Assembly (NCBI GenBank): GCA_013696745.1
Contig: JACCXZ010000010.1
Location: forward strand, 1 to 40,814
DNA from: Nocardioidaceae bacterium
GTDB taxonomy: Bacteria; Actinomycetota; Actinomycetes; Propionibacteriales; Nocardioidaceae
Length of the DNA stretch: 40,814 nt
Direction: 5' to 3'
The notes beneath the pieces are model-generated. The model saw only the letters and a program-made list of their open reading frames with translations. It had not been told where the DNA came from and did no database searches. The position numbers and the translations under genes are program-made. This document shows, piece after piece, positions 1 through 40,814 of this stretch; within the stretch, counting starts at the first letter, position 1, and every line of letters begins with the position of its first letter.

Positions 1-321
1 CCGTCGCCGTGGGATCCCCTGGACCTGCCCTGGGACGAGATGCCTGACACGCCGGGTGTGCCCCGAGACCGCGACGCACGACCGTCTCTCGATGCTGTGC
101 TCGCGCTGCGCCGCGACCGCATGTCCACCGTGCGCCAGGTCCTGGGTGGCCTGACCGACGAGTCGCTGGCCGGCCACACCGCACCGGTTGAGGGGCCCGG
201 GTGGCCGGAATCCCGCAGCTACCCGGTGTGGGAATGCCTTGCGTGCATCCTCAACGAGGAGTGGGAGCACCGGCTCTACGTCGAGCGGGACCTGGACGCC
301 CTGGAAGGGCGCACCGTGTAG
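1..321 (+). CDS. DinB-family protein, C-terminal part (5' end outside window)
   Basis: The frame is open from base 1, so the first 106 codons seen are the C-terminal part of a longer gene; the ATG at 40 lies inside the domain and is not taken as the start. The visible part resembles actinobacterial DinB_2/DUF664 proteins: a helix with LALRRDRMSTVRQVLGGL, then a closing segment with LNEEWEHRLYVERDL. This family forms metal-binding four-helix bundles (DinB/YfiT-like fold), and some members act in mycothiol- or bacillithiol-dependent reactions. The substrate cannot be inferred. It is followed by a minus-strand gene. The family call rests on residue pattern only. Confidence 0.6.
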   Translation, partial: PSPWDPLDLPWDEMPDTPGVPRDRDARPSLDAVLALRRDRMSTVRQVLGGLTDESLAGHTAPVEGPGWPESRSYPVWECLACILNEEWEHRLYVERDLDALEGRTV

Positions 322-384
322 CCAATCAGCCGCCCGACATCCATCGGGCCTCCTGTGGGGAGCGTTCACTCCCGTGGGCCGCAG

Positions 385-780
385 CTATGTGTACAGGCAG
401 AACGGGTGACCCGCAGGGTCGAGGAGGACCCGCACGTCGTCCTGCGGTTGGTGCTCGGGCAGATGTGCACCCAGTCTCACCGCGTGGGCCACGGCCTCTT
501 TGAGGTCGGTGATCTCGAAGTCGAGGTGGACCATCATCTGCTGGCGCTCCGCGGCGGCCGGCCACACCGGGCGCACGTAGTCGGGGTTGTGCTGGATGGC
601 GAGGTACGCCACGCCCTCGCCCAGGTCCAGCGCCGCACCCTCGGAGTCTTGCTTCCAGATGGGCCACCCGCGCAGTTCGGAGTAGAAGCGCGCGAGTACG
701 CCGACATCCGGCGCGTCCAACACGACGCCCCACCAGTCCGAGCGAGACCAGCGATCCTCTGTCTGCGGGTTCTCCTGCAC
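385..780 (-). CDS. VOC-family (glyoxalase/bleomycin-resistance fold) protein
   Basis: This 131-residue protein has the normal length of a single VOC domain built from two beta-alpha-beta-beta-beta units. The first unit starts near WWGVVLDAPDVGVLARFYSEL (20-residue core) and the second near MMVHLDFEITDLKEAV. It ends in the typical VLLDPAGHPFCLY, where the His/Glu positions often bind metal. VOC proteins include glyoxalase I, extradiol dioxygenases and antibiotic-binding proteins; this short actinobacterial type usually has no assigned substrate. The ATG at 780 is the only good start. A second, broken VOC gene lies at 4387-4716. The function beyond the fold is unknown. Confidence 0.75.
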   Translation of the reverse strand: MQENPQTEDRWSRSDWWGVVLDAPDVGVLARFYSELRGWPIWKQDSEGAALDLGEGVAYLAIQHNPDYVRPVWPAAAERQQMMVHLDFEITDLKEAVAHAVRLGAHLPEHQPQDDVRVLLDPAGHPFCLYT

Positions 781-898
781 CCGACGACGCTACCGCGGCG
801 GGCGCCCGCACATGCCGCGATCCGCTCGTTCCTGCGCCGCGGTACGTCAGTGCGTCTTTCCGCCGCGACCCGCTCGTACGGCGTAGCGTCTTCGACTT

Positions 899-1377
899 GT
901 GAGGCTCCGGGAGAGCGTTCGGGGCGCTGATTCTCGATCCCGCAGATCAGGTATTGCTTGTGCGCTTCCACTGGGAAGGGCTCGACCTGGCTGAGGGCTT
1001 CTGGGCGAAATCCGGGCGGTGGGATCGAGGTGGGCGAGACCAGATTCGACGCCTTGCAGCGGGAACTGCGCGAGGAGATTGGACTGGAGATCGACGCTCT
1101 CGGACAGGAGGTGTGGACCAAGACATCTCAATTCCAGATGGGTGATCGGGATGGCCAGGTGGACCACATTCACCTGGTTTGGCCCCAGCAACTTGATCCG
1201 CAGCCAGCCCTGTCAGCTTCAGAGTTCGCGGCTGTGAACATGCACGAGATCCGGTGGTGGTCCGTCGAAGACTTGCACGGTTGCTCGACCTTCGCCTCGC
1301 GTGATTTCCCTGCGCTGCTCGATCGGCTGCGTGCCGAGGGCATCCCGACGACTCCGATTGAGATTGAGGGTTGCTGA
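899..1377 (+). pseudogene. NUDIX hydrolase with two frameshifts
   Basis: Three frames together spell one NUDIX protein. From GTG 899 the first frame gives MRLRESVR. An extra G in the G4 run near 921-924 then moves the reading to the frame giving ALILDPADQVLLVRFHWEGL. An extra A in the AAA run at 1008-1010 is needed to reach the frame giving NPGGGIEVGETRFDALQREL followed by REEIGLE. That is the NUDIX box (GX5EX7REUXEE), with catalytic glutamates in REEIG. The C-terminal part runs to a stop at 1377. Without both single-base corrections no protein contains the whole domain, so the gene is inactive or the sequence carries two indel errors. The family hydrolyses nucleoside diphosphates linked to another moiety. 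Confidence 0.75.
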
Positions 1378-1413
1378 GCTGGTGAAGCCTCCGGGCGATT
1401 GCAGGAGCGCCCT

Positions 1414-2134
1414 CGTGAACACCACGTATCTCACCGCCTCTGACCTCCACCACACCCTGACCCTGCGGGATCTGAGTGACCCACGCAGGGATCTCACGCT
1501 ATGCAGGTTCTTCTCGACCAGGTCGTGTCCGCCCTGACGACCGCCTGAGCTTGCACCACCACGACGGTGCCCGCACCAGCCCGGTCGACGAACTCATCGT
1601 CATTCCGGACTTGTCTACCGGCGCGATGTCGTCGCGGACCCATCTCGGCGAACCGCACCAGGTCGACCTGTGGCGACTGCGCTCGATTGTCAGCACCACG
1701 GACGACGACATGGATCAGCTGATCACGCTGCTCGTGGATCGCGGAGTGCGGCCGGATTCACCCCGGCGTCCTCAGCAGCGCGGGGCTCGACCCGAGCCGC
1801 TGGTCCGGGCTTGCCCTAGGCATGGGCTGGAGCGCGCCTCATGCTGCGCAAGGGCATTCCGGACATCCGTTACCTGTGCGCCACCGAGCCGCGCATGGCC
1901 TCCCAGATGCAGGACCTGCGACCCTGGCGACCGGTCTCGATGCTCCCGCCGATCACCCGAGACATGTCCGTCGTCGTCGGTCAAGACATCGACGAGAGAT
2001 CATCGGCGACACCGTCCGCACAGCCCTTCGCGATCGGGTCGACGACATCGCGTCCATCGAGGTGATCAACCGCACGTGCGACGACGAACTGACCCAGCAC
2101 GTACGGCACGCTTCGGGATCGTGTCCGGACAGGT
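1414..2134 (+). pseudogene. Decayed PheS-related class II synthetase-like ligase
   Basis: Pieces of one protein appear in order but in changing frames: LTASDLHHTLTLRDLSDP (1414 on), TQGSHAMQVLLDQVVSALTT (from 1483, ending at TGA 1546 where Trp is expected), TSPVDELIVIP, RTHLGEPHQVDLWRLR, GLDPSRWSGLALGMG, MLRKGIPDIRYL, MQDLRPWRPVSMLPPITRDM, then IIGDTVRTAL and GIVSGQV. The order and wording match the actinobacterial 'PheS-related mystery ligase', a class II aminoacyl-tRNA-synthetase-like core with a C-terminal ferredoxin-fold anticodon-binding domain. At least five frameshifts, one nonsense codon and two internal deletions (after TSPV and after LLVDRGV) are visible. The similarity stops at about 2134, where an antitoxin-like fragment on the other strand begins. 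Confidence 0.75.
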
Positions 2135-2305
2135 GCGGGCCATGCGTTCCTCTGCCCCGTGACGGTGGAGCAACTCCAACACGGCCTTGACGATCTCGGT
2201 GCGGCTCTGGAGTCCCAGGAACTTCGCGTCCTGGCGCAGCTGAGCGTCGACGAGTTCTGCGGCGACGGTGAGCCACCGCTGCCCCTCGGCGTCCGAATGG
2301 CCCAC
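2066..2305 (-). pseudogene. VapB-like antitoxin fragment without partner toxin
   Basis: An ATG at 2305 opens a 79-codon frame. Residues 14-57 (VAAELVDAQL, then LGLQSRTEIVKAVLELLHRH and AEERMAR) look like a small ribbon-helix-helix/VapB-type antitoxin: a short DNA-binding stretch and a helix rich in Ala, Leu and charged residues. After RMAR, at base 2135, the frame runs into DNA that on the other strand is the end of the PheS-like pseudogene, so the normal C-terminus is lost and the last 22 residues are chance coding. No toxin gene follows. The fragment was probably joined to the pseudogene by a deletion. The family call is tentative. Confidence 0.4.
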
Positions 2306-2461
2306 GCCGCCGGCTGAACCGATGGCACTGCGTGTGCCGTTCCGCGACGAGGTGTGGGCAGTCGACTACCGGGCGAAGCCCGGGTTCGTCGCGCGGAGCC
2401 GAGGGCGATGGCGCGTCCATGAGCGCGATCAGCGTGTGTCGCGCGGGACGGGGTGGCCGTG

Positions 2462-2659
2462 TCACGCAGGCTTACGAGCCGCTGCCTCGGCCGCCTGGCG
2501 CAACGCCTCATCAAGGTCGTCACGGGTCAGAAGGCGTCCGTCGTCGCTAGCGAGCCGTTGACGAGACAGCGCAAGGTCGATCTCGTCCTCGGTCCGCTCG
2601 AGCAGCTTCTCCCATATCTCTACCGGGACGATGCCTTGCGCCCGCCTGTGCGAACCCAA
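2462..2659 (-). CDS. Small protein, possible Phd-type antitoxin C-terminal remnant
   Basis: The minus-strand frame is open upstream into the end of the hydrolase gene. The first usable start is TTG 2659, giving 65 residues rich in Glu, Asp and Arg (VPVEIWEKLL, ERTEDEIDLALSRQRL, LLTRDDLDEALRQAAEAAA). The VPVEIWEKLL pattern and acidic helices recall the C-terminal half of Phd/YefM antitoxins, but the N-terminal DNA-binding half is absent. The stop codon overlaps a GTG at 2465 (GTGA), the arrangement used by both intact toxin-antitoxin pairs at the other end of the window. The overlapping frame, however, is not a recognisable toxin. It is either a remnant or an unknown small gene. Confidence 0.35.
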   Translation of the reverse strand: MGSHRRAQGIVPVEIWEKLLERTEDEIDLALSRQRLASDDGRLLTRDDLDEALRQAAEAAARKPA

Positions 2660-2688
2660 GCGAACAGCCGCCGAGTCGCTGTCCTGAG

Positions 2689-3279
2689 TCAGCTCATCCG
2701 GTCGAGGAACTCCCGCGAGCGCTGCACCACCAGCGCCGCCGCGTCCGCGTCGTACGACGGCAGCGATCTGTCGGCGAACAGGTGCCGATCGCCTGGGTAG
2801 ACGAACAGCTCGGCCAGCTCGGACCCAACCGTCTCGACCAACGTCCGGGCGGCGTCGATGTCGCCCTCCAGCGCGAAGAACGGGTCCTTGTCCATGCCAT
2901 GGATCTGCACCGGTACCCCGTCGGGCCACGGCCCGAAGGCCCACTCGCCTGTGATCGGTATGCAGGACTCGTAGAGCAGCGCGCCGCGTGCGCCGGGTCG
3001 GGTCTGGGCGAATTCCTGCGCCGTGCCGGCACCCCAGGAGAAGCCCGCATACACCAGGCCCTGGGGCAGGTCGGCCACGGCCCGGTCGGCGCGCTCGCTG
3101 AGCAGCTCGCCTCCGACGCTCTTGATATGAGCGACACCTTCGTCGATGGTCGGCGGTAGCTCGCCGTCGAACAGGTCCGGCGTGTGCACGGTGTGCCCGC
3201 CGGCGCGCAGCTCCTCGGCGAACGCGCGTATTCCGTCGGTGAGTCCCTGCACGTGGTGCAACAACACGACTTCAGCCAT
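2689..3279 (-). CDS. Dienelactone hydrolase family protein
   Basis: This 196-residue alpha/beta-hydrolase is of dienelactone-hydrolase length. The nucleophile elbow is G-F-S-W-G-A, with Ser81 where classical dienelactone hydrolases carry Cys. An acid loop follows around DKDPFFALEGDIDAAR, and the catalytic His lies in YPGDRHLFADRS. The ATG at 3279 is preceded by AGGAG about eight bases upstream, and it matches the family start MAEVVLLHHVQG better than the longer frame from 3324. The gene is divergent from the ArsR-like regulator at 3343 and is probably controlled by it. The family hydrolyses esters or lactones in the cytoplasm; the substrate is unknown. Confidence 0.85.
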   Translation of the reverse strand: MAEVVLLHHVQGLTDGIRAFAEELRAGGHTVHTPDLFDGELPPTIDEGVAHIKSVGGELLSERADRAVADLPQGLVYAGFSWGAGTAQEFAQTRPGARGALLYESCIPITGEWAFGPWPDGVPVQIHGMDKDPFFALEGDIDAARTLVETVGSELAELFVYPGDRHLFADRSLPSYDADAAALVVQRSREFLDRMS

Positions 3280-3319
3280 CTCTACACTCCTGTCATCGGA
3301 CGAAGCTGGTCGAATGATC

Positions 3320-3342
3320 CACAACTATAGAATGGTCCAGAT
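3320..3342 (+). promoter_or_regulatory. Probable promoter of the ArsR-like gene, near-leaderless
   Basis: An AT-rich TATAGAAT (3326-3333) stands out in this GC-rich DNA. It is placed as a -10 element about 12 bases before the ATG at 3343, which has no Shine-Dalgarno sequence. This suggests a leaderless or nearly leaderless transcript. The divergent hydrolase promoter must lie in the same 63-base gap. Confidence 0.35.
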
Positions 3343-3927
3343 ATGCCGGTCAATGAGCAGATCCCGGACTACGACCTTGACGAGCTGGTCGTGGTCACCG
3401 CTCCCGAGCAGCTGCGCGCGCTGGCCGACCCGCTGCGCACCACCCTCCTGGAGCTGCTCCTCGAGCGGGCCGCCTCGGTGACCGAAATGGCGCGGGCGGT
3501 CGACCGCCCCAAGAGCACCATCGCCTACCACGTGAACCTTCTCGTCGACACCGGCCTCCTCCGCGTGGTGCGCACCCGGCGGGTACGGGCGATCGAGGAG
3601 CGGTACTACGGCCGAGTCGCCCGCACGGTCTACATCGGCGCGCTCAACCGCCCTGAGGACAAGCAGGTCGTGGCCGCCATCAACGGGCTCGCGGAGGCGG
3701 CCGCCGAGTCCGCTTCGGCCCACGCGGCCGATGAGCTGCGGTGCCTGCTCGTGCACGCCCGCATCCCGATTGAGGAAGTGCGGGACTTCTGGGCGCAGGT
3801 CCAGGAGGTCGCCCGCCTGTTCGCGCAGATCCCCCGGGCCGGCGACCAGGTCTACGGCTTTGGTGCCGGCCTCTACCCCACCGACGCCCCCACCCTCCCC
3901 GACGCCGAGCGCGACCCGACCGACTGA
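3343..3927 (+). CDS. ArsR-like winged-helix transcriptional regulator
   Basis: This 194-residue protein has an N-terminal winged HTH at about residues 20-90. It contains APEQLRALADPLRTTLLELL, the recognition segment VTEMARAVDRPKSTIAYHVN (20 residues) and the wing GLLRVVRTRRVRAIEERYYG. The rest is helical and probably serves dimerisation or ligand binding, ending in an acidic Pro-rich tail. The HTH_20/ArsR type is common beside small hydrolases or transport genes in actinomycetes. No metal-binding Cys pair is visible, so metal sensing is unlikely. It lies 63 bases from the divergent dienelactone-hydrolase-like gene, its most likely target along with itself. Confidence 0.8.
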   Translation: MPVNEQIPDYDLDELVVVTAPEQLRALADPLRTTLLELLLERAASVTEMARAVDRPKSTIAYHVNLLVDTGLLRVVRTRRVRAIEERYYGRVARTVYIGALNRPEDKQVVAAINGLAEAAAESASAHAADELRCLLVHARIPIEEVRDFWAQVQEVARLFAQIPRAGDQVYGFGAGLYPTDAPTLPDAERDPTD

Positions 3928-4066
3928 TGCGACCGGCACCCGCACCGACGCCCGCGTGAAACCATCGGACGCCGGTCCTTCGTCCACGAGGCGGAGCGGG
4001 AGGCCGCGTATTGTCAAGAGTCGAGATCGGGGGTTCTGCCGGGCTCACCGATCCTATGCTGACCGG

Positions 4067-4354
4067 GTGGACGTGGAGTTCAGCGGCGAGGTGTGGTTCT
4101 GGAGGGGGCCGTCGCCGTACCACTTCGTCACCGTGCCCGAGGACGAGAGCGCTGAGCTCCAGGCGACGTCCGCACAGGTGACGTACGGCTGGGGCATGAT
4201 CCCGGTCGAGGTCCGGATCGGGTCCACCCGGTGGACGACCTCGCTGTTCCCCAAGGACGGGGGGTATGTCGTGCCGTTGAAGGACCTGGTCCGGAATGCC
4301 GAGCGGATCGACGTGGGCGACAAGGTGACGGTGCGTCTGGCCGTCGACGTCTGA
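4067..4354 (+). CDS. DUF1905 domain protein
   Basis: The start chosen is GTG 4067, giving 95 residues that match a full-length single DUF1905 domain. It opens with VEFSGEVWFWRGPSPYHFVT and continues with GWGMIPVEVRIGSTRWTTSL (20 residues), then FPKDGGYVVPLKDLVRN and VGDKVTVRLAVD. DUF1905 is a small beta-barrel-like family, often seen alone or fused to a bacteriocin-protection YdeI/OmpD-associated domain. Its biochemical role is not established. The longer upstream frame lacks the family pattern and was not used. It is convergent with the broken VOC gene that follows. Confidence 0.85.
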   Translation: MDVEFSGEVWFWRGPSPYHFVTVPEDESAELQATSAQVTYGWGMIPVEVRIGSTRWTTSLFPKDGGYVVPLKDLVRNAERIDVGDKVTVRLAVDV

Positions 4355-4386
4355 CCCGTCGCGAACGGCACCACTGCCTCAGCGGG

Positions 4387-4716
4387 TCACTCCCGCCCCA
4401 TCCAGCTGGCGATGTCGACCTCGTTGCCCTCCGGGTCGGCCAGGTCCATCACGCCGGGGTGTCACGGCCGAACACGATTCGTCCGCCCGCGGCGACGCCA
4501 GCCGCGACCCGTGCCTCTGCCTGGGCGTGCGGCACCGAGACGTCGACGTGGATGCGGTTGCGCTCGGTGCGCAGCTCCTTCATCTGCTGGCACCAGATCG
4601 CCGGGCCGCGTCGTCGCGGATCGAGCAGGTCCTCGTCGCTGACCTGCTCGTAGCCGAGCACGGCCCGCCAGAAGGGCAACCCGTCGGCCGAGACCCGGGG
4701 TGATCTCCTCAGTCAT
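4387..4716 (-). pseudogene. VOC-family gene with two frameshifts
   Basis: Three minus-strand frames in sequence make one VOC protein. From ATG 4716 the first frame gives MTEEITP. The second gives VSADGLPFWRAVLGYEQV, then IWCQQMKELR and NRIHVDVSVPHAQAEAR, and ends at GRDTPA with a TGA near 4449. The third gives MDLADPEGNEVDIASWMGRE with a stop at 4387-4389. These are the expected start, middle and end of a 110-115-residue VOC_6-like (glyoxalase-like) domain, so two indels are needed to read it. The position of the first indel is in the C/G-rich stretch near 4695. The gene is inactive as it stands. Confidence 0.75.
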
Positions 4717-4998
4717 GCAGCCACCGTAGGTCCGGGCGACATCTGACAGTGCTGAGCCGGACTCCGCCTCTCAGCGGGGCTGGTCCTGGCCGGTGAGCCC
4801 GTCCACCGGCTGGAACACACGAAGGCAACGACCAACGTCGCGCGCCGGGCTCAGCCTCGTGCGTGTCAGCAGTTGTCACGTCGCCTGGCCTGGACGATTC
4901 CACGAACGCCCCGACGAGGCCGCGAAGCTGCGCGCCTTGGCCACGGCCATCAGCCTTCCGGGTCGTTGTGTGCGCTGATCCGGGCGGTGGGAGTGTGA
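4717..4998. other. Intergenic stretch with no recognised gene
   Basis: No frame on either strand in this 282-base stretch shows a family pattern or a credible ribosome-binding site. It lies between the broken VOC gene and a YjbR gene, both on the minus strand. Some plus-strand text near 4910-4975 reads like a helical peptide but has no start or continuation. Confidence 0.4.
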
Positions 4999-5424
4999 TC
5001 AAGCGGAGGGATGGGCGCGGAGCCAGGTCGCCGCTCGGCGTGCCGATGCGCGGGACAGCCATGCATCCTGGACCAGTTCCGCCAGCTCCTCCCGGGTGAG
5101 GTCACCGATGTGGCTGGCCCGCAGCAGCACCGAAGGGTGGCCGTCGAAGTGCGCGGTGGTGAAGAACGGAGATGCTTCGTCCTGGACCAGCGATTGCTTG
5201 TCCGCTTCGGAGGTCACCCAGAAGACGATCACGTCGCGGTAGCGCTCCTCGGTGTCTGGATCGATCGCGTCGGGCCTGGGATTGCGGAAGAAGATGAACG
5301 ACTTGCCGCCCACCTGGTAGACCGCATTCTCAGCGGTCCCAGGGTCGACCGTGACGTGTGGCATGGCCAGAGCCAGCTCGTGGACGTCCTCGGTCCGGGC
5401 TGGGCGGCTCCTGTCGTCCGACAC
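4999..5424 (-). CDS. MmcQ/YjbR family protein (copy 1)
   Basis: This 141-residue protein has the CyaY-like MmcQ/YjbR fold. It begins with VHELALAMPHVT, continues with VGGKSFIFFRNPRP and VIVFWVTSEADKQSLVQD, then FFTTAHFDGHPSVLLRAS, and ends in the helix LTREELAELVQDAWLSRA. The His-rich ...HFDGHPSV... and the final helix are family hallmarks. The family binds DNA in one structural study of a member, but its role is unsettled. A paralogue lies at 5946-6341 on the same strand, with the calcium-binding-repeat fragment between them on the opposite strand. The ATG at 5424 is used. Confidence 0.85.
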   Translation of the reverse strand: MSDDRSRPARTEDVHELALAMPHVTVDPGTAENAVYQVGGKSFIFFRNPRPDAIDPDTEERYRDVIVFWVTSEADKQSLVQDEASPFFTTAHFDGHPSVLLRASHIGDLTREELAELVQDAWLSRASARRAATWLRAHPSA

Positions 5425-5514
5425 GCAGCCAGCGTAGACGGCCCGACGGCCACTCCAGGGCGCCGAGGATTAGCCCGACCATCCCGCCCCGCGCGGGGCA
5501 GCCACTCGGGTTGA

Positions 5515-5838
5515 CCATCCGACGCGGCCTACTCCGGCGCCGATCTCGTCAACGGGGGTCCCGGAGCGGACTGGTTCGCCATCGGCGAAGGCAGCGACAT
5601 CGTGCATGGCGACTCTGGCAACGACCTGATCTTCGTCCTCGGAGACAACGCTGAGGACCTCGTCAAGTGTGGCAAGGGACGAGACCGCGTCATCCACGTA
5701 CTCGCGGCAGATCCCAAGGACCGGCTGCGGGGCTGCGAGGAGGTTCGCTACGAGTCGACCACGTCATCGTGCCGAAGGATCAGATACCTCCAGCCTGCTC
5801 GAGATGTTCAACGCGTCTCAGGCGCGGGTGACACCTGA
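5515..5838 (+). pseudogene. C-terminal fragment of a calcium-binding (RTX-like) repeat protein
   Basis: The frame opens after a TGA at 5512 without any ATG or GTG before the repeats. It reads YSGADLVNGGPGADW, GSDIVHGDSGNDLIFVLGDN and then the closing module VKCGKGRDRVIHVLAADPKD followed by LRGCEEVRYE. The GGxGxD-like nonapeptides and the paired cysteines of the end module are those of secreted actinobacterial hemolysin-type calcium-binding repeat proteins. The N-terminal signal peptide and most repeats are missing, so this is a 3' remnant. Sequence after about 5765 has no family pattern. It sits between two YjbR genes transcribed the other way. Confidence 0.65.
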
Positions 5839-5945
5839 ACTGGTGGTCCGGCGGATCGTCCGCCACTTGCGCTCCAGCATCGGCTGAGGCAGAGCCGCCA
5901 GGTAGACACCCGTCGCTGCCAGCCACATTTCCCTGGTCGGCTGTC

Positions 5946-6341
5946 TCAGCCGAGATCTGCGTTCGACAGGTCGCAGACTCCGTCGAGCTCGCTGAGGAGC
6001 GCGGACGGGGCGCGCATCCGCCACGCATCAGTCACCAGTTCTTCCAGGCGCTCGACGTCCACCTCCGTCAGCCGCAGCAACACCAGCGGCAAGCCGTCGT
6101 AGCCGGGCGTGGTGAAGAACACCTCGGGTTCTCCGAGCAGGAGAGCCTGCTTCTCGGCCTCGTCGCCGACGAACAGCACGGCGATGTCGGTCCGGATGAG
6201 CCGCGGCTTGCCCGTCCTGCGCTCGGGATAGGACCAGACGAACCCCTTGTCGGCGACCCGGAAGTCGAAGCCGTCGCTGTCGATCTCCGTCACGTGAGGC
6301 AGGACCAGCGCGAGGTGGCGCACGTCGTCGGCGTCAGCCAC
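5946..6341 (-). CDS. MmcQ/YjbR family protein (copy 2)
   Basis: This 131-residue paralogue of the protein at 4999-5424 shares the plan VRHLALVLPHVTEI, FDFRVADKGFVWSYPER, IAVLFVGDEAEKQALLLGEP, then FFTTPGYDGLPLVLLRL and a final helix VERLEELVTDAWRMRA. The His of the HFDGHP motif of copy 1 is changed here (GYDGLP), which is the commoner form in actinobacteria. Start at ATG 6341. The two copies are diverged enough to be old paralogues and not a recent duplication. The function is unknown. Confidence 0.85.
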   Translation of the reverse strand: MADADDVRHLALVLPHVTEIDSDGFDFRVADKGFVWSYPERRTGKPRLIRTDIAVLFVGDEAEKQALLLGEPEVFFTTPGYDGLPLVLLRLTEVDVERLEELVTDAWRMRAPSALLSELDGVCDLSNADLG

Positions 6342-6509
6342 CGAGGTCCCCCTCGGGTCGCGCCAGCCTCATACGCCCAGCTTAGACGCCGGTGCGGACA
6401 GTCCGATCCGGACGCCTTCGTTCGACTGCGTTCACCGCCGGGAGATCGTCGAAACCGAGCCGATCCGCCAGCTGTTCAACACGTGTCAGGGTGGCACGTG
6501 GCGGCCTGG

Positions 6510-8003
6510 TCAGGCTGCCGTTCGCAGTTCTGTGACGCTTGTGCTGCGTCGCAGGAATATCAGCGCCAGCGCTGTCACGAGCATGACCGCGGCGAGTGTT
6601 CCTCCAGCGAGGACGGACAACTGGACCCACGGGACAGGGACCCCCACCGGAGCGGTGACATCCCGCCCAGGCACACGCCCGGACCCCGGGGGTTGAACGG
6701 TTGTCCCGAAGAACCCCCTGGCTGCCAGCACCCCGGCTGCGGTAGCCAGGACGACGGTGGGCACGAGCGGAAGGAACACCTCGATCAACGTCGCCGCAGC
6801 GAGCACGCGGCGAGGCGTACCCGCGGCGGTCAGACTGGCCAGCGTCCGGCGGCGCGCGACGATGCCCTCCGCCGTGATGACCAGCAGTCCCGCGACGGCG
6901 ACCCCGATGGCGACCAGGAGCGCGGTGTCCAGCAGCCGGAAGGTGTCGGCGTAGAACCCGTCGCTCGGGTCGGTGAGCAGCAGGAAAGTGGTGCGGGTGC
7001 CCTGGACCGCGGCTCCGAGCAGCACGGCCAGCAGCACTGCTGAGCTGGCGCGGCTTGCGGTGAAGGGCGCATCGATCATCCGTCGGGCGGCGATGAGCAG
7101 GGACGGGTGCCGCACCCGTGGCGCTAACCATGTACCGATGAGAAACGCCACGGAGGCGGATCCGAAGATCAGCCCGACGGCTGCGAGTACGAACAGCACC
7201 AGGGCGACCCCGCCGTAGAGCCCCAGACCGTCCTGCAGGTCCAATCGCAGGGTGGTGGCCACGGTCTCCCAGATGGCCAGGCCACCGGCTCCGGCGAGCA
7301 GGAGCACGATGGGCAGCAGCGTGGGGGGACGCGTGACCCGGTGATGGATGACTCCGAAGGGACTGATGGTGACCTGGCGCAGGGCCACCACACTCGCGGC
7401 GGTAGCGGCCAACGGTACGGCCAGGAGGGCCAACACGATGGACCACGCGGGCAGGGTGACGTCAGTGGGCAGGGTGTGCGCGGCGGTGCTCAGCGTCTCG
7501 ACCATGCGAGTGACCTGCCCGTCGGACCCGATCTCGTCGGTGCTGATCTCGACCTCGCGGACCTGCGGTGAACCCAGCAGCGCGCGCCCCGCGAAGAAGG
7601 TGGTGGCTCCCAGCACCGCACCGATGACCCCCGCCAATCCTGTCTCCATCGCGGCGATGCGTCGTACGTCCGCGGGTGTCGCGCCGGCCATCCGCAGGGC
7701 CGCCAGCCGCCGGTCCCGCTGTGGCGCACCGACCCGGGTGCACTGGCCGACGAAGAACAGCACCGGCACACAGAGCAGGAGCAGCACGACGATGACTCCG
7801 GGTCGCAGCCCTGGCTGATTGAGCACATCTGCGGTGTACGGGCCGTCCCCAGAACCGATCGCGGCCACGCTCATGGCGAGGAGGAGGCCGGCCGTGGTGG
7901 CCGCCCCGCCCAGCGCGGTCAACACGATCCGCATCAGGTCCGCACGACCGCCGGTGGCCGCGAGCCGCAGACTCGTCGCAGGTCGTGGGCAGCTACTGCT
8001 CAC
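6510..8003 (-). CDS. FtsX-like ABC transporter permease
   Basis: This 497-residue integral membrane protein has many hydrophobic segments, for example at about 25-50 (IVLTALGGAATTAGLLLAMS), 68-87, 115-135, 180-205, 225-245, 255-285 and several near the C-terminus. One large loop follows the QRDRRLAALRMAGATPADVR element, which is typical of FtsX/MacB-type permeases. A second such element, ARRRTLASLTAAGTPRRVL, lies in the C-terminal half, so the protein is a tandem-type FtsX permease. It starts with GTG 8003, overlapping the ATPase stop (GTGA). With the ATPase it should export a substrate, perhaps a lipid or antibiotic, or act as a mechanotransducer. The substrate is unknown. Confidence 0.88.
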   Translation of the reverse strand: MSSSCPRPATSLRLAATGGRADLMRIVLTALGGAATTAGLLLAMSVAAIGSGDGPYTADVLNQPGLRPGVIVVLLLLCVPVLFFVGQCTRVGAPQRDRRLAALRMAGATPADVRRIAAMETGLAGVIGAVLGATTFFAGRALLGSPQVREVEISTDEIGSDGQVTRMVETLSTAAHTLPTDVTLPAWSIVLALLAVPLAATAASVVALRQVTISPFGVIHHRVTRPPTLLPIVLLLAGAGGLAIWETVATTLRLDLQDGLGLYGGVALVLFVLAAVGLIFGSASVAFLIGTWLAPRVRHPSLLIAARRMIDAPFTASRASSAVLLAVLLGAAVQGTRTTFLLLTDPSDGFYADTFRLLDTALLVAIGVAVAGLLVITAEGIVARRRTLASLTAAGTPRRVLAAATLIEVFLPLVPTVVLATAAGVLAARGFFGTTVQPPGSGRVPGRDVTAPVGVPVPWVQLSVLAGGTLAAVMLVTALALIFLRRSTSVTELRTAA

Positions 8004-8761
8004 GACCGACCCTCCTCGCGACCGGAAACCGAGGCCTCGTCCGCCGGGATCGGGTCGGGGAGGACGCCGTCACGCACCACGACCTCCCGGTCGCCGTACG
8101 CCGCTATGCGTGCATCATGCGTCACCAGGACCACGGTCGTGTCGGCCTCGCGTGCCACCCGGACCAGCTGGGTCATCACCTGCTCACCGGCCAGGGTGTC
8201 CAGCGCGCCAGTCGGCTCATCGGCGAACAACACCTCCGGTTCGGTGACCATGGCCCGGGCCACAGCGACACGCTGCGCCTGGCCACCGGACATCTCCGGT
8301 GGGCGCACCTTGGCCAGGTCGGCCACGCCGAACCGGTCGAGCCAGGTCGTGGCTGCCGTGATGGCAACTCCGCGGCGACGTCCGGACAGCAGCAAGGGCA
8401 AGGCAACGTTCTCCTCAGCGGTCAGTTCCGGCACCAGCTGTCCGAACTGGAACAGCACCCCGAACTGTTTGCGTCGCAGCCGTGATCGACTGGACTCGTT
8501 CTCTGCGGTGATGCAGCGTTCACCGAAGTGGACCTCACCGGCATCAGGGACCAGGATCCCTGCCAGGGTCAGCAGCAGCGTTGACTTGCCGGAGCCGGAT
8601 GGCCCGGTCACCGCCAGGATCTCTCCTCGGCGCACCTCGAGGGTGACGCCGCGCAGCGCAGCTGTGCGGCCGTAGGAGACCACCAACGAACGGGCGCGCA
8701 GCATGCTCGAGTCGGGGCCCAGATGGCTTGGGGTCGGTTGTGTCGTGGAGGTGCGGTTCAT
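8000..8761 (-). CDS. ABC transporter ATP-binding protein (LolD/MacB-like)
   Basis: This 253-residue cytoplasmic ATPase carries Walker A GPSGSGKST (about residues 53-61), a Q-loop near FGVLFQFGQLVPELTAEEN, signature MSGGQAQRVAVARAM (Met in place of the usual Leu), Walker B VLFADEP with catalytic Glu, D-loop GALDT and H-loop VLVTHDARIA. The Q-loop form with LVPELTAEENVALPLLL is that of the LolD/FtsE/MacB class that partners FtsX-type permeases. It overlaps the PadR gene by ATGA upstream and the permease by GTGA downstream, so the three genes form one operon. PadR very likely controls its transcription. Confidence 0.93.
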   Translation of the reverse strand: MNRTSTTQPTPSHLGPDSSMLRARSLVVSYGRTAALRGVTLEVRRGEILAVTGPSGSGKSTLLLTLAGILVPDAGEVHFGERCITAENESSRSRLRRKQFGVLFQFGQLVPELTAEENVALPLLLSGRRRGVAITAATTWLDRFGVADLAKVRPPEMSGGQAQRVAVARAMVTEPEVLFADEPTGALDTLAGEQVMTQLVRVAREADTTVVLVTHDARIAAYGDREVVVRDGVLPDPIPADEASVSGREEGRS

Positions 8762-9294
8762 GTCCCGATCTCCTTCTCGAGTGCGTGCACACGCTGTGAC
8801 GCGGTCTCCATCCAGCTGAGATCCGCATCCAGGTGTGAGAGGGCGTAGTCGGCGGCGAGCACCTCGTGCAGTGACGAGCCGCCATCGGTCTTGACCCGGG
8901 TGTAGTAGCGCATTCGTTCCAGGTGCGCCCGCCGCTGGCGCCGCAGGTAGTCGGCGGCGGCAGCGGCGTCGCCGACCAACAGGGCGATGGTCACCTTGGT
9001 GGACAGCGGATTGGAGACATGCGGTGCGGGTGTCTCGATGTTTCTCAGCCAGGCGTGGATCTCGGTCCGGCCGGTGTCGGTGACCTCATACACCGTGCGG
9101 TCTGGTCCGTCGACACGGTGCACCGCCACCGGCTCCACCAGCCCTTGGCGGTGCAGCCGCTCCAGCGTCGTGTAGACCTGCCCGAACGCGAGTGGGCGCG
9201 CAGCCGGGAAGCGCTCATCGTGTTCCCGCTTGAGCTCGTAGCCGTGCCGCTGCCCCCGACTCAGCAGTCCCAACAACACATGGCCCGTCGACAT
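8758..9294 (-). CDS. PadR-family transcriptional regulator
   Basis: This 178-residue protein has the PadR winged-helix at residues 4-80 (VLLGLLSRGQRHGYELKREH, FGQVYTTLERLHRQGLVEPV, the wing TVYEVTDTGRTEIHAWL). A Vir_act_alpha_C-type helical dimerisation domain covers about 95-175 (LSTKVTIALLVGDAAAAADY and after). PadR repressors often sit at the head of ABC exporter operons and respond to the exported drug or peptide. Its gene is first in the overlapping PadR-ATPase-permease operon, and an inverted repeat lies directly upstream, so autoregulation is likely. Start at ATG 9294, in line with family N-termini. Confidence 0.92.
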   Translation of the reverse strand: MSTGHVLLGLLSRGQRHGYELKREHDERFPAARPLAFGQVYTTLERLHRQGLVEPVAVHRVDGPDRTVYEVTDTGRTEIHAWLRNIETPAPHVSNPLSTKVTIALLVGDAAAAADYLRRQRRAHLERMRYYTRVKTDGGSSLHEVLAADYALSHLDADLSWMETASQRVHALEKEIGT

Positions 9295-9300
9295 GTGGAC

Positions 9301-9323
9301 ATCTATTCACATAGAGAATAGAT
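9301..9323. promoter_or_regulatory. Inverted repeat upstream of padR, likely operator/promoter
   Basis: Perfect 8-base arms ATCTATTC (9301-9308) and GAATAGAT (9316-9323) are separated by seven bases. The site is AT-rich in GC-rich DNA and ends seven bases before the padR ATG at 9294. The CTATTC/GAATAG parts could also serve as a -10 element on the minus strand. Position and symmetry suit a PadR dimer site that represses the operon. Confidence 0.55.
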
Positions 9324-9496
9324 ACGTCAAGGATGGCGGCGTCTCTGGATGCGGTTACGAAGAGTGATCGCATCTCAGCCGTTCGACCGATGGCCCGGCC
9401 CCGTCCGGTTGATTTCGGGCTGGGCGGAAGACAACGGTCATCTGTGACGCGCAAAGTGATCCGGGGCGCGTCGAACGGAGTGAGGCGGAGGACTAC

Positions 9497-11191
9497 GTGC
9501 GATCGACTGGGTTCACCGTGAGGACCGGCAGACGGGTTGCGGTCGTCCTGATGGCAACCGTGATGGCGGGCGTTGGCACCGCGCATCCGCGAACGCATGT
9601 CGACGCCCTTGCGACCACCCCCGCGAACATACCGACGGGGCAGTGGTTCGCCGACGACGAGTGGGGCGACGACGATTCCGATGAGGACGAGGACTCCTCG
9701 TCACAGGACGGCACCTGGAAAGCCGACAAGGACCTGGGCTCGCTGTTCACGATCGCGAAGCAGTACGGCGCCCAGAATGCGTGGGGCACCAGCGGCAGCG
9801 ACAACCGCAAGATCCTCGGTACGGGTGTCGACGTGGCCGTGATCGACACCGGCGTCGCGCCTGTCGCAGGCCTCGAGGACCCGACCCGCGTCGTCAACGG
9901 TCCGGACCTGTCGTTCGAGAGCCAGTCACCGAACACCCGGCACCTCGACGGGTACGGTCACGGGACGCACATGTCGGCCATCATCGCCGGCCGCGATGCC
10001 GACATCCCTGCCGGAGGGGAGGACGACGCCAAGCACTTCGCCGGTGTCGCTCCGGGAGCACGGATCGTCAACCTCAAGGTCGGCACGGCCGACGGTGCTG
10101 CCGACGTGTCCCAGGTGATCGCGGCCATCGACTGGGCGGTGCAACACCGCAACTCCGGCGGTCTCAACATCCGCGTGATCAACCTGTCCTACGGCACTCG
10201 CTCCACCCAGTCCTACACCATCGACCCGCTGGCGCACGCGGTGGAGAACGCGTGGCGGCACGGCATCGTCGTGGTGACCGCGGCCGGTAACAACGGGCCC
10301 GGAACGGCACTCAGCATGCCGGCGGCCGACCCGTACGTCATCGCGGTGGGAGCCGTCGACCACGTCGGCACCGATACCTCCGACGACGACCGTGTGAGCG
10401 ACTTCACCAACACCGGTACGCCGATCCGTCGACCCGACCTGCTCGCTCCCGGCAAGTCGGTGGTGTCGTTGCGCACGCCGGGCTCCTACGCCGACCGCTC
10501 GCACCCGGAAGGCCTGGTCACCGGTGACAGGCACCAGCGCTTCTTCCGAGGCAGCGGGACCTCACAGGCCGCTGCGGTCGTCAGCGGCGCGGTGGCCCTG
10601 CTCCTGCAACAGCGACCCAAGCTGAACCCAGACCAGGTGAAGCGGCTGCTCACCTCGACCGCTGACCGCCTCAAGAGCAGCCTCGACCCTGCGCAAGGTC
10701 GAGGCGTGCTCGACATCAAGGGCGCCCTTGAGGCGTCCACCCCGTCGGCCTTGTGGTCGCGTCAGACCTGGATACCGTCCACCGGCCTGGGAACCCTCGA
10801 GGCGTCCCGCGGTGACAACCAAGTCGTCGACCCGCTCAACGGGACTGTACTCACTGGTGAGGTGGACGCACTCGGGCAGCCCTGGGACGCCCGCTCCTGG
10901 TCGGCTGCCTCCAGCGCCGGTGAGGCGTGGTCCGGCGGCACCTGGAACGCCCGTAGCTGGTCTGGGGCCGACTGGACAGGTTCGTCGTGGACGGCTCGCT
11001 CGTGGTCGAGCGCCGAGTGGACCGCACGGTCGTGGTCGGGTGTCGACTGGTCGGCCCGTAGCTGGAGCGACGCTGTGTGGACCTCGTCCGGGTGGACAAG
11101 CCTGGACCTGTTGGCTCGGAGCTGGTCACAGGAGGCGTGGGCATCTCGGGCATGGCATGGAGACACGTGGGCCGCCAGCGACGTGTGGTGA
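9497..11191 (+). CDS. Exported S8 (subtilisin-like) serine protease with Trp-pentad tail
   Basis: The 564-residue precursor has a signal-like N-terminus (GRRVAVVLMATVMAGVGTAH, residues 11-30) and an acidic Asp/Glu/Ser stretch (52-72), perhaps a propeptide. The S8 domain is at about 105-412: Asp117 in AVIDTG, His155 in GHGTH, Asn265 of the oxyanion hole in AAGNNG, Ser356 in GSGTSQAAA. The whole triad is present. From residue 463 to 558 Trp recurs every fifth residue at 18 of 20 positions, with ARSWS blocks. The start GTG 9497 has GGAGG close upstream. It overlaps the next gene by GTGA. The tail has no named domain that I know; it may bind cell wall, polysaccharide or protein. Confidence 0.9.
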   Translation: MRSTGFTVRTGRRVAVVLMATVMAGVGTAHPRTHVDALATTPANIPTGQWFADDEWGDDDSDEDEDSSSQDGTWKADKDLGSLFTIAKQYGAQNAWGTSGSDNRKILGTGVDVAVIDTGVAPVAGLEDPTRVVNGPDLSFESQSPNTRHLDGYGHGTHMSAIIAGRDADIPAGGEDDAKHFAGVAPGARIVNLKVGTADGAADVSQVIAAIDWAVQHRNSGGLNIRVINLSYGTRSTQSYTIDPLAHAVENAWRHGIVVVTAAGNNGPGTALSMPAADPYVIAVGAVDHVGTDTSDDDRVSDFTNTGTPIRRPDLLAPGKSVVSLRTPGSYADRSHPEGLVTGDRHQRFFRGSGTSQAAAVVSGAVALLLQQRPKLNPDQVKRLLTSTADRLKSSLDPAQGRGVLDIKGALEASTPSALWSRQTWIPSTGLGTLEASRGDNQVVDPLNGTVLTGEVDALGQPWDARSWSAASSAGEAWSGGTWNARSWSGADWTGSSWTARSWSSAEWTARSWSGVDWSARSWSDAVWTSSGWTSLDLLARSWSQEAWASRAWHGDTWAASDVW

Positions 11192-13734
11192 CGCCAGGCA
11201 AGCGCCTGCCCTCTCCGGATGTCGGCATCGCGCTGCTGGTCGCCACGATGCTGGCGGTCACTGTCGGTCTGTTCGTTGCGCTCGGCGACCAGCAGACGGC
11301 TTCCGTCGCTGAGCCGGGGATCCCGTGGTGGTTGTTGCTACCACTGTTCGCCCTCGCCGAAGTCGCGGTCCTGCATGTGCCCACCTCGCGAGGAGGAGCC
11401 CACACGCACTCGCTGCGCGAGCTGCCCAACGTGCTTGGTTTGGCGTTCCTGGCGCCCACGGCGTACCTTCTGGCGCACCTCGCCGGCACCGGTGCGGCCC
11501 TGCTGCTGCATCGAAGACAGCGTGGGACGAAGCTCGCCTTCAACCTCGCCCTGTTCTCCCTCGAGGTCGTCGTGGGGATCACCGCCTACCGGCTGGTCCT
11601 CGGTGACGCCTCGCCGGTCGATCCCCGCGGATGGCTGGCGGCGCTGACGGCGACGTTGCTCACCGACGTGCTCAGCGCGCTGCTCATTGCTGGGGTGATC
11701 GCGCTGCACGAGCGCGAGCTGGACCGCTCGGTGCTGGCACAGACGCTCACCCGCGGTTCGCTTGCGGTGGTGGCCAACACCGCTCTGGCGTGCCTGGTGG
11801 TCGTCCTGCTGGTCCTCGAGAGTTCCGCGCTGCCGTTGCTGGTCGTGGTCCTCCTGGTCATGTTCGTCACCTACCGCGCGTACCTGGTGCTCTGGGTGGG
11901 ACACGCACGGGTACATCAGCTGTACCGCTTCGTGCAGGAGGCCGCCGACCTCACCGGGGCCGAGGAGCTGGTGACCGTGGTGCTGCGCGAGGCCCGGGAC
12001 GTCATGCACGCCTCAGCAGCCGAGGTCGTGCTCCTCGACGGCAGGGGGCAGATCCGGAGACGAGCCCTGTCCGAGGAGGCACCTGACGTGGTCGAGACGG
12101 CTGAGCCGGTCCCCGAGGAGACCTGGTGGCACTGCGCGCTCGACGGTGAGGCAGTTCGCGCAGACGTCACCGAGTGCGACCTGCACGGGGCGGATTGTCG
12201 CGGCGGTGTGGCCGCGCCGCTGCGTCTGGCCGAGGCCGGGGTCACCGGTGTGCTGCTGGTGCACGACCGCACGGTGGATGTCGATCCCTTCACCCCTGAG
12301 GACGCACAGCTGTTCGCCACGCTGACGGCGCACGCCTCGGCCGCGTTGGACAACGCGTTCATGCTCGACAAGCTGCGCAGGGTCGCGGCGGAGCGCGAGC
12401 ACCAGGCGATGCACGACACACTCACCGGTCTACCGAATCGTGCCGGCCTGTCGCAGCGGCTCGAAGCTGCTCTCGACGGCGGGACGCTGGCCCTGCTGCT
12501 GCTCGGTACGGACGACATCGCCCGCGTCGACGACGTGCTGGGCCATTCCTCCGGCATGGCGCTCCTGCGGCTCCTGGCGCAGCGGCTGGGCGAGGCCTCA
12601 CCGGAGCCGGTGTACCGCCTGGAGGGCGACCAGTTCGCGGTGGTCCTCGCCGGACGCGCCGCCGGTGACGCTCTCGACCTGGCGGGTCGGCTGGTGGCTG
12701 CGCTGCGTCAGCCACTGTTGCTGGGTGCCGTCCCGCTGCACGTCACGGCCCGGGTCGGCATCGCTTGTGCACCCCTGGACGGCGCTGACGCCGAGGATCT
12801 GATCCGCCTCGCAGTCCTGTCCATGCACACCGGTGCACCTGGTGAGATCACGACGGCGCACGGCAAGGCGCTTGGGGTGCAGGACGGGCAACGTCGTCTC
12901 GTCCTCGCCGCGGACCTGTCCACCGCGCTCGACGAGGGAGGGCTGGAGGTCTGGTACCAGCCGCAGGTCGTCCTTCGCGACGGCACCCTGCACGGAGCCG
13001 AGGCACTGCTGCGGTGGCAGCACCCGACGTACTCGTGGGTGAATCCCGGCGAGATCGTGGATGTTGCCGAGCGCGCCGGCCAGCTGCTCAGACTCACGGA
13101 GATGGTTCTGGCCACCGCCCTGGAGCAGCGGGCGCGTTGGCAGCGGGACGGCCTGTCGGTGTCGGTATCAGTGAACCTGGCCGCACAGACGATTCACGAA
13201 GAGGACCTGGCCGAACGTGTTGCTCGACATCTGTGGGCCACCCGGACGCCGGCCCGTCTGCTCGTCCTCGAGGTCACCGAGAGCGGCGTCATGCGGGACT
13301 CCGAGCGCGGGCTGGCTGTGCTGCGGAGTCTCTCTCAGCTGGGGGTCGAGCTCTCCATCGACGACTTCGGCACCGGCCACAGCTCGCTGGCGTACCTGGA
13401 CCGACTGCCCGTCCAGGAGGTCAAGATCGACCGCGCCTTCGTCCAGGCACTGGAGGGCCGGGAGCATGACAGCGCGGTGCTGCGTTCCACGATCGGGCTT
13501 GCCCACGAGATGGGCTTGCGCGTCGTGGTCGAAGGAGTCGAGGGGACAGAAGCGTTGCGCAAGGTCGAGGATCTGGGCAGCGATCTGGGGCAGGGTTACG
13601 TGATAGCACGGCCCATGCCCGGCGGTGACCTCTTCGCGTGGTGGACAGTCCGTCGGCACCCTCTTGTGTGCACGGGGCCAGACGACGCAGCCTCACGCTC
13701 GGTGAGATCAGTCGACGATTCCCGTCAACTCTGA
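11188..13734 (+). CDS. Membrane GAF-GGDEF-EAL protein, likely c-di-GMP phosphodiesterase
   Basis: The 848-residue product has an N-terminal block of about seven membrane helices (to about residue 245), a GAF-like sensor (about 255-390), a GGDEF domain (about 405-555) and an EAL domain (about 575-825). The GGDEF signature is E479-G-D-Q-F, so cyclase activity is probably lost, and the domain may instead bind GTP as a regulator. The EAL domain keeps E605-A-L-L-R-W, NLAAQT, EVTES, D725-D-F-G-T-G and KIDRAF, so hydrolysis of c-di-GMP is expected. Start GTG 11188 overlaps the protease stop; an in-frame ATG at 11152 is an alternative. The coupling suggests that the two products work together at the envelope. 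Confidence 0.9.
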   Translation: MTPGKRLPSPDVGIALLVATMLAVTVGLFVALGDQQTASVAEPGIPWWLLLPLFALAEVAVLHVPTSRGGAHTHSLRELPNVLGLAFLAPTAYLLAHLAGTGAALLLHRRQRGTKLAFNLALFSLEVVVGITAYRLVLGDASPVDPRGWLAALTATLLTDVLSALLIAGVIALHERELDRSVLAQTLTRGSLAVVANTALACLVVVLLVLESSALPLLVVVLLVMFVTYRAYLVLWVGHARVHQLYRFVQEAADLTGAEELVTVVLREARDVMHASAAEVVLLDGRGQIRRRALSEEAPDVVETAEPVPEETWWHCALDGEAVRADVTECDLHGADCRGGVAAPLRLAEAGVTGVLLVHDRTVDVDPFTPEDAQLFATLTAHASAALDNAFMLDKLRRVAAEREHQAMHDTLTGLPNRAGLSQRLEAALDGGTLALLLLGTDDIARVDDVLGHSSGMALLRLLAQRLGEASPEPVYRLEGDQFAVVLAGRAAGDALDLAGRLVAALRQPLLLGAVPLHVTARVGIACAPLDGADAEDLIRLAVLSMHTGAPGEITTAHGKALGVQDGQRRLVLAADLSTALDEGGLEVWYQPQVVLRDGTLHGAEALLRWQHPTYSWVNPGEIVDVAERAGQLLRLTEMVLATALEQRARWQRDGLSVSVSVNLAAQTIHEEDLAERVARHLWATRTPARLLVLEVTESGVMRDSERGLAVLRSLSQLGVELSIDDFGTGHSSLAYLDRLPVQEVKIDRAFVQALEGREHDSAVLRSTIGLAHEMGLRVVVEGVEGTEALRKVEDLGSDLGQGYVIARPMPGGDLFAWWTVRRHPLVCTGPDDAASRSVRSVDDSRQL

Positions 13735-13768
13735 CCGGGCGGCGGAACACGGGTGTCAGGATGCAGCT

Positions 13769-13805
13769 GGCACCGCAGTCCTACCCCGAGACGGACTGCG
13801 GTGCC
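13769..13805. terminator. Strong hairpin after the protease/EAL operon
   Basis: Arms GGCACCGCAGTCC (13769-13781) and GGACTGCGGTGCC (13793-13805) pair perfectly over 13 bases with an 11-base loop. It lies 35 bases after the EAL gene stop and before the prfC start. There is no T-run, as is common for actinobacterial terminators. Confidence 0.65.
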
Positions 13806-13880
13806 GCCACGTACCGCAGGATGCGTGCGGGGGCGGGCTAGCCTGGGACTCGTGACGTCCTCCCGCCCCCGCCCGCGCCG

Positions 13881-15521
13881 ATGAGGGGCTCGTTGGCCCA
13901 ACGACCGGCGAGACCCGGCGTCCCCGACGCGATCCGCGAAGCTTCGCGGCGGCGTACGTTCGCTGTCATCAGCCACCCCGACGCCGGCAAGTCCACGCTC
14001 ACCGAGGCACTCGCGCTGCACGCCCGCGTCATCTCCGAGGCCGGCGCCGTGCACGGCAAGGCGGGACGCAGGACCACCGTGTCGGACTGGATGGACATGG
14101 AGAAGGCCCGAGGCATCTCGATCACCAGTACGGCCTTGCAGTTCACCTACGGCGACGCGGTCATCAACCTGCTGGACACCCCCGGCCACGCCGACTTCTC
14201 CGAGGACACCTACCGAGTGCTGGCCGCCGTGGACGCCGCTGTGATGCTCGTCGACGCCGCCAAGGGGCTGGAGGCGCAGACCTTCAAGCTGTTCGAGGTC
14301 TGCCGTCACCGGGGGATTCCGGTCATCACGGTGATCAACAAGTGGGACCGTCCCGGTCGGGATGCGCTCGAGCTCATGGACGAGATCCATGACCGCATGG
14401 ATCTCCGACCGACACCACTGACCTGGCCAGTCGGCGCACCTGGCGACTTCCGCGGCGTTCTGGACCGCACCAGCGGTGAGTTCGTCCGCTTCACCCGTAC
14501 GCCGGGTGGGTCCTCGGTGGCCGAAGAGGAGCGGATGGACGCAGCGGCCGCCCTCGAGGTCGAGGGGGAGGCGTGGACGACCGCGGTCGAGGAGCACGAC
14601 CTGCTGCGAGCCGACGGAGCCGACCACGACCACGCCACGTTCCTGGCCGCGCGGTCGACACCTGTGCTGTTCGCCTCGGCGGTGCTCAACTTCGGGGTGG
14701 GACAGCTGCTCGAGGTGCTGGTCGACGTCGCTCCGAGCCCGACGCCGCACCCGAGCGTCGGCAGCGACGCCCGGCCCCTGGAGGAGCCGTTCAGCGCCTT
14801 CGTGTTCAAGATCCAGGCCGGCATGGACCCCCAGCACCGTGACCGGATCGCTTTCGCGCGGGTCTGCTCGGGGGTCTTCGAGCGCGGCATGGTCGTCAAC
14901 CACGCCCAGACCGGCAAGCCGTTCGCCACCAAGTACGCGCAGGCCGTGTTCGGTCGCGACCGCGCCACCCTCGACCGCGCCTATCCCGGTGACGTCGTGG
15001 GCCTGGTCAACGCCGCGTCCATCGGGATCGGTGACACGCTCTACGTCGGTGCGCGCGTCACCTACCCGCCGATCCCGAGCTTCGCCCCGGAGCACTTCGC
15101 GGTCGCTACGGCCCGCGACTCCGGACGCTACAAGCAGTTCCAGCGGGGCATCGAGCAGCTCGGGGAGGAGGGTGTCGTGCAGGTGCTGCGCTCGGACCTG
15201 CGTGGCAACCAGTCACCGGTCCTGGCGGCTGTCGGCCCGATGCAGTTCGAGGTGTTCGAGCACCGGATGAAGAGCGAGTTCAACGCCGAGATCCGGCTGT
15301 CGCCGCTGGGGTACACAGTCGCCCGGCGCACCCGTCCCGAGGATCGGGCGCTGCTGGCGCAGCAGCGTGGTGTCGAGGTGCTCACCCGCTCCGACGGGAT
15401 GCTGATAGCGCTCTTCCCAGAGCGTTGGCGGCTGGCCAACGTGCAGCGCGACCACCCCGCGGTCCTGCTGGACAGCCTGGTGGCCGACGTGACCGCTCGT
15501 TTCGATCCGCCCGCGGCGTGA
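13881..15521 (+). CDS. prfC: Peptide chain release factor 3
   Basis: This 546-residue translational GTPase recycles class I release factors after termination. G1 is at residues 32-39 (HPDAGKST), then the switch region with KARGISITSTALQF, G3 DTPGHADFSEDTYR and G4 NKWDRP. The RF3-specific insert and domains II/III follow (FAFVFKIQAGMDPQHRDRIA-like text with FVFKIQAGMDPQHRDR, and KSEFNAEIRLSPLGY). The RGISITSTALQF form, with Ser at the second position, separates RF3 from EF-G (RGITI). ATG 13881 is the best start; a GTG at 13852 is out of frame. RF3 is present in only some actinobacteria. The gene is on its own between two hairpin-bearing gaps. Confidence 0.95.
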   Translation: MRGSLAQRPARPGVPDAIREASRRRTFAVISHPDAGKSTLTEALALHARVISEAGAVHGKAGRRTTVSDWMDMEKARGISITSTALQFTYGDAVINLLDTPGHADFSEDTYRVLAAVDAAVMLVDAAKGLEAQTFKLFEVCRHRGIPVITVINKWDRPGRDALELMDEIHDRMDLRPTPLTWPVGAPGDFRGVLDRTSGEFVRFTRTPGGSSVAEEERMDAAAALEVEGEAWTTAVEEHDLLRADGADHDHATFLAARSTPVLFASAVLNFGVGQLLEVLVDVAPSPTPHPSVGSDARPLEEPFSAFVFKIQAGMDPQHRDRIAFARVCSGVFERGMVVNHAQTGKPFATKYAQAVFGRDRATLDRAYPGDVVGLVNAASIGIGDTLYVGARVTYPPIPSFAPEHFAVATARDSGRYKQFQRGIEQLGEEGVVQVLRSDLRGNQSPVLAAVGPMQFEVFEHRMKSEFNAEIRLSPLGYTVARRTRPEDRALLAQQRGVEVLTRSDGMLIALFPERWRLANVQRDHPAVLLDSLVADVTARFDPPAA

Positions 15522-15627
15522 CGGATCTACGAGGCATGGACCGACCTGACACGAACCGACAACGATCCCGGCTGACCGGCCGGTGAGGCAGGGCTCGTAA
15601 GCCGCCTACCGGCTAATCTTTGCTCCC

Positions 15628-16704
15628 ATGGCCCGCCGCTACTTCGTCTTCGCCTGCACGGTGGCAGCGGTGACTGGAATCCTGGCTGTGCTGGGGGCCT
15701 TCGTCCTGGACCTGCCGCTGCGGGATCCGGACGGCTTCGTCGGGCCGGCGTACATCCGGCTCCCCGCGATCGTCGTCGTGTTTCTGCTGCTGGACATCGC
15801 GCCCGCGCTGTTCAAGGAGATCCGACGGTCCCGTAACGTTCTGCAGTCGTTGCGCACGGTCGTGGTCACACGCTGGTCGTTGACCCGCTTGGGGCTGATC
15901 ATCACCGGCCTGATCGCGTTCTACGTCACCTACGTGGGCTACCGCAACCTCAAGGGCTTCCTGCCGTTCGTACGCGACGACCACGCCGAGGTCGACTCCG
16001 CACTGCACGTGATCGACCGGGCGCTCTTCCTCGGCAACGAACCCGGTCCGGTGCTGCACGACCTGCTCGGGGTCGGTTTCACGGCCCACTTCCTGTCGTG
16101 GATCTACATCTCCTACCTGTTCTTCGTCCCGCTCTCGCTCGGTGCCGCACTGGTCTGGAGCCGCGACATACGTCGCGGTTTCTGGTACGTCACTGCACTG
16201 TGCCTGAACTGGTCGCTGGGCGTCGTCAGCTACTACATGCTGCCCTCACAGGGACCGATCTTCGCGTACAGCCAGTTCTACCGGGACCTTCCTGAGACCG
16301 GCGTCTCCGACCTGCAGGCAGCATTACTCGGCACCCGCCTCTATGTGCTCGCCGATCCGGGGGTGAGCACGTCGATCCAGGGCATTGCCGGCTTCGCGTC
16401 GCTGCACGTGTCGGTGGTGTTCACGGCGGCCCTGTTCTCGCACAAGGTCAGGGCCAACCGGTTGCTGCGCTACAGCCTGTGGGCCTACCTCGGCTTGACG
16501 ATCGTCTCCACGATCTATTTCGGCTGGCACTACCTCCTCGACGACGTCGCCGGAATCGGGATCGGCTGGCTGTCCGTGGCGCTCGCGGCCCGGTTCACCG
16601 GTCACCATCGCGCCCGCTCGACGCGGGTGACCCCCGCGCGAGAGATGATCCAGACCCCCGGCCCGGGCAATCGCTCGCCTGGGAAACCGCCCGATCCTGC
16701 CTGA
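15628..16704 (+). CDS. PAP2-superfamily membrane enzyme (inositol phosphorylceramide synthase-like)
   Basis: This 358-residue polytopic protein has about eight hydrophobic segments. The PAP2-type motifs are C2 around SLHVS (His260) and C3 in YFGWHYLLDDVAG (His301, Asp305); C1 is weak, as in the PAP2_3/Aur1-like branch. This branch includes inositol-phosphorylceramide synthase and actinobacterial enzymes acting on phosphatidylinositol-type or polyprenyl-phosphate lipids. The active site would face outside. A Pro/Arg-rich tail follows. The ATG at 15628 is chosen, preceded by TAATCT-like text that could be a -10 near 15612. The exact lipid substrate is unknown. Confidence 0.8.
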   Translation: MARRYFVFACTVAAVTGILAVLGAFVLDLPLRDPDGFVGPAYIRLPAIVVVFLLLDIAPALFKEIRRSRNVLQSLRTVVVTRWSLTRLGLIITGLIAFYVTYVGYRNLKGFLPFVRDDHAEVDSALHVIDRALFLGNEPGPVLHDLLGVGFTAHFLSWIYISYLFFVPLSLGAALVWSRDIRRGFWYVTALCLNWSLGVVSYYMLPSQGPIFAYSQFYRDLPETGVSDLQAALLGTRLYVLADPGVSTSIQGIAGFASLHVSVVFTAALFSHKVRANRLLRYSLWAYLGLTIVSTIYFGWHYLLDDVAGIGIGWLSVALAARFTGHHRARSTRVTPAREMIQTPGPGNRSPGKPPDPA

Positions 16705-16798
16705 GCGGATCACTGACGGCCTGTCGCTGGTGTCATGCGTTCGGAGTGTGCCCATAATGGGCCGGGCCTGTTGCCCCCGTGCCGATGGAGATTCCTTC

Positions 16799-17533
16799 AT
16801 GTTCTTCGACGACTACCCCCAATTCCTCGTCACCAGCGGGACCGGTGCCGAGCCCGCTGCGACCGCGGCCGAGTGCACGCGGCTCAACATCCGCCATGAG
16901 GCGATGATCGCGGAGCACGAGCACATCCTGCGGGGCAAGCGGGTCCTCGACATCGCCAGCCACGACGGTCGATGGAGCTTCGCCGCGCTCAAGGCAGGCG
17001 CGACGCACGTCACCGGTGTGGAGGCGCGACCTGAGCTCGTCACGCACGCGGATCAGAACTTCGTCCACTACGGCACGGACCCGAGTTCGTACCAGTTCCT
17101 CGAAGCCGACGTCTTCGACCTGCTCGAGGACCCTGCCGCCCGCCAGGTGGAGGTCGACGTGGTGATGTGTCTGGGGTTCATCTACCACACGCTTCGCTAC
17201 CCCGAGCTGTTCACCGGCATCCGCAGGTTGAAGGCCGAGCACCTGCTGATCGACACCGCGGTGTACCCATCGAAGGAGAAGGTCGTCCGCCTGTTCGGCG
17301 AGGACGTCACCAAGCAGACGGCAGGCGCAGACAATCCGTACGCGCACGCCCAGCGCAACTTGACCGGCAGACCGTCGGTCTCGGCGCTCGAGATGATGTT
17401 GGACGTCTACGGCTTCGACGTCGTTGAGCGGGTGGACTGGCCGGAGTTCCTTCGCCAGCGCCACCCGACGGTGAAGAGCGCTCATCAGTACCGCCAGGGG
17501 CGCCGTCTCACGTGGTTGTGCCAGCAGCGCTGA
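16799..17533 (+). CDS. Class I SAM-dependent methyltransferase
   Basis: This 244-residue protein carries SAM motif I VLDIASHDGRWSFAAL (DIASHDGRW at 51-59), the acidic end of strand 2 in VTGVEARPEL, motif III-like LEADVFDLLED and post-motif VDVVMCLGFIYHTLRYPELF. The H-D-G-R-W form and the FIYH segment recall the DUF1698/methyltransferase_23 and TylF-like small-molecule methyltransferases. The start ATG 16799 has GGAG about nine bases upstream and gives MFFDDYPQFL; the longer frame from 16730 has no support. The acceptor is not known. It sits between a PAP2 enzyme and DUF3145, so a role in lipid or envelope modification is possible but unproven. Confidence 0.8.
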   Translation: MFFDDYPQFLVTSGTGAEPAATAAECTRLNIRHEAMIAEHEHILRGKRVLDIASHDGRWSFAALKAGATHVTGVEARPELVTHADQNFVHYGTDPSSYQFLEADVFDLLEDPAARQVEVDVVMCLGFIYHTLRYPELFTGIRRLKAEHLLIDTAVYPSKEKVVRLFGEDVTKQTAGADNPYAHAQRNLTGRPSVSALEMMLDVYGFDVVERVDWPEFLRQRHPTVKSAHQYRQGRRLTWLCQQR

Positions 17534-17681
17534 AGTTGCCTGCCACGGTGACAGATGTGATCCCTGTGAATTCTGGTCACGTGTGGTGCCGATGGGGCAC
17601 ACTGTAGGTGGATCACCGTCATGATGCTTTGTCGATGCGGCCGCTGGGGAAGGCGAACCCGACAGACAAGGAGTGGTACCG

Positions 17682-18182
17682 GTGACCGTGACGACTCGAG
17701 GCGTTCTCTACGTGCACTCGGCGCCGTCGGCTCTGTGCCCGCATGTCGAGTGGGCAGCCGGCGGCATCTTGGGCGTGTCCGGCAGCTTGTCGTGGACTCC
17801 GCAGCCGGCCGCAGCCGGCACGTACCGCAGTGAGTTTTCCTGGCAGGGCGCCGCGGGTCGAGCCGCCGCACTGGCGTCCGCGCTGCGCGGATGGAGCCAC
17901 CTGCGTTTCGAGGTGACCGAGGAGCCGACCTCGGGCACGGAAGGCGTCCGCTACTCCTACACCCCCGACCTCGGCATTTTCCACGCTGTCACCGGCATCC
18001 ACGGGGACATCATGATTCCCGAGGACCGGCTGAAGGCCGCGTGCGTACGCTGCGCACTCGGCGAGAACACGCTCGAGCGGGAGATCGACAAGTTGCTCGG
18101 CAAACCGTGGGACGACGAGCTCGAGCCGTTCCGCTATGCCGGTGACGGAGCCCCGGTTCGCTGGCTGCACCAGGTGGTCTGA
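17682..18182 (+). CDS. DUF3145 domain protein
   Basis: The start GTG 17682 is eight bases after AAGGAG (17668-17673). The 166-residue product matches the actinobacterial DUF3145 family over its whole length: TTRGVLYVHSAPSALCPHVE, WAAGGILG, the WQGAAGRAAALASALRGW helix, RYSYTPDLGIFHAVTGIHGD (20 residues) and a C-terminal helix with LGKPWDDELEPFR. The family is conserved and usually lies close to the fatty-acid synthesis genes, as here, where accD is 690 bases away on the other strand. No biochemical role is known. The GTG at 17673 overlaps the Shine-Dalgarno sequence and was rejected. Confidence 0.93.
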   Translation: MTVTTRGVLYVHSAPSALCPHVEWAAGGILGVSGSLSWTPQPAAAGTYRSEFSWQGAAGRAAALASALRGWSHLRFEVTEEPTSGTEGVRYSYTPDLGIFHAVTGIHGDIMIPEDRLKAACVRCALGENTLEREIDKLLGKPWDDELEPFRYAGDGAPVRWLHQVV

Positions 18183-18187
18183 GCGGC

Positions 18188-18228
18188 GAGGGCGGCGCGC
18201 GAGGTACGGGCGGGCAAGCCCGAGCGCG
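18188..18228 (+). repeat. Dispersed extragenic repeat, copy A
   Basis: The 41 bases starting six bases after the DUF3145 stop match 38059-38099 at 36 of 41 positions. Both copies lie just after the stop codon of a plus-strand gene. The core GAGGGCGGCGCGCGAGG is identical in both. It may be a REP-like element or act at transcript ends. Confidence 0.65.
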
Positions 18229-18267
18229 GCATCCAGGTCTGAGCGAGCGCGGCATCCAGGTGTGAGC
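18222..18267 (+). repeat. Two tandem 23-base units
   Basis: Units 18222-18244 and 18245-18267 (core GCGGCATCCAGGT) differ at one base only. The first overlaps the end of dispersed repeat copy A. They lie in the gap between convergent genes and have no coding function. Confidence 0.75.
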
Positions 18268-18275
18268 GTCGAACC

Positions 18276-18833
18276 TCAGCCGACCTCCACAACCGCTCGC
18301 GGCGTCGTCGCACCGCTCGTGGGGTCTATCAGCCGGAAGGCGTTGCGTCCGGTCACTCCGGTCTGCACGAAGGTGCTGAACGTGCCTCCGTCACCGGTCA
18401 CCGCCTCGACCGGGGACTCCTCCGCCGGAAAATCTGACCAGATGTCGTCGCTGCGGCGCTGCACCTGGAGGGTGACACCGGCTCCCACCTCAGGCATTGT
18501 GCCGACGAGATCGATCTCGTCGAACGTCGCGACCTGCTGAGGGGACGCGCTCAGCCTGGCACGGTCGGGGTCACGAGTCACCCGATCGCTCGGCTCGTCG
18601 GTGGGTTCGGGAGCCGGCTCCGTCTCGCCCGTCTCGCTGGGCTGCTCAGAGGCGTCTGACGTAGCTGTTGACGTCGACTCGTCGCCGGCCCCGATATCGG
18701 CTGTGCGCACCGCGGCGAGCCCGAGACCGCCCACGAGCAGGCCGATCACCACCCCGACAGCGACGAGTCCCAGCACACTGAAGCCGATCAGCCGGTTGCG
18801 GGCGCCGTCCTCGGTGTCCTGGTCGAAGTTCAC
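18276..18833 (-). CDS. One-pass membrane protein with Ser/Thr/Pro linker, unknown function
   Basis: This 185-residue protein has a short cytoplasmic start (MNFDQDTEDGARNRL), one membrane helix at about 16-42 (IGFSVLGLVAVGVVIGLLVG), then an acidic Ser/Thr/Glu/Pro linker (about 48-90) and an outside domain of about 90 residues. That domain is beta-rich by pattern (LSASPQQVATFDEIDLVG, VTLQVQRRSDDIWSDFP, FSTFVQTGVTGRNAFRLID). It resembles extracellular Ig-like sandwich domains found in actinobacterial surface proteins, but I do not recognise a family. It is convergent with DUF3145 and just downstream of accD on the same strand; a gap of 38 bases separates the two. Confidence 0.7.
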   Translation of the reverse strand: MNFDQDTEDGARNRLIGFSVLGLVAVGVVIGLLVGGLGLAAVRTADIGAGDESTSTATSDASEQPSETGETEPAPEPTDEPSDRVTRDPDRARLSASPQQVATFDEIDLVGTMPEVGAGVTLQVQRRSDDIWSDFPAEESPVEAVTGDGGTFSTFVQTGVTGRNAFRLIDPTSGATTPRAVVEVG

Positions 18834-18871
18834 GGCACCAGTGTGTCAAGGCTGACGCGACACAGGAAATC

Positions 18872-20308
18872 TCACAGCGGAATGTTGCCGTGCCGGCCGC
18901 GCGTTGCCGGACTCGTCAGGGCTGCGGCGATCTCGCGGGCGATGGCCGTGCGGGACCCCTGCGGAGTGATCACCTCGTGCACGACGCCGATCTCGACCGC
19001 CCGGTCCACACCGCCGGCGATGCGTTCGTGCTCGGCCGCCAGCTCGGCTTCGATGGCTGGACGCAGGTCGGGCTGAACCTCGGTGATCCTGCGCCGGTGC
19101 AGGATGCGGACCGCGGCCACCGCCCCCATCACCGCCACCTCGGCACCGGGCCAGGCAAAGACCTTGGTCGCACCCAGCGACGCGGCGTTCATCGCGATGT
19201 ACGCCCCGCCGTACGCCTTGCGGGTCACCAGCGTCACCCGTGGGACGGTGGCCTCGCCGAAGGCATGCAGCAGCTTGGCGCCGCGGCGCACGACACCGTC
19301 CCACTCCTGGCCGACGCCGGGCAGGTAGCCGGGGACGTCGACGATCACTGCCAGCGGCACCCCGAATGCGTCGCACATGCGTACGAATCGGGATGCCTTC
19401 TCTGCCGACGCGGAGTCCAGGCAGCCGCCCAGCCGCAGCGGGTTGTTGGCGATGACGCCGACGGTGCGACCACCGAGGCGTCCCAGCGTGGTGGTGATGT
19501 TCGGCGCCCAGCGGGCATGCATCTCCAGGCCGGTTCCGTCGTCGAGCAGGTCAGCGACCAACGGGTGCACGTCGTACGCTCGGCGGACCGACTCCGGCAG
19601 GGAGCCGGCCAGATCGACGTCCTCGACGGTGGCTAGGTCGAGCGTGCGCTGGTCGCCGAGCAGGCTCGCGAGGCGGCGCGCCTCACCGATCGCATGAGAC
19701 TCGGAGTCGGCGAGCACGTGCACGACCCCGGAACGGCGCCCGTGCGGCTCGGGACCGCCGAGTCGCAGCATGTCGACGTCCTCGCCGGTGACCGAGCGGA
19801 CGACGTCGGGGCCGGTGACGAAGATGCGTCCCTCCGGGCCGAGGATCACGACGTCGGTCAGCGCCGGGCCGTACGCGGCCCCACCTGCGGCAGGTCCGAG
19901 CACGCAGGAGACTTGCGGGATCCGGCCCGAGGCCAGTGTCATGGCGTGGAAGATGAGTCCCACGGCGTGCAGAGACAGCACGCCCTCAGCGAGCCGGGCT
20001 CCACCGGAGTGCCACAGCCCGACGATCGGCGCCTCGTCAGCCATGGCGCGCTCGTAGGCGCGCACGACCACCTTGCATCCGTCGTGACCCATCGCGCCGC
20101 CCATCACGGTGGCGTCGGAGCAGAAGGCGACACTGTGCGTCCCCTCGATGGTCCCGACCGCTGCCAGCATGCCGCTGGTGTCGTCCTCGCTGATCAGCTC
20201 CAGCGTGCCCTCGTCGAAGAGTGCTGCCAACCGGTGGTTCGGGTTGCGCGGGTCCTCGTCACGCGGCAGCTTCGCGGGCCGGGCGGGTGCGGTGGGCGTC
20301 GTGGTCAT
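18872..20308 (-). CDS. accD: Acyl-CoA carboxylase carboxyltransferase (beta) subunit
   Basis: This 478-residue protein carries both lobes of the carboxyltransferase. The first oxyanion site is around GPAAGGAAYGPALTD and the second around TRKAYGGAYIAMNAASLGAT. With a biotinylated alpha subunit encoded elsewhere it would carboxylate acetyl- or propionyl-CoA to malonyl- or methylmalonyl-CoA, the extender for the FabD-FabF steps encoded upstream. It is of the actinobacterial AccD/PccB type, without the zinc ribbon of E. coli AccD. The ATG at 20308 is preceded by GGAG; the longer frame to 20545 runs back into fabF and is not used. It is the last gene of the fab operon. Confidence 0.92.
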   Translation of the reverse strand: MTTTPTAPARPAKLPRDEDPRNPNHRLAALFDEGTLELISEDDTSGMLAAVGTIEGTHSVAFCSDATVMGGAMGHDGCKVVVRAYERAMADEAPIVGLWHSGGARLAEGVLSLHAVGLIFHAMTLASGRIPQVSCVLGPAAGGAAYGPALTDVVILGPEGRIFVTGPDVVRSVTGEDVDMLRLGGPEPHGRRSGVVHVLADSESHAIGEARRLASLLGDQRTLDLATVEDVDLAGSLPESVRRAYDVHPLVADLLDDGTGLEMHARWAPNITTTLGRLGGRTVGVIANNPLRLGGCLDSASAEKASRFVRMCDAFGVPLAVIVDVPGYLPGVGQEWDGVVRRGAKLLHAFGEATVPRVTLVTRKAYGGAYIAMNAASLGATKVFAWPGAEVAVMGAVAAVRILHRRRITEVQPDLRPAIEAELAAEHERIAGGVDRAVEIGVVHEVITPQGSRTAIAREIAAALTSPATRGRHGNIPL

Positions 20309-20333
20309 CTGGTCTCCAGCAAGAGGGTCCGGG

Positions 20334-21572
<1,239 letters not shown>

Positions 21573-21655
21573 CTGCTGTTCACTCCAGACTCGTACGTCG
21601 GGGACGTCCGCCCGTACCGCTGGCCGGGCCAGGGGTACGGGACGAACGCTCGTTG

Positions 21656-21901
21656 TCAGGCTTGGGCACGCTCGATGAACGCGACGGCGTCACCGACGGT
21701 CTTGAGGTTCTTGACCTCGTCGTCGGGGATCTTGACGTCGAACTTCTCCTCGGCCTCGACGACGACCTCGACCATCGAGAGCGAGTCGACGTCGAGGTCG
21801 TCGGTGAACGACTTGTCGAGCTGGACGTCCTCGGCGGGAATGCCGGCGACATCGTTGACGATCTCGGCGAGGGTCGAGCGGATGTCCTCGGTGGTTGCCA
21901 T
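21656..21901 (-). CDS. acpP: Acyl carrier protein
   Basis: The 81-residue acidic helical protein carries the 4'-phosphopantetheine site at Ser40 in DDLDVDSLSMVEV. Helix II and the recognition surface are standard (VEVVVEAEEKFDVKIPDDEV). It shuttles growing acyl chains between FabD, FabH, FabF and the reductases. It lies between fabH and fabF in the same operon. A GGAGC Shine-Dalgarno sequence precedes ATG 21901. Confidence 0.97.
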   Translation of the reverse strand: MATTEDIRSTLAEIVNDVAGIPAEDVQLDKSFTDDLDVDSLSMVEVVVEAEEKFDVKIPDDEVKNLKTVGDAVAFIERAQA

Positions 21902-21991
21902 GGGGGCTCCTTCGGGTGGTGGCTACGGCGTGCGGGTGGAATGGGTGCTGCGTGGACGCATGGTCCGGGCAGTGCGCGGGTCACCGGCGGT

Positions 21992-22969
21992 TCAGGGGAT
22001 GGTCACCACCTGGGCGGCGTAGGCGAGACCGGCTCCGAAGGCGATGAGCAGTGCCTTGTCGCCGGGCTTGACCTGCCCTTCGTCGATCAGCCGGTGCATC
22101 GCCAGCGGCACGGAGGCCGCCGAGGTGTTGCCCTGCTCGGCTATGTCGCGGGCGATGACGACCCGCTCCGGCAGCTTGAGCGTGCGGGCCATGGCATCGG
22201 TGATGCGCATGTTGGCCTGGTGGGGGATGAACGCGTCGAGGTCGTCGACGCTCAGCTCGGCGGCAGCGAGCGCCTGCTGGGCGACCTTGGCCATGGCGAA
22301 GGACGCCCACCGGAAGACTGCGCTGCCCTGCATCTGCAGCGCCGGCCACTCCTTGTCGGGCGTCGCGAAGACGTCGTCCCACGCGACGGTCTGCCGGATC
22401 AGGTCGTACTGCTCACCGTCCGCGCCCCAGACGACCGGGCTGATGCCTGGCTCCTCGGAGGGTCCGACCACGGCGGCGCCTGCCCCGTCGGCGAAGATGA
22501 ACGCCGTTCCCCGGTCGACGGGATTGGTGATGTCGGACAGCTTCTCCACCCCGATCACGAGGACGTGCCCGGCAGACTCACCCTTCACCATGTCCGACGC
22601 CAGTGCGATGCCATAGCAGAATCCAGCGCAGGCGGCTGACACGTCGAAGGCGGCTGCCGGGGTGGCGCCGAGTTGGTGACTGATCATGGCGGCCGCGGCG
22701 GGCGTCTGCATCAGGTGCGAGACGGTGGCCACCACGACGGCATCGATCTGATCTGCGCCGATGCCGGCGTGCTCGAGTGCGTCGTTGGCCGCCTCCACCG
22801 ACATCGAGATCACCGTCTCGTCGGGCCCGGCGATACGCCGCGAGGTGATGCCCGAGCGGGTCTTGATCCAGTCGTCGCTGGAGTCGATCCGGTCCACGAT
22901 CTCGGAGTTGGGGACCGAGCGGATCGGGCGGTACGCGCCTACGCCGAGGATGCGTGCGTGGGTGCTCAT
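21992..22969 (-). CDS. fabH: Beta-ketoacyl-ACP synthase III
   Basis: This 325-residue thiolase-fold enzyme starts chain synthesis from an acyl-CoA primer and malonyl-ACP. The triad is Cys114 in SAACAGFC, His in FIPHQANMRI and Asn in EQGNTSAASVP. ATG 22969 overlaps the fabD stop (ATGA) and gives the family start MSTHARILGVGAYRP. In actinobacteria FabH often prefers branched primers, but substrate choice cannot be read from the sequence. Directly upstream of acpP. Confidence 0.97.
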   Translation of the reverse strand: MSTHARILGVGAYRPIRSVPNSEIVDRIDSSDDWIKTRSGITSRRIAGPDETVISMSVEAANDALEHAGIGADQIDAVVVATVSHLMQTPAAAAMISHQLGATPAAAFDVSAACAGFCYGIALASDMVKGESAGHVLVIGVEKLSDITNPVDRGTAFIFADGAGAAVVGPSEEPGISPVVWGADGEQYDLIRQTVAWDDVFATPDKEWPALQMQGSAVFRWASFAMAKVAQQALAAAELSVDDLDAFIPHQANMRITDAMARTLKLPERVVIARDIAEQGNTSAASVPLAMHRLIDEGQVKPGDKALLIAFGAGLAYAAQVVTIP

Positions 22970-24150
22970 GAGCCGGCCTCCGGGTGCAGACGGACGAGCG
23001 GTTGGCCGGGCGACACGATGTCGGTGTCCTCCGCGAGCCACTCCACGATACTGCCGCCGTGCGGAGCGACCACCGGGATCTCATCACGGAGGCTGGTGAC
23101 CACACCGATCTGCTGACCGGCGATCAGCATCGTGCCCTCCGGCAGGCCGTCGGCCAGGGTGAACGTGCCTTTGGCGGGGGCGATCACCAGGCGCCAAGTG
23201 GGCGAGTTCAGCAGATGGGAGTCCGAGGCGTGCTCGTCCACGAACGCCCGGGCGTCGTCCAGCTGGTCGGGGGTCTTCAGCGCGAACGTCTCCACCCCCT
23301 TCATCGCCCGTCTGGCGATGCCCGTGAGGGTCCCAGCCGGTGGCATCTCCAGCAGGCCGGTCACACCGAGATCGAGCATTGTCTGCATGCACAGGTCCCA
23401 ACGGACCGGGTTGGCCACCTGGGTCACGAGGCGCTCGAGCACCTCGGGACCCGAGTGCACGACCTGACCGTCCCGGTTGGAGATGAGTCGGGTTCGGGAG
23501 TCATGGGTGGAGACGGCGCGGGCGAGCGAGCTGAGGTGCTCGACCGCTGGCGCCATGTGCTGAGTGTGGAACGCGCCGGCCACCGAGAGCGGCGCCAGTC
23601 GCGCCTTGGCGGGGACGTCGTCGGCCAGGGCTTCCAGCTCGTCCTGCGTACCGGCGGCGACGACCTGGCCCGGGCCGTTGTCGTTGGCGGCCGTCAGGCC
23701 GTGCCTCTCGAGTGTGGCGAGCACGTCGTCGCGGTCTCCTCCGAGCACCGCGGTCATGGACGTCGGGGTCGTCGCCGACGCCCGTGCCATGGCCTGGCCG
23801 CGCTCACGGACGAGCACCATGGCCTGCTCCGCAGTGATCACTCCGACGCCGGCGGCGGCTGTGATCTCACCGACGCTGTGACCGCTGGTGGCGCCGATGG
23901 CGCTGTAGGCGTCAGCGGGGTGCGGGAAGACCGACAGGGCCGCGACGAGGCCGGCAGACACGAGCAGCGGCTGGGCGATGGCGGTGTCACGGATGGTCTC
24001 CTGGTCGACCTTCGTGCCGTAGTGCGCCAGGTCGAGCCCGGCGACGACGGACAGCCACTCGAACCGAGTGGCGAACGTGGGGTCCTCCAGCCACGGTTCG
24101 AGGAATCCGGGGGTCTGGGCGCCCTGACCCGGCGCGACGATGACGAGCAC
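22966..24150 (-). CDS. fabD: Malonyl-CoA:ACP transacylase with extra C-terminal biotinyl/lipoyl-like domain
   Basis: The start GTG 24150 gives MLVIVAPGQGAQTPGF, the usual FabD N-terminus; the longer frame to 24213 is not supported. Residues 1-310 are the transacylase, with Ser92 in SGHSVGE and a later His in GAFHTQHM. At 394 residues it is about 80 longer than Streptomyces-type FabD. Residues 316-394 follow the biotinyl/lipoyl fold: APAKGT, GQQIGVV, a turn TSLRDEIPVVAP, EWLAEDTDIVSPGQPLVRL. The lysine expected in the AMKM position is replaced by S-L-R-D (353-356), so modification is unlikely. It heads the fab structural genes, after the PucR-type regulator. Confidence 0.9.
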   Translation of the reverse strand: MLVIVAPGQGAQTPGFLEPWLEDPTFATRFEWLSVVAGLDLAHYGTKVDQETIRDTAIAQPLLVSAGLVAALSVFPHPADAYSAIGATSGHSVGEITAAAGVGVITAEQAMVLVRERGQAMARASATTPTSMTAVLGGDRDDVLATLERHGLTAANDNGPGQVVAAGTQDELEALADDVPAKARLAPLSVAGAFHTQHMAPAVEHLSSLARAVSTHDSRTRLISNRDGQVVHSGPEVLERLVTQVANPVRWDLCMQTMLDLGVTGLLEMPPAGTLTGIARRAMKGVETFALKTPDQLDDARAFVDEHASDSHLLNSPTWRLVIAPAKGTFTLADGLPEGTMLIAGQQIGVVTSLRDEIPVVAPHGGSIVEWLAEDTDIVSPGQPLVRLHPEAGS

Positions 24151-24217
24151 GGGACCAGCCTGCCGGTCGGTGTCGTCTGTAGCGGGACCTGAACGGACGA
24201 AAGTCCTCGGCAACTTT

Positions 24218-24232
24218 TGTAGGTTTCCTACA
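24218..24232. promoter_or_regulatory. Palindrome between regulator and fabD, candidate operator
   Basis: TGTAGG (24218-24223) and CCTACA (24227-24232) are perfect arms around TTT. The stop codon of the PucR-type regulator lies inside it. On the transcribed strand it is followed by A-rich, not T-rich, sequence, so an operator in the fabD promoter is likelier than a terminator. It lies about 68 bases upstream of the fabD start. The adjacent regulator is the obvious ligand. Confidence 0.5.
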
Positions 24233-25424
24233 GTGATCGCCGCTGGGTGCCCGGCCCGTCGACCTGTGGTGCCAGCAACCGGCCCAGGGTGATGGCCACC
24301 CGGAGGGTGTAGGCGTCGCGAGGGTCACTGGGGCACAGCCCCGTCAGCAGCTCGATGCGTCTCAAGCGGTAGCGCACGGTGTTGGCGTGCACGATCAGCG
24401 CCCGCGCTGACCGCTCGACCGAGCAGCTGGCGTCGACGAACGCGGACGCGGTGTCCAGCAGCACTGCGTCGTTGGCCAGCAGGGGCGTATAGACCGAGGA
24501 GACCAGCTGGTGGCGTGCGTGCCCGTCGCCGGACAACGATCGCTCCGGCAGGAGGTCGTTGGCGGCTACCGGTCGCGGTGCGCGCGGCCACCCTGGCGCC
24601 GCCCGCAAGCCCGCCACGGCCGCGCGAGCCGAGACGTTGGCGGTGAGCATGTCCTCGACGAGCGGCCCGACCACCACCGGACCGGCACCGAAGTGCTCGA
24701 CAACAGCGGCGCCCGCCTTGTCCGGGTCGTCCACGCCGCCGAGCACGACCACGAGCCGGTCGCCCTGCACGGCACACAGCGAGTCCATGCCGATATGCCG
24801 GGCGGATCGGCGCACGGACTCGATCACTGCCTGCGGGCCGCTTTCCGCGCCGTCCGGGGCGTGCCCGAGCACGACCGTGACCAGCGACGAGGACTCCCAG
24901 CCGAGCGCAGCGGCCCGCGATCGGACCGCCTCGTCGGCCTCGCCCCGCAGCAGCGAGTCGACGACCAGCGCCTCCAGCCGAGCGTCCCAGGCGCCGCGCA
25001 ACTCCGCGGCACGGGCGTACACCTCCGCCGCTGCGAAGGCGACCTCGCGGGAGAAGTACAGGATCGCCGTCCGGACGGTGGCCCCGTCGGTAGGACCGAG
25101 GAGATCCTCGACCTGCTCCTCGACCACCGAGATCGTCATCCGGACCATGGTGACCGTCTGCTCCAGCGACACCACGCGGGTCAAGGCCGTGGGGGCGATG
25201 CCGAAGACGTACCCGGGGGAGTGGTCCTCATCGGTGCCGGGTTCGCGATACCAGCGCACGAATGCGCTGATGCCGTTCTGCGCGACCACGCCGATCCACG
25301 AACGGTCGCTGGCCGACAGGTCGCGGTACCAGGGCAGCTGTGTCTCCATGCGGGCCAGGGTGGCGGCCGCCAGGGGACCGACGGCCTTGGCCAGACGGTC
25401 CGCGACGCGATCGGTGCCGACCAT
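24228..25424 (-). CDS. PucR/CdaR-type regulator of fatty-acid synthesis (FasR-like)
   Basis: This 398-residue protein has a GGDEF-like/helical middle part and a C-terminal PucR HTH_30 at about residues 338-388 (CSVERSARALIVHANTVRYR, then LRRIELLTGLCPSDPRDAYT). The same type and gene order (regulator-fabD-fabH-acpP-fabF) is known in Streptomyces coelicolor, where FasR activates the fab operon; this is a family inference. There is no membrane segment. Start at ATG 25424 (MVGTDRVADRLA). Its stop overlaps the palindrome at 24218-24232. It probably regulates the downstream fab genes and itself. Confidence 0.85.
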   Translation of the reverse strand: MVGTDRVADRLAKAVGPLAAATLARMETQLPWYRDLSASDRSWIGVVAQNGISAFVRWYREPGTDEDHSPGYVFGIAPTALTRVVSLEQTVTMVRMTISVVEEQVEDLLGPTDGATVRTAILYFSREVAFAAAEVYARAAELRGAWDARLEALVVDSLLRGEADEAVRSRAAALGWESSSLVTVVLGHAPDGAESGPQAVIESVRRSARHIGMDSLCAVQGDRLVVVLGGVDDPDKAGAAVVEHFGAGPVVVGPLVEDMLTANVSARAAVAGLRAAPGWPRAPRPVAANDLLPERSLSGDGHARHQLVSSVYTPLLANDAVLLDTASAFVDASCSVERSARALIVHANTVRYRLRRIELLTGLCPSDPRDAYTLRVAITLGRLLAPQVDGPGTQRRSL

Positions 25425-25488
25425 GACCCCACCTTAGTGACGCGGGGTACGGCGTGTGGGTACCGGCGGCGGGGGCCAGGATGGTGGC

Positions 25489-26514
25489 GTGGACCCCGTC
25501 ACGACGTTGCACCGCATCGGTTACCTGCTGGAACGTTCGGGTGGTGACACCCGTCGCGTGCAGGCCTACCGTCGAGCCGCCCGGGTGCTCGCCGAGCTCG
25601 ATCCGGACGAGGTGGCGCGGCTGAGCCGCACTGGCAAGTTGACCGATCTGGAGCACATCGGACCCAAGACAGCGGCGGTGGCGCGCGAGGCGCTCGCCGG
25701 TGGGTCCAGCTTCCTCGGCGAGCTGGAGGCACAGGCACAGGCCGAGCCGTTGGCCACCGGAGGGGCGGACGTATGGGCGGCGCTGCGGGGCGACCTGCAC
25801 CTGCACTCGGACTGGTCTGACGGCGGCAGCCCGATCGCCGAGATGGCGCAGGCAGCCCGCGAACTCGGACACGCCTACATCGTGCTGACCGACCACTCGC
25901 CGAGGCTCACGGTGGCGAACGGCTTGTCGCCGCAGCGGCTGCGGCGACAGCTCGAGGTGGTCGCGGCGTTGAACGAGTCGATGTCGCCCTTCCGGATCCT
26001 CACCGGCATCGAGGTCGACATCCTCGAGGACGGCTCGCTGGACCAGGAGCCGGACCTGCTCGAGCAGCTCGACATCGTCGTGGCCAGCGTGCACTCCAAA
26101 CTGAGGATGGAACGCGACCCCATGACCCGGCGCATGGTGGTCGCGGTGTCGAACCCTCGCGTCGACGTGCTCGGCCACTGCACCGGGCGGCTGGTCGAGG
26201 GGGAGCGGGGGGTGCGTCCGCCCTCCCAGTTCGACGCCGACCTGGTCTTCACGGCGTGTGCCAGGTTCGGTACCGCGGTGGAGATCAACTCCCGGCCCGA
26301 GCGACGTGACCCGCCCGGCGACCTCATCGAGCTGGCGTTGAAGCGGGACTGCGAGTTCTCCATCGACACCGACGCGCACGCGCCCGGGCAGCTGGAGTTC
26401 CAGGCGTATGGAGCCGAGCGGGCGCAGGCCCACGGCGTACCCGCGGATCGGATCGTGAACACCCGGGACGCCGACGCGCTGCTGGCCTGGTCCACCGCCC
26501 GGCGCGAGGGCTGA
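25489..26514 (+). CDS. PHP-domain phosphoesterase with helix-hairpin-helix N-terminus
   Basis: The start GTG 25489 gives a 341-residue protein. The N-terminus (about 1-75) is a PolX-like helix-hairpin-helix segment (TLHRIGYLLERSGGDTRRVQ, EHIGPKTAAVAREALAG). The PHP domain follows with GDLHLHSDWSDGG (His104, His106, Asp108), LTDHSPRL, GIEVDIL, VVASVHSKL, DVLGHCTGR and a late IDTDAHAPG. These His/Asp residues would hold the trinuclear metal centre of a phosphatase or exonuclease. It is like the C-terminal half of bacterial PolX but without the polymerase domain. It may act in DNA repair; it is divergent from the regulator gene at 25424. Confidence 0.85.
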   Translation: MDPVTTLHRIGYLLERSGGDTRRVQAYRRAARVLAELDPDEVARLSRTGKLTDLEHIGPKTAAVAREALAGGSSFLGELEAQAQAEPLATGGADVWAALRGDLHLHSDWSDGGSPIAEMAQAARELGHAYIVLTDHSPRLTVANGLSPQRLRRQLEVVAALNESMSPFRILTGIEVDILEDGSLDQEPDLLEQLDIVVASVHSKLRMERDPMTRRMVVAVSNPRVDVLGHCTGRLVEGERGVRPPSQFDADLVFTACARFGTAVEINSRPERRDPPGDLIELALKRDCEFSIDTDAHAPGQLEFQAYGAERAQAHGVPADRIVNTRDADALLAWSTARREG

Positions 26515-26580
26515 CCGTCCCCCGGAGACGCCGCCCGCGGTGATCTGCGCACAGGGGTGAGTGCTCCTAGAGTCGACGGC

Positions 26581-27750
26581 ATGTCGGTGTCGCACGAAGA
26601 GGTCGACCTGCTTGTCATCGGCAGCGGACCGGCGGGTGTCAGCGCCGCCGCGGCGTTCGGTGAGCACGGCGGCAGCGCCGTGGTGGTCAGCGAGGACGTG
26701 GACCGGCCCTACCAGCGGCCACCGCTGTCAAAAGACCATCTGCGGGGCGAGAGCGTCGACGACGACTTGTGGATGGACAGGCCCGAGTCCGTCACCTTCC
26801 GTCACGGTCAGCGGGTCGTCGGTCTCGATCCACGCGGACGCACGGCCCTGCTCGACGGTGGAGGCACTGTCGGCTTCGCCGGCTGCGTGCTCGCCACCGG
26901 CTCGGAGCCGCTGACGCTCCCGGTGCCCGGTGGCGAGTTGCCGGGTCTGCTGCGCCTGCGTTCCCTCGCTGACGAGCGGTTGTTGCGCAGCACGGCTGCC
27001 CGTGCCGGATCGGCAGTCGTCGTCGGGTCGGGCTTCATCGGCTGCGAGGCTGCTGGGTCGCTTCGCGCGCTCGGTTTGGACGTCACCGTCGTTTCCGCCG
27101 AGGCGCTGCCGCAGCAGGATCGCCTTGGGCCCGAAGCCGCCGAACGGATCGCCGGCTGGCTGAGGGATCAGGGTGTCGCGCTACGGGGCGGCGTGTCGGT
27201 GGAAGCGCTCGAAGCCCGTGGCGAAGGCTTTACGCTGCGCCTGGGAGGACACGGCGAGCTTGCCGCCGACCTGGTCCTCGTGGCTGCCGGGGTACGGCCG
27301 CGGGTGGCCCTGGCCGCGGCAGCCGGCCTGACCGTGCGTACGGGCCGGGTGGTGGTCGACGAGCGGATGCGCACGTCGTCGACGCACGTCTTCGCCGCCG
27401 GGGACATCACCTGGGCGTACAACCCGACCGCTGGGCGGCGGTTGTCCGTCGAGCACTGGGGTGAGGGGCTCGCCATGGGTCAGGTCGCCGGCATCTGCGC
27501 CGCCGGCGGTGACGCGGCATGGGGCGAGGTACCCGGCTTCTGGTCCGAGATCGGCGGTCGCACGCTGAAGTACGCCGCATGGGGCGACGGCTTCGACAGC
27601 GCGGCGCTGACGGACCACGGCGATGGCGCGTTCACGGTCTGGTACGGCCGCGCCGGGGTCACGGTCGGAGTGCTGACCCAGGACGCGGACGACGACTACG
27701 AACGTGGCAGCCAGCTCGTCGCCTCGGCCGCACCGGTGCCCCCCCGCTGA
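26581..27750 (+). CDS. FAD-dependent NAD(P)H oxidoreductase (ferredoxin/rubredoxin reductase-like)
   Basis: This 389-residue two-dinucleotide-fold flavoprotein has an FAD site GSGPAG (residues 14-19), RPPLSKDHLRGE, an NAD(P) site VVVGSGFIGCEAAGSLRALG (20 residues) and the second FAD motif THVFAAGDI. A C-terminal reductase dimer-like domain follows (VEHWGEGLAMGQVAG, then FWSEIGGRTLKYAAWG). The pattern is that of ferredoxin reductases of oxygenase systems and of AIF-like enzymes. No ferredoxin gene is adjacent, so the partner is unknown. ATG 26581 gives the usual short N-terminus. The gene converges on aceE with 17 bases between stops. Confidence 0.88.
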   Translation: MSVSHEEVDLLVIGSGPAGVSAAAAFGEHGGSAVVVSEDVDRPYQRPPLSKDHLRGESVDDDLWMDRPESVTFRHGQRVVGLDPRGRTALLDGGGTVGFAGCVLATGSEPLTLPVPGGELPGLLRLRSLADERLLRSTAARAGSAVVVGSGFIGCEAAGSLRALGLDVTVVSAEALPQQDRLGPEAAERIAGWLRDQGVALRGGVSVEALEARGEGFTLRLGGHGELAADLVLVAAGVRPRVALAAAAGLTVRTGRVVVDERMRTSSTHVFAAGDITWAYNPTAGRRLSVEHWGEGLAMGQVAGICAAGGDAAWGEVPGFWSEIGGRTLKYAAWGDGFDSAALTDHGDGAFTVWYGRAGVTVGVLTQDADDDYERGSQLVASAAPVPPR

Positions 27751-27767
27751 TTACCCCCAGCGGGAGG

Positions 27768-30542
27768 TCAGGCGTCGGTGCCCTCCTGCTCGACACCGGC
27801 CACCGCAGTCGGGTCGTCGATGCACAACCGCTCGAACGCCTCGCACACGACCTCGTGCTTGACCTCGCCGCGATGGGCGAGGGTCTGCAGGGCGGACACG
27901 ACTATCGACTCGGCATCGATCTGGAAGTAGCGCCGTGCGGCGGCGCGGGTGTCGGCGAACCCGAAGCCGTCGGCGCCAAGCGACTGCCAGTCGTTGGGAG
28001 CCCATCGAGCGATTTGGTCCGGCACGGCCCGCATGTAGTCGCTGACCGCGAGGGCCGGGCCGTGCGTCCCTGACAGCTTCTCCGTCACGTACGCGGTGCG
28101 CGGTGCCTCCCCCGGGTGGTTGAGGTTCCACTTCTCCACGGCGACCGCGTCCCGAGCCAGCTCGTTCCACGAGGTCACCGACCAGACGTCGGCGGCGACC
28201 GAGTAGTCCTGGGCCAGGAGGTGCTGCGCCTGCAGTGCCCACGGCATGGCCACCCCCGATGCCAGCAGCTGGATGCGGGGCACGTCGTCCTTTCCGGCGA
28301 TGTCCTGCGCGCGGTAGAGGTACAGGCCGCGCAGCAGGCCGTCGACGTCGAGGTCATCGGGCTCCGCCGGCTGCACGGCGGCCTCGTTGTAGACGGTGAG
28401 GTAGAACATGACGTTCTCGCCATGCGGTTGCTCCTTGGTGCTCCCGTACATCCGCGAGAGGCCCGCCTGCACGATGTGCGACAACTCGTACGCCCAGGCC
28501 GGGTCGTAGTGCACCGTGGCCGGATTGGTCACCGCGAGCAGCGGAGAGTGCCCGTCGGCGTGCTGCAGCCCCTCACCTGTCAGCGTGGTGCGACCCGCGG
28601 TAGCGCCGATGAGGAAGCCGCGGCCGAGCTGGTCTGCCATCGCCCAGATCGAGTCACCGGTGCGCTGGAAGCCGAACATCGAGTAGAAGATGTACACCGG
28701 GATCATCGGCTCGCCATGGGTGGCGTAGGAGGTCCCCGCCGCGATGGTGGAGGCCATGGCCCCGGCCTCGCTGATGCCCTCGTGCAGTAGCTGGCCCTGT
28801 GCGGACTCCTTGTACGCGAGCAGCATCGAGCGGTCGACGGACTCATAGTTCTGGCCGTGCGGGCTGTAGACCTTGGCGGTCGGGAACATCGAGTCCATGC
28901 CAAAGGTGCGGTACTCGTCGGGAGCGATGGGCACGAGTCGCTTGCCGATCTCCGGGTCGCGCATCAGGTCGCGCAACAGGCGCACCAGCGCCATTGTGGT
29001 GGCGATCGGCTGCTTGCCGGATCCCTTCTTGAGCTCGGCATAGACCTTGTCTCCGGGCAGCTTGACCGGCACCGGGTCGACCTTGCGCTTCGGGATCGAA
29101 CCGCCGAGCTGCCGACGCCGATCCAGCATGTACTGGATCTCGTCGCTGTCGTCGCCAGGGTGGTAGTACGGCGCGATCTCGGACTCGTCGATCTGCTCGT
29201 CAGTGATCGGCAGGTAGAGCCGGTCGCGGAAAACCTTGAGGTCGTTCTTGTTCAGCTTCTTCATCTGGTGGGTCGCGTTCCTGCCCTCCAGTGAGTCGAT
29301 GGTCCAGCCCTTGATCGTGTGGGCCAGGATCACCGTCGGCTGGCCGACGTGCTCGGTCGCGCTCTTGAAGGCCGCGTAGACCTTGCGATAGTCGTGGCCA
29401 CCGCGCGGCAGCTTCTCGATCTGGTCGTCAGACAGGTGCTCGACGAGCTTGGCCAGCCGCTTGTCCACGCCGAAGAAGTGTTCGCGGACGTAGGAGCCCT
29501 TCTCCACCGAGTACGTCTGGAACTGACCGTCGGGCGTGCGGTTCATCTGGTTGACGAGCACGCCGTCGACGTCGCGGGCGAGCAGGTCGTCCCACTCGCG
29601 GCCCCACACCACCTTGATGACGTTCCAGCCGGCGCCACGGAAGGTGGACTCCAGCTCCTGGATGATCTTGCCATTGCCGCGGACCGGACCGTCGAGCTGC
29701 TGCAGGTTGCAGTTGACGATGAACGTCAGGTTGTCCAGCTCCTCGCGCGCCGCCACACCGATCGCACCGAGCGACTCGACCTCGGCCATCTCGCCGTCAC
29801 CGAGGAACGCCCACACGTGCTGTTGCGAGGTGTCCTTGATGCCACGGTTCTGCAGGTAGCGGTTGAAGCGCGCCTGATAGATCGCATTGATGGCTGTGAG
29901 CCCCATCGACACGGTCGGGAACTCCCAAAAATCGGGCATCAGACGTGGGTGTGGGTAGGACGACAGGCCCTTGCCGGCGCCCTGGGAGACCTCCTGGCGG
30001 AAGTTGCTCAGCTGCGACTCGTCCAGCCGGCCCTCGAGGTACGCGCGGGCGTACACACCGGGGGACCCGTGCCCCTGGATGAACACCTGGTCGCCGCCAC
30101 CGGGGTGCTCCCGGCCGCGGAAGAAGTGGTTGAAGCCCACCTCGTACAGGCTCGCGGACGACTGGTACGTCGCGATGTGCCCGCCCACGCCGAGACCCGG
30201 CCGGTTGGCCCGGGACACCATGACGGCGGCGTTCCACCGGATGAAGGCCCGGATGCGACGTTCGATGTCCGCGTTGCCGGGGAACCACGGCTCCCGCTCG
30301 GGGGGGATCGTGTTGAGGTAGTCGGTGCCGCGCAGCGCGGGCACACCGACGTTGCTCTCACGGGCACGCTCGAGCAGTCGCAGCATCACGTACCTGGCGC
30401 GTTCACGGCCGCGCTCCTGGACCAGGGCGTCCAGCGAATCCACCCATTCCTGGGTCTCGTCTGGGTCGATGTCTGGCAGTTGGGTGGGCAGTCCCTCGTG
30501 AATGATGGAGGGCCGCTCAGAACGCTCGGCGGGGGTTGCCAC
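27768..30542 (-). CDS. aceE: Pyruvate dehydrogenase E1 component, homodimeric type
   Basis: This 924-residue thiamin-diphosphate enzyme decarboxylates pyruvate and passes the acetyl group to the E2 lipoyl arm, making acetyl-CoA. It has the AceE N-terminus ([20 protein letters not shown]), the ThDP/Mg motif from [15 protein letters not shown] to [20 protein letters not shown], and the transketolase-like central domain ([20 protein letters not shown]). It also has the C-terminal domain ([20 protein letters not shown]). The start GTG 30542 has AAGGA upstream. The product is of the same class as Corynebacterium and Mycobacterium AceE, which share E2/E3 with oxoglutarate dehydrogenase. E2 and E3 are not in this window. 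Confidence 0.97.
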
Positions 30543-30825
30543 GCTCGTCCTTCCGTAGCTCTGACGTGTCGAGAGCAGCCGCCGGAATCAATGGAGACGG
30601 CCAGTCACCCACCAGTGTTCCACTCCGCGTCATGCACTTCATCTCCACCGTCGGTACGGGAGTCCGTCGGGTCGTCTCGACGGACCGGCGACCGACCGTG
30701 GCCGTGGCCCCCACATGCAGATCGACCTCGTTGTGCATCGGTCCGTCGAACGGGCTCTGCACGGACTAGTGTGACCTGAACTCGGACGGGTAGCGGCCCG
30801 ACCGCTGTCATGAGGAGGAGTGTCT

Positions 30826-31254
30826 GTGAGCACCACCGCGGACCACGCGGACGTCCAGCGTTCGATCGAACGGATGGGTTTCAAGTCCGGAACGGTGGTT
30901 CAGGAGCTCGGCTGGGACGACGACGTCGACGAGGACTTGCGGGAGGCCATCGAGACGGTGTGCGGCGCAGAGATGGTGGACGGTGACCACGGTGACGTGG
31001 TCGACGTCGTCGTCCTGTGGTGGCGCGACGGTGACGGCGACCTCGTCGATGCACTCGTGGACTCCTTGACCGACCTGGTGGGCGGGGGAGCGGTTTTTCT
31101 GCTCACGCCGAAGGTCGGGCGCCCGAGCTACGTGGATGCCGCTGACGTCGCTGAGGCCGCGCCGGTCGCCGGACTGTCGACGACGACCACTCAGGCAGCC
31201 GGGCCGCACTGGTCGGCCACCAAGCTGGTCGCCCCCAAGAGTGCTCGGCGCTGA
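30826..31254 (+). CDS. DUF3052 family protein
   Basis: This 142-residue acidic protein belongs to DUF3052, a conserved actinobacterial family usually divergent from aceE, as here. Typical parts are VQRSIERMGFKSGTVVQELG (20 residues), DDDVDEDLREAIETV, VDVVVLWWRDGDGDLVDALV, and GGGAVFLLTPKVGRPSYVDA. The start GTG 30826 lies eight bases after GGAGGAG; GTG 30820 is too close to it. The role is unknown. No membrane or export signal is seen. A single domain fills the protein. Confidence 0.93.
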   Translation: MSTTADHADVQRSIERMGFKSGTVVQELGWDDDVDEDLREAIETVCGAEMVDGDHGDVVDVVVLWWRDGDGDLVDALVDSLTDLVGGGAVFLLTPKVGRPSYVDAADVAEAAPVAGLSTTTTQAAGPHWSATKLVAPKSARR

Positions 31255-31467
31255 CTCTCGGGGCGTACCCAGGTTCCGGTCGCGCTGCGCAAGGAATCCA
31301 GCCTACTTTGGCTGTTGCGGTGGCGCGGTGGCCCTGTTGTGGTGTTCCATGATCGTGTTGAGGCCGCCGGTGACCCGAGACTCCGGCGGTCTCGACCTGT
31401 CCCCGGCGATCCTCGTCCAGGTCACGGGTCGACTGCACGCCGCAACGACTACGCTCGGTGTCCGTTC
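31255..31467. other. Gap between DUF3052 and tRNA-Val
   Basis: No gene is recognised in this stretch. ORFs on both strands here are short and lack family patterns. It should contain the tRNA promoter, but no clear -35/-10 pair is visible. Confidence 0.4.
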
Positions 31468-31538
31468 GGTCCCGTAGCTCAATGGCAGAGCATCCGGCTT
31501 ACACCCGGTGTGCGCAGGTTCGATTCCTGTCGGGACTA
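31468..31538 (+). tRNA. tRNA-Val(TAC)
   Basis: The cloverleaf is clear. The acceptor GGTCCCG (31468-31474) pairs with CGGGACT (31531-31537), with a G-T first pair. The D-arm is GCTC/GAGC and the T-arm GCAGG-TTCGATT-CCTGT. The anticodon loop CTTACAC has TAC at 31500-31502. The anticodon stem has a T-T mismatch at its outer pair. Discriminator A is at 31538; CCA is not encoded (ACC then G), so it would be added after transcription. Confidence 0.93.
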
Positions 31539-31683
31539 CCGGCGAGTTCGACGTCCTCGGGGCCACGGTGACGTGGGCTGAGGCCGTTCACGATGCGAAA
31601 CCGGCCGGGCGCCGCTACCTTCGAGCGGTCGGCACGACAACGTGGACCCACAGGTTCACGCACCCGAGTCCGAAGGAGCGATC

Positions 31684-32184
31684 GTGGACCCCATCGTCTG
31701 GATCATCATCGGCATCATCGCCCTGGCCGTCGTGGTCGCGCTGGTAGTCGTTGCCATGCGCAAGCGCAAGGAGCAGCAGCAGCACGACAAGCGGGTCGAG
31801 GCGCAAGGTATGCGTGAGGAGGCGGCGGCACGGAACTCTGACGTGAGCCGGCGGGAGGCGGAGGCCGCCGAGGTCGACGCCCGCGCACGCAAGGCTCGCG
31901 CTGAGGCCGACGCCCGTACCGCCGAGGCACAGAAGCTCGAGCACAGCGCGCAAGAACGCCAGGGTGACGCCGCGACGTCCCGACGCGACGTGGACGAGCG
32001 CCGTCGACAGGCCGATGAGATCGACCCGGATCACACTGGACCGGAGGCCGAACGCCCGGCTGAGGGTCCTGCCACGACACCCGATCGGGCAGGCGGCCGG
32101 CACAGCGACGACGACCGGCACAGCGACGACGACCGGCAGGGCCGGCGGGACAAGCGCCTCCCTCCAAACGATGACCGACGATGA
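31684..32184 (+). CDS. Membrane-anchored coiled-coil protein, unknown function
   Basis: The start GTG 31684 is seven bases after AAGGAG (31672-31677), giving 166 residues. A membrane helix at 1-25 (IVWIIIGIIALAVVVALVVV) is followed by a long charged helix rich in Glu, Ala, Arg and Gln with heptad spacing, a coiled coil to about residue 110. The tail is acidic and Arg-rich, with HSDDDR in tandem (18-base repeat at about 32099-32134). No domain is recognised. The plan is shared by many small actinobacterial envelope proteins. It follows tRNA-Val and faces the ferritin-like gene, with a hairpin terminator between. The longer start at 31642 lacks a Shine-Dalgarno sequence. Confidence 0.75.
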   Translation: MDPIVWIIIGIIALAVVVALVVVAMRKRKEQQQHDKRVEAQGMREEAAARNSDVSRREAEAAEVDARARKARAEADARTAEAQKLEHSAQERQGDAATSRRDVDERRRQADEIDPDHTGPEAERPAEGPATTPDRAGGRHSDDDRHSDDDRQGRRDKRLPPNDDRR

Positions 32185-32239
32185 TCTGAGGCCTCAGCCC
32201 TTGCTGATCGTGACGTAGTCGATCTCGCCCGGGTGCGAG

Positions 32240-32262
32240 ACAGCCCTCGACCCGAGGGCTGT
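32240..32262. terminator. Hairpin between convergent genes
   Basis: Perfect 10-base arms ACAGCCCTCG (32240-32249) and CGAGGGCTGT (32253-32262) enclose ACC. It lies between the stops of the coiled-coil gene and of the ferritin-like gene, and could serve both strands. There is no T-run on either side. Confidence 0.7.
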
Positions 32263-32290
32263 CCGGTCGTACGGGGTGACGGGTCCGGCG

Positions 32291-33223
32291 TCAGGCCTGC
32301 CGGGCGTTGTTGTCGCTGGTGTTGATCGAGCCGTTCACACCGTTGGGGAAGAAGCCACCCTTGCGGCTCCGCTCCGGCGTGAGGTAGACGACGTTGAGCA
32401 CCTCGCCTGCCGTCCGGCTGAACACGATCGAGTTCCTGTCCGTCGGGACGAGGTTCGCGCGATTCTTCCTGCCGATGCCCTGGTCCAGGTCGGACTTGCC
32501 GTCGAGTGAGTCACGCGCCCACGAGATGCGGCGAGCGGCCATCACGAGACCCTTGGCGTACAGGTTCGTGCGGATGATGCCTGCGTGGTACGCCTCGACG
32601 GCCAAGATGCCGGCGGCCGCCTCCAGGAACGTCTTGTTGCTGATCAGCGGGGCCGCGCCCTTGTAGGCCGTGACGCCGACGTCCTCGAAGATGAACGCAG
32701 CCAGCAGGAAGTTGTTCTCGTTGGCGTACGGGTCGAAGGTCTGCTTCGGCCCGATCAGGCCGGCTGCGCGAGCGGCGGCCGTGAAGCTCTTCTTGATGTC
32801 GATCTTGGGGCGAGCCACCTTCGCCGAGCCCAGCGCCGAGCGCAGGAACTTGACGTGGTTGATCTCGTCCGCCGCGATCTCACGGGCGTAGGAGCGGACG
32901 GCCTTCGATTCGAAGTTCACCTGCCGCCCCCCGATGACGCCGCCGCGGCGGCCCTTGCCGGTGGTGATGCTCTCCGGCAAGCCACGGCCGAACACGGCGT
33001 GGGCGTAGAACTCCGCCTCGAGGTACTCGAGGTTCAGGGCGAAGTTCAGGACTGCTCCGTCGCTGGGAGCCGCGACCGCGGATCCTGCTCCGAGAGTGGT
33101 GGCCGCACCGGCGCCCACCACACCGAGACCGGCCAGACCGGCCGTCTTGAGGAAGTTGCGGCGGTCCGCGTCGTTCTCCGCGCTCCGCTCGATCATGTCG
33201 ACAACTGTCGCCTTACCGAACAT
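32291..33223 (-). CDS. Tat-exported ferritin-like domain protein
   Basis: The start ATG 33223 has AAGGAG a few bases upstream. The 310-residue product has a twin-arginine signal (RRNFLKTAGLAG, Arg21-22) followed by a hydrophobic stretch and an AAAP-like cleavage region. The ferritin-like four-helix domain is shown by NFALNLEYLEAEFYAHAVFG (20 residues), EIAADEINHVKFLRSALG, FIFEDVGVTAYKGAAPLI and LAVEAYHAGIIRTNLYAKG, with the Glu and Glu-x-x-His pairs typical of di-iron sites. It resembles desiccation-related/Ferritin_2 proteins. It is probably exported folded to the outside, where it may bind metal or protect against stress. The longer frame to 33751 is not used. Confidence 0.9.
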   Translation of the reverse strand: MFGKATVVDMIERSAENDADRRNFLKTAGLAGLGVVGAGAATTLGAGSAVAAPSDGAVLNFALNLEYLEAEFYAHAVFGRGLPESITTGKGRRGGVIGGRQVNFESKAVRSYAREIAADEINHVKFLRSALGSAKVARPKIDIKKSFTAAARAAGLIGPKQTFDPYANENNFLLAAFIFEDVGVTAYKGAAPLISNKTFLEAAAGILAVEAYHAGIIRTNLYAKGLVMAARRISWARDSLDGKSDLDQGIGRKNRANLVPTDRNSIVFSRTAGEVLNVVYLTPERSRKGGFFPNGVNGSINTSDNNARQA

Positions 33224-33497
33224 GGGTACTCCTTGTGTAGGACATGCTCCAATGACTTCGCCTGGTGGGGAGCCGGCTCCGTGAAGCTCCGGAGTGCGGC
33301 GTCGTCCACCCGTACCGCCGTGACAGGTGGACCCCGGAACCACACGACCGCGTGGACCTTCCCGGCTGCGTCGAACTGCGCAACCGACACGCACTGGACA
33401 GTAGTCCCTGATGCCGGTCGTCGCCCAACGTGGTGGGTTTCTTTTTCTTGGCCTGTACACCGCGTCAGCTCTGCACCGCGGTCGGTAGCCTGCGCGG

Positions 33498-34649
33498 GTG
33501 CCTGCCGAACTGACTCTTGCCGAGACCGTGGCGACCATCCACCGGATGTACGACCCAGCGCACGCGGACACCTGGGACGCCGTCGGACTGGTGACCGGCG
33601 ACCCCGCCTCACCGGTGCGGCGCGTGTTGTTCGCCGTGGACCCGGTGCAGGCGGTGATCGACGAGGCTGTGGCCTGGGCCGCCGACCTGCTCCTCGTGCA
33701 CCACCCGCTGTTGCTCAAGCCGGTGCACTCGGTGGCCGCGACGACACCCAAGGGTCGAGCCGTTCACAGCCTGATCCGCGAGGGCATTGCCTTGCTGGTG
33801 GCGCACACCAACGCCGACGCGCCCGCGGCCGGCGTGTCCGACGCGATGGCGCAGGCGTTCGGTCTGGTGGACCCTCGTCCCGTCGATCCAGCTCCGGCAC
33901 CGCCCATGGACAAGCTCGTCGTGTTCGTGCCGCACGACGACGCAGCCCGGTTGGGGGAGGCCCTCGCAGATGCCGGCGCCGGTCAGGTCGGTGACTACGA
34001 CCGGTGTGCGTTCAGCTCGACGGGGATCGGCAGCTTCCGGCCGGGCCCGGGTGCCCGACCCACCGTCGGCGTCGTCGGCCGGCTCGAGCAGGTGCCCGAG
34101 ACACGGCTGGAGATGGTGCTGTCCCGAGATCGCCGGGATACGGTCCTGCAGGCCCTGATGTCCAGCCACCCGTACGAGGAGCCGGCGTACGACCTGCTGG
34201 AGATGGCTGATCTGCCCGGAGAGTCCGGTCACGGACGAGTAGGGCGGTTGGCTGCGCCCAGCACGCTGGGGGACTTCTGCGAATCGGTGGTCTCGTGCCT
34301 GCCCGCCACTCACAGCGTCGTGCGGGTGGCGGGTGACCTCGACCGCCGGGTGCAGACCGTTGCGCTGTGCGGCGGCTCGGGCGACTTCCTGCTCGACGCG
34401 GTGCGCGACGCCGGGGCCGACGTCTACGTGACGTCGGACCTGCGCCACCACCCGGCCTCGGAGCTGGCCGAGCACGCGGCCGCACCCGCGCTGATCGACG
34501 TGCCGCACTGGGCTGCCGAGTCGCTGTGGCTGCCGGTCGTGCAGTCTCGGCTGCACTCCGAGCTCGGCGCGCGGGGCACTACGGTGGAGACCAAGGTGTC
34601 CAGGATCGTCACCGATCCTTGGACGAGTCACCTGCCGATGCCCTCATGA
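33498..34649 (+). CDS. Nif3-like dinuclear metal-centre protein
   Basis: This 383-residue protein belongs to the Nif3/DUF34 family, with the NGG1p-interacting factor 3 insert (KLVVFVPHDDAARLGEALAD, 20 residues) in the middle. Metal-binding residues are His68-His69 in LLVHHPLLL, the AHTNAD motif and late HH/E motifs (TSDLRHHPASELAEH). The family hexamer holds two metals; some members have been called GTP cyclohydrolase type 2-like, but the role is not settled. The start is GTG 33498. It stands first in the Nif3 / zinc-ribbon / RNase H cluster, the order known for Rv2230c-Rv2228c. Confidence 0.93.
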   Translation: MPAELTLAETVATIHRMYDPAHADTWDAVGLVTGDPASPVRRVLFAVDPVQAVIDEAVAWAADLLLVHHPLLLKPVHSVAATTPKGRAVHSLIREGIALLVAHTNADAPAAGVSDAMAQAFGLVDPRPVDPAPAPPMDKLVVFVPHDDAARLGEALADAGAGQVGDYDRCAFSSTGIGSFRPGPGARPTVGVVGRLEQVPETRLEMVLSRDRRDTVLQALMSSHPYEEPAYDLLEMADLPGESGHGRVGRLAAPSTLGDFCESVVSCLPATHSVVRVAGDLDRRVQTVALCGGSGDFLLDAVRDAGADVYVTSDLRHHPASELAEHAAAPALIDVPHWAAESLWLPVVQSRLHSELGARGTTVETKVSRIVTDPWTSHLPMPS

Positions 34650-34659
34650 GGAGCCCGCC

Positions 34660-35403
34660 CTGAAAGCCGATCCGTTCGCCCAGCTCAGCCTGCTCGATGT
34701 GCAGAGCGTCGACAACACTGTGGGACAGCTCGCGCACCGCAAGAAGACCTTGCCCCAGCACGCACAGATCCTCGAGCTGAACCAAGACCGCAGTCAGCTC
34801 GAGCGTCGCCGGGTCGAGCTGGAGACACAGGTCTCTGACCACACGCGTGAACAGCGCCGGATCGACGCCGATGTGGAGCAGGTGCGCGCGCGTCGTGAAC
34901 GTACGCAGCAACGCCTCGACACCGGCGCAGTGGGCTCACCCAAGGAGCTCGAGGGGCTGCAGCACGAGCTGGTCGCGCTCAACCGGCGCATCTCGACGTT
35001 GGAGGACGAGGAGCTGGAGTTCATGGAGCAGCTCGAGACCGAGCAGACCGAGCTCGACTCGGTACGAACGCGGCTGCAGGAGCTCGATCAGCGGGTGGGT
35101 GCCCTGGCATCCGAGCGCGACCTGGCCGCCGGTGACATCGACGTCGCAGTCCAGCAGCACCTCGACGAGCGCGCGCGACTGGTCGGTGCGCTGCCCGAGC
35201 AGCTGGTCACGGCGTACGAGAAGTCGCGGGCTCAGCACGGTGGGATCGGTGCAGCGGCACTGGTGCGCCGTGCGTGCGAAGGCTGCCGACTGGAGCTGAA
35301 CGCCGGGGACCTGGGTGAGCTCACGCGGTCGCCGGTCGAGGAGGTGCTGCGGTGCCCTGAGTGCGGACGAATCCTGGTCCGTACCTCGGAGTCGAGCTTG
35401 TGA
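34660..35403 (+). CDS. C4-type zinc-ribbon coiled-coil protein, probable CTG start
   Basis: This 247-residue protein has a long coiled coil (about 20-185) and a C-terminal zinc ribbon with Cys206-x2-Cys209 and Cys232-x2-Cys235. The family start MKADPFAQLSLLDVQ is reached only from CTG 34660, six bases after GAGGAG (34648-34653); the next in-frame GTG (34699) lacks a Shine-Dalgarno sequence and would cut the first helix. The homologue in M. tuberculosis is Rv2229c. The family is thought to act as a nucleic-acid or nucleotide-linked adaptor next to RNase H, but its function is unproven. The gene ends in the GTGA shared with the RNase H gene. Confidence 0.88.
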   Translation: MKADPFAQLSLLDVQSVDNTVGQLAHRKKTLPQHAQILELNQDRSQLERRRVELETQVSDHTREQRRIDADVEQVRARRERTQQRLDTGAVGSPKELEGLQHELVALNRRISTLEDEELEFMEQLETEQTELDSVRTRLQELDQRVGALASERDLAAGDIDVAVQQHLDERARLVGALPEQLVTAYEKSRAQHGGIGAAALVRRACEGCRLELNAGDLGELTRSPVEEVLRCPECGRILVRTSESSL

Positions 35404-36566
35404 GCTCCCCTGCCAGGGTGATCGTCGAGGCTGACGGTGGCGCCCGTGGCAACCCGGGTCCGGCCGCGTACGGTTCGCTGCTGCGTGACGCGCGGACGGG
35501 TCGCGTCATCGCCGAACGCGCGGAGGCCATCGGCTCGGCGACCAACAACGTGGCTGAGTACCGCGGTCTGCTGGCCGGTCTGGAGCTCGCCCGCGAGTAC
35601 ACCCCGGATGCGGCCGTCGAGGTCCGGATGGACTCCAAGCTGGTGATCGAGCAGATGGCGGGACGCTGGAAGATCAAGCACCCGGACATGAGGTCGATCG
35701 CGATCGCTGCCAGCCGGGTACTGCCCGCGAACGTCACTTGGACCTGGGTGCCGCGCGACCGCAACTCTGCGGCCGACGCGCTGGTCAACGCGGCGTTGGA
35801 CGAGGTGACGGGCACGCGCACCCGCGGGTCGTCTCGGCAGGCGGCGCAGCGGGTCGAGCCCGACGTGGACGATCCTCGCCGCTACCGCAACCCGATGCTC
35901 GGCTGGCGGGGGGAGGAGGCAGGGTCGGCCACTACGCTGCTCCTTCTGCGTCATGCCGTCACTGACCGTACGGTCGCCAAGGTGTTCTGTGGGTCCGGTG
36001 GAGCCGACCCCGGCCTCAACGACCTGGGTCGCGAACAGGCGGCCCGTGCCGGTGGATGGTTGCGGCGGCGGGGAGGCATCGACGTCGTGATCAGCTCCCC
36101 GCTGCGCCGCACCCGTGAGACTGCGGCCATTGCGACCGACAGCCTCGGTCTGCCGGTCACCCTCGACGACGGCCTCGCCGAGGCTGCCTTCGGCGAGTGG
36201 GACGGGCTGACTTTCGACGAGGTCCGCGACCGGTACCCCACCGATCTCGAGACCTGGCTCACCTCGCCCGAAGCCGCTCCCACCGGCGGGGAGAGCTACT
36301 CGAGCCTGCACCGGCGGGTGCAGGCGGTCAAGGCTCGGTTGATGCTCGCGCACCCGGGCCGGACGATCCTCGCGGTGAGCCACCTGACGCCGATCAAGAT
36401 GCTGGCCTGCGACAGCCTGGACGGCCCGATGCACGTCATCCACAGAATTCAGCTCGCTCCTGCGTCGTTCAGCACGATCAGCTGGTGGGCCGACGGGATC
36501 TCGGCGCTGCAGCAGCTGTCGTACGTCCCGGAGTCGCTGCAGATCGGTGACGACGTCCACCTGTGA
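35400..36566 (+). CDS. Bifunctional RNase H / acid (histidine) phosphatase
   Basis: The GTG at 35400 overlaps the previous stop (GTGA). The 388-residue product has an RNase HI domain at 1-135 with the four acids Asp11 (EADGGARGNPGP), Glu53, Asp78 and Asp126. A histidine phosphatase domain runs from about 178 to 380 (RHAVTDRT with Arg184-His185, SSPLRRTRETAA, EAAFGEWDGL, VSHLTPIK). This fusion is known from Mycobacterium (Rv2228c), where the second domain acts as an alpha-ribazole phosphatase (CobC type) and the first as RNase HI. It would remove RNA from RNA-DNA hybrids and may take part in cobalamin salvage. Confidence 0.93.
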   Translation: MSSPARVIVEADGGARGNPGPAAYGSLLRDARTGRVIAERAEAIGSATNNVAEYRGLLAGLELAREYTPDAAVEVRMDSKLVIEQMAGRWKIKHPDMRSIAIAASRVLPANVTWTWVPRDRNSAADALVNAALDEVTGTRTRGSSRQAAQRVEPDVDDPRRYRNPMLGWRGEEAGSATTLLLLRHAVTDRTVAKVFCGSGGADPGLNDLGREQAARAGGWLRRRGGIDVVISSPLRRTRETAAIATDSLGLPVTLDDGLAEAAFGEWDGLTFDEVRDRYPTDLETWLTSPEAAPTGGESYSSLHRRVQAVKARLMLAHPGRTILAVSHLTPIKMLACDSLDGPMHVIHRIQLAPASFSTISWWADGISALQQLSYVPESLQIGDDVHL

Positions 36567-36617
36567 CCCGTCATCTAGGCTGGGCGATCGACCACCCGTG
36601 GCTCGAGGGAGCGCCAG

Positions 36618-38054
36618 ATGCCGAGGATCCACCCGCACGCGGGGGAGCAGACCGACCCAGGTTTCATCGAGGCCGTGGCCGCCATCCTCGTCGATCTCGA
36701 CCTGCCGGTGGACTTCCCCGCCGAGGTGCTCACCGAGGCGCAGGCGGCGGTCCGGGATCTGACACTCCCGGACGCAGACCACACCGACAAGCCGTTCGTC
36801 ACCATCGACCCACCCGGCGCCCGCGACCTGGACCAGGCGCTCTACATCGAGCGCGACGGCAGCGGTTTCGTCGTCTGGTACGCCATTGCCGACGTCGGCG
36901 CATTCGTACGCCCCGGAGGTGCCCTCGACCTCGAGGCGCAACGTCGGGGCGAGACGGTGTACGCCCCCGACCACCGCGTCCCGTTGCACCCGCCGGCCAT
37001 CAGCGAGGACGCCGCAAGCCTGCTCCCGGAACAGGATCGACCGGCCCTCGTGTGGGAGCTACGGCTCGACGACGTGGGCGAACTTGTCAACGCGCACGTC
37101 GAAAGGGGACTGGTCCGCAGCCGGGCACAGTACGACTACGCCGCCGCCCAGCAGGCACTGGACGACGGACGCGCCGACCAGGTGTTCGAGCTGTTGCGCA
37201 CGGTCGGGTTGTTGCGCCTCGAGCTCGAGCGCGAGCGGGGCGGCATCAGCCTGGCGCTGCCTGACCAGGAAGTGGTCGTGACCGACGGTCGCTGGTCGCT
37301 GGCCTACGCAGCCCGGCTGCCGGTCGAGCAGTGGAACGCTGAGATCTCGTTGCTGACCGGCATGGCGGCCGCCCAGCTGATGCTTTACGCCGAGGTGGGC
37401 ATCGTCCGTACTCTGCCCGAGCCGAGCCGGCGTACCGTGACGCGTCTGCGACGCACCGCGGCCGCGCTGGCGATCGACTGGCCGCAGCCGATGGACTACC
37501 CCGACTTCGTCCGCACGTTGCGACCGGATCGGCCCGAGCACGCCGCCATGATGCGCTCATGTGCCTCGATGCTGCGTGGCGCCGGCTACCTGAGCTTCGA
37601 GGGCGGTGTGCCCGAGCAGCCTGGTCACGCGGCGCTCGCTGCGACGTATGCCCACGCCACGGCGCCGTTGCGCCGCCTGGTGGACCGCTATGTCGGTGAG
37701 GTGTGCCTTGCACTGTGCGCCGACCGTGCGATGCCGCAGTGGATCACCCACCGCCTGCCCGAGCTGCCCGCGACGATGACCGCGGCCCGCCGGCGGGTCG
37801 CGTCCTTCGAGCGTGCGGTGCTCGACCTGGTGGAGGCCGGCCTCCTGGCCGACCGGGTCGGTGAGACCTTTCCAGCGGTCGTGGTCGAGGTCGAGGACGA
37901 CGACGCGCGACGTGGTGTGGTCGTGGTGCCGGAGCCGGCCGTGGAGGCTTCGGTACTCGGCGCCGAGGCGCTGCCGCTGGGCAAGAGTGTGCAGGTCCGG
38001 TTGGCGATCGCCGACCCGGCGAGCCGGCGGGTGGTGTTCGAGCTCGACGGGTAG
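36618..38054 (+). CDS. RNB-domain exoribonuclease (RNase II/R family)
   Basis: This 478-residue protein has a short N-terminal part and a full RNB catalytic domain. The metal site is TIDPPGARDLDQ with Asp64, Asp70 and Asp72; the fourth acid of RNase II (Asp210 in E. coli) is Gln73 here. Later motifs are YAIADVGAFVRPGG, DRPALVWELRLDDVGELVNA (20 residues), and TAPLRRLVDRYV near the end of the domain. The last 80 residues resemble a small OB-fold part. ATG 36618 has GAGGGAG a few bases upstream. It is a processive 3'-5' exonuclease by family. It lies next to rnpB and the RNase H fusion, a cluster of RNA-processing genes. Confidence 0.9.
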   Translation: MPRIHPHAGEQTDPGFIEAVAAILVDLDLPVDFPAEVLTEAQAAVRDLTLPDADHTDKPFVTIDPPGARDLDQALYIERDGSGFVVWYAIADVGAFVRPGGALDLEAQRRGETVYAPDHRVPLHPPAISEDAASLLPEQDRPALVWELRLDDVGELVNAHVERGLVRSRAQYDYAAAQQALDDGRADQVFELLRTVGLLRLELERERGGISLALPDQEVVVTDGRWSLAYAARLPVEQWNAEISLLTGMAAAQLMLYAEVGIVRTLPEPSRRTVTRLRRTAAALAIDWPQPMDYPDFVRTLRPDRPEHAAMMRSCASMLRGAGYLSFEGGVPEQPGHAALAATYAHATAPLRRLVDRYVGEVCLALCADRAMPQWITHRLPELPATMTAARRRVASFERAVLDLVEAGLLADRVGETFPAVVVEVEDDDARRGVVVVPEPAVEASVLGAEALPLGKSVQVRLAIADPASRRVVFELDG

Positions 38055-38058
38055 CGCC

Positions 38059-38099
38059 GAGGGCGGCGCGCGAGGGACGAGTGGGCAGGTCCGAGCGCG
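38059..38099 (+). repeat. Dispersed extragenic repeat, copy B
   Basis: These 41 bases match 18188-18228 at 36 positions and begin five bases after the stop of the RNB gene. They lie in front of rnpB. See copy A. Confidence 0.65.
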
Positions 38100-38128
38100 A
38101 CAGTTGAGACTGAGGGCTACGCTGTCGG

Positions 38129-38551
38129 GTGGACGAGCCGGCCGGGCGGCCGCGTCGGGCGCTCTTGCAGGCGCTCGCCGAGGAAGGTCCGGACTCCACA
38201 GAGCAGGGTGGTGGGCAACACCCACCCGAGGTGACTCGCGGGACAGTGCCACAGAGACAGACCGCCAGCGGCCCGGACGTGGCAACGCGTGCGTGCGGGT
38301 GCGGGTAAGGGTGAAACGGTGGTGTAAGAGACCACCAGCGTGCCGGGTGACCGGGACGGCTGGGTAAACCCCACCTGGAGCAAGGCCAAGAGGGCGACGG
38401 GAGACCGGCGCCTGCGCAGGCGATCGAGGGCTGCTCGCCCGAGCCTGCGGGTAGGCCGCACGAGGGCACCGGTAACGGTGCCCCTAGATGGATGGTCGCC
38501 GGGGCGCGTCAGCGCTCGCACAGGATCCGGCCTACAGGCCGGCTCGTCCCT
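38129..38551 (+). ncRNA. rnpB: RNase P RNA (class A)
   Basis: The P1 helix is a perfect 13-base match between GGACGAGCCGGCC (38131-38143) and GGCCGGCTCGTCC (38537-38549). Core conserved sequences are GAGGAAGGTCCGGACTCCAC followed by AGAGCAGGGTGG (CR-I/P4), GGTAAGGGTGAAACGGTGG (CR-II/III region) and GGATCCGGCCTACAG near the 3' end (CR-V). The RNA is the catalytic part of RNase P, which makes the 5' ends of tRNAs. The ends given are set by P1 with two bases added. A CCCCG/CGGGG hairpin at 38556-38574 may be its terminator. Confidence 0.96.
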
Positions 38552-38756
38552 CACACCCCGGCTGACCTGCGGGGATGCTGTCAGAGGCCTTGCTTTGTCC
38601 GCAGAGACGCCGGTTTTGCCGAGGTCAGCCGCCCGACAACTGCGAGGCGTCGGATGCGGGTCGACCTCTGATGCCCTAGGTAGCGCGGTGGCGCGAGACG
38701 CGCGACCGGGCCGCCGATCGCACAGTCGATAGTGTCCCTGGCGTTCGCGGCTCGCG
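38552..38756. other. Gap between rnpB and the first toxin-antitoxin module
   Basis: No gene is seen. A weak CCCCG...CGGGG hairpin (38556-38574) could end rnpB transcription. Sequence further on shows no repeats that could be an attachment site, as far as I can read. Confidence 0.35.
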
Positions 38757-38776
38757 ATGGTCATACTTATGACCAT
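38757..38776. promoter_or_regulatory. Palindromic operator at the first antitoxin start
   Basis: The 20 bases form a perfect inverted repeat with 9-base arms (ATGGTCATA and TATGACCAT) around CT. It spans three in-frame ATGs (38757, 38769, 38775). Phd/YefM antitoxins bind such palindromes, some with a TGTACA-like core; this one has a different core. It probably serves autorepression by the antitoxin-toxin complex. Confidence 0.75.
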
Positions 38777-39059
38777 GTCGGAAACACTGTCCCTCGCCGA
38801 GGTGAAGGCGCACCTGTCTGAGCTGATAGCCCGGGTGCGCAGTCAGCACGACCGTGTGACCGTGACGGTGCATGGCCGTCCCACTGCAGTTCTGCTGGCG
38901 TTGGAGGACCTCGAGGCGTTGGAGGAGACAGTCGCCGTGCTCGCGGACAAGGACACGCTGCGGCAGCTGTCCGCATCCGACGCCGACCTTGGGCGCGACG
39001 AAGGAGAGAGCGAAGAGTCTCTTGCCGAGGCGATGCGGCGGCGTCGGGCTCCTGGGTGA
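38775..39059 (+). CDS. Type II antitoxin, Phd/YefM family (module 1)
   Basis: The preferred start ATG 38775 gives 94 residues (MSETLSLAEVKAHLSELIAR); in-frame ATGs at 38757 and 38769 are alternatives. The N-terminal half matches the Phd/YefM dimerisation and DNA-binding fold (TLSLAEVKAHLSELIARVRS, then TVTVHGRPTAVLLALEDLEALEE split here), and the C-terminal half is acidic (DADLGRDEGESEESLAEAM), able to cover the toxin. There is no Shine-Dalgarno sequence, so translation may start on a leaderless message. It overlaps the toxin by GTGA. Antitoxins of this family repress their own operon. Confidence 0.9.
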   Translation: MSETLSLAEVKAHLSELIARVRSQHDRVTVTVHGRPTAVLLALEDLEALEETVAVLADKDTLRQLSASDADLGRDEGESEESLAEAMRRRRAPG

Positions 39060-39334
39060 GCCGGCAGCGTTACGAACTGATCATCTCACCGAGTGCCAGA
39101 CGTCAACTCACCGAGGAGCTTCCCGAGGCCGTCGCGTTCGCCGCGTACGAGTTCATCGTCGGCCCGTTGCTGGAGGACCCGCAGCGTGTCGGCAAGCAAC
39201 TCATGCCTCCACTCGAGGATTGCCACCGTGCACGCCGTGGCACCTACCGGGTCATCTACCGGATCGATACTCAGCGCCGCCGGGTAACCGTAGTGGGCGT
39301 GGTCCACCGAACTGACGCATACCGCCCTGACTGA
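39056..39334 (+). CDS. RelE/ParE-superfamily toxin (module 1)
   Basis: The GTG at 39056 overlaps the antitoxin stop. The 92-residue basic protein follows the RelE plan: YELIISPSARRQLTEELPEA, AYEFIVGPLLEDPQRVGKQL and a C-terminal strand set RRGTYRVIYRI, VTVVGVVHRTDAY. The RRGTYRVIYRI segment and the basic residues are those of RelE-type mRNA interferases that cut mRNA on the ribosome; ParE members instead act on gyrase. This protein fits RelE better than ParE, but the target is not proven. It resembles the second toxin at 40245. Confidence 0.9.
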   Translation: MSRQRYELIISPSARRQLTEELPEAVAFAAYEFIVGPLLEDPQRVGKQLMPPLEDCHRARRGTYRVIYRIDTQRRRVTVVGVVHRTDAYRPD

Positions 39335-39681
39335 TCTGAGTGGAGAGAGCATCCGTTGTCGGATCCCAGTGACTCGCTGCACCGACTGGTCGTCCGATCA
39401 TGCCGCTGCCGACGTGCGGTTCGGCTGACTGCGCCAATCCCGGTTCGGTTCCCACCCGAGCTCCTCGCAGAGATCCGCCGCCCACTACCAGGTGAAGGTC
39501 CCCCAGGGTTCGGATGGCCACCGGGCATGAGCCTGACGGCGTGGCCGAGATCAGCCTGCTGGTTCGAGGTTTCGCAAACTTTCCGAACCTTCTGGGCTCA
39601 TCGTGTCCGTGTGAGGCCACCGATAGAAGCATAGGGATGTGGGCAGTCGTCTTCCGCCCTCATGGACGTGACCTGTTGACG
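39335..39681. other. Non-coding gap between toxin 1 and the HTH pseudogene
   Basis: Open frames exist on both strands (39356-39634 plus, 39252-39632 minus), but neither has family patterns, sensible composition or a ribosome-binding site. I see no repeats or insertion-sequence ends. The stretch is probably the remains of an accessory element. Confidence 0.4.
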
Positions 39682-39896
39682 ATGGAGCAGGACACGGTGC
39701 TTCCGGAGAACCGGCTATGGTCCATCGCCGAGGTGTCGTACTTCTGGGCGTGCTGATCGCCAGCTTGTACTACTGGCGCCACCGCGGTGAAGGCCCTCCG
39801 TCATCCCGACTGGGCCGACACGTGCGGTATCGCGCGGAGGATGTGCGGGCCTGGGTCGCGGGAAGGGCGAGCCGCAGCGACGACGTGCGAGCGTGA
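39682..39896 (+). pseudogene. Frameshifted AlpA/excisionase-like HTH protein
   Basis: From ATG 39682 the frame gives MEQDTVLPENRLWSIAEVSY, then F, W, A, C and a stop at 39756. One base after TTC is missing: adding it brings in LGVLIASLYYWRHRGEGPPS, then SRLGRHVRYRAEDVRAWV and a stop at 39894-39896. The joined 70-residue protein is a typical small winged MerR-like domain with WSIAEVSYFLGV for the first helices and YWRHRGEGPP for recognition. Such excisionase-like proteins belong to integrative elements and toxin-antitoxin islands. As it stands the gene is broken. It suggests an earlier mobile element next to rnpB. Confidence 0.75.
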
Positions 39897-39969
39897 GCAG
39901 CCCGTCCCGGATCGGCCAGGAACGGCGCCTGACCGGCAGCAGCCACTCTTGCCGCGCCGCCCGCAGTGC

Positions 39970-39983
39970 GCCACAATTGTGGC
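39970..39983. promoter_or_regulatory. Palindromic operator at the second antitoxin start
   Basis: GCCACAATTGTGGC is a perfect 14-base palindrome that ends one base before the antitoxin ATG at 39985. It differs completely from the palindrome of module 1. It would cover the start of a leaderless message and allow autorepression. Confidence 0.7.
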
Positions 39984-39984
39984 T

Positions 39985-40248
39985 ATGAGTACGGAGCCCC
40001 TTCGCGCGGTACGCGATCATCTCAGCGAGGTCGTCGACCGGGTCGAGCACCAGCACGAGCGCGTCATCGTCACCCGCAACGGGCGCGCCGCCGCCGTCCT
40101 GATTAGCCCGGAAGACCTGGCCCAGCTCGAGGAGACCATCGACGTACTCGGTGATCCGGACGCGCTGGCCGACATCCGCGAAGCCGACGCCGCGTACGCC
40201 CGCGGGGACGTGCTGCGAGGCGTCGATGCGGTCCGCAACATCCGGTGA
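39985..40248 (+). CDS. Type II antitoxin, Phd/YefM family (module 2)
   Basis: The ATG at 39985 directly follows the palindrome. The 87-residue product has the Phd/YefM N-terminus (LRAVRDHLSEVVDRVEHQHE, then RVIVTRNGRAAAVLISPEDL) and an acidic C-terminal part (DPDALADIREADAAYARGD). It shares the fold and overlap style of module 1 but not close sequence. The stop overlaps the toxin start (GTGA). No Shine-Dalgarno sequence is seen, so a leaderless start is likely. Confidence 0.92.
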   Translation: MSTEPLRAVRDHLSEVVDRVEHQHERVIVTRNGRAAAVLISPEDLAQLEETIDVLGDPDALADIREADAAYARGDVLRGVDAVRNIR

Positions 40249-40526
40249 CAGCCAGACCCGCGTATGAGCTCGTCCTCACTCCGCCGGCCCGGCGCGGCCT
40301 CGCGGACAAGCTCCCCGAAGGCGTCGCTGCCGCCGTTATCGATTTCATCACCACCGCGCTGATCGAGAACCCATACCGAGTGGGCAAGCCTCTTCGTGAC
40401 GACCTCGCCGGCATCTGGTCCGCGCGAAGGGGCACCTATCGCGTCCTTTACCGCATCAACGCCGAACGTCAGGAAGTCATCGTTCTCGGGGTTGAGCATC
40501 GCCGCGACTCCTACCGACCGCTTTGA
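40245..40526 (+). CDS. RelE/ParE-superfamily toxin (module 2)
   Basis: The GTG at 40245 overlaps the antitoxin stop. The 93-residue protein has the RelE pattern: YELVLTPPARRGLADKLPEG, ENPYRVGKPLRDDLAGIWSA and the C-terminal RRGTYRVLYRI, VIVLGVEHRRDSYRPL. Its end is very close to that of toxin 1 (RRGTYRVIYRI, HRTDAYRPD), showing common descent, while the N-terminal parts differ more. It probably acts as a ribosome-dependent mRNA interferase held by its own antitoxin. Confidence 0.92.
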   Translation: MTARPAYELVLTPPARRGLADKLPEGVAAAVIDFITTALIENPYRVGKPLRDDLAGIWSARRGTYRVLYRINAERQEVIVLGVEHRRDSYRPL

Positions 40527-40632
40527 AGACGCACCCTCATCCGGCAGAAGCTCGGTACGAATCCGCACCTGCCGCTGGTCAAGTGCGGATCGTCAGATCG
40601 AGCGTGACGTGGTGCCTGCGCCGCACATGACG

Positions 40633-40663
40633 GACCCCCGACCGGGGAGGGTGGTCGGAGGTC
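40633..40663. terminator. Hairpin downstream of toxin 2
   Basis: GACCCCCGACC (40633-40643) pairs with GGTCGGAGGTC (40653-40663) with one mismatch around a 9-base loop. It lies about 107 bases after the toxin stop. A second small hairpin (TCCCGGC/GCCGGGA, 40716-40732) follows. Either could end the module 2 transcript. Confidence 0.45.
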
Positions 40664-40774
40664 AGTTCAGTCTGCATCTAATCCGAAAATGGAACGGTGA
40701 TTGGCGCGCGACAACTCCCGGCGGAGCCGGGAATTGATGGGGTGACCTCTCAGCGGACGGTGACATTGTGGTGG

Positions 40775-40814
40775 TCACGCGGCGAGTGAGTCGTCTTGCT
40801 GGTATTCGGTGGCG
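40775..40814 (-). CDS. Possible 3' end of a minus-strand gene cut by the window edge
   Basis: Read on the minus strand from the edge, 12 codons give ATEYQQDDSLAA and then TGA (40775-40777). This looks like a plausible protein end, as seen in transposases or regulators, but it is too short to assign. The sequence just after it (lower coordinates) has small inverted repeats such as GTGAC/GTCAC at 40760-40778. Confidence 0.25.
   Translation of the reverse strand, partial: ATEYQQDDSLAA

Follow-up and report, generated by a model that had tools for sequence, protein, structure and literature searches.

A conserved tryptophan-pentad tail on actinobacterial S8 subtilases encoded beside a membrane sensor

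The only segment with a Trp at every fifth residue that our literature search found described is the tryptophan repeat (WR) of NANOG, where homodimerisation strength is set by how many Trp residues are present and Trp-Trp stacking best fits the data (PMC5446312); the human NANOG WR together with the C-terminal domain forms ThT-positive, high-molecular-weight assemblies (PMC9106587). W_rich_C (PF07483), a Trp-rich C-terminal domain, is listed beside subtilisins (PMC2605481), and in the LapD-LapG system a c-di-GMP receptor controls a periplasmic protease (PMC4359373, PMC3032553). Here we analyse a window (the whole stretch of 40,814 nucleotides under study, from a Nocardioidaceae bacterium) in which the gene for an S8 subtilase with a Trp-pentad tail overlaps that of a membrane sensor. 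This pair resembles these systems, as well as the pentapeptide repeat proteins and the mycosins, and differs from all of them: (i) Like the NANOG WR, the tail has a Trp at every fifth residue, mostly small or hydroxyl spacers, low complexity and predicted disorder. However, the WR, part of a nuclear vertebrate transcription factor, has 10 Trp and is free of charged residues, whereas the bacterial tails sit on a putatively exported protease, have ~18-39 Trp and carry scattered charges; the analogy is one of pattern, and no homology is claimed. (ii) With the pentapeptide repeat proteins (PF00805, PF13576; QnrB1) the tail shares a strict five-residue period, a small or hydroxyl residue at +1 and Gly at +2, although its centre is Trp rather than Leu/Phe and its i-2 residue is polar or charged. 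(iii) As in W_rich_C, a Trp-rich C-terminal region is found on a subtilisin-like protein, but the tail had no match to that model at E values up to 10. (iv) Like mycosin, the subtilase of type VII secretion (TIGR03921), the protein appears to be an exported actinobacterial S8 enzyme, and it aligns with the mycosin model at 164.4 bits; this is below the curated cut-off of 278.75, so a mycosin assignment was rejected, and where mycosin has a C-terminal membrane helix it has the Trp tail. (v) As in LapD-LapG, a membrane GGDEF-EAL protein is paired with a protease that is probably exported. LapG, however, belongs to the cysteine proteases, and in LapD there is a periplasmic output domain, whereas here the protease is of the S8 family (the only protease domain in the window protein, in which no LapG-type domain was found), the membrane domain has short loops and the output is sometimes a histidine kinase; LapD-LapG is at most a functional parallel. 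Neither a Trp-pentad subtilase nor the pairing of a subtilase with GGDEF was found in the literature searched.

The window locus

The window derives from an 85%-complete assembly. Genes were called by a simple composition rule. The features of the pair, all on the + strand, are:

9497..11191, +, S8 subtilase gene with the Trp-pentad tail, 564 aa, GTG start
9497..9607, +, putative signal peptide with a basic n-region and a hydrophobic core, read by eye
9845..9847, +, catalytic Asp117, invariant in 66 homologues
9959..9961, +, catalytic His155, invariant in 66 homologues
10562..10564, +, catalytic Ser356, invariant in 66 homologues
10766..10963, +, conserved linker (GLGTLEASRG...VVDP..G..L.GEVDALG.PWD) with the first four register Trp, predicted ordered to ~residue 489
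10883..11170, +, Trp-pentad array, Trp at 18 of 20 register positions
10964..11188, +, stretch of the array where the AlphaFold pLDDT is <50
11188..11191, +, GTGA overlap of the GTG start of the partner gene with the stop codon of the protease gene
11188..13734, +, partner gene encoding an 848-aa membrane sensor that has GAF, GGDEF and EAL domains
11188..11937, +, MASE9-like membrane domain of ~250 aa with ~7 hydrophobic segments and short loops
11962..12354, +, GAF domain (Pfam GAF_3, E=5.8e-10)
12406..12813, +, GGDEF domain with a degenerate signature, EGDQF (sequence motif)
12910..13614, +, EAL phosphodiesterase domain with intact EALLRW and DDFGTG motifs (sequence motif)

The Pfam model Peptidase_S8 matched residues 108-403 (E=2.3e-46; 158.8 bits against a cut-off of 21.8), the matches listed in a fold search with the whole protease were subtilases, and D117, H155 and S356, together with the oxyanion Asn N265, were all invariant in the alignment of homologues. 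Read by eye, the sequence suggests that the protease is exported. The array begins in the linker and occupies positions 463, 468, 478, 483, 488, 493, 498, 503, 508, 513, 518, 523, 528, 533, 543, 548, 553 and 558, the five-residue register being broken only by S473 and L538; a further Trp, at 564, is out of register. When the 107-residue tail was shuffled 200,000 times, the best register never exceeded 13 Trp, and none of the 200,000 shuffles reached the 18 observed. The tail contains six copies of ARSWS, written in mixed synonymous codons, with RSW appearing in several codon combinations, and Tandem Repeats Finder reported no DNA tandem repeat in this region; a recent tandem duplication was accordingly rejected as its source, and the pattern is kept at the protein level. 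Thus, an S8 protease with an intact triad and 18 Trp in 20 positions spaced five apart, with repeated ARSWS blocks, both of them claims of the original prediction, held up. In charge, 17 of 104 tail residues are ionisable (7 Arg and 10 Asp/Glu). None of the Pfam and NCBIfam models covers this tail, the Pfam pentapeptide repeat models included, and PHROGs gave no match to it.

In the partner, the GGDEF domain is probably inactive as a cyclase, judging from its signature; GGDEF or a near variant is retained by most partners elsewhere, unlike the EGDQF of the window. Given a degenerate GGDEF site alongside an intact EAL site, the output in the window is probably c-di-GMP breakdown. The pair is followed by ordinary genes, for release factor RF3 (13881-15521) and a PAP2-type phosphatase (15628-16704), and an ABC transporter ATPase gene with a small gene upstream of it lies divergently from the protease (8000-9294, - strand). 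By eye, the small gene reads like a PadR-type regulator.

Conservation and possible fold of the tail

As a module the tail is conserved: it was found on at least 75 S8 subtilases from across Actinomycetota. In these 75 proteins the commonest register holds 1,252 of 1,341 Trp, and 1,207 of 1,266 Trp-Trp gaps are a multiple of 5. A typical pentad reads W-[ST]-G-x-[STA], where x varies freely among Arg, Ala, Asn, Thr, Ser, Lys and His, and the tails overall are near charge-neutral (K/R 5.8%, D/E 6.0%). The first three relatives, from the same family of genomes, are 53-57% identical to the window protein and have the same tail with different spacers and Trp gaps that are nearly all multiples of 5; the tail of the relative L005 is the same as that of L095. 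When a profile of the linker and tail was searched, 51 of 395 genomes of the class and 38 of 297 of the phylum had matches, of which a few with the lowest scores are frame artefacts; several low-scoring profile or pattern matches such as QAKPW or WPEPS were discarded as wrong-frame artefacts. Carriers include Spirilliplanes, Dactylosporangium, Motilibacter, Kineosporia, Cellulomonas and several uncultured actinobacteria, and in a tree of the catalytic domain the tailed enzymes split from 25 untailed subtilases with a branch support of 100/97. Between proteins whose catalytic domains are 55-70% identical, Trp columns were ~93% conserved, compared with 38% in the rest of the tail, figures that are rough, the alignment itself leaning on Trp. 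The expectations that related tails would occur on other actinobacterial S8 proteins, and that their Trp would be conserved between species, were supported. The further statement that no named domain has this pattern was right as regards Pfam and NCBIfam, but the named tryptophan repeat of NANOG does have a Trp at every fifth residue (PMC5446312).

Two side observations concern sequence near or like the tail. A CWC motif, possibly a disulfide or metal site, is conserved near the tail start in L036, L037, L040, L047, L051, L064 and L134. Separately, AT-rich phage proteins from viral contigs contain long Trp-every-fifth-residue arrays of another type, W-x-x-G-[TIV] (L193 2560-3213, L235 3084-4889, L251 5454-6788, L236 5766-7691 on the - strand, L245 and L253); the proteins of this type that were scanned had no Pfam match, and they possibly represent a separate Trp-pentad fold.

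What structure the tail adopts was approached by prediction. With the full window protein and 66 sequences, AlphaFold ordered the protease and linker to ~residue 489, Trp 463, 468, 478 and 483 included, and modelled the linker with these first four Trp (463-483) confidently together with the protease domain; from residue 490 the pLDDT was 23-32 and the tail was predicted to be disordered. For L045, a more regular homologue, prediction on the tail alone with 39 sequences gave continuous beta structure in one model (pLDDT 53, pTM 0.35), the remaining four models being lower, and no fold match with E <0.001 was found for this model among PDB and viral structures. AlphaFold-type prediction judges low-complexity repeats poorly, so these models demonstrate neither disorder nor a solenoid. 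The regular solenoid put forward in the original prediction is not supported by them. A specific form of it, in which the tail would be a beta-solenoid related to the pentapeptide repeat proteins, with Trp at the centre and a regular surface binding glycan or another protein, we consider doubtful. It draws support from Pentapeptide_3, which matches some homologous tails (best 8.9e-9 in L138, above the model's cut-off), from a tail profile that places Trp on the central residue of the QnrB1 pentads (E=0.0025), and from the L045 model, whose weak best PDB matches include left-handed beta-helices. However, the matches to Pentapeptide_3 are confined to 6 of 39 tails, mostly weak and over short stretches, the window tail has no Pfam match and is predicted disordered, and the L045 model is of low confidence, with every fold match at E >=0.001. 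Moreover, the i-2 residue, which is small and buried in pentapeptide repeats, is here often Arg, Asn, Lys or His, and the pentad autocorrelation, a guide to coil length, is strongest at 10 residues (two pentads) rather than only at 20, although this is not decisive.

Trp favours membrane interfaces, and the tail might instead be a flexible, Trp-rich anchor running along the outer leaflet, with the protease tethered close to the sensor. The predicted lack of structure of the isolated tail would suit such a role, as would a polytopic partner with short loops; but the near-neutral tails have no basic patch, and we regard this reading as unlikely.

Linkage to the sensor gene

The protease and its conserved partner, a neighbour that the original prediction did not mention, are linked in an operon-like manner: as in the window, the gaps between the two genes are short in homologous pairs. 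The membrane domain of the sensor lay directly downstream in 58 of 70 tailed loci and divergently upstream in 4 more (in 8 of the 70 it was not found in the DNA examined), as scored with a profile that was built from 35 partners of tailed loci and is hence sensitive to those loci. With the same profile it adjoined none of 27 untailed S8 loci (Fisher p=5e-15 versus the tailed ones, a statistic inflated by counting related genomes as independent). An S8 beside the sensor bears the tail, and the sampled untailed S8s are not beside it. Across 395 genomes, 44 have both tail and sensor, 7 the tail only, 56 the sensor only and 288 neither, a strong co-occurrence to be read with caution because of shared ancestry; 12 genomes contain two or three pairs of tailed S8 and sensor each.

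To avoid linker bias, we also searched 297 genomes for nine TGG codons 15 bases apart. Sixteen of the loci fetched, a set that overlaps partly with the first one, encode an S8 with a Trp-pentad tail, and 15 of the 16 have the membrane domain nearby, scored with the same profile; at the sixteenth, L174, there is a second S8 nearby. A subgroup found in this way lacks the GSLEASRG linker (ARQWAARQW, ARRW and VNWRG tails) and yet keeps both the Trp period and the partner.

Output domains are swappable. Among 35 partners, 31 have GGDEF-EAL and 4 have HisKA-HATPase, with the membrane domain unchanged. A further output variant was seen in Kineosporia (L108, 8373-11224), where two kinase-like genes follow the tailed S8, HATPase and a weak HAMP match being present in one, HisKA_3 and HATPase in the other. 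The Pfam model MASE9 (PF20972) matched 4 of the 35 partners at E up to 0.1 (one of them, L139, above the cut-off, with 25.8 bits against 24.3) and did not match the window partner; this membrane domain marks a widespread actinobacterial sensor family that MASE9 barely covers.

Could the protease and sensor be mere co-transcribed neighbours, the input of the sensor having nothing to do with the protease? The sensor family does occur alone: with the same profile, 19 of 20 sensors taken from outside the listed pairs had no S8 nearby (L301-L320 except L309, all with the same membrane domain and GGDEF-EAL), so the sensor is able to work without the protease; the sole exception, L309, has an S8 with a Trp-pentad tail. 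Against chance neighbourhood, the pairing is phylum-wide, extends over two subgroups with different linkers, recurs in several copies per genome and persists through short or overlapping gene gaps, tandem and divergent orders and swapped outputs, and we judge this alternative improbable, slightly more so than the membrane anchor. Finally, that the tail is neutral low-complexity sequence from the expansion of TGG-containing repeats in GC-rich DNA, as the near-perfect repeats of some homologues might suggest, is very improbable, given conserved Trp amid variable spacers (with the reservation about the alignment made above), mixed codons, the lack of a DNA tandem repeat in the window, and coding cases in the fetched Actinomycetota loci that sit on S8 subtilases.

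Proposed role

Our best explanation, which we hold tentatively and at a little short of even confidence, is that the tail is a self-associating and/or surface-contacting Trp-repeat module and that the protease and the downstream sensor form one functional unit. The tail would be a conserved low-complexity tryptophan repeat on a distinct family of exported actinobacterial subtilases, and its many regularly spaced Trp rings would make tails associate with one another and/or bring them into contact with the surface of the membrane or wall, a self-associating or anchoring role proposed by analogy with the NANOG WR. In this manner the active protease domain would be held non-covalently at the envelope, beside the sensor. 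Because the sensor is nearly devoid of an extracytoplasmic domain (~7 hydrophobic segments joined by short loops), its outside input would most likely be supplied or shaped by the exported protease, through its activity, its assembly state or its tail. The GAF and GGDEF-EAL domains, or a histidine kinase in some species, would then convert this input into c-di-GMP turnover or a phosphorelay. Several points count against this explanation: the 17 charged residues of the window tail would weaken simple aromatic gelling, 8 of 70 tailed loci have no sensor in the DNA examined, and the sensor family is also found by itself.

Taken together, the tail and the sensor appear to belong to a single, undescribed unit of surface signalling. 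We put forward as possible, with slightly greater reserve than the explanation above, a phylum-wide system in which an envelope-assembled tailed subtilase would be the extracytoplasmic subunit of a polytopic sensor, the tail would be the coupling element, and c-di-GMP and histidine-kinase outputs would be interchangeable.

The inputs of actinobacterial c-di-GMP enzymes are mostly unknown, and a conserved pair of protease and sensor would offer a concrete, testable input for a whole class of them. A bacterial tryptophan repeat analogous to that of NANOG would represent the second natural case of a simple assembly code based on Trp spacing, and the dozens of tail variants with different spacers would help to reveal the effect of the spacing and might serve as a short protein-anchoring tag.
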